Assembly: GCA_947631015.1 (NCBI GenBank)
Contig: CANRJS010000020.1
Location: forward strand, 1 to 39,501
DNA: 39,501 nt
Origin: an uncultured Clostridia bacterium
Lineage (GTDB): Bacteria; Bacillota; Clostridia; Oscillospirales; JAAYOS01
Reading direction: 5' to 3'
Shown: positions 1-39,501 of the stretch, piece by piece
How the letters are laid out: every line of letters starts with the position of its first letter
Numbering within the stretch: position 1 is the stretch's first letter
Notes under the pieces: generated by a model
What the model was told of the DNA's origin: nothing
What the model saw: the letters and a program-made list of their open reading frames with translations, nothing else
Databases searched by the model: none
Made by a program: the position numbers and the translations under genes

Positions 1-24
1 CGCGGCATACCGTCCGGCCTTCTT

Positions 25-54
25 GAATCGACATTATACCAATAATGTCGATTC
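25..54 (+). terminator. Perfect dyad with T-run, probable terminator
   Basis: Two 13-bp arms (GAATCGACATTAT and its complement) flank a 4-nt loop, and six T follow on the + strand at 55-60. This is the form of an intrinsic terminator for a + strand gene lying left of the window. It also sits just past the stop of the leftward recombinase. The dyad can instead be read as 11-bp arms around an 8-bp centre, the geometry of a tyrosine-recombinase crossover site; see findings. Confidence 0.6.
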
Positions 55-58
55 TTTT

Positions 59-940
59 TTATGCCGTTCGCCGCCTGCCCGACGACGGTCGGTACTCCGT
101 GTCCGGGATGAGGTCGAGCTGTTCCAGCATCGCCCTGTGTTCCGCACCCGTCGTCATGATATAGATGCGCGTCGTGTTCACGCTACTGTGGCCGAGCACG
201 TCCGCGAGCTTGGCAATATCATGACTTCTTTCGTAGAACATCCGGGCGAACAGCTTCCGCAGGTTGTGCGGGAACACCTTTGCCTCCGGGACGCCTGACT
301 TCCGCGCGAGCCGCTTCATCATCGCCCAGACCGTTCCGCGACCGACGGGCTTTCCGCTTCGGTCGAGGAAGATCGCGCCGGAAGTGATACCCTGCTCGCC
401 CGCGAACTGCAAAAGCAGGGTTTTCAGCTTGTGCGTGAGAAGAATTGAGCGGGTCTTTCCCTTGCAGGTGACGGACAATGCACCGCGCCGCACGCCCTCG
501 ACGGTGAAATACTTCAACTCAGAGATTCGTATTCCGGTCGAACAGATCGCCTCGAGGATGAGACGCTCGCGGGACGACGCCGCGCCGAGCAGGCGGAGGT
601 ATTCGTCGCGGGTGAGCTCGCGTTCCTCGGGGCGGAACGCTTCGCGCTGGACGCGCGTCCGCTCGGCGCGGCAGTCCTCCCGTCCGACAAAGCGGAACAG
701 AGCATTGAGCGACGCCAACATCGTGTTGACGCTCGAGGGAGAGTAGCCCGCGCCGAGAAGCGCGTCGCGATACTCAAGCGTCAGCTCCGGGGAGACAGGA
801 CGCCCCGCGAGGAACCGCGCGAACTCGCGCGCGTCGTGCAGGTACTTCTCGCGCGTGCAGACGCTGCGGTGCTTCGCTTCGAGCTCGCGCGCGAACGCGG
901 AGATCAGCTCCGGTGTAAGAATCAAATTTGTCATTTTCAT
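59..940 (-). CDS. Tyrosine-type site-specific recombinase (XerC/XerD-like)
   Basis: Predicted 293-residue DNA strand-exchange enzyme. An N-terminal SAM-like/core-binding domain covers about residues 8-90 and the catalytic domain about 105-280. The family's catalytic residues are visible: Arg138 in TGIRISEL, a Lys at 160 or 162 in CKGKTR, His225 and Arg228 in HNLRK, His251 in LGHSS, and the nucleophile Tyr260. The usual HxLRH is HNLRK here, a mild variation. I chose the ATG at 940 because AAGGAAG lies 5 nt upstream; an in-frame ATG at 982 would overlap the promoter. The gene has its own promoter and lies beyond the dnaA terminator, so it is probably a separate unit. Size and lack of an arm-binding domain fit Xer or phase-variation recombinases better than phage integrases. 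The substrate is unknown. Confidence 0.88.
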   Translation of the reverse strand: MKMTNLILTPELISAFARELEAKHRSVCTREKYLHDAREFARFLAGRPVSPELTLEYRDALLGAGYSPSSVNTMLASLNALFRFVGREDCRAERTRVQREAFRPEERELTRDEYLRLLGAASSRERLILEAICSTGIRISELKYFTVEGVRRGALSVTCKGKTRSILLTHKLKTLLLQFAGEQGITSGAIFLDRSGKPVGRGTVWAMMKRLARKSGVPEAKVFPHNLRKLFARMFYERSHDIAKLADVLGHSSVNTTRIYIMTTGAEHRAMLEQLDLIPDTEYRPSSGRRRTA

Positions 941-980
941 AGAGACTTCCTTAGGAGTAAGATTGATAATGTTATGATAC

Positions 981-1007
981 ATTATATCTTTTGCCCCTGA
1001 GTCTCAA
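981..1007 (-). promoter_or_regulatory. Promoter of the tyrosine recombinase
   Basis: On the minus strand, TTGAGA (1002-1007) and TATAAT (981-986) are separated by 15 bp. The -10 is perfect and the spacer is short, so activity may be modest. The start codon is about 40 nt downstream. Confidence 0.5.
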
Positions 1008-1018
1008 TTTTACGAGGC

Positions 1019-1058
1019 AAAAAGCCCCCGCGAAACATACGTTTCGCGGGGGCTTTTT
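1019..1058. terminator. Bidirectional terminator downstream of dnaA
   Basis: Two 18-nt arms (AAAAAGCCCCCGCGAAAC and complement) surround the loop ATAC. A-run and T-run at the two ends allow termination in both directions. It ends the leftward dnaA operon and insulates the recombinase promoter. Confidence 0.9.
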
Positions 1059-1069
1059 ATGTTGACGCC

Positions 1070-2407
1070 TTACTGATGATTCGTAATGTTGATGGTGAGA
1101 TCCTTCAAATCCGTGTCGAGCTGGCGGTCGGTGCGGCGCGCGTCCACGACCTGATCGACCGAGTACATGATGGTCGAATAGTGCCGCCCGAGCGCGCGCC
1201 CTATCTCGGGGAAGCTCAGCTTCGTCATCGTCCGCATGAGGTATCCCGCGACCTGGCGGGCGTGCGCGGTGCGCGCATCGCGCCGCTTGCCCGCAAGCGA
1301 CCCGCGGTCGAGGTCGAAGAACCGCTCGACCTCCTCGATGATGATGTCCGCCGTGGGCTCGCTCTTCTCGGTGAACACGTCGCCTATCGCGTGCTGCGCC
1401 GTCGCGACGGTTATCGGCTCGCGGAGCAGAGCGGAGTAAGCGCCGAGCTTTTTGACGACGCCCTCTATCTGCCGGACGTTGGAGGTGATGTTCTCCGCGA
1501 CGTACATCGCGACCGCGTCCGGCATGTCCATGCCGATGGCGCTCGCCTTCGAGCGGACTATCACCACCCGCGTCTCGAGGTCGGGCGGCTGAACGTCGCA
1601 TATCACGCCCCACTCGAACCGCGTGCGGAGCCGTTCCTCGAGGCGGCTCATCTCCTTCGGCGGACGGTCGGACGTGAGGACTATCTGCTTGCCCGCCTCG
1701 TGCAGGGCGTTGAAGGTGTTGAAGAACTCCTCCTGTGTCGCCTCCTTGCCCGCGATGAACTGTATGTCGTCGACGAGGAAGAGGTCGCTTGAGCGGTACT
1801 TCTCACGGAACTCCCGCTCGCGTCCGGCGCGGAGACGTCCCTCGCGAATAGCCTCGATGAGCTCGTTTGTGAAGTCCTCGCCGCGAACGTAGGTCACGCG
1901 CTTCGCGGGAAAGCGGCGGCGGAACTCGTTTGCTATGGCGTAGAGCAGATGCGTCTTGCCAAGGCCGCTGCCGCCGTAGATGAAGAGCGGGTTGTAGCTC
2001 GTCGCCTCCCCCGCCGCGACGGCCTGCGCCGCCGCGTGTGCAAAGCGGTTCGACCCGCCAACGATGAAGTTTTCAAACGTGTACTCGCTTCCGACGCCCG
2101 CCGCGTCCGGCTTCTCCCGCTCCGCGATGTAGGCGCGCGCCTCCTCCTCGCCCGCGAGCAGGCGAAGCTGTACCGGCGCGCCGACCTCCTCGAGCAGGAG
2201 CCGCTCGATGTTCTGCCGCTGACTGCGCTCTATCCAGTCCCGCGAGACGGTGTTCTCACAGCAGAGCACGAAGTATTCGCTCGTGATATCCACGCCCTTG
2301 GCGTACTCTATGTAGGTGTCTATGACGAGGCTCGACAGGTCGCCGCGAAGGGCGTTCATCACCGAGCGCCATACCGCCTGCGCGCGTTCCGTATTACATC
2401 TGGGCAT
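1070..2407 (-). CDS. dnaA: Chromosomal replication initiator DnaA, unusual domain IV
   Basis: 445-residue AAA+ ATPase of the DnaA family, which binds DnaA boxes and opens the origin. Domain I is about residues 1-85. The AAA+ core has Walker A GGSGLGKT (145-152), Walker B LFLVDD (209-214), sensor I VLTSD (243-247) and a box VII arginine in RLRTRF. Domain IV spans about 359-420. The signature helix-turn-helix, normally GGRDHTTV, reads LGRHYSTIM here: one residue is missing and Asp-His-Thr becomes His-Tyr-Ser. The preceding basic loop has AHARQ where ARPRQ or AFPRQ is usual. The start at 2407 has GGGAG 11 nt upstream; ATGs at 2455 and 2464 would overlap the MazG-like gene. It is the last gene of a four-gene operon, with no dnaN, recF or rpmH beside it. 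It may be the sole initiator with a divergent box, or a second DnaA paralogue. Confidence 0.93.
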   Translation of the reverse strand: MPRCNTERAQAVWRSVMNALRGDLSSLVIDTYIEYAKGVDITSEYFVLCCENTVSRDWIERSQRQNIERLLLEEVGAPVQLRLLAGEEEARAYIAEREKPDAAGVGSEYTFENFIVGGSNRFAHAAAQAVAAGEATSYNPLFIYGGSGLGKTHLLYAIANEFRRRFPAKRVTYVRGEDFTNELIEAIREGRLRAGREREFREKYRSSDLFLVDDIQFIAGKEATQEEFFNTFNALHEAGKQIVLTSDRPPKEMSRLEERLRTRFEWGVICDVQPPDLETRVVIVRSKASAIGMDMPDAVAMYVAENITSNVRQIEGVVKKLGAYSALLREPITVATAQHAIGDVFTEKSEPTADIIIEEVERFFDLDRGSLAGKRRDARTAHARQVAGYLMRTMTKLSFPEIGRALGRHYSTIMYSVDQVVDARRTDRQLDTDLKDLTINITNHQ

Positions 2408-2423
2408 CTTGAGGTTATCTCCC

Positions 2424-2819
2424 TTAATTCCTTGTTTTTGGGGACTTTTCCCCATACACGGCATCGTTCTGCGACAGGTAATCGCGGATGAGGTCGTAGT
2501 CCGCCTTTTTGCGGTACGCCTCGGCGAACTCCTCCGCCGTCACGCCGTAGCAGACGAGCGTGTCCGCAAAGTACATCATGACGTCGCAGAACTCCTCGAC
2601 GAAGTGATCCCGCACCTCGCCCGGGGACATGTACCGCTCCGCCGGGGCTTTCTTTATGACGTCGATGACCTCGCCTATCTCGCCCACCATCCAGAGGAGC
2701 TGACGCAGCCCGTGCTCGACGGTGAGCCCGCCCCACTCGGGGTGCGCGGCGTGGAGACGGCGCTGTATCTCGAGCATCTCGGCCATGTCGAGGGCGGACG
2801 CCTTGCTGTTACCGTCCAT
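2424..2819 (-). CDS. MazG-like nucleoside triphosphate pyrophosphohydrolase
   Basis: 131-residue all-alpha protein. The metal-binding pattern of the MazG/dUTPase-like superfamily is visible: E47-x-x-E50 in GEIGEV, then E76-x-x-D79 in EEFCDV. Such enzymes hydrolyse (d)NTPs to NMP and pyrophosphate and clear non-canonical nucleotides. It is a single short domain, much smaller than two-domain E. coli MazG. It lies 6 bp after the zinc-ribbon gene and 16 bp before dnaA, so co-transcription is likely. A role in guarding dNTP pools beside a replication initiator is plausible but inferred. The substrate cannot be read from the sequence. Confidence 0.75.
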   Translation of the reverse strand: MDGNSKASALDMAEMLEIQRRLHAAHPEWGGLTVEHGLRQLLWMVGEIGEVIDVIKKAPAERYMSPGEVRDHFVEEFCDVMMYFADTLVCYGVTAEEFAEAYRKKADYDLIRDYLSQNDAVYGEKSPKTRN

Positions 2820-2825
2820 TTCGCG

Positions 2826-3227
2826 TTACCAATGCGAGTAGTAGTGAGCGCTGCCGAAGGCGGCGCCGACAAATATCGCCATGCAGAGAACTATCAGCAG
2901 TATTATTCCGACCCAGATGCAGACGCCTATCAGCGCGCCCTTTCCGGCGCTCTTTGCGCGAAGCGGCAGCTCGTCCCGCCAGACGAGCCAGAGAATGAAT
3001 CCCACGAGCGGGAAGAACAGCCCGAGCACGAGGAAGCCCGCGTTCGGCGCGTCCGTGGGACGCACCGGGGTATAAGGCGGATAATTGTATCCGTACTGTT
3101 GATTTTGCACGGAAGGATACTGTCCGTTGTTGAAATTTGTATTGTTTGCGGCGTTTACTGCGGCGCCGCACTCGGGGCAGAACTTCGCCCCGTCGGGTAT
3201 GCTTTTTCCGCACTTCGTACAGAACAT
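2826..3227 (-). CDS. Zinc-ribbon membrane protein of unknown function
   Basis: 133 residues. The N-terminus is a zinc ribbon with CTKC (Cys3, Cys6) and CPEC (Cys17, Cys20). A polar Asn/Gln/Tyr/Pro-rich linker (about 25-62) follows, then two hydrophobic segments at about 64-83 and 97-122. The ribbon is probably cytoplasmic and the protein an integral membrane protein. Many Clostridia encode such zinc_ribbon-plus-membrane proteins without known function. The start codon is preceded by GGGAGG. It lies 21 bp after the ECF S-component gene in the same operon. Confidence 0.75.
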   Translation of the reverse strand: MFCTKCGKSIPDGAKFCPECGAAVNAANNTNFNNGQYPSVQNQQYGYNYPPYTPVRPTDAPNAGFLVLGLFFPLVGFILWLVWRDELPLRAKSAGKGALIGVCIWVGIILLIVLCMAIFVGAAFGSAHYYSHW

Positions 3228-3248
3228 GACGTTTACCTCCCGAAGGAT

Positions 3249-3791
3249 TTATGACTGCCCGCGGCTTACGGGGCGGAGGACATTTGCGCTCCTCAGAGCG
3301 CGGAACACGGCGGTGAGAACGCCCGCGAACGCCGGTATCGAAACGAGCCGCCACGGCAGCTTGCCGGCAAGCACCGCGCGCCACGCGTTTCCGTAGAGTA
3401 TCGAAAGAAAGAGCGGCATCATGCCGAGCTCCACCGCGACCGTGACCGTCGCGACCGCCGTAAGTGAGCGGAGGAATCCCGGCTCTTTCTTATAGAGGAA
3501 GAATCCGTATATCGCGCCGCGCGCCGCACATGCGAGCGTTATCAGCGGCATGAAGCCGGAGGCGTCCGGGTTTAGGAGCATCCCCACCACGTCGCCCGCG
3601 ACGCATATAAGCGCGCCGCCTATCGGCCCGAATATCGCCCCCGCGAGAGCGTTCGGAAGGAACTGGAGGCTTATGCGGTCGAGCGCGCCCGGCGTGTAGA
3701 AGCGGAGAAACCGCGCGAATATGACATCGAGTGCGATGAGCAGTGCCGCCGTGACGAGCATCCTTGTGGGGAACTTGTGTTTGCTTTGCAA
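3249..3791 (-). CDS. ECF transporter S component, folate-family type
   Basis: 180-residue, very hydrophobic protein with about six membrane segments. The stretch from RISLQFLPNALAG to GDVVGMLL (residues about 39-73) resembles FolT-type substrate-binding subunits of energy-coupling factor vitamin transporters. Such S components pair with a shared EcfA/EcfA'/EcfT module, which is not in this window. The start is a TTG at 3791: AGAGGA lies 8 nt upstream, the length then matches the family, and a strong promoter lies just before it. Longer in-frame starts would run through that promoter and into the upstream repeat. It is the first gene of the operon ending in dnaA. Folate specificity is a family guess; no tetrahydrofolate riboswitch is recognisable in the short leader. 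Confidence 0.78.
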   Translation of the reverse strand: MQSKHKFPTRMLVTAALLIALDVIFARFLRFYTPGALDRISLQFLPNALAGAIFGPIGGALICVAGDVVGMLLNPDASGFMPLITLACAARGAIYGFFLYKKEPGFLRSLTAVATVTVAVELGMMPLFLSILYGNAWRAVLAGKLPWRLVSIPAFAGVLTAVFRALRSANVLRPVSRGQS

Positions 3792-3866
3792 TGCCGACGT
3801 CCTCTCCCGAAACCTTCGCGTATGTATGCGCCGGAATCGAGCCCCGGCGACAAATGGACAGATTAT

Positions 3867-3895
3867 ATTGTAACACGTTCGACGGGTATTGGCAA
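3867..3895 (-). promoter_or_regulatory. Sigma-A-type promoter of the ECF/zinc-ribbon/mazG/dnaA operon
   Basis: TTGCCA (3890-3895) and TACAAT (3867-3872) on the minus strand, separated by exactly 17 bp. The expected leader of about 65 nt contains a small GCCGG/CCGGC hairpin. No other good promoter is seen before dnaA, so dnaA probably depends on this one. Confidence 0.75.
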
Positions 3896-3953
3896 GCAGG
3901 AATATTCTTCCTTGCAAATTCACAAATTGTTCACCGCAGTATAGACACATGTG

Positions 3954-4066
3954 ATATAATAATCGCAAAGCGATTATTATATTTGATTTAATGCCGTTTT
4001 GCTCCCGTCCTTCGGACGGAACCGCAAAACACGGCAATATCATATCGCTCCGCGATATGATATAAT
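3954..4066 (+). repeat. Three-hairpin intergenic repeat, copy 1
   Basis: Three consecutive dyads. H1 has 13-bp arms ATATAATAATCGC (3954-3966) and complement (3970-3982). H2 is a long imperfect stem built on CCGTTTTGC and GCAAAAC with an inner GTCC/GGAC tip (about 3992-4036). H3 has 12-bp arms ATATCATATCGC (4037-4048) and complement (4052-4063). The element ends in TGATATAAT, an extended -10 (to 4066) facing the response-regulator gene 66 nt away. A second copy lies at 36868-36984. The rest of the 3792-4131 gap holds only this element and the leftward promoter. Confidence 0.85.
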
Positions 4067-4131
4067 ACCATTATACAATAGAACATTTTATGCGTCGCGG
4101 GAGAAGCGCCCGCGCGCGCCCGGAGGTAAAT

Positions 4132-4818
4132 ATGCCTAAGAAGATGCTCATAGTCGAGGATGACGAAAACATAGCGGAGCTTGTGGAGATATACATGCAG
4201 CGGGAGGGATTCACCACGACGATCTCCCCCGACGGCGAGGACGCGCTGAAGCAGCTGCGGGTCTTCCGCCCGGACATCGTGCTGCTCGACGTCATGCTCC
4301 CGAAGCTCGACGGCTGGGGCGTGCTCGCCGAGATACGCGCGACGAGCAAGACGCCGGTGATAATGCTCACCGCCAAGGGCGAGCTCGGCGACCGCGTGAG
4401 CGGCCTTCAGGCCGGCGCGGACGACTATATCACAAAGCCCTTCGAGATGAAGGAAGTGATAGCGCGCGTCCATGCGGTGCTCCGCCGCGCCGGCTCGGCC
4501 GAAAGCGCGCCCGAGCGGCTCGTCTTTGACAACCTTATCATAGATATGTCGAGCTTCGAGCTCACCGTGGGCGGAAAGAAGGTGGACACGCCGCCGAAGG
4601 AGCTCGAGCTCCTCGCGTACCTCGCGTCCTCCCCGAACCGCGTCTACACCCGCGACCAGCTTCTCGACGCCGTGTGGGGCATTGACTACTTCGGCGACAA
4701 CCGCACGGTGGACGTACACATCAAGCGCCTGCGCGAGAAGCTTGAGGGCGCGAGCGAACACTGGCAGCTCAAGACCGTCTGGGGCGTGGGCTATAAATTC
4801 GAGACCGACGGAGACTAG
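4132..4818 (+). CDS. OmpR/PhoB-family response regulator
   Basis: 228-residue transcription factor of a two-component system. The receiver domain (1-120) has acidic D10/D11 in VEDDE, phospho-acceptor Asp53 in LLDVMLP, Thr80 in MLTAKG and Lys102 in TKPFE. The C-terminal winged helix (about 130-225) includes TPPKELELL and the family ending VWGVGYKFE. The start is the ATG at 4132, with GGAGG 5 nt upstream; an in-frame ATG at 4090 lacks such a site. The histidine-kinase gene follows after 26 bp, so the two almost certainly form a pair. Transcription may start at the extended -10 supplied by the repeat. The likely target, by position only, is the ABC exporter set downstream. Confidence 0.95.
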   Translation: MPKKMLIVEDDENIAELVEIYMQREGFTTTISPDGEDALKQLRVFRPDIVLLDVMLPKLDGWGVLAEIRATSKTPVIMLTAKGELGDRVSGLQAGADDYITKPFEMKEVIARVHAVLRRAGSAESAPERLVFDNLIIDMSSFELTVGGKKVDTPPKELELLAYLASSPNRVYTRDQLLDAVWGIDYFGDNRTVDVHIKRLREKLEGASEHWQLKTVWGVGYKFETDGD

Positions 4819-4844
4819 GTCGCCGTTATACGGAGGCGTTTTCA

Positions 4845-6257
4845 TTGAGAACGATATTCGGAAGGACCTTTTCCGCGACGGCGGCGCTGCTCATAGCGAG
4901 CTTCCTGCTGCTCGGCTCGTCGGTGTCGCTGCTCGCGCTCCGCTCCACCCGCGCCGAGCGCGAGGATACCATGAGGCAGTCCGCGGAAAACATATCCCGC
5001 GTCGCTCAGAGCTATGTGCGTAACGGCACGGTCGCCATGAGCAGCACGCTCTCCGGCTCGGCGCGGCTCGCAAGCGACATGAGCGGCTGCGAGGTCGTCA
5101 TCGCCGGGAAGTACGGCCGCGTCGTCGCGACGCCGGAAGGAGTGGAGTGGGACTATACTCTCTACATCTCGCAGGGCGTCATAGAACGGGTACAGCGCGC
5201 CGGAGAGTACGTCGCGGCGGGCGACCTCGGCGGCCTCTACAAGAGCGACTACTTCACGGTGGGACTGCCGGTGCGCTCGGAGGAAGGCGAGTTCTGCGGC
5301 GCGGTGTTCGTCTCAACGACGACCGAGGCAAGCCAGCGCCTGCTCACGAACTTCCTCCGCCTCTTTGTGATAATGGCCTTCCTCGTGCTCGCGGTGGCGG
5401 GCTTGTGGGCGTACTTCTACACGCGCCGCCTCACCCAGCCCCTCAAGGACATGGCGGAGACGAGCCGCTCCTTCGCGCGCGGCGACTTCTCGCCGCGTCT
5501 GGACGAGGACGGCGGGCAGGTCGACGAGATACGCGAGCTTGCGCACAGCCTCAACCTCATGGCGGAGTCGCTCGACCAGTCGGAGGCGCGGCGGCGCGAG
5601 TTCATAGCGAACATCTCCCACGAGCTCAAAACGCCGATGACGAGCATCTCCGGGTATGTTGACGGCATCCTCGACGGCGTGATACCGCCCGAGAAGCAGG
5701 AGCGTTACCTCGGCGTCGTGAGCCGCGAGACGAAGCGCCTCAGCCGCCTCGTCACGCAGATGCTCGAGATAAGCCGCATGGAGGCGGACGGCGGCGACCC
5801 GCTGAACCTCACGACGTTCGATTTGAGCGAGACCGCGCGGCAGGTGCTCGCGGGGCAGGAGGAAAAGATAAACGCAAAGCGCCTCACGCTCGCGCTTGAC
5901 CTCGACGAGCCGGCGGAGGTCACGGGCGACATGGACTATATATACCGCGTGGTGTGGAACCTCGTGGAAAACGCGGTGAAGTATTCGGACGAGGAGACGG
6001 CGCTCGAGCTCTCGATAAAGCGCCGGGGCCCGCGGGTGACGTTCTCCCTCTCGGACATCGGGCCGCCGATACCGCCCGACGAGCGCGAGCGGATATTCGA
6101 GCGCTTCCACAAGACCGACCGCTCCCGCAGCACCGAAGGCATGGGTCTCGGGCTCTACCTCGTAAAACGGATACTCGACCGTCACGGAGAGAGCGTGGAG
6201 TGTATACCCGAGGGCAAAAAAACGACGATGCGGTTCGGCCTGCCGGCCGCAAAATAA
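4845..6257 (+). CDS. Membrane sensor histidine kinase
   Basis: 470 residues. TM1 (about 9-32), an extracellular sensor region (about 33-168), TM2 (about 171-191), a HAMP linker (192-245), and a HisKA domain with His259 in ISHELKTP. The HATPase domain has the N box NLVENAVKYS, G1 DIGPP and G2 GMGLGL (432-437). It starts with TTG, justified by CGGAGG 8 nt upstream. It should phosphorylate the preceding response regulator. The extracellular part is too short and undistinguished to name a ligand. Domain order resembles PhoR/VanS/WalK-like kinases, without the PAS domain of WalK. Confidence 0.95.
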   Translation: MRTIFGRTFSATAALLIASFLLLGSSVSLLALRSTRAEREDTMRQSAENISRVAQSYVRNGTVAMSSTLSGSARLASDMSGCEVVIAGKYGRVVATPEGVEWDYTLYISQGVIERVQRAGEYVAAGDLGGLYKSDYFTVGLPVRSEEGEFCGAVFVSTTTEASQRLLTNFLRLFVIMAFLVLAVAGLWAYFYTRRLTQPLKDMAETSRSFARGDFSPRLDEDGGQVDEIRELAHSLNLMAESLDQSEARRREFIANISHELKTPMTSISGYVDGILDGVIPPEKQERYLGVVSRETKRLSRLVTQMLEISRMEADGGDPLNLTTFDLSETARQVLAGQEEKINAKRLTLALDLDEPAEVTGDMDYIYRVVWNLVENAVKYSDEETALELSIKRRGPRVTFSLSDIGPPIPPDERERIFERFHKTDRSRSTEGMGLGLYLVKRILDRHGESVECIPEGKKTTMRFGLPAAK

Positions 6258-6352
6258 CCGCGCCCGCGCTGTCGGCCGCAAAAAACCTGACCGCATAAAT
6301 CGAAAAAACGGCAAATCGCTGTAAATTGCCACTAGCCAAACGGGAAAGATTG

Positions 6353-6361
6353 TGCTATAAT
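6353..6361 (+). promoter_or_regulatory. Extended -10 promoter of the ABC exporter operon
   Basis: TGCTATAAT gives a perfect -10 (6356-6361) with the upstream TG of extended -10 promoters. No convincing -35 stands at the right distance. It lies 88 nt before the ABC ATPase start and suggests transcription separate from the two-component genes. A weak or missing -35 would suit an activated promoter, for which the adjacent OmpR-type regulator is a candidate (inference). Confidence 0.5.
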
Positions 6362-6449
6362 TACGGGGTTAAAGCCAGAAGTGTGCTCCGCGCCCGTTTT
6401 CGCAGCGATGCGGCCGGCGCGCACGGCAACCGAAAGGACGGTTTTGCAA

Positions 6450-7412
6450 ATGATCGAAGTCAACCGCCTGACAAAGCTTTACGGCGACAAGCGGGGCGTG
6501 ACCGACATCTCCTTCAAGATAGACGAGGGCGAGATAGTCGGCTTCCTCGGGCCGAACGGCGCAGGCAAATCCACAACCATGAACATAATCACCGGGTACC
6601 TCTCGGCGACGAGCGGCTCCGCCTCGATAGGCGGCGTCAACGTGCTCGAGGATCCCCTTGAGGCGAAGAAGCAGATAGGTTATCTTCCCGAGCAGCCGCC
6701 GCTCTACCTCGACATGACGGTGAAGGACTACCTCGACTTTGTGTATGACCTGAAGGGCGCGAAGTCGCGCGAGGCGGACAGGAAGAAGCACATCTCCTCG
6801 ATATGCGAGATGGTGGGCATCACCCAGGTCTACAACCGCGTGATACGCAACCTCTCCAAGGGATACCGCCAGCGCGTCGGCCTCGCTCAGGCGCTGATAG
6901 GCGACCCTGAGGTGCTTATCCTCGACGAGCCGACCGTCGGCCTCGACCCGCGCCAGATAGTCGAGATACGCGACGTTATTCGCGAGCTCGGCAAGAAGCG
7001 CACGATAATCCTTTCGACGCACATCCTGCCCGAGGTCGAGCAGATATGCGAGCGAGTCCTCGTCATCAAGGAGGGACGCATTATCGCGGACGATACGCCG
7101 CAGGGACTTCAGGCCAACGTCGCGCAGGGCCACGCGCTCACGCTCCGGTGCGCCGGCGCGCGCAGCGCCGTCGCGAACACCGTCCGCAGCGTGCCCGGCG
7201 TGCGCGTGGTGACGCCGCTCCCGGACCGCGAGGAGGGCGCGTGCGACATGCTTGTCGAGTCGGACGGTCAGGTGGATATCCGCAAGCCGCTTTTCCGGGC
7301 GCTTGCGCAGGCGGGATACCCGATACTCCAGCTCCGGCCGCAGGATCTCTCGCTTGAGGAGATATTCATGACTCTGACCGAGGACAGCACACCGACAGAG
7401 GTAAGGAGGTAA
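6450..7412 (+). CDS. ABC transporter ATP-binding protein, GldA-like
   Basis: 320-residue ATPase that powers the permease encoded next. Walker A GPNGAGKS (34-41), ABC signature LSKGY (135-139) and Walker B VLILDE (155-160) are intact. The switch His is in STHILPE. The C-terminal 90 residues are an accessory domain typical of drug/antibiotic (CcmA/GldA) subfamily ATPases. The ATG at 6450 is chosen because family homology starts there (MIEVNRL) and AAAGGA lies 11 nt upstream. The set GldA-GldF-GldG-DUF4340 occurs widely in non-gliding bacteria, so gliding motility should not be inferred. The exported substrate is unknown. Confidence 0.93.
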   Translation: MIEVNRLTKLYGDKRGVTDISFKIDEGEIVGFLGPNGAGKSTTMNIITGYLSATSGSASIGGVNVLEDPLEAKKQIGYLPEQPPLYLDMTVKDYLDFVYDLKGAKSREADRKKHISSICEMVGITQVYNRVIRNLSKGYRQRVGLAQALIGDPEVLILDEPTVGLDPRQIVEIRDVIRELGKKRTIILSTHILPEVEQICERVLVIKEGRIIADDTPQGLQANVAQGHALTLRCAGARSAVANTVRSVPGVRVVTPLPDREEGACDMLVESDGQVDIRKPLFRALAQAGYPILQLRPQDLSLEEIFMTLTEDSTPTEVRR

Positions 7413-7418
7413 TCGGCT

Positions 7419-8123
7419 TTGCTCGCTATATTTAAGCGCGATTTGAAGAGCTACTTCACAAGCCCGCTCGGCTACGTCTTTATCGCGGCGTTCCTCGCGG
7501 TCATGAACGTGTTCTTCTATCTGTACAACGTATACCCGGCGCAGTCGTCGCTTTCGACTGTGTTCAACTTCATGGTCTACATACTCATCTTCGTCACGCC
7601 GCTGCTGACGATGCGCCTCTTCAGCGAGGAATTCAAGCAGAAAACCGACCAGCTCCTTCTCACGAGCCCGGTAAGGATAAGCGGTATTGTCGTGGGCAAG
7701 TTCCTCGCGGCGCTCGCCATCTTCGCGATAGCGCTCGCGGTGACGCTCGTGTACGTCGTCATCATCGCGGCGCACGGACAGCCCAACATCCGCGAGCTGC
7801 TTGCAAACTACCTCGCTATGTTCTGCGTCGCCTCCGCGTTCATCGCGATAGGCGTGTTCATCTCGTCGCTCACCGAAAACCAGCTCGTGAGCGCCGTGCT
7901 CACGCTCGCGGTGTTCCTCGTGCTCTACCTCGTCGATACGAGCGGCTTCGGCGCGGATAACGCGATACTCAACAACATCATCTATTCGATATCGCTCTTT
8001 GTCCGCTATACGACGATATCGAACGGAGTTCTCACGCTTTCCGACATTGTCTTCTACATCTCGGTCGCGGCGGTGTTCCTCTTTGCCACCACCCGTGTCA
8101 TCGAGAAGAAGCGCTGGAGCTGA
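7419..8123 (+). CDS. ABC-2 type permease, GldF-like
   Basis: 234 residues, predicted six membrane helices, with a short cytoplasmic N-terminus (LAIFKRDLKSYFTSPLGYVF) characteristic of ABC-2 permeases whose genes follow GldA-like ATPases. It starts with TTG at 7419; AAGGAGGT ends 8 nt upstream, and the previous stop is only 6 bp away. It forms the membrane pore, probably as a dimer, with the preceding ATPase. The next gene follows 12 bp downstream. Confidence 0.9.
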   Translation: MLAIFKRDLKSYFTSPLGYVFIAAFLAVMNVFFYLYNVYPAQSSLSTVFNFMVYILIFVTPLLTMRLFSEEFKQKTDQLLLTSPVRISGIVVGKFLAALAIFAIALAVTLVYVVIIAAHGQPNIRELLANYLAMFCVASAFIAIGVFISSLTENQLVSAVLTLAVFLVLYLVDTSGFGADNAILNNIIYSISLFVRYTTISNGVLTLSDIVFYISVAAVFLFATTRVIEKKRWS

Positions 8124-8135
8124 GGAAGGGGGCGC

Positions 8136-9611
8136 TTGAAATTGGATAACAAGGGAAACAAGAAATCGGTCTTCTCAAAGCAGAGGACCAAGTACGGAAC
8201 ATATACGGTGGTGCTTATAGCGCTCGTGCTCGTCGGGGCGATAGTGATAAACCTCCTTGCCGTGCTGCTCACGCAGAAGCTCGGCCTCCGCGCGGACATC
8301 ACCGACAACCGCCTCTACACGATAAGCGACACGACGGTCGAGCTCCTCGAAAACCTTGAGGAGGATATCGAGGTCACCGTTCTCACCACCGAGTACAACT
8401 ATCAGAACACATCCTCGTACCGTCCCATCCGCGAGGTGCTTATGCGCTATGAGCAGCTTTCCGGCGGGAAGCTGCATGTCCGCTATGTCGACCCGTATGC
8501 AAACCCGGACATAGTCGCGCAGTACAGCGAGCTCTCCACGCCGAACGAGGCGGACATCATCATCGCGAGCTCGAAGCGCTACACTTCGATAGTCCCGAGC
8601 GACCTCTATGACATCCGCATAGATTACAGCGAGGGCACTCAGCAGCAGGGTCTCCAGGCGGAGCAGAAGTTTTCGAGCGCCATCATGTACTGCCTCGCGG
8701 ACGAGCTGCCGGTGGCGGTGCGCACACGCGGTCACGGCGAGAGCGAGCTTTCGAGCCTCAACACGCTTCTCACCACCGCGAACTACACTCTCGATACGGT
8801 CAACCTCGCCGTGGGCGAGCTGCCCGAGAGGACGGCTCTGCTGATAATCACCAACCCGCAGAAGGACTTCACCGACGAGGAGATAGCGGTTCTTGAGGAC
8901 TACCTCAACAATTCGGGCAACATTATCATCTTCTACGACTACACCTGCCCCGACCTGCCGAACTTCGAGTTGTTCATGGAGGACTGGGGCGTCCGTCCGA
9001 TGGACTACATCGTCTGCGACAGCGAGTGGAACTACACTTCCCCGCGCGCGGTCATCCCGCAGCTCAACAGTACCCACACCATGACCTCGGACGTCCGCAG
9101 CAGCACCGGCGAGTACGTCGTGAGCGTTGACAGCCGCCCGTGGGAGCTCATCTGGGGAGACGGCGTGGTGACCGGCTTCCGCCGCACCACCGCGATAATG
9201 ACCTCTACCGCCACGAGCTATGCCAAGAGCACCGAGACGGGCGAGAATATCCAGAGCTACCAGAAGGCCGCGGGCGATGTGGACGGCCCGTTCTACATCG
9301 GCGTCCTCGCCGAGGAGTCGAACGACAACACCGGCAACCGCTCGAACATACTGTTCCTTTCGAGCGGCGTCGCGGGCGACACGCTGATAGATCAGGACGT
9401 CTTCCTCAACCGCAACCTCCTCATACACGCCGTGAACTTCATGAATGAGGATGCCGACGCGCTGATAGTCGAGGCGCGCTACGCCACCTCCTCCGCCCTC
9501 TCGATAACCGGGGCCGACGCGCGGTTCATTTTCTGGTCGCTGTGCGTCGCGGTACCCGTCGCGGTACTCGGCGCCGGCGTCGTCGTCTGGTTCAGGAGGC
9601 GCAACCGCTGA
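8136..9611 (+). CDS. GldG-like ABC transporter auxiliary protein
   Basis: 491 residues. A cytoplasmic basic start, one membrane helix (about 26-48), a long extracytoplasmic domain, and a final helix near residues 465-485 followed by WFRRRNR. This matches the ABC_transp_aux/GldG architecture, in which the outer domain resembles intraflagellar-transport-type folds. TTG start at 8136 with an AGGAAGGGGG site upstream. Its TGA overlaps the ATG of the next gene (TGATG), so translation is coupled. It presumably works with the GldA/GldF-like pair; the molecular role in this family is not settled. Confidence 0.85.
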   Translation: MKLDNKGNKKSVFSKQRTKYGTYTVVLIALVLVGAIVINLLAVLLTQKLGLRADITDNRLYTISDTTVELLENLEEDIEVTVLTTEYNYQNTSSYRPIREVLMRYEQLSGGKLHVRYVDPYANPDIVAQYSELSTPNEADIIIASSKRYTSIVPSDLYDIRIDYSEGTQQQGLQAEQKFSSAIMYCLADELPVAVRTRGHGESELSSLNTLLTTANYTLDTVNLAVGELPERTALLIITNPQKDFTDEEIAVLEDYLNNSGNIIIFYDYTCPDLPNFELFMEDWGVRPMDYIVCDSEWNYTSPRAVIPQLNSTHTMTSDVRSSTGEYVVSVDSRPWELIWGDGVVTGFRRTTAIMTSTATSYAKSTETGENIQSYQKAAGDVDGPFYIGVLAEESNDNTGNRSNILFLSSGVAGDTLIDQDVFLNRNLLIHAVNFMNEDADALIVEARYATSSALSITGADARFIFWSLCVAVPVAVLGAGVVVWFRRRNR

Positions 9612-11077
9612 TGAAAAAGAAGCTGATAATCGCGGCGATAGTCATAGCGCTGCTCGCGGGCATCACCGCCCTGGTGTTCCTGCTGCCGGACAGCGAAGCG
9701 AATACGGACGTTTCCGCCTCGCCGGACGCGAGCTCCGCGCCGGTACAGACAAAGTACCTCATAAACGAGAAGTTCAGCGACCTCAGCTATATCCGCGTGT
9801 ACGATGCGGACGGTACGCTGATAAACACCGTCCTTCCCGACGGGAACGGCGACTACACGGTGGAGCCGAAGCGCGAGGGCTGGAACTACGACCCGGACGC
9901 CGTCCGCGCCTCCGCCATAAATGCGTCGACGCTTTCGAGCCTCTCCACCGTGGCGGAAAACCCGGACGACCTCTCGCAGTACGGCCTTGACGCGCCGGCG
10001 TGGCGCATAGAGGTGCGCTTCGGCGAGGGCAGAGACTATACCCTCCAGGTAGGCGCTCCTACCGCCCTCAACAACAGCTATTACTGCTCCACGGGCGACG
10101 GGAACGTCTACGCCGTCGGCGCGTATTCGATAAGTCAGCTCACCCGCCGCGAGATGGACTACCGCACCTACGAGTTCTTCCCGGACTACTTCGACACCGA
10201 CCAGATGACCTACGAGACGAACGGAGAAATAACCTATGTCCGCGCCGTCGACCCCGCGACGGACTATGAGATGCTCGTCCGTGCCGCCACCGAGGAGGAG
10301 CGCGGCGAGCTCTCCTCCGGCTTCTTCATGGAGGAGCCGTTCGAGGGTCTCTGCACCGACGATGCGGTCGAGAACAAGCTGATAAACGTCGCGGTCGCGA
10401 TAACGGTAAACGGCATCTTCATCGACGACCCGACCGACGAACAGCTCTCCGAGTACGGCTTTGACGCGCCGCGCGAGGTCTGGCTGAAGAACGTCGGAGG
10501 CGACGAGGTGCATTACTACATCGGCAAGACCGTCGGCTCGAACGCCTACGTCATGGTCGAGGGGCTTGACACGATACTCACCGCAGAGAATGTCTCGGAT
10601 GCGCTGTTCAGCGTGAACTATGTCGACCTGCTCTTCAAGCTCCTTGTCACCGAGAACGTGCGCGACGTCGCGAAGGTCGAGTTCTTCACGCCGGAGGGCG
10701 AGCATACCCTCGAGCTCAGCTATGAAGAGCCGACCGAGGAGAACAAGACCGGCACGGTCTCCGGTACGGTCGACGGCAAGGCGATAAGCTCCCAGAACGC
10801 GAGCCGCCTGTTTGCCCACGTCATAGCCGTTCAGGTCTACGAGGCGTATGACCCCGACGAGGTCACGCTTCCGGCGAGACCGGCGTACCGCTTCGTCGTC
10901 ACGAGAACCAACGGAGAGACGGTCACGCTCGAGCTCTACGAGCTGAACTCGCGCCGCTACGCGGCCTTCCTCGACGGAGAGGAGACCGGCTTTGCGGTCC
11001 ACAGGGACGTCCTGACAAAGATCTCCGACGCGTTCACTATTCTGGACGAGGGCGGCGAGCTCCCGAGGCCGAACTGA
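9611..11077 (+). CDS. DUF4340-type membrane-anchored protein
   Basis: 488 residues. A single N-terminal helix (about 4-24, LIIAAIVIALLAGITALVF) anchors a long acidic extracytoplasmic region. DUF4340-like sequence is recognisable twice, each with the pattern LSQYGLDAP or LSEYGFDAP followed by a beta-rich stretch, so the protein seems to hold two related units. DUF4340 genes regularly follow GldG genes. The start is the ATG overlapping the previous stop codon. A terminator 28 bp after the stop ends the operon. The function is unknown; a partner of the exporter on the outer face is likely by context. Confidence 0.82.
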   Translation: MKKKLIIAAIVIALLAGITALVFLLPDSEANTDVSASPDASSAPVQTKYLINEKFSDLSYIRVYDADGTLINTVLPDGNGDYTVEPKREGWNYDPDAVRASAINASTLSSLSTVAENPDDLSQYGLDAPAWRIEVRFGEGRDYTLQVGAPTALNNSYYCSTGDGNVYAVGAYSISQLTRREMDYRTYEFFPDYFDTDQMTYETNGEITYVRAVDPATDYEMLVRAATEEERGELSSGFFMEEPFEGLCTDDAVENKLINVAVAITVNGIFIDDPTDEQLSEYGFDAPREVWLKNVGGDEVHYYIGKTVGSNAYVMVEGLDTILTAENVSDALFSVNYVDLLFKLLVTENVRDVAKVEFFTPEGEHTLELSYEEPTEENKTGTVSGTVDGKAISSQNASRLFAHVIAVQVYEAYDPDEVTLPARPAYRFVVTRTNGETVTLELYELNSRRYAAFLDGEETGFAVHRDVLTKISDAFTILDEGGELPRPN

Positions 11078-11104
11078 GCCGCGTCAACTCGCAGACAAAA
11101 TAAG

Positions 11105-11130
11105 AGGGGCGGTGCGAAAGCACCGCCCCT
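11105..11130 (+). terminator. Terminator of the ABC exporter operon
   Basis: Perfect 11-bp arms AGGGGCGGTGC and complement around a GAAA tetraloop, followed by the T-rich GATTTTATTTG. Confidence 0.85.
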
Positions 11131-11185
11131 GATTTTATTTGTGGGCTTTTTACCCGCGCCGCACTAAAATGTGCTCGAAGTTGGA

Positions 11186-11503
11186 CAATATTCGCGAAGC
11201 GAATATTGCTAGCGAGGGCTGTAAAGTGTCGGATGAGGAAAAGGTGCGCGCCCTCGCGGTTCGCAGCGGTTAAATTCGGCGCGGAGCGCCGAATTTGCGC
11301 AGGACGATTCCCTACCGTGTTCGGCTTTGCCCGCAAAGCGGGCAAAACTCACGAGGGCCGAATATGTTGTTTTGCGGAATATGTCGGCGCCCTCGTGTTC
11401 CGCACGAGCATTTCAATCAAAGGAGTCCCCAAACGGCGTGAAACGCCGCTTGGGGAAAGTATTTCGATTGGGAGGGTTCCCAAACGGTCTGCTGACCGTT
11501 TGG
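11186..11503. repeat. Modular palindromic repeat block
   Basis: No gene is supported in the 457-bp gap 11078-11534. After the terminator it holds: dyad CAATATTCGC-gaa-complement (11186-11208); a stretch through 11271 that recurs inverted at 14461-14546; a CACGAGGGC/GCCCTCGTG dyad (about 11350-11399); and two constant leaders (from 11406 and about 11463), each followed by a hairpin with a different stem (11427-11455 and 11480-11503). The last hairpin may serve as the rnhA terminator. Confidence 0.75.
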
Positions 11504-11534
11504 AATGGCAAAAGCACCGCCCATGCCCTTATCC

Positions 11535-11972
11535 TTATGCGAACTTTTTTGTCTCGGCGACCGCGAGCTCGTCGCAACGGTTGTTCCACTCGTTCTCGGC
11601 GTGACCCTTGACCCAGTGCAGCGTGACCCGGTGGACAACCGTGAGCTCGAGCAGCCTGTCCCAGAGCTCGGGATTGAGCGCGGGCGCGCCGTCCTTGCGG
11701 CGCCAGCCGCGCTTCTTCCAGCTCGCCGCCCAGCCCTTCTCGAGGCCGTCCACGAGGTAGCGGCTGTCCGAATACAGCTCGACCTCGCACGGCTCGTTGA
11801 GCCGCGAGAGCGCCTCGACCGCCGCGGTGAGCTCCATGCGGTTGTTTGTCGTGGACGGCTCTCCGCCGGAGAGCTCGAGCTTGTGTTTTCCGTACATCAG
11901 CACCGCGCCCCAGCCCCCCGGGCCGGGATTGCCGGAGCAGGAGCCGTCGGTGTAGATCGTTACCTTCTTCAT
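11535..11972 (-). CDS. rnhA: Ribonuclease HI
   Basis: 145-residue enzyme that cleaves RNA in RNA-DNA hybrids, removing primers and R-loops. Family motifs are clear: [14 protein letters not shown] at the start (Asp8), Glu47 in NRMELTA, Asp69 in LYSDSRYL and the last catalytic Asp near 134 in NNRCDELA. Length is close to E. coli RNase HI (155). The ATG at 11972 has GGAGGG 5 nt upstream. It stands alone on the minus strand with its own promoter, divergent from the XRE regulator. Confidence 0.96.
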
Positions 11973-11990
11973 GTCTTCCCTCCGTCAGTT

Positions 11991-12006
11991 ATAACATATA
12001 TGTTAT
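11991..12006. promoter_or_regulatory. Perfect AT-rich palindrome between rnhA and XRE promoters
   Basis: ATAACATATATGTTAT is a perfect 16-bp palindrome covering the rnhA -10. It has the size of a dimeric repressor operator. The divergent XRE gene is a candidate binder, but nothing in the sequence proves this. Confidence 0.4.
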
Positions 12007-12028
12007 CATACCGGCGGTTCGGTGTAAA
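12000..12028 (-). promoter_or_regulatory. Promoter of rnhA
   Basis: TTTACA (12023-12028) and TAACAT (12000-12005) on the minus strand, 17 bp apart, 28 nt before the rnhA start. Confidence 0.55.
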
Positions 12029-12053
12029 GTAAGTAAAGTTAGCTTTTTCGGGG

Positions 12054-12082
12054 TTGTCACGGCGGGCGAAATGTGGTACAAT
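12054..12082 (+). promoter_or_regulatory. Promoter of the XRE-RCC1 operon
   Basis: TTGTCA (12054-12059) and TACAAT (12077-12082) with a 17-bp spacer. The start codon is about 105 nt downstream. No terminator-like structure is seen in the leader. Confidence 0.75.
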
Positions 12083-12186
12083 ACAATAGTAAAGGAAATT
12101 CAACCGGCCGCAACGGTCGTTCAGTCTGCGAGGAACCGGCGCTCGCGCCGGCCGCACGGATGCGTATATGAATGGAGGTTTTCCGT

Positions 12187-13089
12187 ATGACGATGGGTGA
12201 GAAGATCCGCCACGCGCGCCAGTCGAAAGGCATGACCCAGCGGCAGGTCGCGGGCGACCGGATAACCCGCAACATGCTTTCCAAGATAGAAAACGGCTCT
12301 GCCACGCCCTCGATAAAGACGCTCAACTATATAGCGGAGCGCCTCGGGCTGCCGTCGAGCTATTTCCTCAGCGGGAGCAGTGAATCCGGCGGCGGAGAGA
12401 AGCGGGGCGTCGAAGGCGCGCGTGAAGCATACCGCCGCGGCGACTTTACACAGGCGCTCGCGCTGCTCGAACAGTCCGAAGGCGCGGAGGCCGAGCGCTC
12501 GGACGAGATAGCGGCGCTCCGTGCGCTCGCGCTTGTCGGCCTCGCGCGCGGCGAGTACCGCCGCGGCGACATGAACCGCGCCCGCGCATACGCCCGCGAG
12601 GCGCTCAAGCACAACGAAAGCAGCCTCTACTATATGGGCGACGTCGCGGTGGAATGCTACCAGATAATAATGCTCTGCGCCGTCCGCTCGAAGAATCCGT
12701 CGATAGTGGCGGACGGGCGTGAGGCGGCGCGCCTCCTGCGCGAGGAGGAGAAGCGCGGCGGACTTGCCGAGCGCACCGGAATAATCGAGCAGTTCTGGCT
12801 TGCGGAGCGGTTCGAGCACATTGAGTCGGAGCAGCCGGCCGAGCACAGCGACGCGTGGGCGCGCGCCATGCGCCACTACCTCAGGGGACGCTCCCTGCTC
12901 GCCGAGGGTAGTGCGGACGCGGCGGCGGAGGAGCTGCGCGTCGCGGAGAGCGCGGCGGCAAACGACGGCGGCCTCATGCTGCTCGACGATATCTATGCGG
13001 CTCTCGAACAGGCCAGCCGCGAGCGGAGCGACTACCGCGCGGCATACGAGTACGCGGCAAAGCGCCTCGCGCTGCACACCGAAAACTGA
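12187..13089 (+). CDS. XRE-family HTH regulator with TPR-like C-terminal domain
   Basis: 300 residues. The helix-turn-helix (about 5-62) has GEKIRHARQSKGMTQRQVAG, the recognition region RNMLSKIENGSATPSIKTL and a YIAERLG helix. The remainder is helical, with TPR-like pairs such as EAYRRGDFTQALALLEQSE and GEYRRGDMNRARAYAREAL. This architecture resembles RRNPP (Rgg/PlcR/PrgX) peptide-sensing regulators. I start it at 12187 because GGAGG lies 8 nt upstream; the ATG at 12172 overlaps that site. The RCC1 lipoprotein gene follows after 12 bp, so they share a transcript. No separate small pheromone gene was found. A peptide ligand is possible but unproven. Confidence 0.9.
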   Translation: MTMGEKIRHARQSKGMTQRQVAGDRITRNMLSKIENGSATPSIKTLNYIAERLGLPSSYFLSGSSESGGGEKRGVEGAREAYRRGDFTQALALLEQSEGAEAERSDEIAALRALALVGLARGEYRRGDMNRARAYAREALKHNESSLYYMGDVAVECYQIIMLCAVRSKNPSIVADGREAARLLREEEKRGGLAERTGIIEQFWLAERFEHIESEQPAEHSDAWARAMRHYLRGRSLLAEGSADAAAEELRVAESAAANDGGLMLLDDIYAALEQASRERSDYRAAYEYAAKRLALHTEN

Positions 13090-13101
13090 TACGGAGGAGC
13101 T

Positions 13102-14262
13102 ATGCTTAAACGTTTGATGCGCGGAGCGCTGGCGCTGTCGCTTGCCGCCGCTCTGCTGATGAGCGGCGGATGCGTCTCCGCAGCTATATATTCTTTTGAG
13201 GCCGAGGGCGACCTCTCCATGGAGTTTACAAGCGACGACGAGTTCTACTTCTACGGCGACTCGTCCCTCTTTGCGGAGGCGTCGCCCTCCCCTGCAAAGC
13301 TCGTGACGCCGGAGCTGGTGCTCGACGTGGCGCTCACCGACACGACGGCGATACTGCTCACCGCGAACGGGCTCTACGGTGCGGGCACGATAGCCGACCT
13401 GCCGTTCGGAGACGCTTCCACCGTCTCCACCGACGGGATAGTGAGGTTCGCTTACGACGAGAACGCCGCCGACCCGGACGTCGAGGTGCGTATAGTCCCG
13501 ACGGATCTCTCGCAGGCGCAGCAGATAGCCGCCGGCGCGAAGTATGTCCTTGTCCGTATGCTGGACGGGCGCGTCTACGGCTGGGGCGACAACGCCGCGG
13601 GTCAGCTCGGCGCCGACCCGGAGACTCTGCGCTTCTCGAATGTCCCCGTCCGCGTGGGCGAGCTGGAGGGCATAAGTCAGATCGCCGCGGGGAGAGACGG
13701 CCTCTGCGCCGCGCTCGACATGGACGGACACGTCTGGGTCTGGGGCGACTGCGTGGACGCGCCGGAGACCGCCGTCGGCGGCGCGGTGATGCTGCCGATA
13801 GAGCACGCGATACAGGTCGTCTGCGGCAGCGGCGCGATGGCCGTGCTCGATGCCGACGCAAAGGTGTGGCTCTGGACGCCGGATGTCGGCGTAAAAACCG
13901 GATTTGAGGACGCGCCGGCCGTGATGAGCTCGCTTCCGGATTCGTATTCGCTCGTCGGCGGAGACGGGTTCTTTGCCGTGACCGACGGCGACGGGAACGT
14001 CCGCACCTTCGGCCGAAACGACGAAGGTCAGCTCGGCCGCGACACCGGCGGCGCGCCCGACTGGACGCCCGGTACGGTCGAGGGTCTGAAGGAGGTCATC
14101 AGCCTCTCCGCCGGACGCGCGCACGTCATGGCAATGACGAAGAATATGAACATCTACCTCTGGGGCTCGAACTCGGGCGGACAGCTCGGCCGCGACGGCG
14201 AAAACAGCTCGTCGCCGCTCGAAGCGCCGCTCATCAGAATGAGCCTCGCGGCGGGAAGATAA
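13102..14262 (+). CDS. RCC1-repeat lipoprotein
   Basis: 386 residues. A signal peptide with charged start MLKRLMR, a hydrophobic core and a lipobox-like LMSGGC (Cys24; Ser at -3 is less usual) predict a membrane-anchored lipoprotein. The body contains RCC1-type units ending in WGDNAAGQLG, VWVWGD, FGRNDEGQLG and LWGSNSGGQLG, which suggest a beta-propeller of up to about seven blades. RCC1 propellers usually bind proteins or ligands; eukaryotic RCC1 activity should not be inferred. GGAGG directly precedes the ATG. The pairing with an upstream XRE-TPR regulator is uncommon. A large hairpin follows the stop. Confidence 0.85.
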   Translation: MLKRLMRGALALSLAAALLMSGGCVSAAIYSFEAEGDLSMEFTSDDEFYFYGDSSLFAEASPSPAKLVTPELVLDVALTDTTAILLTANGLYGAGTIADLPFGDASTVSTDGIVRFAYDENAADPDVEVRIVPTDLSQAQQIAAGAKYVLVRMLDGRVYGWGDNAAGQLGADPETLRFSNVPVRVGELEGISQIAAGRDGLCAALDMDGHVWVWGDCVDAPETAVGGAVMLPIEHAIQVVCGSGAMAVLDADAKVWLWTPDVGVKTGFEDAPAVMSSLPDSYSLVGGDGFFAVTDGDGNVRTFGRNDEGQLGRDTGGAPDWTPGTVEGLKEVISLSAGRAHVMAMTKNMNIYLWGSNSGGQLGRDGENSSSPLEAPLIRMSLAAGR

Positions 14263-14266
14263 AAAT

Positions 14267-14316
14267 TTCGCGGGAAAGAGGTCGCGGGCTTCGCCCGCGA
14301 ACCTCTTTCCCGCGAA
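14267..14316. terminator. Long hairpin after the RCC1 gene
   Basis: Arms of 23-24 nt (starting TTCGCGGGAAAGAGGT) with one bulge around a TTC loop, 4 bp after the stop. There is no T-run on the + strand, so it may act as an mRNA 3'-end stabiliser or belong to the repeat family rather than be a classical terminator. Confidence 0.55.
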
Positions 14317-14361
14317 GCCGCCGGACAAGGCACAGCCTTGCCGGCGGCAGCGCTCCGCTCT

Positions 14362-14890
14362 GCAATTCCCACGCGGTCAGCGACCGCGTGGGAGCCCTTC
14401 CGATTAAATGTGCTCGGCGGAAATGAATTCCGCCTGCGCGATGTTGCCTGCGGCAACATCAACCGCTGCGAACCGCGAGGGCGCGAACCAATTCCTCATC
14501 CGACATTTTACAGCCCTCGCTAGCAATATTCGCTTTGCGAATATTGCACAACATTGAGCTAATTAGAATGCGGAGCCGCCTTCGGCGGAAAATCGACGCA
14601 CGCTCCACGCAGTACAAAGTCGGGACGTCGGCGCGAAGCGCCGAGGTCTGATGCGCCCGGTAGAGGGTGTGGCGCGGTATGAGTTCGCGGGCGCATTGTA
14701 CACGCCGCCGAAATTTACGAATTGAACTTTATTTCGCCGCCTGTCTATGACAGGCGGCGAAACTCTGCGAGGCTTTTCTGGACGTCGGCGCGGAGCGCCG
14801 AATTTGCGCAGCCGAAATTCATTTCCGGCGAGCATTTAAATTAAAGGGGTCCCCCAAACGGCGCTCTGCGCCGTTTGGGGATTGGGCGAA
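14362..14890. repeat. Modular palindromic repeat cluster in a gene-free gap
   Basis: The 700-bp stretch 14263-14965 holds no credible gene. It contains a leader plus CCCACGCGGTC hairpin on the minus strand (14362-14437; inverted match at 30286-30361); a block at 14461-14546 matching 11186-11271 inverted; a block at 14619-14776 matching 30071-30212 inverted, with the module GATGCGCCCGG...GGGCGCATT; and another leader plus hairpin (14830-14880) with a different stem. Short reading frames across it are by-products of the repeats. Confidence 0.8.
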
Positions 14891-14914
14891 ACTCTGCGAG
14901 GCCGTTGAAAAAAT

Positions 14915-14951
14915 AAACCCTCCTGCCCGTGGTAACGGGCAGAGGTTTTTT
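14915..14951. terminator. Bidirectional terminator downstream of ymdB
   Basis: An imperfect stem around TGCCCGT-ggta-ACGGGCA, with A-rich sequence on the left and TTTTTTT on the right. It ends the leftward ymdB transcript 14 bp after its stop. Confidence 0.75.
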
Positions 14952-14965
14952 GTTGTTACACGGCG

Positions 14966-15736
14966 CTACCGCGCTTCTATTCTTTCCACGGCGACGCACT
15001 TTCCCGTTTTGTCGTCGAGCTCAAAGCGCGCGCCCATCAGCACCGCGCCGCCCTTTGCCTGACGCGTGCCGCCGTACAGCTCGCCCACGAACCGCGCTAT
15101 CGAGGCCTCCGGCGCTATCCCGAGCACCGACTGCTCCGCGCCGGTCATGCCGACGTCGGTGATGAAGCCGGTGCCGCCCGGCAGTACGCGCGCGTCTGCC
15201 GTCGGGACGTGCGTGTGCGTGCCGAACACTGCGGACGCGCGCCCGTCCACATAGTACGCGAACGCGGCCTTCTCGCTTGTCGCCTCGGCGTGGAAATCCA
15301 CGACTACAAACGGCGTACCGGCCTCCGCGAGTATTCTGTCCGCGAGGAAGAACGGGTTGTCGAGGTTTGAGTCCATGAAGAGCCGCCCCATGAGGTTCAC
15401 CACGGCGACGCGCCGTCCCCCGTTCGCGTCGAACACTCCCCATCCCCTGCCGGGTGCGCGGGAGGTGAAGTTCGCGGGGCGCAGGAGGTACGGGTCGTCC
15501 TCGAGCCGCGCCGCTATCTCGCGGCGCGCAAATGCGTGGTTGCCGAGCGTCACGACGTCCGCGCCCGCGACGTACAGCCGCTCCGCGTCGCGGCCGGTTA
15601 TGCCGGTGCCCTCGGCGTTCTCTCCGTTTGCGACAACGAAGTCTGCGCCGTAAAACCTTCTCAACCCGCCGAGCAGCCGCTCCGCACAGCGCAGACCGGG
15701 CTCGCCCACAACGTCTCCGATGCACAGCACCACCAT
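14966..15736 (-). CDS. ymdB: YmdB-family metallophosphoesterase
   Basis: 256-residue dinuclear metal phosphodiesterase of the TIGR00282/YmdB family; B. subtilis YmdB (264 aa) is linked to biofilm and sporulation decisions and hydrolyses cyclic nucleotides in vitro. Metal ligands in the expected order: Asp8 (IGDVVG), Glu39-Asn40 (NGENAEG), Asn66-His67 (LGNHA), His149 (DFHAE), His174 and His176 (GTHTHVPT). The WD that often follows GNH is FA here. The start at 15736 has AAGGAGG 9 nt upstream; an upstream in-frame ATG would add a run of arginines. ymdB often follows rny, but here it stands alone with its own promoter, divergent from the AEC operon. Confidence 0.93.
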   Translation of the reverse strand: MVVLCIGDVVGEPGLRCAERLLGGLRRFYGADFVVANGENAEGTGITGRDAERLYVAGADVVTLGNHAFARREIAARLEDDPYLLRPANFTSRAPGRGWGVFDANGGRRVAVVNLMGRLFMDSNLDNPFFLADRILAEAGTPFVVVDFHAEATSEKAAFAYYVDGRASAVFGTHTHVPTADARVLPGGTGFITDVGMTGAEQSVLGIAPEASIARFVGELYGGTRQAKGGAVLMGARFELDDKTGKCVAVERIEAR

Positions 15737-15768
15737 CCGCCGCCGCCTCCTTATCCGTCTTTTCCTCA

Positions 15769-15797
15769 ATCCTACCACGTTATGGGCGCCCGGTCAA
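15769..15797 (-). promoter_or_regulatory. Promoter of ymdB
   Basis: TTGACC (15792-15797) and TAGGAT (15769-15774) on the minus strand, 17-bp spacer. It is back-to-back with the promoter of the AEC operon, 9 bp apart. Confidence 0.6.
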
Positions 15798-15806
15798 GCG
15801 AAAAGG

Positions 15807-15835
15807 TTGACCGTCCGTGCCGCATGGTGTAAAAT
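15807..15835 (+). promoter_or_regulatory. Promoter of the AEC-decarboxylase-darA-holB operon
   Basis: TTGACC (15807-15812) and TAAAAT (15830-15835), 17-bp spacer. The first start codon is 32 nt downstream. The genes to 19369 have gaps of 9, -4 and 32 bp, so one transcript is likely. Confidence 0.75.
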
Positions 15836-15867
15836 GTGTGGGTAAAACTGCTTACGGAGGGCAAACA

Positions 15868-16803
15868 ATGAACGAAACGGCACAGGTAACGGCGACGCAG
15901 GTACTCGTGATGTTCCTGCTGATGTCGGTGGGTTTTATCGCAGTAAAGACGAAAATGCTCACCTCGGAGGGCAGCGCGCAGATGAACAGGATATTGCTGA
16001 ACTTCGTCACGCCGGCGGTGCTCATGAACAGCTTCAACCGCGAGTTCGAGTGGGAGCTGCTGCGCGCGCTCGGCATGGGGACTCTGCTCTTCGTGCTCGG
16101 CATGGCGCTGGCGCTGGGCTGCGCCTTCCTGCTGATACGCGGGAGAAGCGAGCGGAGCCGCGTCGAGCGGTTCGCGGTGGTGTTCTCGAACTGCGGATTT
16201 ATGGGCATACCTCTGATACAGGCCGTCCTCGGGGACGAGGCGGTGGTGTTTGCAAGCTGCGGCGTCATGGCGTTCAACATCGGCGCGTGGACCTTCGGTC
16301 GGATGATCCTCGCGGGCGGAGGCGGCTCCGCCCGCGAGACGGCGCGGAAAGCCGTCCTCAACCCCGGCGTGATAGGCTCGCTTCTAGGCATACTCCTGTT
16401 CTGCCTGCCGGTGACGCTTCCGCGCCCGCTCGCGAGCGCCGTCGGCCACGTCGCAAACCTCAACACGCCGCTCGCGATGATAGTGATAGGCGGATTTGTC
16501 GCGCGCGCGGACATAAAGTCGGCGCTCGCAAGCCCCGGCGTGTGGAAGGTCGCGGCCCTGCGCCTGCTCGTCGTCCCGGCGCTCACGATACCCTTCTACA
16601 TACTCCTAAAAGCTCCGCACGACGCGGCGATGGCGAGCTACATCATGACCTGCGCGCCGTCGGCGGCGCTCGTCAGTATGTTCTCGAACCTGCTCGGACT
16701 TCGCGAGGGCGAGCAGTACGGCTCCGCCATCGTGAGCGTTACGACGCTCCTCAGCATCGTAACGATACCCCTGATGATGCTCCTCACACCCTTCTTTATA
16801 TGA
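15868..16803 (+). CDS. AEC (auxin efflux carrier)-family transporter
   Basis: 311-residue integral membrane protein with about ten helices in two similar halves, as in the AEC/bile-acid transporter fold. Recognisable family stretches are FVTPAVLMNSF near the start, NCGFMGIPL with VVFAS in the first half, and NLNTPLAMIVIGG in the second. Bacterial members carry organic anions such as malate or malonate; the name auxin is historical. The start at 15868 has GGAGG 7 nt upstream. It precedes a PLP decarboxylase-like gene by 9 bp, which might hint at a linked substrate, but this is inference. Confidence 0.9.
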   Translation: MNETAQVTATQVLVMFLLMSVGFIAVKTKMLTSEGSAQMNRILLNFVTPAVLMNSFNREFEWELLRALGMGTLLFVLGMALALGCAFLLIRGRSERSRVERFAVVFSNCGFMGIPLIQAVLGDEAVVFASCGVMAFNIGAWTFGRMILAGGGGSARETARKAVLNPGVIGSLLGILLFCLPVTLPRPLASAVGHVANLNTPLAMIVIGGFVARADIKSALASPGVWKVAALRLLVVPALTIPFYILLKAPHDAAMASYIMTCAPSAALVSMFSNLLGLREGEQYGSAIVSVTTLLSIVTIPLMMLLTPFFI

Positions 16804-16812
16804 GGTTACGTT

Positions 16813-18258
16813 ATGCCTAAACTCTACGAAAGACTTCTCGCCCGCGCCGCGCGGGACACGCTTCGCGGCCACATGCCCGGTCACAAGGGCGTGCCGCGCC
16901 TCGGCGTTCCGGCCGAGACGATAGACTTTACCGAGCTCTCGGACACCGGCGACCTCTACGACCCGGAGCCGAACGTCATCCGCGAGGCGGAGGACGAGGC
17001 GGCGTCCGCCGCCGGCGCGGACTTCTGCGTCTACTCCGCCGGCGGCTCGACGCTCGTGATACAGGGCATGCTCGGCGCCGTCGCGCGCCGTGCGGCGGAG
17101 GCGGGTCACACGTTCCGCGTGCTCGCCGCGCGGGACGCACACCGCGCTTGCTTCGCGGCGCTTGGAATGCTCGGCGGCGAGGCGGACTATATATACCCCG
17201 AGTACAACAATGCGTGGAATATATCCGTCGGTATTTCGGCGGACGCGCTTTCACGCGCGCTCGCCGCGCGGGAGTACGACGCGGTCTATGTCACCTCGCC
17301 GACCTACTACGGCGTAATGAGCGACATCCCCGCCATAAGCGCGGTGTGCGCGGACGCGGGTGTCCCTCTGCTCGTCGACGCGGCGCACGGCGCGCACCTC
17401 GTTGGGGACGGCTGTCTGTTCGGCGTCGACCGCCGCTGCGAGGCCGTGTTCGCACTCTCGGCGCACAAGACGCTCTCGAGCCTCGGCGGCGGCGCGTTTG
17501 CGCTCGGAAACGTCCCGCACGGGCGCGCGCCGGCGGTGAAGCGCGCGATGCTCGAGTCGATGCGTCTCTTCGGCTCGTCGAGCCCGTCCTACGCGGTGCT
17601 CGCGAGCCTCGACCTCGCGCTCGCGGAAGCGTCGTCCGCCGACGGCCGCGCTGCGCTCGACTGCACGGCGGAGCGCGTCGCGCGGCTCCGCGAGGAGGCG
17701 GCGGAGACGCCGGGTGTGCGCGTCCTCGGCGCGCCGCATACTATACATAATGTGGGCGTCACAGCGCTCGATCCCTGCCGCTTTGTTTGTTCGTTCGACG
17801 GCGCGGACGGTCACGCCGCCGCCACGTGGCTCGAGCGCGAGCGCGGAGTCGCGGCTGAGATGGCGGACGCGCGGAACGTCGTGTTCATCATGACGGCGTC
17901 GGACACGGAGGAGACCTTCGCGCGTCTCCTAGCCGCGATCCGCGCCTGCGCCGCAGAGTTCTGCGGCGCATCGGCGGCGGACGTCCCGCTCCCAGCCATG
18001 CCGCGCCCGGAGCGCATGTGCGGCGTGCGCCGCGCGATGTTCGCGCCGTCCGAGCGTGTCCCGCTCGCGGGAGCGGCGGGACGCGTCGCGGCGGACGCGA
18101 TAGCGCCCTACCCGCCGGGCATCCCCGTCGTCCTGCCGGGTGAGAAAATTTCACAAAAAACTATCGCATTTCTCCGCGGAATAGGTTATAATGTGGATAA
18201 GGAGGTGCGCGTCCTCTCAAGCGCGCCCGAAACAGAGACAAGGGAGGAACAGACATGA
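16813..18258 (+). CDS. Orn/Lys/Arg decarboxylase-family PLP enzyme (YaaO/SpeA type)
   Basis: 481 residues, the short Gram-positive form of fold-III/aspartate-aminotransferase-fold amino-acid decarboxylases. Key elements: GHMPGHKG near residue 20, the cofactor-binding region SAGGSTL, VTSPTYYG, Asp189 and His192 in VDAAHGAH, and the PLP lysine Lys219 in SAHKTLSSLGG. The product would be a polyamine or diamine (agmatine, cadaverine or putrescine); the substrate cannot be decided by eye. In B. subtilis the order is yaaO-tmk-darA-yaaR-holB; here tmk and yaaR are absent and the stop overlaps the darA start (ATGA), so translation is coupled. Confidence 0.9.
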   Translation: MPKLYERLLARAARDTLRGHMPGHKGVPRLGVPAETIDFTELSDTGDLYDPEPNVIREAEDEAASAAGADFCVYSAGGSTLVIQGMLGAVARRAAEAGHTFRVLAARDAHRACFAALGMLGGEADYIYPEYNNAWNISVGISADALSRALAAREYDAVYVTSPTYYGVMSDIPAISAVCADAGVPLLVDAAHGAHLVGDGCLFGVDRRCEAVFALSAHKTLSSLGGGAFALGNVPHGRAPAVKRAMLESMRLFGSSSPSYAVLASLDLALAEASSADGRAALDCTAERVARLREEAAETPGVRVLGAPHTIHNVGVTALDPCRFVCSFDGADGHAAATWLERERGVAAEMADARNVVFIMTASDTEETFARLLAAIRACAAEFCGASAADVPLPAMPRPERMCGVRRAMFAPSERVPLAGAAGRVAADAIAPYPPGIPVVLPGEKISQKTIAFLRGIGYNVDKEVRVLSSAPETETREEQT

Positions 18259-18587
18259 AGCTGATATTCGCTATTGTAAGCCATGACGATTCGCAGCGCG
18301 TCATACGCGAACTGACGCACGAGGGCTTCCAGGTCACCAAATTGGCGACGACCGGCGGCTTCCTCATGGCGGGCAACGCCACGATAATCTGCGGCGTTGA
18401 GGACAACAAGGTAGACGAGGCGCTCGCGGTGATACATAAGTCGAGCCGCAGCCGCCGCCAGACCATCCCGATGCGGCCGGACACGTCCACGGCGATGGCG
18501 GGCTACCACCCGTCCGTGCCGGTGGAGGTCACGGTCGGCGGCGCGACGGTGTTCGTGCTCTCCGTCGACCGCTTCGAGAAGATGTAA
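18255..18587 (+). CDS. darA: Cyclic-di-AMP receptor DarA (PII-like)
   Basis: 110-residue PII-like trimeric protein (PF06153 type; B. subtilis YaaQ/DarA is 109 aa). The start MKLIFAIVSHDDS, TKLATTGGFLMAGNATI and the C-terminal GGATVFVLSVDRFEKM are close to family consensus. In known structures the TTGGFL loop region helps bind c-di-AMP. The effector target of DarA is not established. It lies in the conserved position before holB. The c-di-AMP hydrolase gene gdpP is also in this window, about 16 kb away. The ribosome site GGGAGG precedes the overlapping ATG. Confidence 0.95.
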   Translation: MKLIFAIVSHDDSQRVIRELTHEGFQVTKLATTGGFLMAGNATIICGVEDNKVDEALAVIHKSSRSRRQTIPMRPDTSTAMAGYHPSVPVEVTVGGATVFVLSVDRFEKM

Positions 18588-18619
18588 ACCTATCGTAAAA
18601 GTTGAGGTAAAGCGGCAAA

Positions 18620-19369
18620 GTGGGTATTTTGGGCGGACTTCACGCTTATATCGTGACAGGCGGGAGCGAGGCCGCGCGTGAAGCTCTCGCGTTCCGCCTC
18701 GCGCGTGAGGCGCTCTGCTCCGCGCCGGACGCGCCTTGCGGCGTCTGTGAGGACTGCCGCAAGTCGCTTGCCCGCGCGCACCCCGACCTGCACGAGGTCT
18801 CGCCGGACGAGCGCGGCGCGATAAAAATAGAGTCCGCGCGCGCCATGCGCGAGGCGGCGCAGGTGAAGCCGAACGAGGCGGCGCGCCAGGTCTTCCTCGT
18901 CCACGGCGCGGACGGGATGAACGTGGCGGCGCAGAACGCCCTGCTCGCTACAGTCGAGGAGCCGCCCACGCCCTGCGTATTCATATTTGTGTGCGAAAAC
19001 GCGCGTGCGCTGCTCGGCACCGTCCGCTCACGCTGCGGCCTTGTCCGCGCGGAGGATGAGGAGGACGAAGCCGCACCGGCTTCCCCGGAGGGGGAGGCGC
19101 GGGCGCTCGCCCGTGCGTTGGTGCGCGGCGTCCGCTCCAAGAGCGGGCTCGCGGAGGCGTTTGCACCGTTTACAAAGCTGAAGGGAGACGGGGCCGTTCG
19201 GAGACTCGAAGAAGCGCGCAGCACGCTTGCGGGTGCGGCGGCGGCAAGTCCGCAGCTCGCGTCCCGTGCCCTTCGGGGAGCCGACCTCGCGTCCCGCGCG
19301 GAGGACATGCTGAGAGCCAACGTAACCCCCGCACAGGTCGCGGCATGGCTCATAGCGTCCTTAATATAG
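18620..19369 (+). CDS. holB: DNA polymerase III delta' subunit
   Basis: 249-residue clamp-loader subunit. The zinc-binding cysteines of delta'/gamma-type AAA+ modules are visible (CSAPDAPCGVCEDC), followed by HPDLHEVSPDE, IKIESARAM, VFLVHGADGMNVAAQNALL and the sensor-1-like CVFIFVCEN. The P-loop is degenerate (ITGGSEAAREALAF), as expected for this non-ATPase subunit. It starts with GTG at 18620; GAGG lies about 12 nt upstream. It is shorter than most homologues (about 320-330 aa), with a compact, Ala-rich C-terminal region. The position after darA supports the assignment. Confidence 0.88.
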   Translation: MGILGGLHAYIVTGGSEAAREALAFRLAREALCSAPDAPCGVCEDCRKSLARAHPDLHEVSPDERGAIKIESARAMREAAQVKPNEAARQVFLVHGADGMNVAAQNALLATVEEPPTPCVFIFVCENARALLGTVRSRCGLVRAEDEEDEAAPASPEGEARALARALVRGVRSKSGLAEAFAPFTKLKGDGAVRRLEEARSTLAGAAAASPQLASRALRGADLASRAEDMLRANVTPAQVAAWLIASLI

Positions 19370-19447
19370 AACTTTTTTCGGCCTCTAATCCAACATTTCA
19401 CCAAAGTTGCAAAAAATCACTTCTATTACACTTATGTTACAAATCGG

Positions 19448-19474
19448 CTTCCCCCCTTGCAATAAGGGGGGAAG
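19448..19474. promoter_or_regulatory. Perfect inverted repeat overlapping the S-layer promoter
   Basis: Arms CTTCCCCCCTT (19448-19458) and AAGGGGGGAAG (19464-19474) around GCAAT. It covers the -35 hexamer and part of the spacer. No T-run follows, so an operator is more likely than a holB terminator, though either is possible. Confidence 0.5.
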
Positions 19475-19485
19475 TGGTGTATTAT
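19457..19485 (+). promoter_or_regulatory. Promoter of the first S-layer gene
   Basis: TTGCAA (19457-19462) and TATTAT (19480-19485) with a 17-bp spacer. The -10 ends 9 bp before the block shared with the second S-layer gene begins (19495), so the promoter is outside any segment exchanged between the copies. The leader is about 50 nt. Confidence 0.7.
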
Positions 19486-19494
19486 CCGAATTGT

Positions 19495-19771
19495 GGCAGG
19501 AGTGTCATGCCAAAAACACCAAACAGGAGGAAAAGAACAAATGAAGAACCTGAAGAAAGTTCTGTCCCTGGCTCTTGCGTTTGCGATGGTGCTGGGTCTG
19601 TGCATCGGGGCAATGGCCGCCGATACCAAGACTCAGAACGTCACAACGCTCAAGGACTGGGCAGACGTAACCAACAAGGACGCGGCACAGCTTCTGAACG
19701 CGTTCAACATCATGCAGGGCGACGGCAACGGCAATTTCCGTCCGGCCGACCCGGTCACCCGTGCAGAGGCC
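19495..19771 (+). repeat. Outer inverted repeat, left copy (S-layer 5' block)
   Basis: Matches 25217-25493 on the opposite strand over 277 bp with one difference (19724, G against A). It covers the leader from GGCAGGAGTGTCATGCC, the ribosome site, signal peptide and most of the first SLH repeat. Perfect identity runs 229 bp (19495-19723). Confidence 0.97.
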
Positions 19772-22243
19772 GCGAAGATGATTGCTGTCGCTCTTTGGGG
19801 CGGCGCGGATCTTTCGGCCAACTTTACCGAAGTGGGCGATGTCTTTGCCGATGTTAAGAGCACCGACTGGTTTGCCGGCTATGTAAACTACGCCGCGACC
19901 ATCGGCATCGTCGCCGGCCGCAACGCCACTACCTTCGACCCGCAGGGCAACGTCACCGGCTACGAGCTTCTCAAGATGACCCTTACCGCTCTCGGCTATG
20001 ACCAGGATGATGAGGGTCTTGTCGGCGCCAACTGGAAGATCAGGACCATGGCTCTTGCTATGGGCAGCAACGGTCTTGCCGACCTCACCAAGGACGTCAA
20101 GGTCACTAGCTGGGACGCTCCGCTCAACCGCGACAACACCGCGAAGGTTGTTGCGAACATGATCAATCGCACTATCGTCAAGTACGACCGTGACGGCTAC
20201 ATTGATGAGACCAGCACGAAGACCTTTGGCGTTCAGTACCTCAAGCTTGAGGAAGTTCCCGGTATTCTTGTTGCTAACTCCTACGCTGCTATGCCTAAGA
20301 ATCAGTACAAGAACTCTGAGACTGAGACCGTTACCGGCAACTTCGAGGTCAGCGATCCGGATCATTACAACTCCGTCCTTCTGCCGATAGTGGATGGCAA
20401 GTACGGCACGCCGATAGATGTCAACACCACCAGCGGCCTGTATGACCTCGGCTCTTACGCTACCGCTTACAAGAACAACAAGACCCCGATTTCTGTTGCT
20501 ATCACCCCCGCTACCGTTGTTACCAATCCTTACGCCGGCACGGACTCGTCCACGGCTCTTACTATTGGTTCCAACACCAGCACGGCTTACACCGCTGTTA
20601 CCAAGCTCGACACTGACGGCAACGGAAAGACCAACGTTACCATAACCGTGAACTATGCTGCCGCTATCTCGGATGTCAAGGCTGTCATAGAGAGCGAGAC
20701 TTGGGGCACCGTGTACCAGACCGGCAACGTTGCTTGGCGTGACGCTTATGAGGACGCCACCACGCTTCCGCAGAGCATCAAGGCTATTAAGTTTGTTACC
20801 GGCGCTGCTGCCGCTAAGGACGACAAGGTTCTTACGGTTGAGAGCACTAATGCAAGCAAGAAGACCGTCACTCTGGGCGCTGCTCTTGAGACCGTCGAGG
20901 GCACCAACACCCGTATCAACGACACCGACTACTACATTGACGGTGTCAAGTATACCAACAAGGTTGCGTCCAGCTCGAATGTTACTCTCGGATTCGGCGC
21001 TACCGGTGTCTTCTACACTTATCCGGGCTCGACCAATATAGTCACTGCTAAGATAAGCGGCGGCGCAGAGACCAGCGTTGCACTTCTCTATGATGCCGGA
21101 TACACCGCAGAGAGCGGCACGAGCGCTATGGGCGGCGGCACGAACGCTGCTGTTATGACTGTTGCGGCTATCCTGCCGGACGGCACCAAGGGCACCTACA
21201 CCGTTACCCAGTATGGTACCGGTGAGCAGGCCATAAAGCTCAACAAAAAGGACAAGATTAATGAAGTCATTGGCGTGAACGGCGACCTCAAGAACCTTAG
21301 GGAGCATGACGACAACGGCGCGCTGGCCAACACCAATGAGGCCAACTATCTTGTTGAGTACTATCTTGACAAAGATGGCAACATGATAATCACTGCGGCC
21401 TGCAAACTCGACGGGACCGGCATTGTCAACCAGGAGGTTAAGACCACTACCACGAGCGTTTCGGTTGGTAATACCAGCAAGTTTATCACTTCTGAGACCG
21501 TCACCTTCGTCCAGACTTCGACGAACACCGCGTATACCGCCGAAGATTGGACCGTCTACGTTGGCAGAACCGTCAGCTACACCGTAAAGGCGGGCGGCAA
21601 GGTTGATATCGTTCTCGGCGCCTACAATGGCATTGCCGATGCGGCCATTAAGTATGCCACCGTCGAGGCGAAGGACCTTGTAGCCGCTACCGGCGTGACC
21701 GAGGACTTCTACTATGTTATCGCTGACCACGGCCAGATTAGCGCTGACTATGATGAGTTTGTCGTATTTGATGCCAGCGCGGGCAAGGTCATCACCATCA
21801 ACGTTGCTCACTCCAGCGCGAGCGGCATAGATGAGGGCGAGTTCTATACCAAGTATGACGGCAGCACGCTTACCGTAGAAAAGTTCTTTAACACCGATAA
21901 CGATATCAAGGGTTATGTCACCAACTTCGCCAACGACATAGTAGTTGTCTCTGGCTTTGGTAAAGAGAACAGCGGCGAGTATCCGTTCGATATCAAGGGC
22001 GCTTATGTTGTCAACGACAAGACCAAGTTCTTTGTTATCGGCGATGAGGAGACCAGCGCGAAGATAACTGCTGCTGACGTGGCAGTTCAGGGTCCGACCA
22101 CCGAGCCGGCCAAGAGCGCTGATGGTACCAAGCTCTCGACTCCGTATCAGGCGATCGTAGTTGTTGACGGCGGCGTTGCTACTACTGTTATCCTCTTCGC
22201 GGAGGAGCAGGCGCTTGAGACCACAATCTCCACCGGCCGCTAA
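19541..22243 (+). CDS. SLH-domain S-layer protein, copy A (promoter-proximal)
   Basis: 900-residue secreted surface protein. Signal peptide 1-26 (MKNLKKVLSLALAFAMV, cleavage AMA|AD). Three SLH repeats: about 36-84 (FRPADPVTRAEAAKM), 101-153 (FDPQGNVTGYELLKM) and a weaker one near 165-208. SLH repeats bind pyruvylated wall polysaccharide. The remainder is Thr/Ala/Val-rich, beta-type, with no catalytic motif, and fits a structural lattice protein. AGGAGG lies 10 nt before the ATG; the leader has a good promoter. Codons differ from neighbours: AUC/AUU are common while other genes here favour AUA, as expected for a very highly expressed gene. Paralogous with the convergent gene at 22760-25447 along its whole length. 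Confidence 0.93.
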   Translation: MKNLKKVLSLALAFAMVLGLCIGAMAADTKTQNVTTLKDWADVTNKDAAQLLNAFNIMQGDGNGNFRPADPVTRAEAAKMIAVALWGGADLSANFTEVGDVFADVKSTDWFAGYVNYAATIGIVAGRNATTFDPQGNVTGYELLKMTLTALGYDQDDEGLVGANWKIRTMALAMGSNGLADLTKDVKVTSWDAPLNRDNTAKVVANMINRTIVKYDRDGYIDETSTKTFGVQYLKLEEVPGILVANSYAAMPKNQYKNSETETVTGNFEVSDPDHYNSVLLPIVDGKYGTPIDVNTTSGLYDLGSYATAYKNNKTPISVAITPATVVTNPYAGTDSSTALTIGSNTSTAYTAVTKLDTDGNGKTNVTITVNYAAAISDVKAVIESETWGTVYQTGNVAWRDAYEDATTLPQSIKAIKFVTGAAAAKDDKVLTVESTNASKKTVTLGAALETVEGTNTRINDTDYYIDGVKYTNKVASSSNVTLGFGATGVFYTYPGSTNIVTAKISGGAETSVALLYDAGYTAESGTSAMGGGTNAAVMTVAAILPDGTKGTYTVTQYGTGEQAIKLNKKDKINEVIGVNGDLKNLREHDDNGALANTNEANYLVEYYLDKDGNMIITAACKLDGTGIVNQEVKTTTTSVSVGNTSKFITSETVTFVQTSTNTAYTAEDWTVYVGRTVSYTVKAGGKVDIVLGAYNGIADAAIKYATVEAKDLVAATGVTEDFYYVIADHGQISADYDEFVVFDASAGKVITINVAHSSASGIDEGEFYTKYDGSTLTVEKFFNTDNDIKGYVTNFANDIVVVSGFGKENSGEYPFDIKGAYVVNDKTKFFVIGDEETSAKITAADVAVQGPTTEPAKSADGTKLSTPYQAIVVVDGGVATTVILFAEEQALETTISTGR

Positions 22244-22254
22244 GTCCCCACAGC

Positions 22255-22299
22255 AACACACACGTTAAAACGCTTTGGCATGGCGTGAAAACCTGCAAA
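22255..22299 (+). repeat. Inner inverted repeat, left copy
   Basis: 45 bp identical to 22703-22747 on the other strand, starting AACACACACGTTAAAACG. It lies just after the stop codon of copy A and extends the homology of the two genes past their ends. Confidence 0.93.
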
Positions 22300-22300
22300 G

Positions 22301-22335
22301 AAGCCGCCTCGGGCATACTGCCCGAGGCGGCTTTT
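22301..22335 (+). terminator. Terminator of S-layer copy A
   Basis: Perfect 15-bp arms AAGCCGCCTCGGGCA and complement around TAC, ending in TTTT. Confidence 0.85.
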
Positions 22336-22363
22336 CGCGCTGTTCGCGGGAAATCGCGCGATT

Positions 22364-22442
22364 CCCGCGCGGTCGCCGACCGCGCGGGATCCTGATGCGC
22401 CCGGCAGAATGTCGCGCTGTGCGGCAAGCCGGCGGGCGCATT
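22364..22442. repeat. Palindromic repeat modules between the S-layer genes
   Basis: Hairpin CCCGCGCGGTC-gcc-GACCGCGCGGG (22364-22388), a base-pair-compensated version of those at 14.4 and 30.3 kb, followed by the module GATGCGCCCGG...CGGGCGCATT (22394-22442). The gap 22244-22759 holds no gene. Confidence 0.7.
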
Positions 22443-22598
22443 CTCCGCGCTGTGCTGTGCCGGGACGCGCGGGCGGGGTGCGCGCCGCAACGGCGGCGCG
22501 CACGGCGGCGCGGCGGTGACGAGGCCGGGCGCGGAGCCGAAAGCTCGCGGGTGCGGCGCAGGTTCGCGCGGTGCCGAGAGCCGCATCCGCCGCACCGC

Positions 22599-22638
22599 CG
22601 CCTAGGGCGCGCTCGCGGCCGCGAGCGCGCCCTAGGCG
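22599..22638. repeat. 40-bp perfect palindrome
   Basis: Two 20-nt halves meet at GCGG|CCGC with no loop; each half contains CCTAGG and GCGCGC. It lies about 120 bp from the symmetry axis of the S-layer locus. A cruciform or transcription-blocking structure is possible. Confidence 0.9.
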
Positions 22639-22667
22639 CACCCCGCTTCCCCCGCCGCAAACGAAAC

Positions 22668-22695
22668 CGCCCCCGAGCCGAAAGGCTCGGGGGCG
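22668..22695 (-). terminator. Probable terminator of S-layer copy B
   Basis: Perfect 12-bp arms (CGCCCCCGAGCC and complement) around a GAAA loop. The tail on the minus strand is only moderately T-rich (GGTTTCGTTT). Confidence 0.6.
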
Positions 22696-22702
22696 ATCCT
22701 CA

Positions 22703-22747
22703 TTTGCAGGTTTTCACGCCATGCCAAAGCGTTTTAACGTGTGTGTT
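22703..22747 (-). repeat. Inner inverted repeat, right copy
   Basis: Exact 45-bp inverted counterpart of 22255-22299, just past the stop of copy B. Confidence 0.93.
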
Positions 22748-22759
22748 ACTGTGTGGGAC

Positions 22760-25447
22760 TTACTCGGCTGCCGGAACCTGCTCCTCCGCGAAGAGGATAA
22801 CGGTGGTAACAACACCCTTATCAACCTCGACAATCGCCTGATACGGAATAGTAGTTTCGCTCTTGGGCTCGCTAGTCGGACCCTGAATAGCAACGTCAGC
22901 CGCAGTTATCTTCTCGCTAGTCTCTTCGTCGCCGATGACGAAGTACTTGGTCTCGTCGTTGACAACGTAAGCCTTGTTCTCAAGGGCATACTCGTCACCA
23001 GTCGATGTCTTTGCAAAAGACGAAATAACAATGATGTTATTGGCGAAGCTGGAGACATAGCCCTTGGGAGCGCCAGCAAAGGTTATCTCATCCGAGAAGT
23101 TGTTGTTGGCGAATGTGGTATAGAACTTGCCCTCTGCCGGCTTGTTCGACGCACCGGTCGCCACATTTACGGTCTTGACCTCGTTGGCGCTCGCGTCAAA
23201 GACGACATACTCGTCATAGAGGGGCGAAACCTGGCCGTGTGCGGCAATGATGTAGTAGAAGTCATTGCTCTTACCAGAGTCAGGAACAAGGGAATTGGAC
23301 TTGACAACCGCGTACTTAACAGCAGTATCCTTTATGCCGTTGTAGTCGCCGAGAACGACTGTAGCTGTGTTATTCTGGGCGATGCTGTAATTGACAGTCC
23401 TTCCGACGTAGGCAGTCCAATCCTCAGAGGTGTTAGTGCCGTTAACAGAAGTCTGAATGAAGGTGACAGTCTCCGGGGTGATCAGCTTGCTCGCACCACC
23501 AACCAAAACGCTCGTGGTGCTGGTCGTGATATTGGTCGCAGCGGTAGTGCTGCCGATCGTTCCGCCAGTCGTGCAAAGCTCGGTGATTATCATATTACCG
23601 TTTTCGTCAAGATAATAGTTGACGAGGTAGTTGTTGTCTCCTCCAGTAGCGCCAGTTATGCCAACGGTTACCCAAGAGTTAGTGTTCAGCCCGTTCAGTG
23701 AATTGCCCGAGCCAAAGACATTGATAATACCGTCATTGCTATTGAGGTCGGTGGTTCCGAACTTGGTAGCAGTGTAAGTACCCTTGGTGCCGTCCGACAG
23801 GATAGCCGCAACGGTGACAACCGGCTTGGTGGCAGTGCCGCCGATAGCAGTGCTTCCGCCGCCCGGGGTCAAACCTGCGTCATAGAGAAGCGCAACGCTA
23901 GTCTGTGCACCGCCGCTTATCGTAGCAGTGACAATTTCGGTCGTGCCCGGATAGGTGTAGAAGACTCCGCTGACGCCGAACCCGGAAAGGTCAACGTTCG
24001 ACCCGGTTTTGTCGGTATACTCAGTGCCGTCAATGTAGTACTTGGGAGCGTTAATGCGGGTGTTTGTGCCCTCAACGGTCTCCAGAGCAGCGCCGATGAC
24101 AACCTTGGTCGCAGGAGTAGTAGACGAAATCAGCGTGCTCTCAACCGTAACGACCTTATCGTCCTTCGCGGCAGTAGCGCCAGTGACAAACTTGATTGCC
24201 TTGAAGCTGTTCGGAAGCGTAGCCGCATCCTCGTAAGCGTCACGCCATGCAACGGAGCCAGTCTGGTAAACGGTGCCCCAAGTCTCGCTCTCCACAACGG
24301 CCTTGACGTCAGACAGCGTCGAGTAATGGACGGTTATGGTGAGGTCGGTCTTACCGTTCGCATTGGTATCGAGCTTGACGGCGGAGGTGTACTTGGCGCC
24401 GCTTTCTGTACCAATGGTAAGTGCCTTAGCGCCCGTGTCCGTACCCGCATAGGGGTTAGTCACAACGGCAGCGGGGGTTATGGCAACGGAAATGACGGTA
24501 TCGCCCTTCTTGTAGGCGACAGCCTTGGAGCCGAGGTCATACAGACCGCTGGTGGTGTTGACGTCGATCGCATTGCCATACTTGTTGTCCACTATCGGCA
24601 GAAGGACGGAGTTGAAATGCGCCGGATCGCTGACCTCGTAGTTGCCCGTAGGAGCAGCCGTACCGGTAGCGGCATTATAGTACTGATCCTTAGGCATGGT
24701 AGCATAGGCGTTAGCCACAAGGATGCCCTCGACCTTTTCGAGCTTGAGGTACATCTCGCCAAAGGTCGGAATGGGAGCAGTAGCGGTGCTTTCAATGACG
24801 TAGCCGTCACGGTCATACTTGACGGTGGTGGCGGTTATCATGTTAGCGATGACCTGCGCGGTGTCCTCACGGTTGATCGGGAGATTCCAGTTGGCGATAT
24901 CAACGCCCTCGGTCAGGTCGTTGCCCGTGGCGAGGATCATCGTCTTGGTCTGCCAACCGGCACCGACGAGGCCCTCGTCCTCCTGCCTGTAGCCGAGAGC
25001 AGTGAGGGTCATCTTGAGCAGCTCGTAACCGGTGACGTTGCCCTGCGGGTCGAAGGTGGTGGCGTTGCGGCCCGCAACGAGCTCGGAAGTCGCAGCGTAC
25101 TTCACGTAGCCGGCAAACCAGTCGGTGCTATTAATGTCGGTGAAGGTAGTGGTGCCGTCCTTGAAGAGATCCTTGAGATCATCGCCGCCCCAAAGAGCGA
25201 CAGAGATCATCTTGGTGGCCTCTGCACGGGTGACCGGGTCGGCCGGACGGAAATTGCCGTTGCTGTCGCCCTGCATGATGTTGAACGCGTTCAGAAGCTG
25301 TGCCGCGTCCTTGTTGGTTACGTCTGCCCAGTCCTTGAGCGTTGTGACGTTCTGAGTCTTGGTATCGGCGGCCATTGCCCCGATGCACAGACCCAGCACC
25401 ATCGCAAACGCAAGAGCCAGGGACAGAACTTTCTTCAGGTTCTTCAT
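22760..25447 (-). CDS. SLH-domain S-layer protein, copy B (probably silent here)
   Basis: 895-residue paralogue of the S-layer protein at 19541-22243, on the opposite strand and tail to tail with it. Signal peptide and first SLH repeat are almost identical to copy A; from about residue 78 the sequences drift apart, with many substitutions and several indels in the middle, while segments such as GLYDLGS, SDVKAV(V/I)ESETWGTVYQTG, ALETVEGTNTRIN and the C-terminal AEEQ remain shared. The same ribosome site precedes the ATG. The 208 bp upstream show no sigma-A promoter, only the 3' end of the integrase gene, so this copy is probably unexpressed or weakly transcribed by read-through. The reading frame is intact, which argues that it is used at times. 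Confidence 0.93.
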   Translation of the reverse strand: MKNLKKVLSLALAFAMVLGLCIGAMAADTKTQNVTTLKDWADVTNKDAAQLLNAFNIMQGDSNGNFRPADPVTRAEATKMISVALWGGDDLKDLFKDGTTTFTDINSTDWFAGYVKYAATSELVAGRNATTFDPQGNVTGYELLKMTLTALGYRQEDEGLVGAGWQTKTMILATGNDLTEGVDIANWNLPINREDTAQVIANMITATTVKYDRDGYVIESTATAPIPTFGEMYLKLEKVEGILVANAYATMPKDQYYNAATGTAAPTGNYEVSDPAHFNSVLLPIVDNKYGNAIDVNTTSGLYDLGSKAVAYKKGDTVISVAITPAAVVTNPYAGTDTGAKALTIGTESGAKYTSAVKLDTNANGKTDLTITVHYSTLSDVKAVVESETWGTVYQTGSVAWRDAYEDAATLPNSFKAIKFVTGATAAKDDKVVTVESTLISSTTPATKVVIGAALETVEGTNTRINAPKYYIDGTEYTDKTGSNVDLSGFGVSGVFYTYPGTTEIVTATISGGAQTSVALLYDAGLTPGGGSTAIGGTATKPVVTVAAILSDGTKGTYTATKFGTTDLNSNDGIINVFGSGNSLNGLNTNSWVTVGITGATGGDNNYLVNYYLDENGNMIITELCTTGGTIGSTTAATNITTSTTSVLVGGASKLITPETVTFIQTSVNGTNTSEDWTAYVGRTVNYSIAQNNTATVVLGDYNGIKDTAVKYAVVKSNSLVPDSGKSNDFYYIIAAHGQVSPLYDEYVVFDASANEVKTVNVATGASNKPAEGKFYTTFANNNFSDEITFAGAPKGYVSSFANNIIVISSFAKTSTGDEYALENKAYVVNDETKYFVIGDEETSEKITAADVAIQGPTSEPKSETTIPYQAIVEVDKGVVTTVILFAEEQVPAAE

Positions 25448-25493
25448 TTGTTCTTTTCCTCCTGTTTGGTGTTTTTGGCATGACACTCCTGCC
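25217..25493 (-). repeat. Outer inverted repeat, right copy (S-layer 5' block)
   Basis: Inverted counterpart of 19495-19771, with one mismatch in 277 bp. Upstream of 25493 the two loci share nothing: the promoter of copy A is replaced by GC-rich sequence next to the integrase gene. Confidence 0.97.
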
Positions 25494-25655
25494 GTGTCCT
25501 GCAAAAAATCATTCAGGAGGGACTTTCCGCCCGTTTCGCGCGCTGCCCGTCGCGCCCGGGGGACGAAACTACAGCCGCCCGCCGTGCGTCCTCGCCCCGG
25601 AGCCGCTGAAACGCCGCCGCCGCGCGGGTTTCGCGCCCTGCCGCATACAGCGACG

Positions 25656-26840
25656 TTACAGCGACGCCGCCTGTGACGACCCGTACAGCAGCTCCGCGAG
25701 CCGGTCGACACACGCGCGCTTCTGACCCGGCAGCGAGTGCGTGTAGATGTTGAGCGTCATCTGCGTGTCCGAGTGGCCGAGCAGCTCGCTCAGGCTCTTG
25801 ATGTCCAGCCCGCTTTCGACCCAGCGTGTCGCGAACGTGTGGCGGAGGCCGTGCAGAGTGACCGGCGGCAGACCCGCCTCGTCCTCGACCGAGCGGAGCA
25901 GGCGGCGGATGTCTGTCCCGTCCGACAGCGCGCCGGTGCTTGTGAGGAAGAGAAAACCGCGCTCGAGCCACGTTCCGTCCCACCGCGGCGACGCGCGCCA
26001 CCGTGCTGCCGACCGCCGTATCATCTCGGCGCGGCGGAGCATCGCCGCGCGCAGCAGCTCCGCCGTGAACGTGTCTATCGGGATGGTGCGGCGGCTCTGC
26101 CGCGTCTTCGGATCGCCCTCGCATATCGGCGCGCGCCCTGTCCCCGGCATGCGGACGCGCCCGACCGTCCGCCGCACGTGCAGCTCCTTCCGTTCGAGGT
26201 CGACGTCCTCGAGCCGCAGCCCCAGCGCCTCCCCTATCCGCAGACCGGTACGGAGCAGCAGCACCGGCACGGCGGCGAGCCATTGGCGCGGGAACCGGCT
26301 CATCGCCGCGAGCTCGAACCGCCGCTGTTCCTCCGGCGAGAAGACCAGCCGCTCGGGCTTGTCCGCCGGAGGCAGGACGAGCCGCACCGCCGGGTTCTTC
26401 TCGATGTAGCCGAGATCCGCCGCCTTTTGCAGCGAGGTCTGGAGGCGCGTCCGCAGATGCGAGACGGTCGAGCGTGCGAACCGGCCGAGCTCCCGCGCGA
26501 GGAAGCGCTGAAGCGCCTCCTCCCGGAGGAGATACAGCGGCGTCTCGCCGAGCGCCGGGACGATGTGGCCGTACAGCTCCGCGTGATACGCGGCGTAGGT
26601 TCGCGGACGCACCGTCGGCCGGACGTACACCTCGAGCCACTCCGAAAGCCACTCGCCGAGCGTCCGCGTGTCCGCCGGAGGCGGAGACGCCGCTGCGCTC
26701 CGCAGCAGCGCCGCCGCCTCCGTCCGGGTGTGTGAGTAGAGGTATCGCCGCCGGCCGTCCGGCGCGGTGAACTGCGCCGTCCACAGCCCGTCCCGGCGGC
26801 GATAGATGGAGCCCTCACCGTTTGCGCGTCTTTTTGTCAT
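25656..26840 (-). CDS. Integrase-type tyrosine recombinase beside the S-layer locus
   Basis: 394 residues, phage/ICE-like integrase architecture. N-terminal arm-binding domain (about 1-50, NGEGSIYRRRDGLWTAQF), SAM-like core-binding domain (about 60-150) and catalytic domain (165-385). All catalytic residues are present: Arg201 in RTGLRIGEAL, Lys245 in DPKTRQSRR, His330 and Arg333 in HGLRHTFATR, His356 in LLGHSDTQ and Tyr366 in NIYTHS. The ATG at 26840 has AGGAGGG 8 nt upstream. No excisionase, relaxase or phage gene is adjacent, so it is either a relic of a lost element or a resident enzyme. It reads toward S-layer copy B, 208 bp away, with no terminator seen between. A link to inversion of the S-layer genes is possible but unproven. 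Confidence 0.92.
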   Translation of the reverse strand: MTKRRANGEGSIYRRRDGLWTAQFTAPDGRRRYLYSHTRTEAAALLRSAAASPPPADTRTLGEWLSEWLEVYVRPTVRPRTYAAYHAELYGHIVPALGETPLYLLREEALQRFLARELGRFARSTVSHLRTRLQTSLQKAADLGYIEKNPAVRLVLPPADKPERLVFSPEEQRRFELAAMSRFPRQWLAAVPVLLLRTGLRIGEALGLRLEDVDLERKELHVRRTVGRVRMPGTGRAPICEGDPKTRQSRRTIPIDTFTAELLRAAMLRRAEMIRRSAARWRASPRWDGTWLERGFLFLTSTGALSDGTDIRRLLRSVEDEAGLPPVTLHGLRHTFATRWVESGLDIKSLSELLGHSDTQMTLNIYTHSLPGQKRACVDRLAELLYGSSQAASL

Positions 26841-26860
26841 ACTTTATCCCTCCTGAATAA

Positions 26861-27128
26861 TATAGCTGCCGGGGGGGCGGACCCATGGTGCTCCACGCGG
26901 GCGCTTTTCTGTTTGTCGTCGCCGGTTTGCGCCGGCAATACCGGCTCCTCCGCGCAGAAAATCATCCGAAAACCGCTCCGCGTGGAGTGCAGGCAGTTTC
27001 CGGCGGCGGAATTGCGTCCGGCGGGAAAAAGCCCGCCGGGAATACTGCCGTATTTCCAAGGGCTCCGGCGCCGCACGGGCCGGATTCGCCGTCGAAAACC
27101 ACTATGGGTTCGCCTCCCGGCAGCTATA
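26861..27128. mobile_element. Terminal-inverted-repeat element, copy 1 (MITE-like)
   Basis: 268 bp bounded by TATAGCTGCCGGG (26861-26873) and its complement (27116-27128); weaker pairing continues inward through ACCCAT and ATGGGT. No coding capacity is credible. Nearly the same sequence lies at 31042-31315. It occupies most of the gap 26841-27254. A target-site duplication is not obvious, so mobility is inferred. Confidence 0.65.
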
Positions 27129-27162
27129 GCGCTGTGCGGGCGGAAAACCGCCCGCACAGCGC
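27129..27162. terminator. Hairpin at the edge of the TIR element
   Basis: Perfect 15-bp arms GCGCTGTGCGGGCGG and complement around AAAA. No T-run, so termination efficiency is uncertain. Confidence 0.45.
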
Positions 27163-27178
27163 CGATTTGCAAAATTTA

Positions 27179-27207
27179 TTGACATGTTTGTCCGAAAGAA
27201 GTATACT
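27179..27207 (+). promoter_or_regulatory. Strong promoter of the Q/P-rich membrane protein gene
   Basis: TTGACA (27179-27184, perfect -35) and TATACT (27202-27207) with a 17-bp spacer, 47 nt before the start codon. Confidence 0.8.
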
Positions 27208-27254
27208 TTATGCAGGGTCGGGCCGCGTTGCCCGCATGGAAGGGAGAAGAAATT

Positions 27255-27794
27255 ATGGACGAAAACAGGAACGAAGTCGCGGAACAGCAGACCGAGACTC
27301 AGCCGCAGGCCGAGCCGCAGCAGTATCAGCAGCCGCCGCAGCAGACATATCAGCCGCAGTCGCACCAGCCGCAGCCGCCTCAGCAGCCGACGTATCAGTC
27401 ACAGCCGCAGTACGGGTATCGTCCGCAGCCGCAGTACGCCGCGCCGGTGCAGTACCCGCAGTACATACCCGAGGACACCTCAAGACACGGCAAGGGCGGC
27501 GGCTGGATAGCGTTCATGCGCGTCATAACGTGGATACTGTTCGTGATAGTTGAGCTGGCGGTGGTAATAGGCGGCGCGGTGCAGATAATGAGCGCGTCGA
27601 ACCCCTACTACTACAACGGGGGAATGGTGATCTCGGGAATACTCACCATCATTGTCGGGACCTTCCTGGCGTTTCTCATGATAGCGGGAACGATGATCTT
27701 CCTCGACCTCGCGAAGAACGTGAAGAATATCGCCTCAAGCACTGCCGACACTAACGCGAAGCTCGACGACATCTCGCGCCGGCTCGGACATTGA
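27255..27794 (+). CDS. Q/P/Y-rich two-helix membrane protein, function unknown
   Basis: 179 residues. The first 75 are low complexity, made mainly of Gln, Pro and Tyr (repeated QPQ, YQPQ, QYAAP). Two membrane helices follow (about 88-112 and 122-152), then a short charged helical tail (NVKNIASSTADTNAKLDDI). Proline-rich tails of this type may mediate protein contacts; no enzyme motif is present. The start at 27255 has AGGGAG upstream and a consensus promoter before it. It is a single-gene unit ending at the terminator at 27827-27859. The family is not recognised. Confidence 0.8.
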   Translation: MDENRNEVAEQQTETQPQAEPQQYQQPPQQTYQPQSHQPQPPQQPTYQSQPQYGYRPQPQYAAPVQYPQYIPEDTSRHGKGGGWIAFMRVITWILFVIVELAVVIGGAVQIMSASNPYYYNGGMVISGILTIIVGTFLAFLMIAGTMIFLDLAKNVKNIASSTADTNAKLDDISRRLGH

Positions 27795-27826
27795 CCGCGC
27801 CGTGCGGCAAACTTTCCCCACAGCGG

Positions 27827-27859
27827 AAAATCGGGAACGCCAAAGGCGTTCCCGATTTT
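27827..27859. terminator. Bidirectional terminator between the Q/P protein gene and ftsH
   Basis: 15-bp arms (AAAATCGGGAACGCC and complement) around AAA, followed by T on the + strand and by A before it. It serves both convergent units. Confidence 0.9.
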
Positions 27860-27869
27860 TTGCGCTTCT

Positions 27870-29891
27870 TCAATCCTTCCAGAGGCTCTGCTGGTCGTCG
27901 TCCGGCTTCTCTTTGCCGCCGTGTCCGCTCAGAAGCTCGTCTACGAGCCGTTCCGCGTCCCGCTCCGCCTCCGCGAGGTCATGCATCTCGGGGAACTCGA
28001 ACGCGAGCGGAACGTCCTCCACGGGCAGGCCGGGATCCTCCGCCGCGCCGTCCGGAGCTAGAAGCTCGCCGGTTTCGAAGTAATGGTCGAAGGTCTCGGA
28101 GTCCATCGTCTCGTACTCGAGCAGGTACCCCGCCACGCCGTGGAGCCGCATAAGCTCGCTTGTGAGTATCTGTTCACAGCGGGCGTATGCCTCGTCGACT
28201 ATCTTCTTTATCTCGACGTCTATGCGCGCCGCGACCGCCTCGGAGTAGGTCTGCATGTGGCCTATCTCGCGGCCGAGGAACACCTCGTCGTGATCCGAGC
28301 CGTAGGCTATCGGGCCGAGCGCCTCGCTCATGCCGTAGCGCGTGACCATCTTGCGGGCGATGTCGGTGGCGCGCTCGATGTCGTTCGAGGCGCCGGTGGA
28401 TATGTCGTCAAGGACGAGCTTTTCCGCGACGCGCCCTCCGAGCAGGCTCACTATCTGCTCGAACATCTCGCTCCTGCTCATGAAGCTCTTGTCCTCGTCC
28501 GGCAGGGAGATAGTCATGCCTCCGGCCTGACCGCGCGGGATTATCGAGATCTGATGGACCGGGTCGTGGTGGACTAGGCACTTCATCACGACGGCGTGGC
28601 CCGCCTCGTGGTATGCGGTGAGGCGGCGTTCCTTCTCGGATATGACGCGCGTCTTTTTCGCGGGACCGGCGATGACCTTTATCATCGCCTCCTCGATGTC
28701 CTCGTTAGTTATCACCCTCCTGCCCATGCGGACGGCGAGCAGCGCCGCCTCGTTCATGAGGTTTTCGAGGTCTGCGGGGCTGAAGCCGCCGCAGGTCTTG
28801 GCTATGACCGAGAGGTCGACATCCGCGTCGAGCGGCTTCGCACGTGAGTGTATCCGCAGGACCGCCTCGCGCTCGCGCACGTCGGGCAGACCGACGTATA
28901 CCTGCCGGTCGAAGCGCCCCGGACGCATGAGCGCGGGGTCGAGGATGTCCTGCCGGTTCGTCGCCGCCATGACGATTATCCCCTCGTTGTTCGAGAAGCC
29001 GTCCATCTCGACGAGGAGCTGATTGAGGGTCTGCTCGCGCTCGTCGTGACCGCCGCCGGTGCCCGCGCCACGGTGCCGTCCGACGGCGTCGATCTCGTCT
29101 ATAAACACTATCGACGGGGACGCCTTCTTCGCCTGCTCGAACAGGTCGCGGACGCGGCTCGCGCCGACGCCGACGTACAGCTCAACGAAGTCCGAGCCGG
29201 ATATCGAGAGGAACTGCACGCCCGCCTCGCCCGCGACGGCGCGCGCGAGGTAGGTCTTGCCGGTGCCCGGAGGGCCGACGAGCAGCACGCCCTTCGGGAT
29301 GCGCGCGCCGACCTCGGTGAACTTCTTCGGGTCGCGGAGAAAGTCGACGATCTCGCGGAGCTCCTCCTTCTCCTCGACCGCCCCGGCGACGTCCGCAAAG
29401 GTTATCCTGTTCTTCTCGTCGGAGGCGAGGCGCGCGTGCGCCTTGCCGAACTTGTTCGCGGGACCGTTGCCGCCGCCCGCGCCGCCCGCGCGGTTCATCA
29501 CGAAGAACCAGCCGCCGAGGAACACCGCGATAATGATGATATACGGAATGAACATCGCCCACCACGGCGTCTCGTAGCCGGGAACGCGGTCGAGCAGCTT
29601 TATCGTCCCGTCGTCGAGCTGGCGGCGTATCGTTTCGCCGAGGTCGTTGTAGAACCATGAGATGTTCGACTCGGTGTAGGTCGCCGTGGTGCCGTCCGCG
29701 AGGCCGAGGGTCATGGTGTCGCCCTCCATATACATCTCGCGCACCTGGCCGCTCGTAAACCAGCGGTACACGTCGCTGTAACTCGCCTCGGGCGGCCGCG
29801 AGGAGCTGAACAACACCCACACCGCCATTACCAGCACAAAAATGATGATAATGTAGAAAAGTATGTCCTTAAATCCAAGTTTCCTTTTCAA
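27870..29891 (-). CDS. ftsH: ATP-dependent zinc metalloprotease FtsH
   Basis: 673-residue membrane-bound AAA+ protease for quality control of membrane and some soluble proteins. TM1 (about 10-28), extracytoplasmic domain (30-108), TM2 (about 112-132), Walker A GPPGTGKT (206-213), Walker B IVFIDEID, the second region of homology with [22 protein letters not shown], and the zinc site HEAGH (428-432). It starts with TTG at 29891 with AAGGAG upstream. The order tilS-hpt-ftsH is conserved in Bacillota. Here a 490-bp repeat-containing gap separates it from hpt, and no clear promoter of its own was seen. Confidence 0.97.
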
Positions 29892-30070
29892 AAGCTATCT
29901 CCTTATCAAACAATTATGCGAAAACCAAAATCCCGGGGAAATCACAATAACCCGCTCAGCCTTCCGGTATCCGAGAAGAGCGTCTCCCCGCCTCGCAGAG
30001 AATGCGCCCCTCAACTTTTTGCGCACCGAAACTCTCTGCCGGACGCATCAGCATTCGGTACTCCCGTCCG

Positions 30071-30361
30071 AAAGCCTCGCAGAGTTCGCCGCCGAAGGCG
30101 GCGAATAATTTTAAATCCGTTTTTTCCGGCGGCAATGCGCCCGCGAACCCATACCGCATCCGACCATCTACCGGGCGCATCAGACCTCGACGCTCCGCGC
30201 CGACGTCCCGACATTCTGCGAATTGTCGGAGTCGAAAAAACACCTCTCGCGAAGCGTGCGTCGAAGACGGCAAAGCCGTTCCGCGCCGGCGGAATTCATT
30301 TTCGCCGAGCATTTCAATCGGAAGGGCTCCCACGCGGTCGCCGACCGCGTGGGAATTGCGC
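30071..30361. repeat. Modular palindromic repeats between hpt and ftsH
   Basis: The gap 29892-30384 carries no gene. 30071-30212 is an inverted match of 14619-14776, including the module GGGCGCAT...ATGCGCCC. 30286-30361 is an inverted match of 14362-14437, with the constant leader from GAGCATTT (30307) and a hairpin CCCACGCGGTC-gcc-complement (30329-30353). A further degenerate copy of the GATGCG module lies near 30000-30060. Confidence 0.78.
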
Positions 30362-30384
30362 TTGCGCAATTCCAAGTGAACTTC

Positions 30385-30921
30385 TTAGCTGTACACCTTC
30401 GGGTCCAGCACCCCGATAAACGGCAGGTTGCGGTACTTCTCGGCGTAGTCGAGGCCGTAGCCGACGATGAACTTGTCGTCTATCGTGAAGCCCTTGTATG
30501 CGGGCGTCACATCCGCGACACGGCGCGCCGGCTTGTCGAGCAGCGTGCAGATTTTTATCGACGCCGCGCCGCGCTCCGCGAGTATGCCGCTCAGATAGCT
30601 GAGGGTCATGCCGCTGTCGAGAATGTCCTCGATGACTATTATGTCCCGTCCGGCGATATCTACCTGCAAGTCCTTGATTATCTGCACCGCGCCGGTCGTC
30701 TTTGTGCCGCTGCCGTAGCTCGAAACGACCATGAAGTCGAGCTCGCAGGGCAGGTCTATCGCGCGCACGAGGTCGGCCATGAACACAAAGGAGCCCTTCA
30801 GCACGCCGACAAGCAGAGGACTCTTCCCCTCGTAGTCCTTTGTTATCTGCGCGCCGAGCTCGTGCACACGCGCGGAAAGCTCCTCCTCGCTGTACAGCAC
30901 CTCCGATATATCCTTTATCAT
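30385..30921 (-). CDS. hpt: Hypoxanthine(-guanine) phosphoribosyltransferase
   Basis: 178-residue purine-salvage enzyme that joins hypoxanthine or guanine to PRPP. The PRPP-binding loop VIEDILDSGMTL (about 96-107), the pyrophosphate-loop region VLKGSF, the flexible-loop region DFMVVSSYGSGT and the C-terminal VGYGLDYAEKYRNLPFIG are all family hallmarks. I start it at 30921 (MIKDISEV), where GGGAGG is 9 nt away; the ATG at 30927 is too close to that site. In B. subtilis the product works with TilS and regulates ftsH; the genes are adjacent here too, but repeats separate them. Confidence 0.95.
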   Translation of the reverse strand: MIKDISEVLYSEEELSARVHELGAQITKDYEGKSPLLVGVLKGSFVFMADLVRAIDLPCELDFMVVSSYGSGTKTTGAVQIIKDLQVDIAGRDIIVIEDILDSGMTLSYLSGILAERGAASIKICTLLDKPARRVADVTPAYKGFTIDDKFIVGYGLDYAEKYRNLPFIGVLDPKVYS

Positions 30922-30988
30922 CGGCATATCCCTCCCAAACATTTGTAAAAGCGGAAAACATTTCCTCCGCAGGGAAATCATTCACCTC

Positions 30989-30997
30989 ATTATAACA
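30989..30997 (-). promoter_or_regulatory. Extended -10 promoter before hpt
   Basis: TGTTATAAT on the minus strand, a perfect -10 with upstream TG. No strong -35. It lets hpt and ftsH be transcribed independently of tilS, whose transcript must cross the TIR element. Confidence 0.5.
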
Positions 30998-31041
30998 TAT
31001 ATCCCGGGAAATTTCACTACATTTTCCCGCAGAGCGAAAAG

Positions 31042-31315
31042 ATAGCTGACGGGTGCGAACCCATGGTGCTCCACGCGGGCTTTTTTCGGCGCTTTTCTGT
31101 TTGTCGTCGCCGGTTTGCGTCAGCAAAACCGGCTCCTCCGCGCAGAAAATTATCCGAAAATAGCTCCGCGTAGAATGCAGGCAGTTTTCGACGGCGGATT
31201 TGCGCCCGTGCGGCGTCAAATCCCTTGGAAATACGGCAGTATTCCCGGCGGGCTTTCCCCCGCCGAACACAAATCCGCCGTCGAAAACCACTATGGGCTC
31301 GCACCCGTCAGCTAT
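31042..31315. mobile_element. Terminal-inverted-repeat element, copy 2 (MITE-like)
   Basis: 274 bp bounded by ATAGCTGACGGGTGCGA and its exact complement, then CCCAT-GTG with two mismatches. Internal blocks (CATGGTGCTCCACGCGGGC, CTTTTCTGTTTGTCGTCGCC, CGGCTCCTCCGCGCAGAAAA) recur in copy 1. A second nested pair, TTTTCGACGGCGGATTT and its complement, folds inside. It fills most of the tilS-hpt gap and starts 10 bp after the tilS stop. Confidence 0.7.
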
Positions 31316-31324
31316 AACGCCCGC

Positions 31325-32674
31325 TCACTCTGGTCGGGACGCTTCTTCGCCGGAGGGAACGTCCTCCTTCGCGAGGAGACGTACCTCGACGGCGGCCTCG
31401 CCCTCGCGCGCGGCGAAACCCTCCGCCGCCGCGTAACCGGGCACGGCGGCGACGGCGCCGTTCTCGTCGACGACGAGCGGGAAGCCGTCCCGCTCGCGCG
31501 CCGGTATCTTCAGTTCGATCATCAGCTTCTTTACGGGCTTCGTGACGCCGCGTCCCGCCGCGCGGAACCCGTCCCCTACGGCGCGTGTGCGGACGGAGTA
31601 GCGCCGGTCCGCGCGGAGAAAGACCGCGCGGCCGGAATCAAAGCCGCCGCCGCTTTTCGCCTTCGGCGCGACTGTCTCGCGGAAGCAGACGGAGTACCGC
31701 CGCGAGCCGCCGCGAGAGAATACGAGCGCGACGTAGACGCGGCGGGCGGTAATGCCGTGCGGCAGACTGACTGCGGCGGAAGGGTCGCTTGAGCGGCAGA
31801 GCGCGTACAGCGCCTCGGTGTGCGTCCGTTCGAGCGAGCCGCCGCCCGCGCGGACGTGCGCGAGCCGCAGGGCGCGGAGCGCCACCGGCCTCGGCGCGGC
31901 AAGCACCGTCTCTACCGAAAGAGAGACTTCGCCGTCCGCGCACTCGAGCTCGGCCGCGTCGAGAAGTGCCGAAGCCTCGCGCGCAAGGTGCTCCTCGTCC
32001 GCGCGGAGCGACTCCGCCGCGGCGCATATATGCTCGACGGCGGCGCTGTTCGCCGCCGTGAGGCGCGGCATCACCTCGCGGCGGATGAAGTTCCGCGTGT
32101 AGTCGGTGGAGGCGTTCGTGCTGTCCTCGACGTGCGGGATGCCGCGCTCCCCGAGGAACGCAAGTATCTCCGCGCGCGTCGCCGCGAGCAGCGGACGGAC
32201 GACCGTCACCCCCTCCGCGAGCCAGCGCTCGGGCGGGATACCGGCGGCGCCGGCGGCGCCCGCGCCGCGTATGAGGTTCATAAGGACGGTCTCGGCGTTG
32301 TCGTTTGCGTTGTGCGCCGTCGCGACGCGCTCAAAGCCGCCGGCGCGCGCGGCGCAGACAAGCTCCTCATAGCGGACGCGCCGCGCGGCGTCCTCGATGC
32401 TCTCGCCGCGCCGCGCCTCGGCGCGGACGTCGCGCCGCGCGGCGGTGAAGGGAACGCCGAGCCTGTGGCAGAGCTCGCGGCAGAACGCCTCGTCGCGGTC
32501 GCTCTCCGCGCCGCGCAGACAGTGGTTGACGTGCGCGGCGGCGATCGTCTCCGCGCCGAATTTTTCGCATAAAGCGGCAAGCAGCGCCGCCGAATCCGCG
32601 CCGCCGCTGAGGGCGACGAGTAACCTCGCGCCCCACTCGGGACGGTATGCGCGTAAAAGGTGGGCTGCCTGCAT
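31325..32674 (-). CDS. tilS: tRNA(Ile)-lysidine synthase
   Basis: 449-residue N-type ATP pyrophosphatase that converts the wobble C of tRNA-Ile(CAU) to lysidine so that it reads AUA. The PP-loop SGGADS lies at 23-28; HVNHCLRG, ATAHNANDNAETVLMNLIRGAG and the second-domain linker follow family order. The C-terminal TilS domain includes VRTRAVGDGFR and KPVKKLMIELKIP. The ATG at 32674 has AGGAG 7 nt upstream. It lies 54 bp after dnaB on the same strand. AUA is a frequent Ile codon in this window, so the enzyme is well used. Confidence 0.96.
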   Translation of the reverse strand: MQAAHLLRAYRPEWGARLLVALSGGADSAALLAALCEKFGAETIAAAHVNHCLRGAESDRDEAFCRELCHRLGVPFTAARRDVRAEARRGESIEDAARRVRYEELVCAARAGGFERVATAHNANDNAETVLMNLIRGAGAAGAAGIPPERWLAEGVTVVRPLLAATRAEILAFLGERGIPHVEDSTNASTDYTRNFIRREVMPRLTAANSAAVEHICAAAESLRADEEHLAREASALLDAAELECADGEVSLSVETVLAAPRPVALRALRLAHVRAGGGSLERTHTEALYALCRSSDPSAAVSLPHGITARRVYVALVFSRGGSRRYSVCFRETVAPKAKSGGGFDSGRAVFLRADRRYSVRTRAVGDGFRAAGRGVTKPVKKLMIELKIPARERDGFPLVVDENGAVAAVPGYAAAEGFAAREGEAAVEVRLLAKEDVPSGEEASRPE

Positions 32675-32728
32675 ATTTGTCTCCTGTTTTGGCCGCGGAC
32701 GCGGCGTTTGTTTGCTTTCCGCCGGCGG

Positions 32729-34069
32729 CTATCCGGGCTCGCTGCCGTCGTACCGGTTCTCCGGTTGTGTAAAGAGCGAGAACTGCGGCATGAACTTCAG
32801 CCTTATCGTGCCGGTCCTGCCGTGGCGGTTCTTTGCCACGTTCAGCTCCGCGAAGCTGCGGTTCGGGGACTCCGGGTTGTAGTAGTCGTCGCGGTAGAGG
32901 AACATGATGACGTCCGCGTCCTGCTCTATCGCGCCGGACTCGCGCAGATCGGAGAGCATCGGGCGCTTGTCCTGACGCTTCTCGTTCGCACGGGAGAGCT
33001 GGCTGAGGCAGAGGACGGGGACGTTCAGCTCCTTTGCCATTATCTTGAGCGAGCGGCTCATCTCGCTCACCTCCTGGGTGCGGTTGTCGCTTCTGCGGGA
33101 GCCGGTAGTCATAAGCTGGAGGTAGTCTATCACTACGAGGCCGAGATTCTTTATCCGGCGGCACTTCGCCTTCATCTCGGCGGGGGTGATGCCCGGATTG
33201 TCGTCTATGAGTATCCCGAGACGGCTGAGACGTTCGGACGCCGGCGCGACCTCGTTCCAGTCCTCGGGCGAAAGCGTGCCGGTTATCAGCTTGTTCGAGT
33301 CGATGAGGCTCTCTGTCGCGAGCGCGCGGGTCGCAAGCTGCTCTGCGGACATTTCGAGCGAGAAGAACACGATGTCCTTACCGCTCTTCTTCGCGGCGGA
33401 GAGAGCCATGTTGAGCGCGATGGTCGTCTTGCCCATACCGGGGCGGCAGGCGATGAGCACGAGGTCGCTCTTGTTGAGGCCGGTGATTATCTGGTCGAGT
33501 TCGCCGAAGCCGGTGGTGAGGCCGGGAAGCTCGCCGGGGTGCTGCGCGAGCTCGTCGATGCGGTCGTACACCTCGACGAGCACCTCGCCCATCGTGCGGA
33601 AGGAGCCGGTGGTCCGCCCCTGACGTATGTCGTATATCCGCTGCTCCGCGTAGTCGAGGACGGCGGAGGCGGCCTCCTCGCCCTCGCGCGCCATCGAGTC
33701 TATCTCTCCCGCCGCCTCGAGCACCGAGCGCAGGAGCGCCTTGTCCCGCACTATCTCGGCGTAGTAGCGGACGTTCGCAGAGGTCGGCGTGACCTCGAGA
33801 AGCTGCCGTATGTAGTCCTCCGAGGCCTCGCTTCTAACGCCGCGCGACTCCATGCGGTCGAGCAGCGTTATCGGGTCTATCGGCTGAGAGAGGGTGAACA
33901 TCTGGTGAATGGTCGCGAATATCTCGCGGTTCTCACGCAGATAGAAGTCCTCCGGCTTCAGCAGCTCTATCACTTCGGCAACGCAGCGGCTGTCAAGGAT
34001 CATCGAGCCTATGACGGACTGCTCCGCCTCGACATTCTGCGGCGCGCGGCGCGCGTTGAATTCATCCAT
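32729..34069 (-). CDS. dnaB: Replicative DNA helicase
   Basis: 446-residue hexameric helicase (DnaB; called DnaC in B. subtilis). N-terminal domain with PQNVEAEQSVIGSMIL and, in the RecA-like domain, Walker A CRPGMGKT (208-215; first position often Ala), FFSLEMSAEQL, LGLVVIDYLQLM (Walker B) and the late motif LSQLSRANEKR with DLRESGAIEQDADVIMFLYR. No intein or insertion is seen. It begins 17 bp after rplI, in the conserved gdpP-rplI-dnaB order, and GAGG precedes its ATG. Confidence 0.97.
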   Translation of the reverse strand: MDEFNARRAPQNVEAEQSVIGSMILDSRCVAEVIELLKPEDFYLRENREIFATIHQMFTLSQPIDPITLLDRMESRGVRSEASEDYIRQLLEVTPTSANVRYYAEIVRDKALLRSVLEAAGEIDSMAREGEEAASAVLDYAEQRIYDIRQGRTTGSFRTMGEVLVEVYDRIDELAQHPGELPGLTTGFGELDQIITGLNKSDLVLIACRPGMGKTTIALNMALSAAKKSGKDIVFFSLEMSAEQLATRALATESLIDSNKLITGTLSPEDWNEVAPASERLSRLGILIDDNPGITPAEMKAKCRRIKNLGLVVIDYLQLMTTGSRRSDNRTQEVSEMSRSLKIMAKELNVPVLCLSQLSRANEKRQDKRPMLSDLRESGAIEQDADVIMFLYRDDYYNPESPNRSFAELNVAKNRHGRTGTIRLKFMPQFSLFTQPENRYDGSEPG

Positions 34070-34086
34070 CCTGCGGTATCCTCAGA

Positions 34087-34530
34087 TCACTCCGTGACCT
34101 GGACTATTATCGTCCCCTCTATCCCGAAGCCGAGGCGGGCGGGCACCTGAACGGTGCCGTACTGCTTTATCGGGTCGGGGAGGACTATCTTGCGCTTGTC
34201 TATGGCGATTCCGTGCTGACGCTCGAGCGCGTCCGCTATCTCCTTGGAGGTGATCGAGCCGAAGAGCTTTCCGCCAGCGCCGGCCTTCGCCTCAACGCGC
34301 ACGCTTATGCTCTCAAGCTGCTTTGCGATGCTCTCCGCCGCCGCCTTCTCACGAGCTTCCTGGTCGATGCGCGCGAGCTCCTTCATCTTGGCGGTGTTGA
34401 GCGCGTCTGCTGTGGCGGGCTTGGCAAGCCCGCGCGGGAAGAGAAAATTCCTCGCGTATCCGTCGCTTACCTTGACTATCTGACCCTTCTTGCCCTGACC
34501 CTTGACGTCCTCCAAAAGTAATACCTGCAT
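34087..34530 (-). CDS. rplI: 50S ribosomal protein L9
   Basis: 147-residue protein of the L1-stalk base. The N-terminal domain [19 protein letters not shown] with [12 protein letters not shown] is diagnostic. A long connecting helix (about 42-75) and a C-terminal domain with [15 protein letters not shown] follow. CGGAGG stands before the ATG. It sits between gdpP (92-bp gap) and dnaB (17-bp gap). Confidence 0.97.
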
Positions 34531-34622
34531 TATATATGACCTCCGATCATTTTATTCGACTGCGAAACGGAACCCCGCCGTCCCCGGAAACGACCCGCGT
34601 CGTGCGCCGCGGGCTCCGCGTC

Positions 34623-36668
34623 CTAACCGGGCTTGTTTGCGTTCTGCTTTGCGGCGCCTTCGTCCGCGAGGTAGTTGTCGATGGCGCGGTACAGGCGTCC
34701 CATGACTATCTCGGGGCTCTCGCCGGTTATCTGCGCGCCCGCCATGTTGAGGTGGCCGCCTCCGCCGAGCTTCTCAAGAATGACCTGCACGTTTATGTTC
34801 CCGAGCGAACGCGCGGAAATTACTATCTGCCCCCCGGACGGGAACACGATGAAGCTCGCCTGAACACCGGTTATCGTCAGCAGCTCGTCCGCCGCCTGCG
34901 CCGCCGTGACACGGTCTTCCTCCTCCTCGCACAGCACCGTCGCCATGACGCTGCGGTAGAGCGTCGCCTTCGCGGTGATGCGGCAGCGCTCTGAGTACTG
35001 CTCTATCGGCGTCTGGAACAGCCGCTTTATCTCGATGGGATCCGCACCCGCGAGACGGAGCGACGCTGCCGCCTCGAAGGTCCGCACGCCGGTGCGCATG
35101 GTGAAGCTCTTGGTGTCAAGCTCGATGCCGGCGAGCAGCGCCTCGGCCTCGGAGCGGAGGAGCCTCGGCGCCGGTTCGATGTAGCTTATCAGCTCGACGA
35201 CGAGCTCGCTTGCGGAGCTGGCGTAGGGCTCGTGCAGATTGAGCGCGGCGTTTGAGATGTAGCTCGCGGCGCGGCGGTGGTGGTCTATGACCGCGATGCG
35301 GTTCGCGCTCTCGAGCAGCTCCTGCGCCTCGGTGACCTCGGGACGGTTCACGTCCACTATCACGAGCAGCGACTTCGGGTCGAGCGCTATCATCGCGTCG
35401 GAGGGCGAGACGAACACCCCCGCGTACTCGGGCTGCCGCTCGAGCTTTTCGACGAGCACGCGCGCGGCGGTGACGTTTCGGTCAAGGACTATGTGTGCCT
35501 CCACACCGAGCGCGCGGCAGATGCAGACAACGCCCGCCGCCGCGCCTACGCTGTCGAGGTCGGAGTTCTTGTGGCCCATCACGAACACGCGGCTCGAGTC
35601 CCGCGCGAGGCGGCAGAGCGCGTTTGCCGTGACACGGCTGCGTATCTTCGTGCGCTTTTCGAGCTCCTGCGTCCGTCCGCCGTAGAAGGAGAAGTTCAGC
35701 TTGTTCTTTATGACCGCCTGGTCTCCGCCGCGGCTGAGCGCCATATCTATGCCGAGCGACGCGAACCCGAACATCTCCCGGAGGTTCGCGCCCTCTACGC
35801 CGAAGCCGATGCTGAGCGTCACGGGTATGTCCCGCGAGACTATCTGCTTTGCCGCGTCGAGTATCGAGAACTTGCCCTCGATGAAGCGGTCGAGCGTGGA
35901 ACGGTCGCAGAGCATGAGGTAGCGGTCACGGTCGTACTTCTTCAGAACACAGTCGCTGTCGCCCGTCCACTCGTTTATCTTGTCGTCGACGGCGGCGAGG
36001 ATGGCGCTCTTCTGCGTCTCCGAAATGTCCTTGTTTATCTCGTCGTAGTTGTCTATCTGGATTATGCCGACAACCGGGCGCGTCGCCGCGTATATCTCGC
36101 GCAGGCGGTGGAACTCGGTGCAGTCGATGAAGTAAAGGGTGCCTATCACTCCGCGCCCCGCGCCGCTCACGTCGGTGGAGCCGCAGACGGTGTACCACTT
36201 CTCGCCGATGCGGACGGGGGACGGCGCTTCGTTCCCGCCGTCGGTGAGCCACGCGAGACTGAAGTCGGGCAGGACGTCCGCAAGACGGAACTCAAACGAA
36301 TGCTCGCGCTCGCCCGTCATCTGCGTGAAAGCGGCGTTCGTCCAGATTATCTCGCCCGAGCCGGTCTGGATTATCGCGGTGGGGAACGGCGTCTCTATAA
36401 CCGCGTTCTTCGCCTCGTCCACGCCGCCGGCGATGCGGTCGATGTAGCGCATTATCTCGGCCTTGCGGCGGTTCGCGTAGCGGAGGTAGGCGGCAAACTC
36501 CGCCGCGCCCAGAGCTATGCCGATGACGGCCATCACTGTCATCGTGATCTTGTTTCCGTCGAGCAGAGCGACGACCGTCAGCGCCGCGCAGTAAAGGAAG
36601 AACACGATAAAGTAGCTGCGAAGTCCCGGTTCGATGAACCGCTGAAGCCTCGACCGGCGTTTTGCCAT
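34623..36668 (-). CDS. gdpP: Cyclic-di-AMP phosphodiesterase GdpP
   Basis: 681-residue membrane enzyme that hydrolyses c-di-AMP to pApA. Two N-terminal helices (about 17-36 and 40-60), a PAS-like domain (about 80-185, NAAFTQMTGE), a degenerate GGDEF domain (about 195-330) lacking the GGDEF motif, and a DHH/DHHA1 phosphoesterase. The DHH motifs are intact: GHKNSDLDSVG (His366, Asp370, Asp372), VDVNRP (Asp439), IDHHRR (Asp462, His463, His464) and GGGHLNMAG near the C-terminus. It opens the gdpP-rplI-dnaB run and has its own promoter. It probably sets the ligand level for DarA, encoded at 18255-18587. Confidence 0.96.
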   Translation of the reverse strand: MAKRRSRLQRFIEPGLRSYFIVFFLYCAALTVVALLDGNKITMTVMAVIGIALGAAEFAAYLRYANRRKAEIMRYIDRIAGGVDEAKNAVIETPFPTAIIQTGSGEIIWTNAAFTQMTGEREHSFEFRLADVLPDFSLAWLTDGGNEAPSPVRIGEKWYTVCGSTDVSGAGRGVIGTLYFIDCTEFHRLREIYAATRPVVGIIQIDNYDEINKDISETQKSAILAAVDDKINEWTGDSDCVLKKYDRDRYLMLCDRSTLDRFIEGKFSILDAAKQIVSRDIPVTLSIGFGVEGANLREMFGFASLGIDMALSRGGDQAVIKNKLNFSFYGGRTQELEKRTKIRSRVTANALCRLARDSSRVFVMGHKNSDLDSVGAAAGVVCICRALGVEAHIVLDRNVTAARVLVEKLERQPEYAGVFVSPSDAMIALDPKSLLVIVDVNRPEVTEAQELLESANRIAVIDHHRRAASYISNAALNLHEPYASSASELVVELISYIEPAPRLLRSEAEALLAGIELDTKSFTMRTGVRTFEAAASLRLAGADPIEIKRLFQTPIEQYSERCRITAKATLYRSVMATVLCEEEEDRVTAAQAADELLTITGVQASFIVFPSGGQIVISARSLGNINVQVILEKLGGGGHLNMAGAQITGESPEIVMGRLYRAIDNYLADEGAAKQNANKPG

Positions 36669-36754
36669 CCGGCATCACCCCTTTCCTCCGCGCCTTCGGC
36701 TCCCGCGCACGCCGGCCGAAGGCGAAAATAAATTGCGACAATTACAGATACTAT

Positions 36755-36783
36755 ATTATAGCACGGATTTCCGCGGCTTGCAA
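36755..36783 (-). promoter_or_regulatory. Promoter of gdpP-rplI-dnaB
   Basis: On the minus strand TTGCAA (36778-36783) and TATAAT (36755-36760) are 17 bp apart, about 85 nt before the gdpP start. Confidence 0.75.
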
Positions 36784-36867
36784 TCTTTTTGCGCGCGCCG
36801 CCTGCGGACGCGCGGCGCGGCGAAAAATTTTCCTGCGCGCGGGCTATGTTAGTATTGACAAACATGG

Positions 36868-36984
36868 TATAATAATCGCAGAGCGATTATTATACTTTGA
36901 TTCAAAGCCGTTTTGCTCCCGCCCTTCGGGCGGAACCGCAAAACATGGCACATTATACCATATCGCTCTGCGATATGGTATAAT
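36868..36984 (+). repeat. Three-hairpin intergenic repeat, copy 2
   Basis: Same order as at 3954-4066. H1 arms TATAATAATCGC (36868-36879) and complement; H2 with CCGTTTTGC and an inner GCCC/GGGC tip; H3 with 15-bp arms ATTATACCATATCGC (36952-36966) and complement. Several differences from copy 1 are paired (GTCC/GGAC against GCCC/GGGC; TCATAT/ATATGA against CCATAT/ATATGG). It ends in the extended -10 TGGTATAAT, 72 nt before iscS. The gap 36669-37056 otherwise holds only the gdpP promoter. Confidence 0.88.
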
Positions 36985-37056
36985 AATCGCAGACGGATAT
37001 TGCGCCGCGACGGAGGGCATTTTGCCCCGGCGAGCGTGTTAGAAAGAGGAATGACG

Positions 37057-38247
37057 ATGGAAAAACGCAGAATTTATGCGGACAACGCGGCGACGACAAA
37101 GCTCTGTGACGCCGCGTTCGAGGCGATGCTCCCGTGGCTGCGCGACGACTACGGTAACCCTTCGAGCGTATACGAGGCGGCGCGGGTATCACGCCGCGCG
37201 ATAGAGGCCGCCCGTGCGGACATGGCGGCGGCGCTCGGCGCGAAGCCGAACGAGATCTACTTCACCTCCGGCGGCACCGAGGGAGACAACTGGGCGATAA
37301 AGGGCGTTGCCGCAAACGCGAAGGACAAGAAGCACATCATAATCTCCGCGATAGAGCACCACGCCGTGAGCGAATCCGCGCACGCGCTCGAGCGTTACGG
37401 CTTTGAAGTGACCGAGCTCGGCGTGGACGAGTACGGGCGCGTCTCGCCGGACGACCTCAGGAGCGTCATACGGGACGACACCTGTCTCGTCTCGATAATG
37501 CTCGCGAATAACGAGATAGGTACGATAGAGCCGATAAAGGAGCTCGCGGCGGTGGCACACGAGCGCGGCGTCCTGTTCCACACCGACGCGGTGCAGGCCG
37601 TCGGCCACATCCCGATAGACGTGAAGGAGCTCGGCGTGGATATGCTGTCGCTTTCGGCGCACAAGTTCCACGGGCCGAAGGGCTGCGGCGCGTTCTACCT
37701 CCGCACGGGGCTCCGTATAGCGAACCTGATAGACGGCGGGGGCCACGAGCGCAGAAGGCGCTCCGGCACCGAAAACGTCGCCTCGATATGCGGCATGGCG
37801 GCGGCACTGAAGCAGCAGACCGAGGGCATGGAGGAGCGGAACAAGCGTCTTTCGGCGCTCCGCGACCGTCTCTACTCGCAGATACTCGAGCTGCCCTACT
37901 CTCAGCCGACCGGCCACCCGACCGACCGTCTCCCGTCCTGCGTGTCGGTAGTGATAAACGGCATCGAGGGCGAAGGAATGATCCTCGGCCTTGACGAGCT
38001 CGGCATACAGGCGTCGAGCGGCTCGGCATGCACGAGCGGCTCGCTCGACCCGTCCCACGTCCTGCTCGCGATAGGTCTCAAGCACGAGATAGCGCACGGC
38101 AGTCTGCGCCTCACCTTCGGCGAGGACGCGACCGAGGAGGACATCGACTATATCGCGGACTCGGTAAAGCAGGTCGTCGGGCGCCTGCGCGCGATGAGCC
38201 CGGTCTGGGACTCGGCAAACAACAAGCCGCTGGAGTTCAAGGCGTAA
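37057..38247 (+). CDS. iscS: Cysteine desulfurase (IscS/NifS type)
   Basis: 396-residue PLP enzyme that takes sulfur from cysteine for Fe-S clusters and thiolated tRNAs. YADNAATT at the start, SGGTEGDN, His101 in EHHAV, Asp177 and Gln180 in HTDAVQ, PLP lysine Lys203 in SAHKFHGPKG, and the persulfide Cys325 in SSGSACTSGS, the class-I long loop. Of two close ATGs I take 37057, 6 nt from AGAGGA; the one at 37051 touches that site. The scaffold gene iscU follows 121 bp later. No iscR regulator precedes it; the upstream gap holds the three-hairpin repeat with its extended -10. Confidence 0.95.
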   Translation: MEKRRIYADNAATTKLCDAAFEAMLPWLRDDYGNPSSVYEAARVSRRAIEAARADMAAALGAKPNEIYFTSGGTEGDNWAIKGVAANAKDKKHIIISAIEHHAVSESAHALERYGFEVTELGVDEYGRVSPDDLRSVIRDDTCLVSIMLANNEIGTIEPIKELAAVAHERGVLFHTDAVQAVGHIPIDVKELGVDMLSLSAHKFHGPKGCGAFYLRTGLRIANLIDGGGHERRRRSGTENVASICGMAAALKQQTEGMEERNKRLSALRDRLYSQILELPYSQPTGHPTDRLPSCVSVVINGIEGEGMILGLDELGIQASSGSACTSGSLDPSHVLLAIGLKHEIAHGSLRLTFGEDATEEDIDYIADSVKQVVGRLRAMSPVWDSANNKPLEFKA

Positions 38248-38368
38248 ATACTTTTTGTCATACACGTCAGGATATATACCATTCGTAATACAATACCCGC
38301 AAAAGCGGCGCGGACGCGCACCGTCCGCAGACCGAGCTTTAGCGGCAGTCGAGAGAAAGGAGAACACT

Positions 38369-38800
38369 ATGCTCTATTCCGAAAAGGTCATGGATCACTT
38401 CGCGCACCCGCGCAACGTCGGCGAGCTGCCGGATGCGAACGCTGTCGGCACCGTCGGCAACCCGAAGTGCGGCGACATAATGCAGATGATGCTGAAGATC
38501 GAGAACGACGTCATCGTTGACGTCAAGTTCAAGACCTTCGGCTGCGGCGCGGCGATAGCCACGTCCTCGATGGCGACCGAGCTCGTCAAGGGCGCGACCA
38601 TTCAGGAGGCGCTCGCGCTTACGAACAAGGCGGTCATGGAGGCTCTGGACGGGCTTCCGGCGGTCAAGGTACACTGCTCGGTGCTCGCCGAGCAGGCTAT
38701 ACGCGCCGCGATAAGCGACTATTACCGCCGCCAGGGCATCGACCCGGTGCCGATAGTCGGCGAGCTCGAGGACCACGATGAGGAGGTCCCGGAGGACTAA
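38369..38800 (+). CDS. iscU: Iron-sulfur cluster scaffold protein (IscU/NifU N-terminal type)
   Basis: 143 residues. Cluster-ligand residues Cys34 and Asp36 (NPKCGD), Cys59 (TFGCGAA) and Cys103 (VHCSVLAE) stand in IscU order. The start MLYSEKVMDHFAHPRNVGEL is typical of the NifU-like proteins paired with NifS in Clostridia. It lacks the LPPVK chaperone motif of proteobacterial IscU (GLPAVKVHCS stands there) and has an acidic tail. AAAGGAG precedes the ATG. The 121-bp gap after iscS contains no clear promoter, so co-transcription is likely. Confidence 0.93.
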   Translation: MLYSEKVMDHFAHPRNVGELPDANAVGTVGNPKCGDIMQMMLKIENDVIVDVKFKTFGCGAAIATSSMATELVKGATIQEALALTNKAVMEALDGLPAVKVHCSVLAEQAIRAAISDYYRRQGIDPVPIVGELEDHDEEVPED

Positions 38801-38835
38801 GTCGCGGGCGAAGTCCGCTGCCGCTTCACGGAGCA

Positions 38836-39040
38836 AGCCCCGCACCCATCCAGCGGGGCAGACCCCGCAGGCATCTGCGGGGGCGACCCCGCGTCCCTGA
38901 TTGAGGCAGAGCCTCACCGGTACTTTGCAGGGATTGCATCCCCACTCCTCTAGCGGGGAAGCCCCGCAGGAATCTGCGAGGGCGACCCCGCGTCCTTGGT
39001 AGAGCGGAGCTCTACCGACACCTTCGCGGGGCTGTGCCGC
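38836..39040. repeat. Two GC-rich tandem repeat units of about 100 bp
   Basis: Units share GCGGGG (38853 and 38953), CCCCGCAGG, ATCTGCG and GGCGACCCCGCGTCC in the same order, about 100 bp apart, with divergence between. No reading frame across both units looks like a protein. Two units without identical repeats and unique spacers do not make a CRISPR array. Confidence 0.7.
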
Positions 39041-39070
39041 CCCGCACCCCTGCGCTACTTTTTGCTCGCG

Positions 39071-39501
39071 CAAAAAGTAGCCAAAAAGCGCGCTTAAGGG
39101 AGAGGGCTTCGCCCTCTCCCTTAATAATCCCTCTCCTGAATACGACACAACACCATTACCCCCAGAGTATGACGATACTCTGTATCAAACAAATTTATCA
39201 TCCGACCGGGTGAGTTTCTGGGGATACAACATCCGACTTTCCCACTGTATTCGACAACATCGAACAGTTCCTGCGTAGTAGAAATAAAAGTCCGGTCCTA
39301 CGCTCACACTATAAGCGTAATGCAGACACCATCCCAAGAAAACGGAACTTTCGGTTCTAGTGGAAAGTATGAGCGGGGCACGTTTTTACTAAGCTACGGA
39401 CATACGTCCCGCGTAGCAGAGGCCTTCCGGTCAAAGGAAAGAGGGGTACAAAGGGGAGAAAACTTTGTTTTCTCCCCTTTGTGTGCTTTTTGGTTACTTT
39501 T
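39071..39501. other. Gene-free segment bounded by inverted flanking motifs
   Basis: On the left, AAAAAGTAGCCAAAAAGCGC then a 14-bp-arm hairpin (39094-39124, TTAAGGGAGAGGGC). On the right, inverted, a 16-bp-arm hairpin (39448-39482, ACAAAGGGGAGAAAAC) then GTGCTTTTTGGTTACTTTT to the window edge. Between them about 320 bp of distinctly lower GC, with stop codons in all frames and no tRNA or rRNA recognised. It may be a small mobile element or a non-coding RNA locus; the right end may be incomplete. Confidence 0.4.

Follow-up and report, generated by a model that had tools for sequence, protein, structure and literature searches.

The window analysed here, a stretch of 39,501 nucleotides from an uncultured Clostridia bacterium of the gut, contains two complete S-layer genes that face one another, and a promoter was recognized in front of only one of them. 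This raises the question of how the second, intact gene could be expressed and why it is kept. The sequence-only reading had answered with an on/off switch, in which a fixed promoter lies outside an exchangeable cassette. Based on comparison with related genomes, the locus is probably an S-layer switch with a fixed promoter outside a 6.0-kb invertible segment, leading to alternation between copies A and B. The features of the locus are collected in Table 1.

Table 1. Features of the S-layer locus, in coordinates of the window.
Feature	Position	Strand	Evidence or remarks
12-mer TGCAAAAAATCA, 5' of the promoter	19408..19419	+	Matches a portion of the outer arm at B in reverse complement; weak, AT-rich
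Upstream promoter element TTACACTTATGTTACA, conserved	19426..19441	+	Same sequence in G001 and G004, a similar one in G003 and other families
Promoter TTGCAA-17-TATTAT	19457..19485	+	Hexamer scan, conservation, module search
Copy A edge of the exchangeable block: GGCAGGA, the proposed crossover of 7 nt, and inner arm GTGTCATGCCAAAAA	19495..19516	+	In three species this is the exact base where A/B homology starts
A arm of the 5' inverted repeat	19495..19812	+	318 nt at 98%, with no difference in the first 229 nt
slpA, next to the promoter; S-layer-like protein with SLH domain, 900 aa	19541..22243	+	Pfam SLH 5e-20
Inner inverted repeat after slpA stop	22246..22299	+	46-nt core 97.8-100% identical between species
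Terminator hairpin T1 (GCCGCCTCGGGC...)	22301..22336	+	Follows slpA here and the B copy in G004
Terminator hairpin T2 (CGCCCCCGAGCC...)	22668..22695	-	Follows slpB here and the A copy in G004
Inner inverted repeat after slpB stop	22703..22756	-	
slpB, SLH-domain S-layer-like protein, 895 aa, intact	22760..25447	-	Pfam SLH 2.9e-20; no promoter found
5' inverted repeat, copy B arm	25176..25493	-	
Core-like recombination site at copy B: TTTTTTGCAGGACAC-GGCAGGA-GTGTCATGCCAAAAA	25472..25508	-	13/15 arm positions complementary; conserved in three species
Tyrosine recombinase, 394 aa, candidate invertase	25656..26840	-	Pfam Phage_integrase 3.7e-25; same strand as slpB, stops ~160 bases short of the block

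The promoter and its place in the locus

The promoter proposed upstream of copy A was present as described, with TTGCAA at 19457-19462 and TATTAT at 19480-19485 separated by a spacer of 17 nucleotides; the 9-bp gap between the -10 hexamer and the beginning of A/B homology (GGCAGGA, from 19495) was also confirmed at 19486-19494. Transcription is predicted to start at approximately 19492-19493. The hexamer pair matches the consensus at nine of 12 positions, and a scan for such -35/-10 sites returned 10 in 8 kb compared with 3.0 +/- 1.6 in shuffled sequence. Being close to background, a hexamer match alone was rejected as proof of a promoter. Despite its weak hexamers the promoter is credible because it is conserved between species: the stretch from TTACACTTATGTTACA to TATTATCCGAATTGTGGCAGGAGTGTCATGCC, covering the -35 to beyond the -10, is identical in the relatives G001 and G004, while the more diverged G003 carries TTGCAA-17-TATCAT at the same place, the -35, the spacer length and the -10 being kept in changed surroundings. 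A 13-bp stem, GCTTCCCCCCTTGCAATAAGGGGGGAAGT, at 19447-19475 spans the -35, part of which falls in the loop. This hairpin is identical in G001 and G004 and absent in G003; for the latter reason, and having no T tract, it was rejected as a terminator or an essential part of the promoter, and is possibly an operator.

A longer module, TTACACTTATGTTACA-N15-TTGCAA-N17-TATTAT, recurs 5' of S-layer genes across the order, of which 394 genomes were searched and 20 loci read. Other families of the order carry TTAC..TTAC followed by TTGACG/TTGCAA-17-TAT(T/C/G)AT before their S-layer genes. The module pattern gave 15 matches in 370 kb of S-layer loci compared with ~0.1 in shuffles (3 matches in total in 30 shuffles of the whole set), and 11 of the 15 end 50-64 nt 5' of an S-layer start. 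Since the pattern was built after about eight of its upstream regions had been viewed, only the matches in G329, G258, G300, G389, G366, G213 and G101 are independent. For 11 genomes that carry more than one S-layer gene (from 2 to 6-7 copies), the module was found before exactly one copy and never before two, for example one of four in G089 and in G335, and one of 6 or 7 in G329. A stricter pattern, applied to nine whole genomes of ~3 Mb, yielded seven matches, five of which lie directly before an S-layer gene, one per genome. With a looser pattern nine matches were obtained in the window's own genome (G000), and the loose module is therefore not unique to S-layer genes there. No module match was found before an S-layer gene in G042 (seven copies), G366C45, G084, G052, G172 or G294.

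Upstream of copy B (25494-25655) the sequence-only reading saw no -10/-35 pair, and no sigma-70-like pair was detected there on the minus strand. None of the three species compared (G000, G001 and G004) has the module before B. The recombinase gene (26840-25656) points towards B and no site resembling a terminator separates the two, so weak read-through into B is possible. Simultaneous expression of A and B, with B transcribed by such read-through or from an unrecognised promoter, is nonetheless improbable, given the missing sigma-70-like pair and given that the module precedes B in none of the three species and stands before a single copy in each multi-copy genome in which it occurs. From these comparisons, the copy linked to the promoter would be the only one expressed.

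Several further repeats were observed in the window. The 46-nt inner repeat that follows both stop codons may serve as a second point of exchange, or may belong to a terminator that acts in both directions. Approximately 190 bp in the middle of the spacer (about 22467-22655) are inverted between G000 and G001, the flanking terminators not being so, which suggests that further small inversions may occur. Dispersed repeats of 80-130 bp in both orientations (26900-27020, 31088-31208, 14616-14698, 30133-30215, 11156-11282 and 14450-14576) are a family of repeat elements in this genome. A second tyrosine recombinase gene, of the Phage_int_SAM_1 type (XerC/D-like), is located at 59-982 adjoining a dnaA-like gene.

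Reversal of the segment and the candidate crossover site

The relatives G001 and G004 are rabbit-gut metagenome assemblies. In G000, G001 and G004 the flanks of the locus are collinear, with the upstream gene and the promoter on one side and the recombinase gene on the other. Between these flanks, terminator T1 lies behind copy A in G000 and G001 and behind copy B in G004, and the converse is true of T2. A tag, CACTGAATC, follows the stop codon of B in G001 and that of A in G004; as it lies outside the 46-nt inner repeat, a flip of the spacer alone does not explain its position. A tree constructed from residues 110-230 grouped G000_B with G004_A (SH-aLRT 99.8, bootstrap 98), so the gene type that the promoter faces is not the same in these two species. 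C-terminal residues were dropped as markers of gene identity because they were too weak. Terminators, tag and tree together indicate that a segment from about codon 110 to the terminators was reversed as a unit between G000 and G004. The segment is thus seen in both orientations, although between species (G000/G001 versus G004); a search of viral contigs for orientation variants within a species gave none, and one of genome contigs returned only G001 and G004.

Two explanations would account for this pattern with no inversion having taken place. In one, gene conversion would copy the cassette of B, a silent donor, into the expression site. The 5' part of the genes is homogenised within species, and in the variable region the G000 paralogues are 62% alike compared with ~37-48% for copies of different species, both of which would fit copying of this kind. 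We regard it as hardly probable, as terminators and post-stop tags, which lie beyond the coding sequence, were swapped reciprocally in G004, a result predicted by inversion and not by one-way conversion. The other is that the G004 order is an assembly artefact, a concern with metagenome assemblies since inverted repeats are hard to resolve from short reads. The first identical run between the two arms measures 229 bases in G000, 482 in G001 and only 126 in G004, so an artefact is least likely in G004, where the run is within the reach of paired reads. Moreover, gene types and terminators move together, and an ambiguous population would itself point to inversion. An artefact is accordingly considered very unlikely. 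On these sequence comparisons, inversion would be the mechanism, a reading we hold with good confidence, and it would still be occurring within the strain.

The adjacent recombinase is a candidate for the enzyme. Its Phage_integrase domain occupies residues 187-370 and contains the motifs HGLRH, LGH and IYTH, and the nearest solved structures are the Int proteins 6emy/6emz, which we take to be the Int of Tn1549. Among 98 genomes, orthologues (96-97% identical) were found only in G001 and G004, at the same place. The codon differences are 46 synonymous and 14 non-synonymous, and their mostly synonymous nature suggests that the recombinase is maintained by selection.

The inverted repeat at the B edge, with its 13 of 15 complementary positions, was reached by none of 20,000 shuffles. 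In each of three species A/B homology begins at the first base of GGCAGGA, as would be expected after strand exchange within an overlap of 7 nt. At the A edge the seven nucleotides and the inner arm are the same as at B; the outer arm, TATTATCCGAATTGT, overlaps the promoter and is off the arm consensus. The best inverted repeat there reaches 8 of 15, unlike a symmetrical invertase substrate, and this non-matching outer arm is the main weakness of the recombinase-site reading. The 12-mer TGCAAAAAATCA is a possible accessory site of the recombinase.

The same switch could instead depend on RecA and work through homologous recombination between the 5' repeats, in which case the neighbouring recombinase would be unrelated or would only assist. 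The identical runs of all three species are long enough for this, S-layer copies are homogenised within species, and several opposed pairs of the order have no integrase nearby. Three points speak against it: the integrase keeps its position between species and differs there largely by synonymous changes, integrases also adjoin the 5' ends of S-layer genes in genera that are unrelated, and the homology edge lies at the centre of a core-like inverted repeat. RecA-driven inversion is for these reasons viewed as rather unlikely, and catalysis by the adjacent recombinase is the reading that we somewhat favour. Homologous exchange probably also acts on the locus, since within each species the copies stay identical over their first 126-482 bases.

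Opposed S-layer genes and integrases across the order

Opposed S-layer genes with 5' inverted repeats of ~570-980 bases (85-93%) were identified in G042, G089 (two loci), G061, G329, G366 (two loci), G160, G258 and G300. An integrase of the recombinase's family adjoins an S-layer 5' end in G042, G089, G061, G160, G389 and G101, and also in G084 and G052. Among ~16 loci that were picked by their opposed S-layer genes, eight have an integrase within ~0.3 kb of an S-layer 5' end. In a tree these S-layer-adjacent integrases come from several lineages, and a single clade devoted to S-layer genes was rejected since the tree requires five or more changes of label, though the label was clustered. No integrase was found near the opposed S-layer pairs of G329, G335, G258 and G300, so a second route, by RecA or by a recombinase located elsewhere, is needed for some pairs.

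The 40-kb locus of G042 (L082-L083) comprises seven S-layer genes of mixed orientation with an integrase between a divergent pair, and is possibly a multi-way shuffling locus; no promoter module was recognised there. A small gene (~175-217 aa, e.g. MNKNFTIPAFAEPITNLPDTPTCEATELKRRF... or MSFSDHKITQFTHKITDLPDQPSLPANELKARF...) recurs between convergent S-layer genes at L082, L087 and L088. In G335 (L089) and G160 (L092) the homology of the unpromoted copies begins a few codons in, inside the signal-peptide codons, and these copies therefore appear to be without a start codon and ribosome-binding site. Judged by sequence, they look like silent cassettes that could be expressed only after recombination.

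A tentative view, to which we give slightly less than even weight, is that S-layer variation throughout the order would involve one fixed expression site per genome and one to six promoterless cassettes, with integrases repeatedly recruited from mobile-element families. In the window's genus the crossover would lie at the transcription start and the promoter would never move, and in some species the silent copies would lack even a start codon and ribosome-binding site. No report of S-layer inversion in this order was found in the literature searched, which mostly excluded subscription papers.

Comparison with known switches and the proposed mechanism

In Lactobacillus acidophilus, slpA and slpB are in opposite orientation and the promoter is outside the segment. 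One of these S-layer genes is active and the other silent, and they are interchanged by inversion of a chromosomal segment (Boot et al. 1996, Mol Microbiol 21:799, as described in PMC6176008). The locus resembles this system in having two complete opposed S-layer genes with common 5' ends, here both encoding Pfam SLH proteins, and a promoter that precedes just one copy and lies outside the exchanged block. It differs in the SLH-anchored proteins, in belonging to an uncultured clostridial lineage, in the adjacent tyrosine recombinase gene, in a core-like repeat exactly at the homology edge by the transcription start, where the crossover would be placed, and in the recurrence of 2-7 copies across the order.

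The sap locus of Campylobacter fetus contains several S-layer genes with a common conserved 5' region, only one of which faces the single promoter; the promoter is on the inverting piece and RecA is involved. Several S-layer genes and one promoter are features shared with the present locus, whose promoter in contrast is fixed outside the inverted repeat. The divergent pairs of G366C31 and G160, from the same order, are closer to the C. fetus layout. In the cwpV system of Clostridioides difficile, a gene-free element of 195 bp, bounded by 21-bp repeats, inverts and exerts its effect by way of a terminator; the recV gene is not linked to it, and RecV is XerC/D-like (PMC2784873). A clostridial surface protein, a tyrosine recombinase and a promoter outside the inverting DNA are common to both cases, whereas the segment in the window is 6.0 kb, holds both genes, and is accompanied by a recombinase nearest to Int entries rather than to XerC/D.

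In the proposed mechanism the promoter would remain fixed outside the segment 19495-25493, which holds the two convergent S-layer genes, each with its terminator, and inversion at the shared 5' edge would place either A or B behind it. The adjacent tyrosine recombinase would make the crossover at GGCAGGA, and homologous recombination would homogenise the first few hundred bases of both genes. The crossover edge would lie 2-3 nt past the point at which transcription is predicted to begin, so that inversion would exchange the entire transcript, with its leader and start codon, and leave the promoter in place. Of the earlier proposal, the fixed promoter with exchangeable cassettes is supported by the reversal in G004 and by the single module copy in 11 genomes; its on/off character is replaced by alternation between A and B, and the tyrosine recombinase gene and the core-like repeat at the crossover edge are additions to it.

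This reading explains the persistence of intact but promoterless S-layer genes, and it would supply a recombinase and a site that can be tested. The S-layer is the outermost surface that a phage, an antibody or the mucus of the host encounters, and the cell is probably able to swap which S-layer coat is worn. If this is true, uncultured gut Clostridia would have a switch of one promoter and many cassettes, and a surface that is variable by design.

Follow-up and report, generated by a model that had tools for sequence, protein, structure and literature searches.

Among the closest described counterparts of the locus reported here is the slp segment of Lactobacillus acidophilus, a chromosomal stretch of 6 kb whose inversion exchanges the active for the silent S-layer gene, the silent gene being promoterless (Boot et al. 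1996, via PMC7858073 and PMC6015585). In the Vpma locus of Mycoplasma agalactiae, inversions place alternative surface-protein genes behind the single promoter of the locus; the tyrosine recombinase Xer1 is encoded adjacently and its putative sites lie in the 5' untranslated regions (PMC2268961). In the cwpV switch of Clostridioides difficile with its recombinase RecV (PMC2784873), a single gene is reported to be turned ON or OFF by a short element that inverts upstream of it. Our literature search retrieved no description of invertible SLH S-layer genes, its coverage being incomplete and no proof of absence, and the main text of two genome-wide surveys of inversions contains no mention of S-layers or SLH. 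What phages and the host immune system meet as the outermost coat is the S-layer.

We analyzed a segment through which cells of an uncultured Clostridia bacterium of the gut probably swap this protein coat. The window, that is the whole stretch of DNA examined, spans 39,501 nucleotides and belongs to contig 20 of a 1.89-Mb genome that is 98% complete. Its relevant features, in order of position, are the following:

19457 to 19485, plus strand: promoter-like site TTGCAA-17-TATTAT from a consensus scan, fixed and outside the invertible segment
19495 to 19511, plus strand: candidate crossover site GGCAGGAGTGTCATGCC (inferred) at the outer edge of the left arm, exact at both segment ends in three species
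19495 to 19812, plus strand: left inverted-repeat arm (318 nt, 98% identity), comprising leader, ribosome-binding site, signal peptide and first SLH
19541 to 22243, plus strand: SLH S-layer-type gene A, promoter-proximal and predicted ON (900 aa by translation; Pfam SLH 5e-20)
22246 to 22299, plus strand: inner inverted-repeat arm at the 3' end of A (54 nt, 96% identity), conserved in congeners
22303 to 22335, plus strand: terminator T1, an orientation marker (stem hairpin of -25.7 kcal/mol, z -5.95)
22660 to 22695, minus strand: terminator T2, an orientation marker (terminator scan; hairpin folded with flanking bases, z -3.5)
22703 to 22756, minus strand: inner inverted-repeat arm at the 3' end of B (54 nt, 96% identity)
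22760 to 25447, minus strand: SLH S-layer-type gene B, promoter-distal and predicted OFF (895 aa by translation; Pfam SLH 2.9e-20)
25176 to 25493, minus strand: right inverted-repeat arm (318 nt, 98% identity)
25477 to 25493, minus strand: candidate crossover site (inferred) at the outer edge of the right arm, exact at both segment ends in three species
25656 to 26840, minus strand: tyrosine recombinase/integrase, the probable inversion enzyme by inference (394 aa; Pfam Phage_integrase 3.7e-25)

A first-pass annotation of this DNA had described two full-length SLH genes lying tail to tail within outer inverted repeats, and our analysis bears it out: A and B each have two SLH stretches near the N-terminus (Pfam PF00395). 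A signal peptide and N-terminal SLH domains are what we require of an SLH S-layer-type protein, and both are present; the signal peptide comes from reading the sequence alone. Judged by these features A and B are SLH-domain S-layer-type proteins, their formation of a paracrystalline lattice being only presumed. Searched against solved structures, the SLH proteins matched nothing but Sap, in its SLH portion (E about 3e-4); an NCBIfam search with the SLH proteins gave no match, and a structure prediction for gene A from six sequences was too poor for use (pLDDT 46). The same annotation had reported 5' blocks, untranslated leader included, that match over 277 bp with one mismatch before the proteins diverge. 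The figure is exact, counting from 19495 and with the mismatch at 19724, and beyond it the identity of A and B drops to about 70-85% in blocks, the proteins being 67% identical overall.

The promoter-like site ends at 19485, nine bases ahead of the left arm; it is identical on the holB side in three congeners and absent from the recombinase side. The consensus scan outside the right arm detected no comparable promoter-like site directed into gene B. Low read-through into B is possible, since this gene is co-directional with the recombinase gene. The spacer of the promoter is overlapped by a 13-pair hairpin, GCTTCCCCCC...GGGGGGAAGT (window 19447-19475), identical in the three congeners, which possibly acts as an operator or as the terminator of holB. 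The 17-bp GGCAGGAGTGTCATGCC occurs in the window only at the outer repeat ends, in two copies versus 0.12 expected; alternatively to a crossover site, it could be a hairpin at the 5' end of an mRNA. Near-matches to this motif elsewhere in the genus were discarded as conserved sequence away from SLH genes, apparently within coding regions, and a scan of viral contigs for the promoter plus the site produced no match. The inner 3' repeats contain TTTGGCATG, which the outer repeat ends carry too, on the reverse strand, and these inner repeats might constitute a second recombination site.

The recombinase gene, which the first-pass annotation had not included in its reading, is intact and lies 163 bp outside the right arm. 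The nearest solved structures to its product are 6emy and relatives (Int protein), which we take to be the Tn1549 integrase. The alignment with 6emy retains the motifs TGLRI, PKT, HxxRHT, GHS and Y, so that the protein fulfils, by Pfam and by this alignment, the catalytic-domain criterion of tyrosine recombinases, R..K..HxxR..H..Y. Comparison of the congeners gives it a dN/dS of 0.05-0.14 and a dS similar to the one found for the neighboring holB, and it is therefore a maintained, working gene that has been vertically inherited.

The window genome (G000) can be compared with two congeners, G001 and G004, both MAGs of uncultured Clostridia (isolate names Lapin-003-2 bin20 and Lapin-004 bin9). 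All three have in common the order holB, promoter, two SLH genes facing each other and recombinase, with a promoter-side flank that is the same across the species and a recombinase-side flank that is so too; the recombinase is 96-97% identical among them, the SLH proteins only about 47-54%. The 5' leaders are identical within each genome and different between species, which implies concerted evolution of the 5' blocks. For the orientation test, informative sites were sorted into position-linked and side-swapped ones. Outside the repeat the ratio of position-linked to swapped sites was 49:0 for G000/G004 and 58:0 for G001/G004; from the stop codon through the terminator it was 1:12 and 0:16, respectively, and hence T1 and T2 have the opposite order in G004. 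The 3' ends of G000 and G001 have the same orientation (14:1). Terminator order alone was rejected as proof of an outer inversion, as a flip confined to the inner 3' repeats could reverse it, and for this reason an N-terminal swap and markers in the 3' untranslated region were needed. Along codons 50-250, in the N-terminal third, A agrees with the G004 copy next to the recombinase, and B with the one next to the promoter (42:5, p=2e-8). The part of the 3' untranslated region that the inner repeat does not cover stands on opposite sides in G001 and G004. The remaining coding region, in the later parts of the genes, has a mosaic similarity indicating that gene conversion also acts. Given fixed outer flanks and a reversed center in one of three species, we conclude that the segment was inverted during evolution. 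The comparison of species thus supports the inversion between outer repeats, behind a fixed promoter, that had been proposed from the window alone, and the opposite orientation found in a related genome speaks against the outcome named in advance as refuting it, namely a fixed orientation with diverged 5' blocks.

Two further observations concern the congeners. The GC-rich center between the terminators (window 22300-22702; L067 7736-8169) runs in opposite directions in G000 and G001 (a minus-strand match of 82% over 193 nt) despite the same order of the terminators, a combination explained by inversion at neither the outer nor the inner repeats. In a fourth congener, G003 (L069 9465-10274), an SLH gene is preceded by different upstream genes and accompanied by a related promoter and a site with one mismatch; the contig ends 757 bp into this SLH gene.

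The flanks are fixed, the segment is inverted between species, the 5' blocks are homogenized and the recombinase is conserved; on this basis we hold with considerable confidence that the locus is a two-state S-layer switch working by inversion of ~6 kb, with the adjacent recombinase as the most likely enzyme. In such a switch, the single promoter outside the left repeat would transcribe the adjoining SLH gene, and the distal gene, which would be promoterless, is inferred to be silent. Recombination at the outer ends of the inverted repeats would then flip the ~6-kb segment, so that the promoter comes to drive the other gene. The leader, the ribosome-binding site, the signal peptide and the first SLH module would stay as they were, and only the surface-exposed remainder would differ. 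That the tyrosine recombinase would catalyze this flip is an inference from association only, and so is inferred a useful frequency of flipping within a population: there were no reads or isolates, so switching within a clone has not been seen.

A second family of this order shows the same architecture, its recombinase belonging to a different lineage. Here genus g46 has the recombinase orthologue in 17 of 20 genomes, six of which (G061, G089, G306, G303, G302 and G307) have a convergent SLH pair adjoining it; in several more it adjoins a single or truncated SLH gene, and three contigs end within the gene. Between G303 and G302 the flanks are entirely position-linked (22:0), and the genes have 197 swapped versus 41 position-linked sites (p=1e-25), the change-over falling within about 30 bp of the leader, from -60 to -30 relative to the ATG, where the repeat has its outer end. 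These sites place the genes of the two genomes in opposite orientations. G303 has on its promoter side a gene body whose 77% identical counterpart in G307 stands on the side of the recombinase. G089 possesses two separate inverted SLH pairs (L127, L128) with a common leader and only one adjacent recombinase.

Could these inversions merely be rare and ancient events, with an orientation fixed within each species and gene B retained only as a silent reservoir for gene conversion? Conversion is indeed documented by the homogenization within genomes and by the mosaic similarity, and no evidence from within a population is available. Yet inversion with intact flanks was detected in two families, the recombinase has been maintained, and in each of the two genera compared a sample of just three species was enough to show both orientations, all of which makes a purely historical inversion unlikely in our judgment.

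A different alternative concerns the enzyme: RecA-dependent homologous recombination across the long repeats may invert the segment, next to an unrelated integrase present by chance. The arms are long enough to invite this possibility (318-904 nt), the conversion tracts vary in length (229, 482 and 126 nt exact), and the L127 pair of G089 has no recombinase alongside, one being located elsewhere in that genome. We surveyed the SLH genes across the order, comparing inverted SLH sets having similar 5' ends with other SLH loci. A recombinase is in the locus of nine of the ten inverted sets, the window genus included, versus 2/41 of the other loci (p=2e-7), and the association remains when the window genus and one locus found via its integrase are left out (p=8e-5). 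Such linkage is hard to reconcile with chance, as are the purifying selection on the recombinase and the derivation of these enzymes from at least three separate lineages, since the tree places the SLH-linked recombinases of the window genus, those of g46 and those of the G042/G160 group apart from one another. Moreover, G302 and G303 have arms of 640-750 nt, of which only the outermost ~30 bp hold the change-over. We consequently deem a RecA-dependent origin improbable. That the assembler joined the repeats in arbitrary orientation is hardly credible: exact repeats of 229, 482 and 570 nt in G000, G001 and G307 do mean that short-read assembly could have chosen the orientation of the first two, but those of only 126, 101 and 65 nt in G004, G303 and G302 are resolved by ordinary k-mers and read pairs, the orientation of G004 included, and both paths being met because both were present in the sample would itself amount to inversion.

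Returning to the recombinase-linked switch, a different arrangement is seen in a third family, f12 (G042, G160 and G258), where one copy has promoter, ribosome-binding site and ATG. In the other copies similarity starts only at the signal-peptide codons, and these headless copies would need recombination for expression, as they lack both ATG and ribosome-binding site. In G160 and G042 recombinase and promoter sit between divergent copies, so that the promoter segment would be the flipping part; in G258 the recombinase is about 4.7 kb from the nearer SLH copy. The G042 locus (L108/L109, G042:C2:1177000-1206000) contains five SLH copies in both orientations, one complete, with the tyrosine recombinase adjoining it, and four without ATG and ribosome-binding site, resembling a cassette array. 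A single family comprising all SLH-linked recombinases was ruled out by the tree, which has no single clade of them. We lean, with some reserve, towards a general system of S-layer antigenic variation, in which one order of gut Clostridia would repeatedly have built S-layer switches with linked recombinases out of different integrase lineages and in two layouts. In the first layout, convergent SLH genes would flip behind an outside promoter (window genus, g46 and G258). In the second, with recombinase and promoter between divergent SLH genes, promoter and start codon would flip (G160 and G052), the extreme case being the possible cassette array of one complete gene and four headless, silent bodies in G042. 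That at least three different recombinase lineages have been recruited to one type of gene suggests that coat switching is under strong selection in gut Clostridia. If the switch is real, the coat protein would be replaced whole and its wall anchor kept, which would explain the coexistence of coat types in one gut population.

How, then, does the locus relate to the systems already described? The parallel with slpA/slpB drawn by the first-pass annotation holds as analogy, not as homology. Two opposed S-layer genes with a common 5' region in a segment of ~6 kb are present; one promoter outside the segment is present too, at the level of sequence and without transcript data; both orientations exist between species, not within a strain. 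Common descent, with homologous Slp proteins, does not apply, the proteins here having SLH domains and no NCBIfam match. To our knowledge, Lactobacillus Slp proteins are without SLH domains. Further differences from slpA/slpB are the tyrosine recombinase gene at the edge of the segment, the uncultured Clostridia host and the recurrence of the layout across families of one order with different recombinases. An adjacent recombinase and sites in the 5' untranslated region are found in the Vpma/Xer1 system as well, whose surface proteins, however, form a multi-gene lipoprotein family and are neither S-layer proteins nor homologous to the SLH pair; the role of Xer1 was demonstrated by knock-out and complementation, whereas that of the recombinase here is inferred. 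With cwpV the locus has in common a clostridial surface protein, a tyrosine recombinase and DNA inversion; unlike cwpV, whole gene bodies would be exchanged here, leaving one S-layer gene always behind the promoter. Our best reading is a phase or antigenic switch of the S-layer that would work like the slpA/slpB inversion, with SLH proteins as the coat and, in all likelihood, a tyrosine recombinase dedicated to it.

Follow-up and report, generated by a model that had tools for sequence, protein, structure and literature searches.

A tyrosine recombinase beside two opposed SLH genes: a candidate enzyme for a proposed two-gene S-layer switch in uncultured clostridia

Organization of the SLH locus and its integrase

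The window analysed here (39,501 nucleotides) corresponds to the complete contig C20 of a genome (called G000) that totals 1.89 Mb and comprises 43 contigs. It contains two opposed SLH genes, with holB and the gene for a cyclic-di-AMP receptor to one side and ftsH and tilS to the other. Protein A (900 aa, 19541 to 22243, plus strand, Pfam PF00395) lies on the promoter side and protein B (895 aa, 22760 to 25447, minus strand, assigned by Pfam) on the integrase side; the two are 64% identical. SLH domains are present, and both proteins are presumed to form an S-layer. At this locus a search with a floor of 30 nt shows repeats that flank two whole genes: the outer repeat of 318 nt (98% identity) at the 5' ends has arm A at 19495 to 19812 (plus strand) and arm B at 25176 to 25493 (minus strand). 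An inner repeat lies downstream of gene A (22254 to 22299, plus strand) and of gene B (22703 to 22747, minus strand). Slot A, the presumed expression slot, is preceded by a single promoter-like site, TTGCAA-17-TATTAT (19457 to 19485, plus strand), which is kept in the related MAGs G001 and G004. Directly upstream of slot B no promoter was found, a weak plus-strand match at 25480 to 25509 points away from copy B, and slot B is probably silent. The -35 element of promoter A is enclosed by a 13-pair inverted repeat (19447 to 19475, kept in G001 and G004), a possible operator.

The integrase gene (25656 to 26840, minus strand) encodes 394 amino acids, is full-length with an ATG start and has no internal stops. 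Pfam assigns a core-binding and a catalytic domain (PF00589, 3.7e-25; PF14659, 9.8e-10). The catalytic role of the R-K-H-R-H/W-Y residues of tyrosine recombinases is established, and R201, K245, H330, R333, H356 and Y366 are unchanged when the protein is aligned with four relatives, two close and two distant. The intact reading frame and these residues place the protein in the tyrosine recombinase family and make it, by its sequence, a candidate enzyme. The first-pass annotation had described a complete integrase with all six catalytic residues which stands beside the outer repeat, reads toward copy B and has no phage, ICE or excisionase companions. The description is borne out, the last point for the neighbours checked (not every ORF of the window was annotated). 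The gene itself is confirmed with a corrected boundary: the start at 25494 given for it includes the 162 bp that separate the integrase stop codon from the outer repeat.

Closest by sequence among solved structures are the 'Int protein' entries 6emy and 6en0 (7e-17), which we take to be Tn1549 Int, and the core-binding fragment 2kkp. Transposon-type and phage integrases are among the relatives, and the second-best match within its own genome has 31% identity. Two close relatives are present in GTDB r220, the copies of G001 and G004; a pattern scan of IMG/VR returned none. Of the domain order known from Tn916-type ICE and phage integrases (N-terminal arm-binding, core-binding, catalytic), Pfam recovers the latter two. 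An N-terminal strand-strand-strand-helix appears only in a weak structure prediction based on three sequences (mean pLDDT 44.5, residues 11-50 at 67-76), which was too poor for a fold search.

The window holds a second, Xer-like tyrosine recombinase gene (59 to 982, minus strand) at the contig end, 24 kb from the integrase. Together with its flank (1 to 1064) it is 78-90% identical to the ends of contigs L008, L004 and L006, so that at least four copies of this element occur at contig ends of the genome. Two further repeats were seen. One measures roughly 240 nt, with around 90% identity within its pieces, and occurs upstream of the integrase (26873 to 27113) and just downstream of tilS (31051 to 31302). 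The other, a hairpin-bearing repeat starting with CGAGCATTT, is found at 11405, 14829 and 30306 of the window and at L037:6061 (minus strand), with one copy within the central stretch of the SLH pair of G004.

Slot junctions and a candidate core site

In G000, G001 and G004 the two slots turn identical at one and the same base, the first G of the 17-mer GGCAGGAGTGTCATGCC, which lies at 19495 to 19511 in slot A (plus strand) and at 25477 to 25493 in slot B (minus strand). Of the 30 nt ahead of this junction, 6-7 agree between A and B in the three genomes; past it the identity is unbroken over 229 nt in G000, 482 nt in G001 and 126 nt in G004 and decays afterwards. In slot B the junction base is the left edge of the 7-bp spacer GGCAGGA of a 37-bp inverted repeat, TTTTTTGCAGGACAC-GGCAGGA-GTGTCATGCCAAAAA (25472 to 25508, minus strand), whose arms match at 13 of 15 positions. 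Core sites of tyrosine recombinases follow a plan of two inverted half-sites about a 6-8-bp spacer. The slot B repeat has this shape and is proposed as a candidate core site; it is invariant across the three genomes, and the sequence around it varies. An equally good repeat with a spacer of 6-8 bp occurred in 32 of 20,000 first-order Markov sequences modelled on a 220-nt stretch.

In slot A the 17-mer comprises the spacer and the right half-site, and the left half-site is not recognisable. The left flank, which contains the -10 element of the promoter, matches the half-site at 4-5 of 15 positions (counted from the sequences), so that a full site is present at one of the two junctions only; this is the main weakness of an inversion by the enzyme. 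An SLH gene of G003 is preceded by the 17-mer too, and this genome yielded no close integrase, so that the 17-mer may serve as an operator or 5'-UTR element; the G003 contig breaks off 757 nt into that SLH gene, and a second copy may have been missed. In the stretch from the 17-mer to the ribosome-binding site G000 differs from G001 and G004, yet the slots of one genome agree, which indicates that sequence exchange between slots reaches the junction. It had been suggested to map the breakpoints, a fixed core site favouring the enzyme and scattered points RecA. By genome comparison the boundary is fixed rather than scattered, but the three genomes have a single origin of the locus and the boundary thus counts as one event. 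At the junctions of opposed pairs in other genomes (G061, G089, G323, G043, G052 and one G160 copy) no core-like repeat as good was found, the best being 55-80% matched with arms of 10-12 nt. A 12-mer, TGCAAAAAATCA, is present in plus orientation both upstream of slot A (19409 to 19420) and in the flank of the slot B core (25500 to 25511), which may be chance.

The half-site pair recurs in both inner repeats, spaced 6 bp closer than in the core: TTTGCAGG-n10-ATGCCAAA lies on the minus strand at 22274 to 22299 downstream of gene A and on the plus strand at 22703 to 22728 downstream of gene B. Among ten genomes of the family the pattern TTTGCAGG-n-ATGCCAAA was found in the three that carry the enzyme (G000, G001 and G004), with three copies each, all within the locus. 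The other seven, which include G002 with an assembly gap exactly at the locus and G008 at 47% completeness, had none, and the reversed control pattern was absent from all ten. The inner repeat itself is kept almost letter-perfect and is confined to the enzyme-bearing genomes.

The locus in related genomes

The gene order in G001 and G004 is the same as in G000: ftsH, a small ORF, the integrase, an SLH gene, the opposed SLH gene, holB, the cyclic-di-AMP receptor gene, a decarboxylase gene and a transporter gene. In tblastn comparisons with these two genomes the integrase is 96% identical, HolB 95% and FtsH 99%; the SLH proteins are 47-54% identical between genomes (41-51% by tblastn). The synonymous divergence of the integrase (dS 0.11-0.18) resembles that of four neighbours (0.07-0.29), its dN/dS is 0.05-0.15, and the SLH genes differ between genomes with a dS of 0.85-1.04. 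These values indicate an old gene under purifying selection beside a pair that has been replaced or diversified far faster than the flanks. Position and flanks of the integrase are constant in the three genomes, unlike the patchy position and companion genes of a mobile element. The absence of the integrase from G002 is uninformative, since its contigs are interrupted on either side of the locus, within ftsH and within the decarboxylase gene.

Markers at the gene ends change slots between genomes, as would be expected after inversion. The type of terminator and the linker before the inner repeat that accompany slot A in G001 are found at slot B in G004, and vice versa. The linker is located on the side of the inner repeat that faces the gene, so its change of slot could not result from a flip of the inner stretch alone. 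For the SLH proteins of G000 and G004 the crosswise pairing of A with B fits better (-47 in 822 alignment columns; bootstrap range -80 to -16). This signal comes mainly from the first third, and the terminators show the crosswise arrangement too. No significant protein swap was detected between G000 and G001 (-14, -41 to 13) or between G001 and G004 (3, -27 to 32). When G000 is compared with G001, a flip is seen for the central stretch and not for the terminators. The slot swaps depend on few markers that partly disagree. From these mixed signals inversion and mosaic exchange are likely both at work. The lengths of unbroken A/B identity past the junction clearly point to homologous recombination acting on the locus, and the identical coding ends mean that it is needed besides an enzyme.

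Recombinases at opposed SLH pairs elsewhere in the order

The association of recombinases with opposed SLH pairs was evaluated across the order outside the genus, with one region per genome. The count took 40 of the 41 genomes found in both underlying listings (G005 was left out), and the regions were uniform in size with five exceptions. Of these 40 best-SLH regions, 5 have an opposed SLH pair carrying 5' repeats; 4 of the 5 contain a recombinase, against 2 of the other 35 (p = 0.0008). Control regions around tilS contained a recombinase in 0 of 38 cases (no tilS position was available for G069 and G134), a lenient control because tilS lies in a housekeeping region. A further set of loci, most of them picked for adjacent or opposed-looking matches, was kept out of the count except for G061 and G011. 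Three of the genomes, G042, G043 and G052, were rows of search profile A2 and had been picked after their integrases were seen; with these removed, a recombinase accompanies 2 of 3 pairs against 1 of 34 regions without a pair (p = 0.013). The script had scored G052 as having no pair despite an opposed SLH copy, and rescoring it as a pair gives 5 of 6 against 1 of 34 (p = 5e-5). In the first adjacency test (29 best SLH loci, 1.5-kb flanks) a recombinase was found at four loci, two of them of the own genus, and at 0 of 30 tilS places.

Tyrosine recombinases beside or between opposed SLH genes with homologous 5' ends are found in G042, G052, G043, G061, G089, G323 and G160, and in G258 one lies 4.6 kb from opposed SLH genes. 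Opposed pairs with no recombinase nearby exist in G089 (contig C11), G335, G366 and G300; G089 has another pair with one. When 13 SLH-linked integrases were placed on a tree with 42 others, 8 label changes were counted, at least 5 of them forced by the starred branches; several long branches meet in this tree, and single placements are unsure. A single integrase family dedicated to SLH pairs was rejected on this basis. Repeated recruitment of unrelated recombinases to opposed SLH pairs is what a functional link would predict, and the association may be increased by a common location in variable regions.

Two of the other loci have layouts of their own. G042 (L040, L039) has at least seven clustered SLH genes with an integrase among them, and several of the copies lack a normal start and ribosome-binding site and resemble silent cassettes. 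In G052 (L041) there are three SLH 5' ends, one with promoter and ribosome-binding site and two without a ribosome-binding site that have about 60 nt upstream in common; the contig ends fall inside SLH genes.

A proposed two-gene switch and its alternatives

From the architecture of the locus, its conservation, the site and the between-genome marker swaps, all directly observed, we propose a two-gene S-layer switch that is inverted by the resident integrase and in which homologous recombination also exchanges sequence, and assign to it a probability of roughly 0.6. The invertible segment would be the 6.0 kb from 19495 to 25493 with both opposed SLH genes, their 5' UTRs and their 3' flanks; A/B identity starts at both of its end bases in the three genomes, and it includes the gene-end and terminator markers that swap slots. 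The fixed promoter on the holB side and the recombinase on the other side would both lie outside the switch. Strands would be exchanged in the 7-bp spacer, at slot A between the promoter and the ribosome-binding site, and inversion would place the alternative gene, together with its UTR and signal sequence, under the fixed promoter. The common 5' ends would also recombine homologously, which would keep them identical. The integrase probably flips the SLH pair so that the cell can swap its coat.

Catalysis of the inversion by the integrase was one of three options raised at first, and it is the best supported of them: the core-like site lies at the junction, the half-site pair occurs, among the ten genomes compared, only together with the enzyme, the gene is under purifying selection and recombinases stand at other pairs, with the missing left half-site at slot A counting against it. 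We favour it over RecA-dependent homologous recombination across the 5' repeats as the sole agent of inversion, with the integrase a bystander or serving another site, which we regard as unlikely. The long identical 5' ends and the mosaic gene ends do show homologous exchange, and opposed pairs without a nearby recombinase exist. The earlier suggestion of homologous recombination therefore holds in so far as it acts on the locus, and it may share in the inversion or perform it; as the whole explanation, however, it does not account for an inverted repeat of core type exactly at the junction, for the co-presence of the site family and the enzyme, for a bystander beside the pair being under purifying selection or for the recombinases at pairs elsewhere.

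It is improbable that the integrase acts instead at the two inner repeats, flipping only the terminator region between the genes, or regulates the SLH genes by binding at these sites. Such a role would fit the near-perfect conservation of the inner repeat in enzyme-bearing genomes alone, its more closely spaced version of the core half-site pair and the flipped central stretch between G000 and G001, but this flip would leave the pairing of promoter and gene unchanged, the terminators did not flip along with the central stretch and the half-sites are probably too close for the usual spacer. The third option, a remnant of an element integrated beside the S-layer genes, was suggested by the kinship with transposon-type and phage integrases. 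It is ruled out as far as synteny, neighbour-like dS and low dN/dS can do so, and with no element genes among the neighbours checked and IMG/VR yielding no close relative to the patterns scanned, we consider it largely refuted and give it hardly any weight.

If the proposed switch is real, uncultured gut clostridia would swap their outermost coat by means of integrases that are kept for this purpose and were recruited several times, and phages or host immunity would probably drive the swapping. Integrase genes near surface-protein genes need not signal mobile elements. A more tentative extension, which we hold to be doubtful, is that the opposed S-layer pairs of the order form a recurring class of switches with unrelated phage- or transposon-type integrases repeatedly recruited as dedicated invertases, and that in this genus the inner TTTGCAGG-n10-ATGCCAAA sites are used as accessory sites, like a tamed attachment-site complex with direction control.

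Comparison with known switching systems

Switching of S-layers by inversion is already known. In Campylobacter fetus the sap locus switches by inversion of a promoter segment, with homologous recombination involved, whereas here the genes themselves would move; we know of no dedicated integrase beside sap. The slp genes of Lactobacillus acidophilus are opposed on an invertible segment with a common 5' end, and their inversion was reportedly described by Boot et al. in 1996.

In Clostridioides difficile the clostridial cell-wall protein CwpV is switched by the tyrosine recombinase RecV at inverted repeats upstream of the gene; a leader of 195 bp inverts and recV is not near cwpV (PMC2784873), whereas at the present locus whole genes would be inverted and the enzyme is encoded on site. 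The L. acidophilus slpA/slpB pair consists of a dominant and a silent S-layer gene whose expression is switched by chromosomal inversion, and the paper on it names no enzyme, the word recombinase occurring 0 times (PMC7858073). The locus described here likewise has two opposed S-layer-type genes with a common 5' end in an inversion layout and differs in its SLH-type proteins and in the tyrosine recombinase at the locus. In Mycoplasma agalactiae the vpma locus encodes its own tyrosine recombinase (Xer1); the recombination sites lie in the 5' UTR, the 5' UTR and signal sequence are conserved, and inversion joins a silent gene to the one promoter (PMC2268961). The likeness extends to the locus-borne tyrosine recombinase, the single promoter at the presumed expression slot and the homologous 5' ends (PMC2268961). 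The vpma genes, however, are a multigene lipoprotein family of another phylum, whereas here two opposed SLH genes are accompanied by a phage/transposon-type integrase, and of the 5'-UTR site the full core-like form is present at slot B and only spacer and right half at slot A. In the limited literature collection searched, no description of an S-layer or SLH pair switch with a recombinase of this kind was found. For the present locus a candidate enzyme, its proposed site and an exact 7-bp crossover are all named, which makes the mechanism directly testable in a laboratory host. On the simplest reading, by analogy with these systems, the switch would work like vpma/Xer1 with the gene layout of L. 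acidophilus slpA/slpB.
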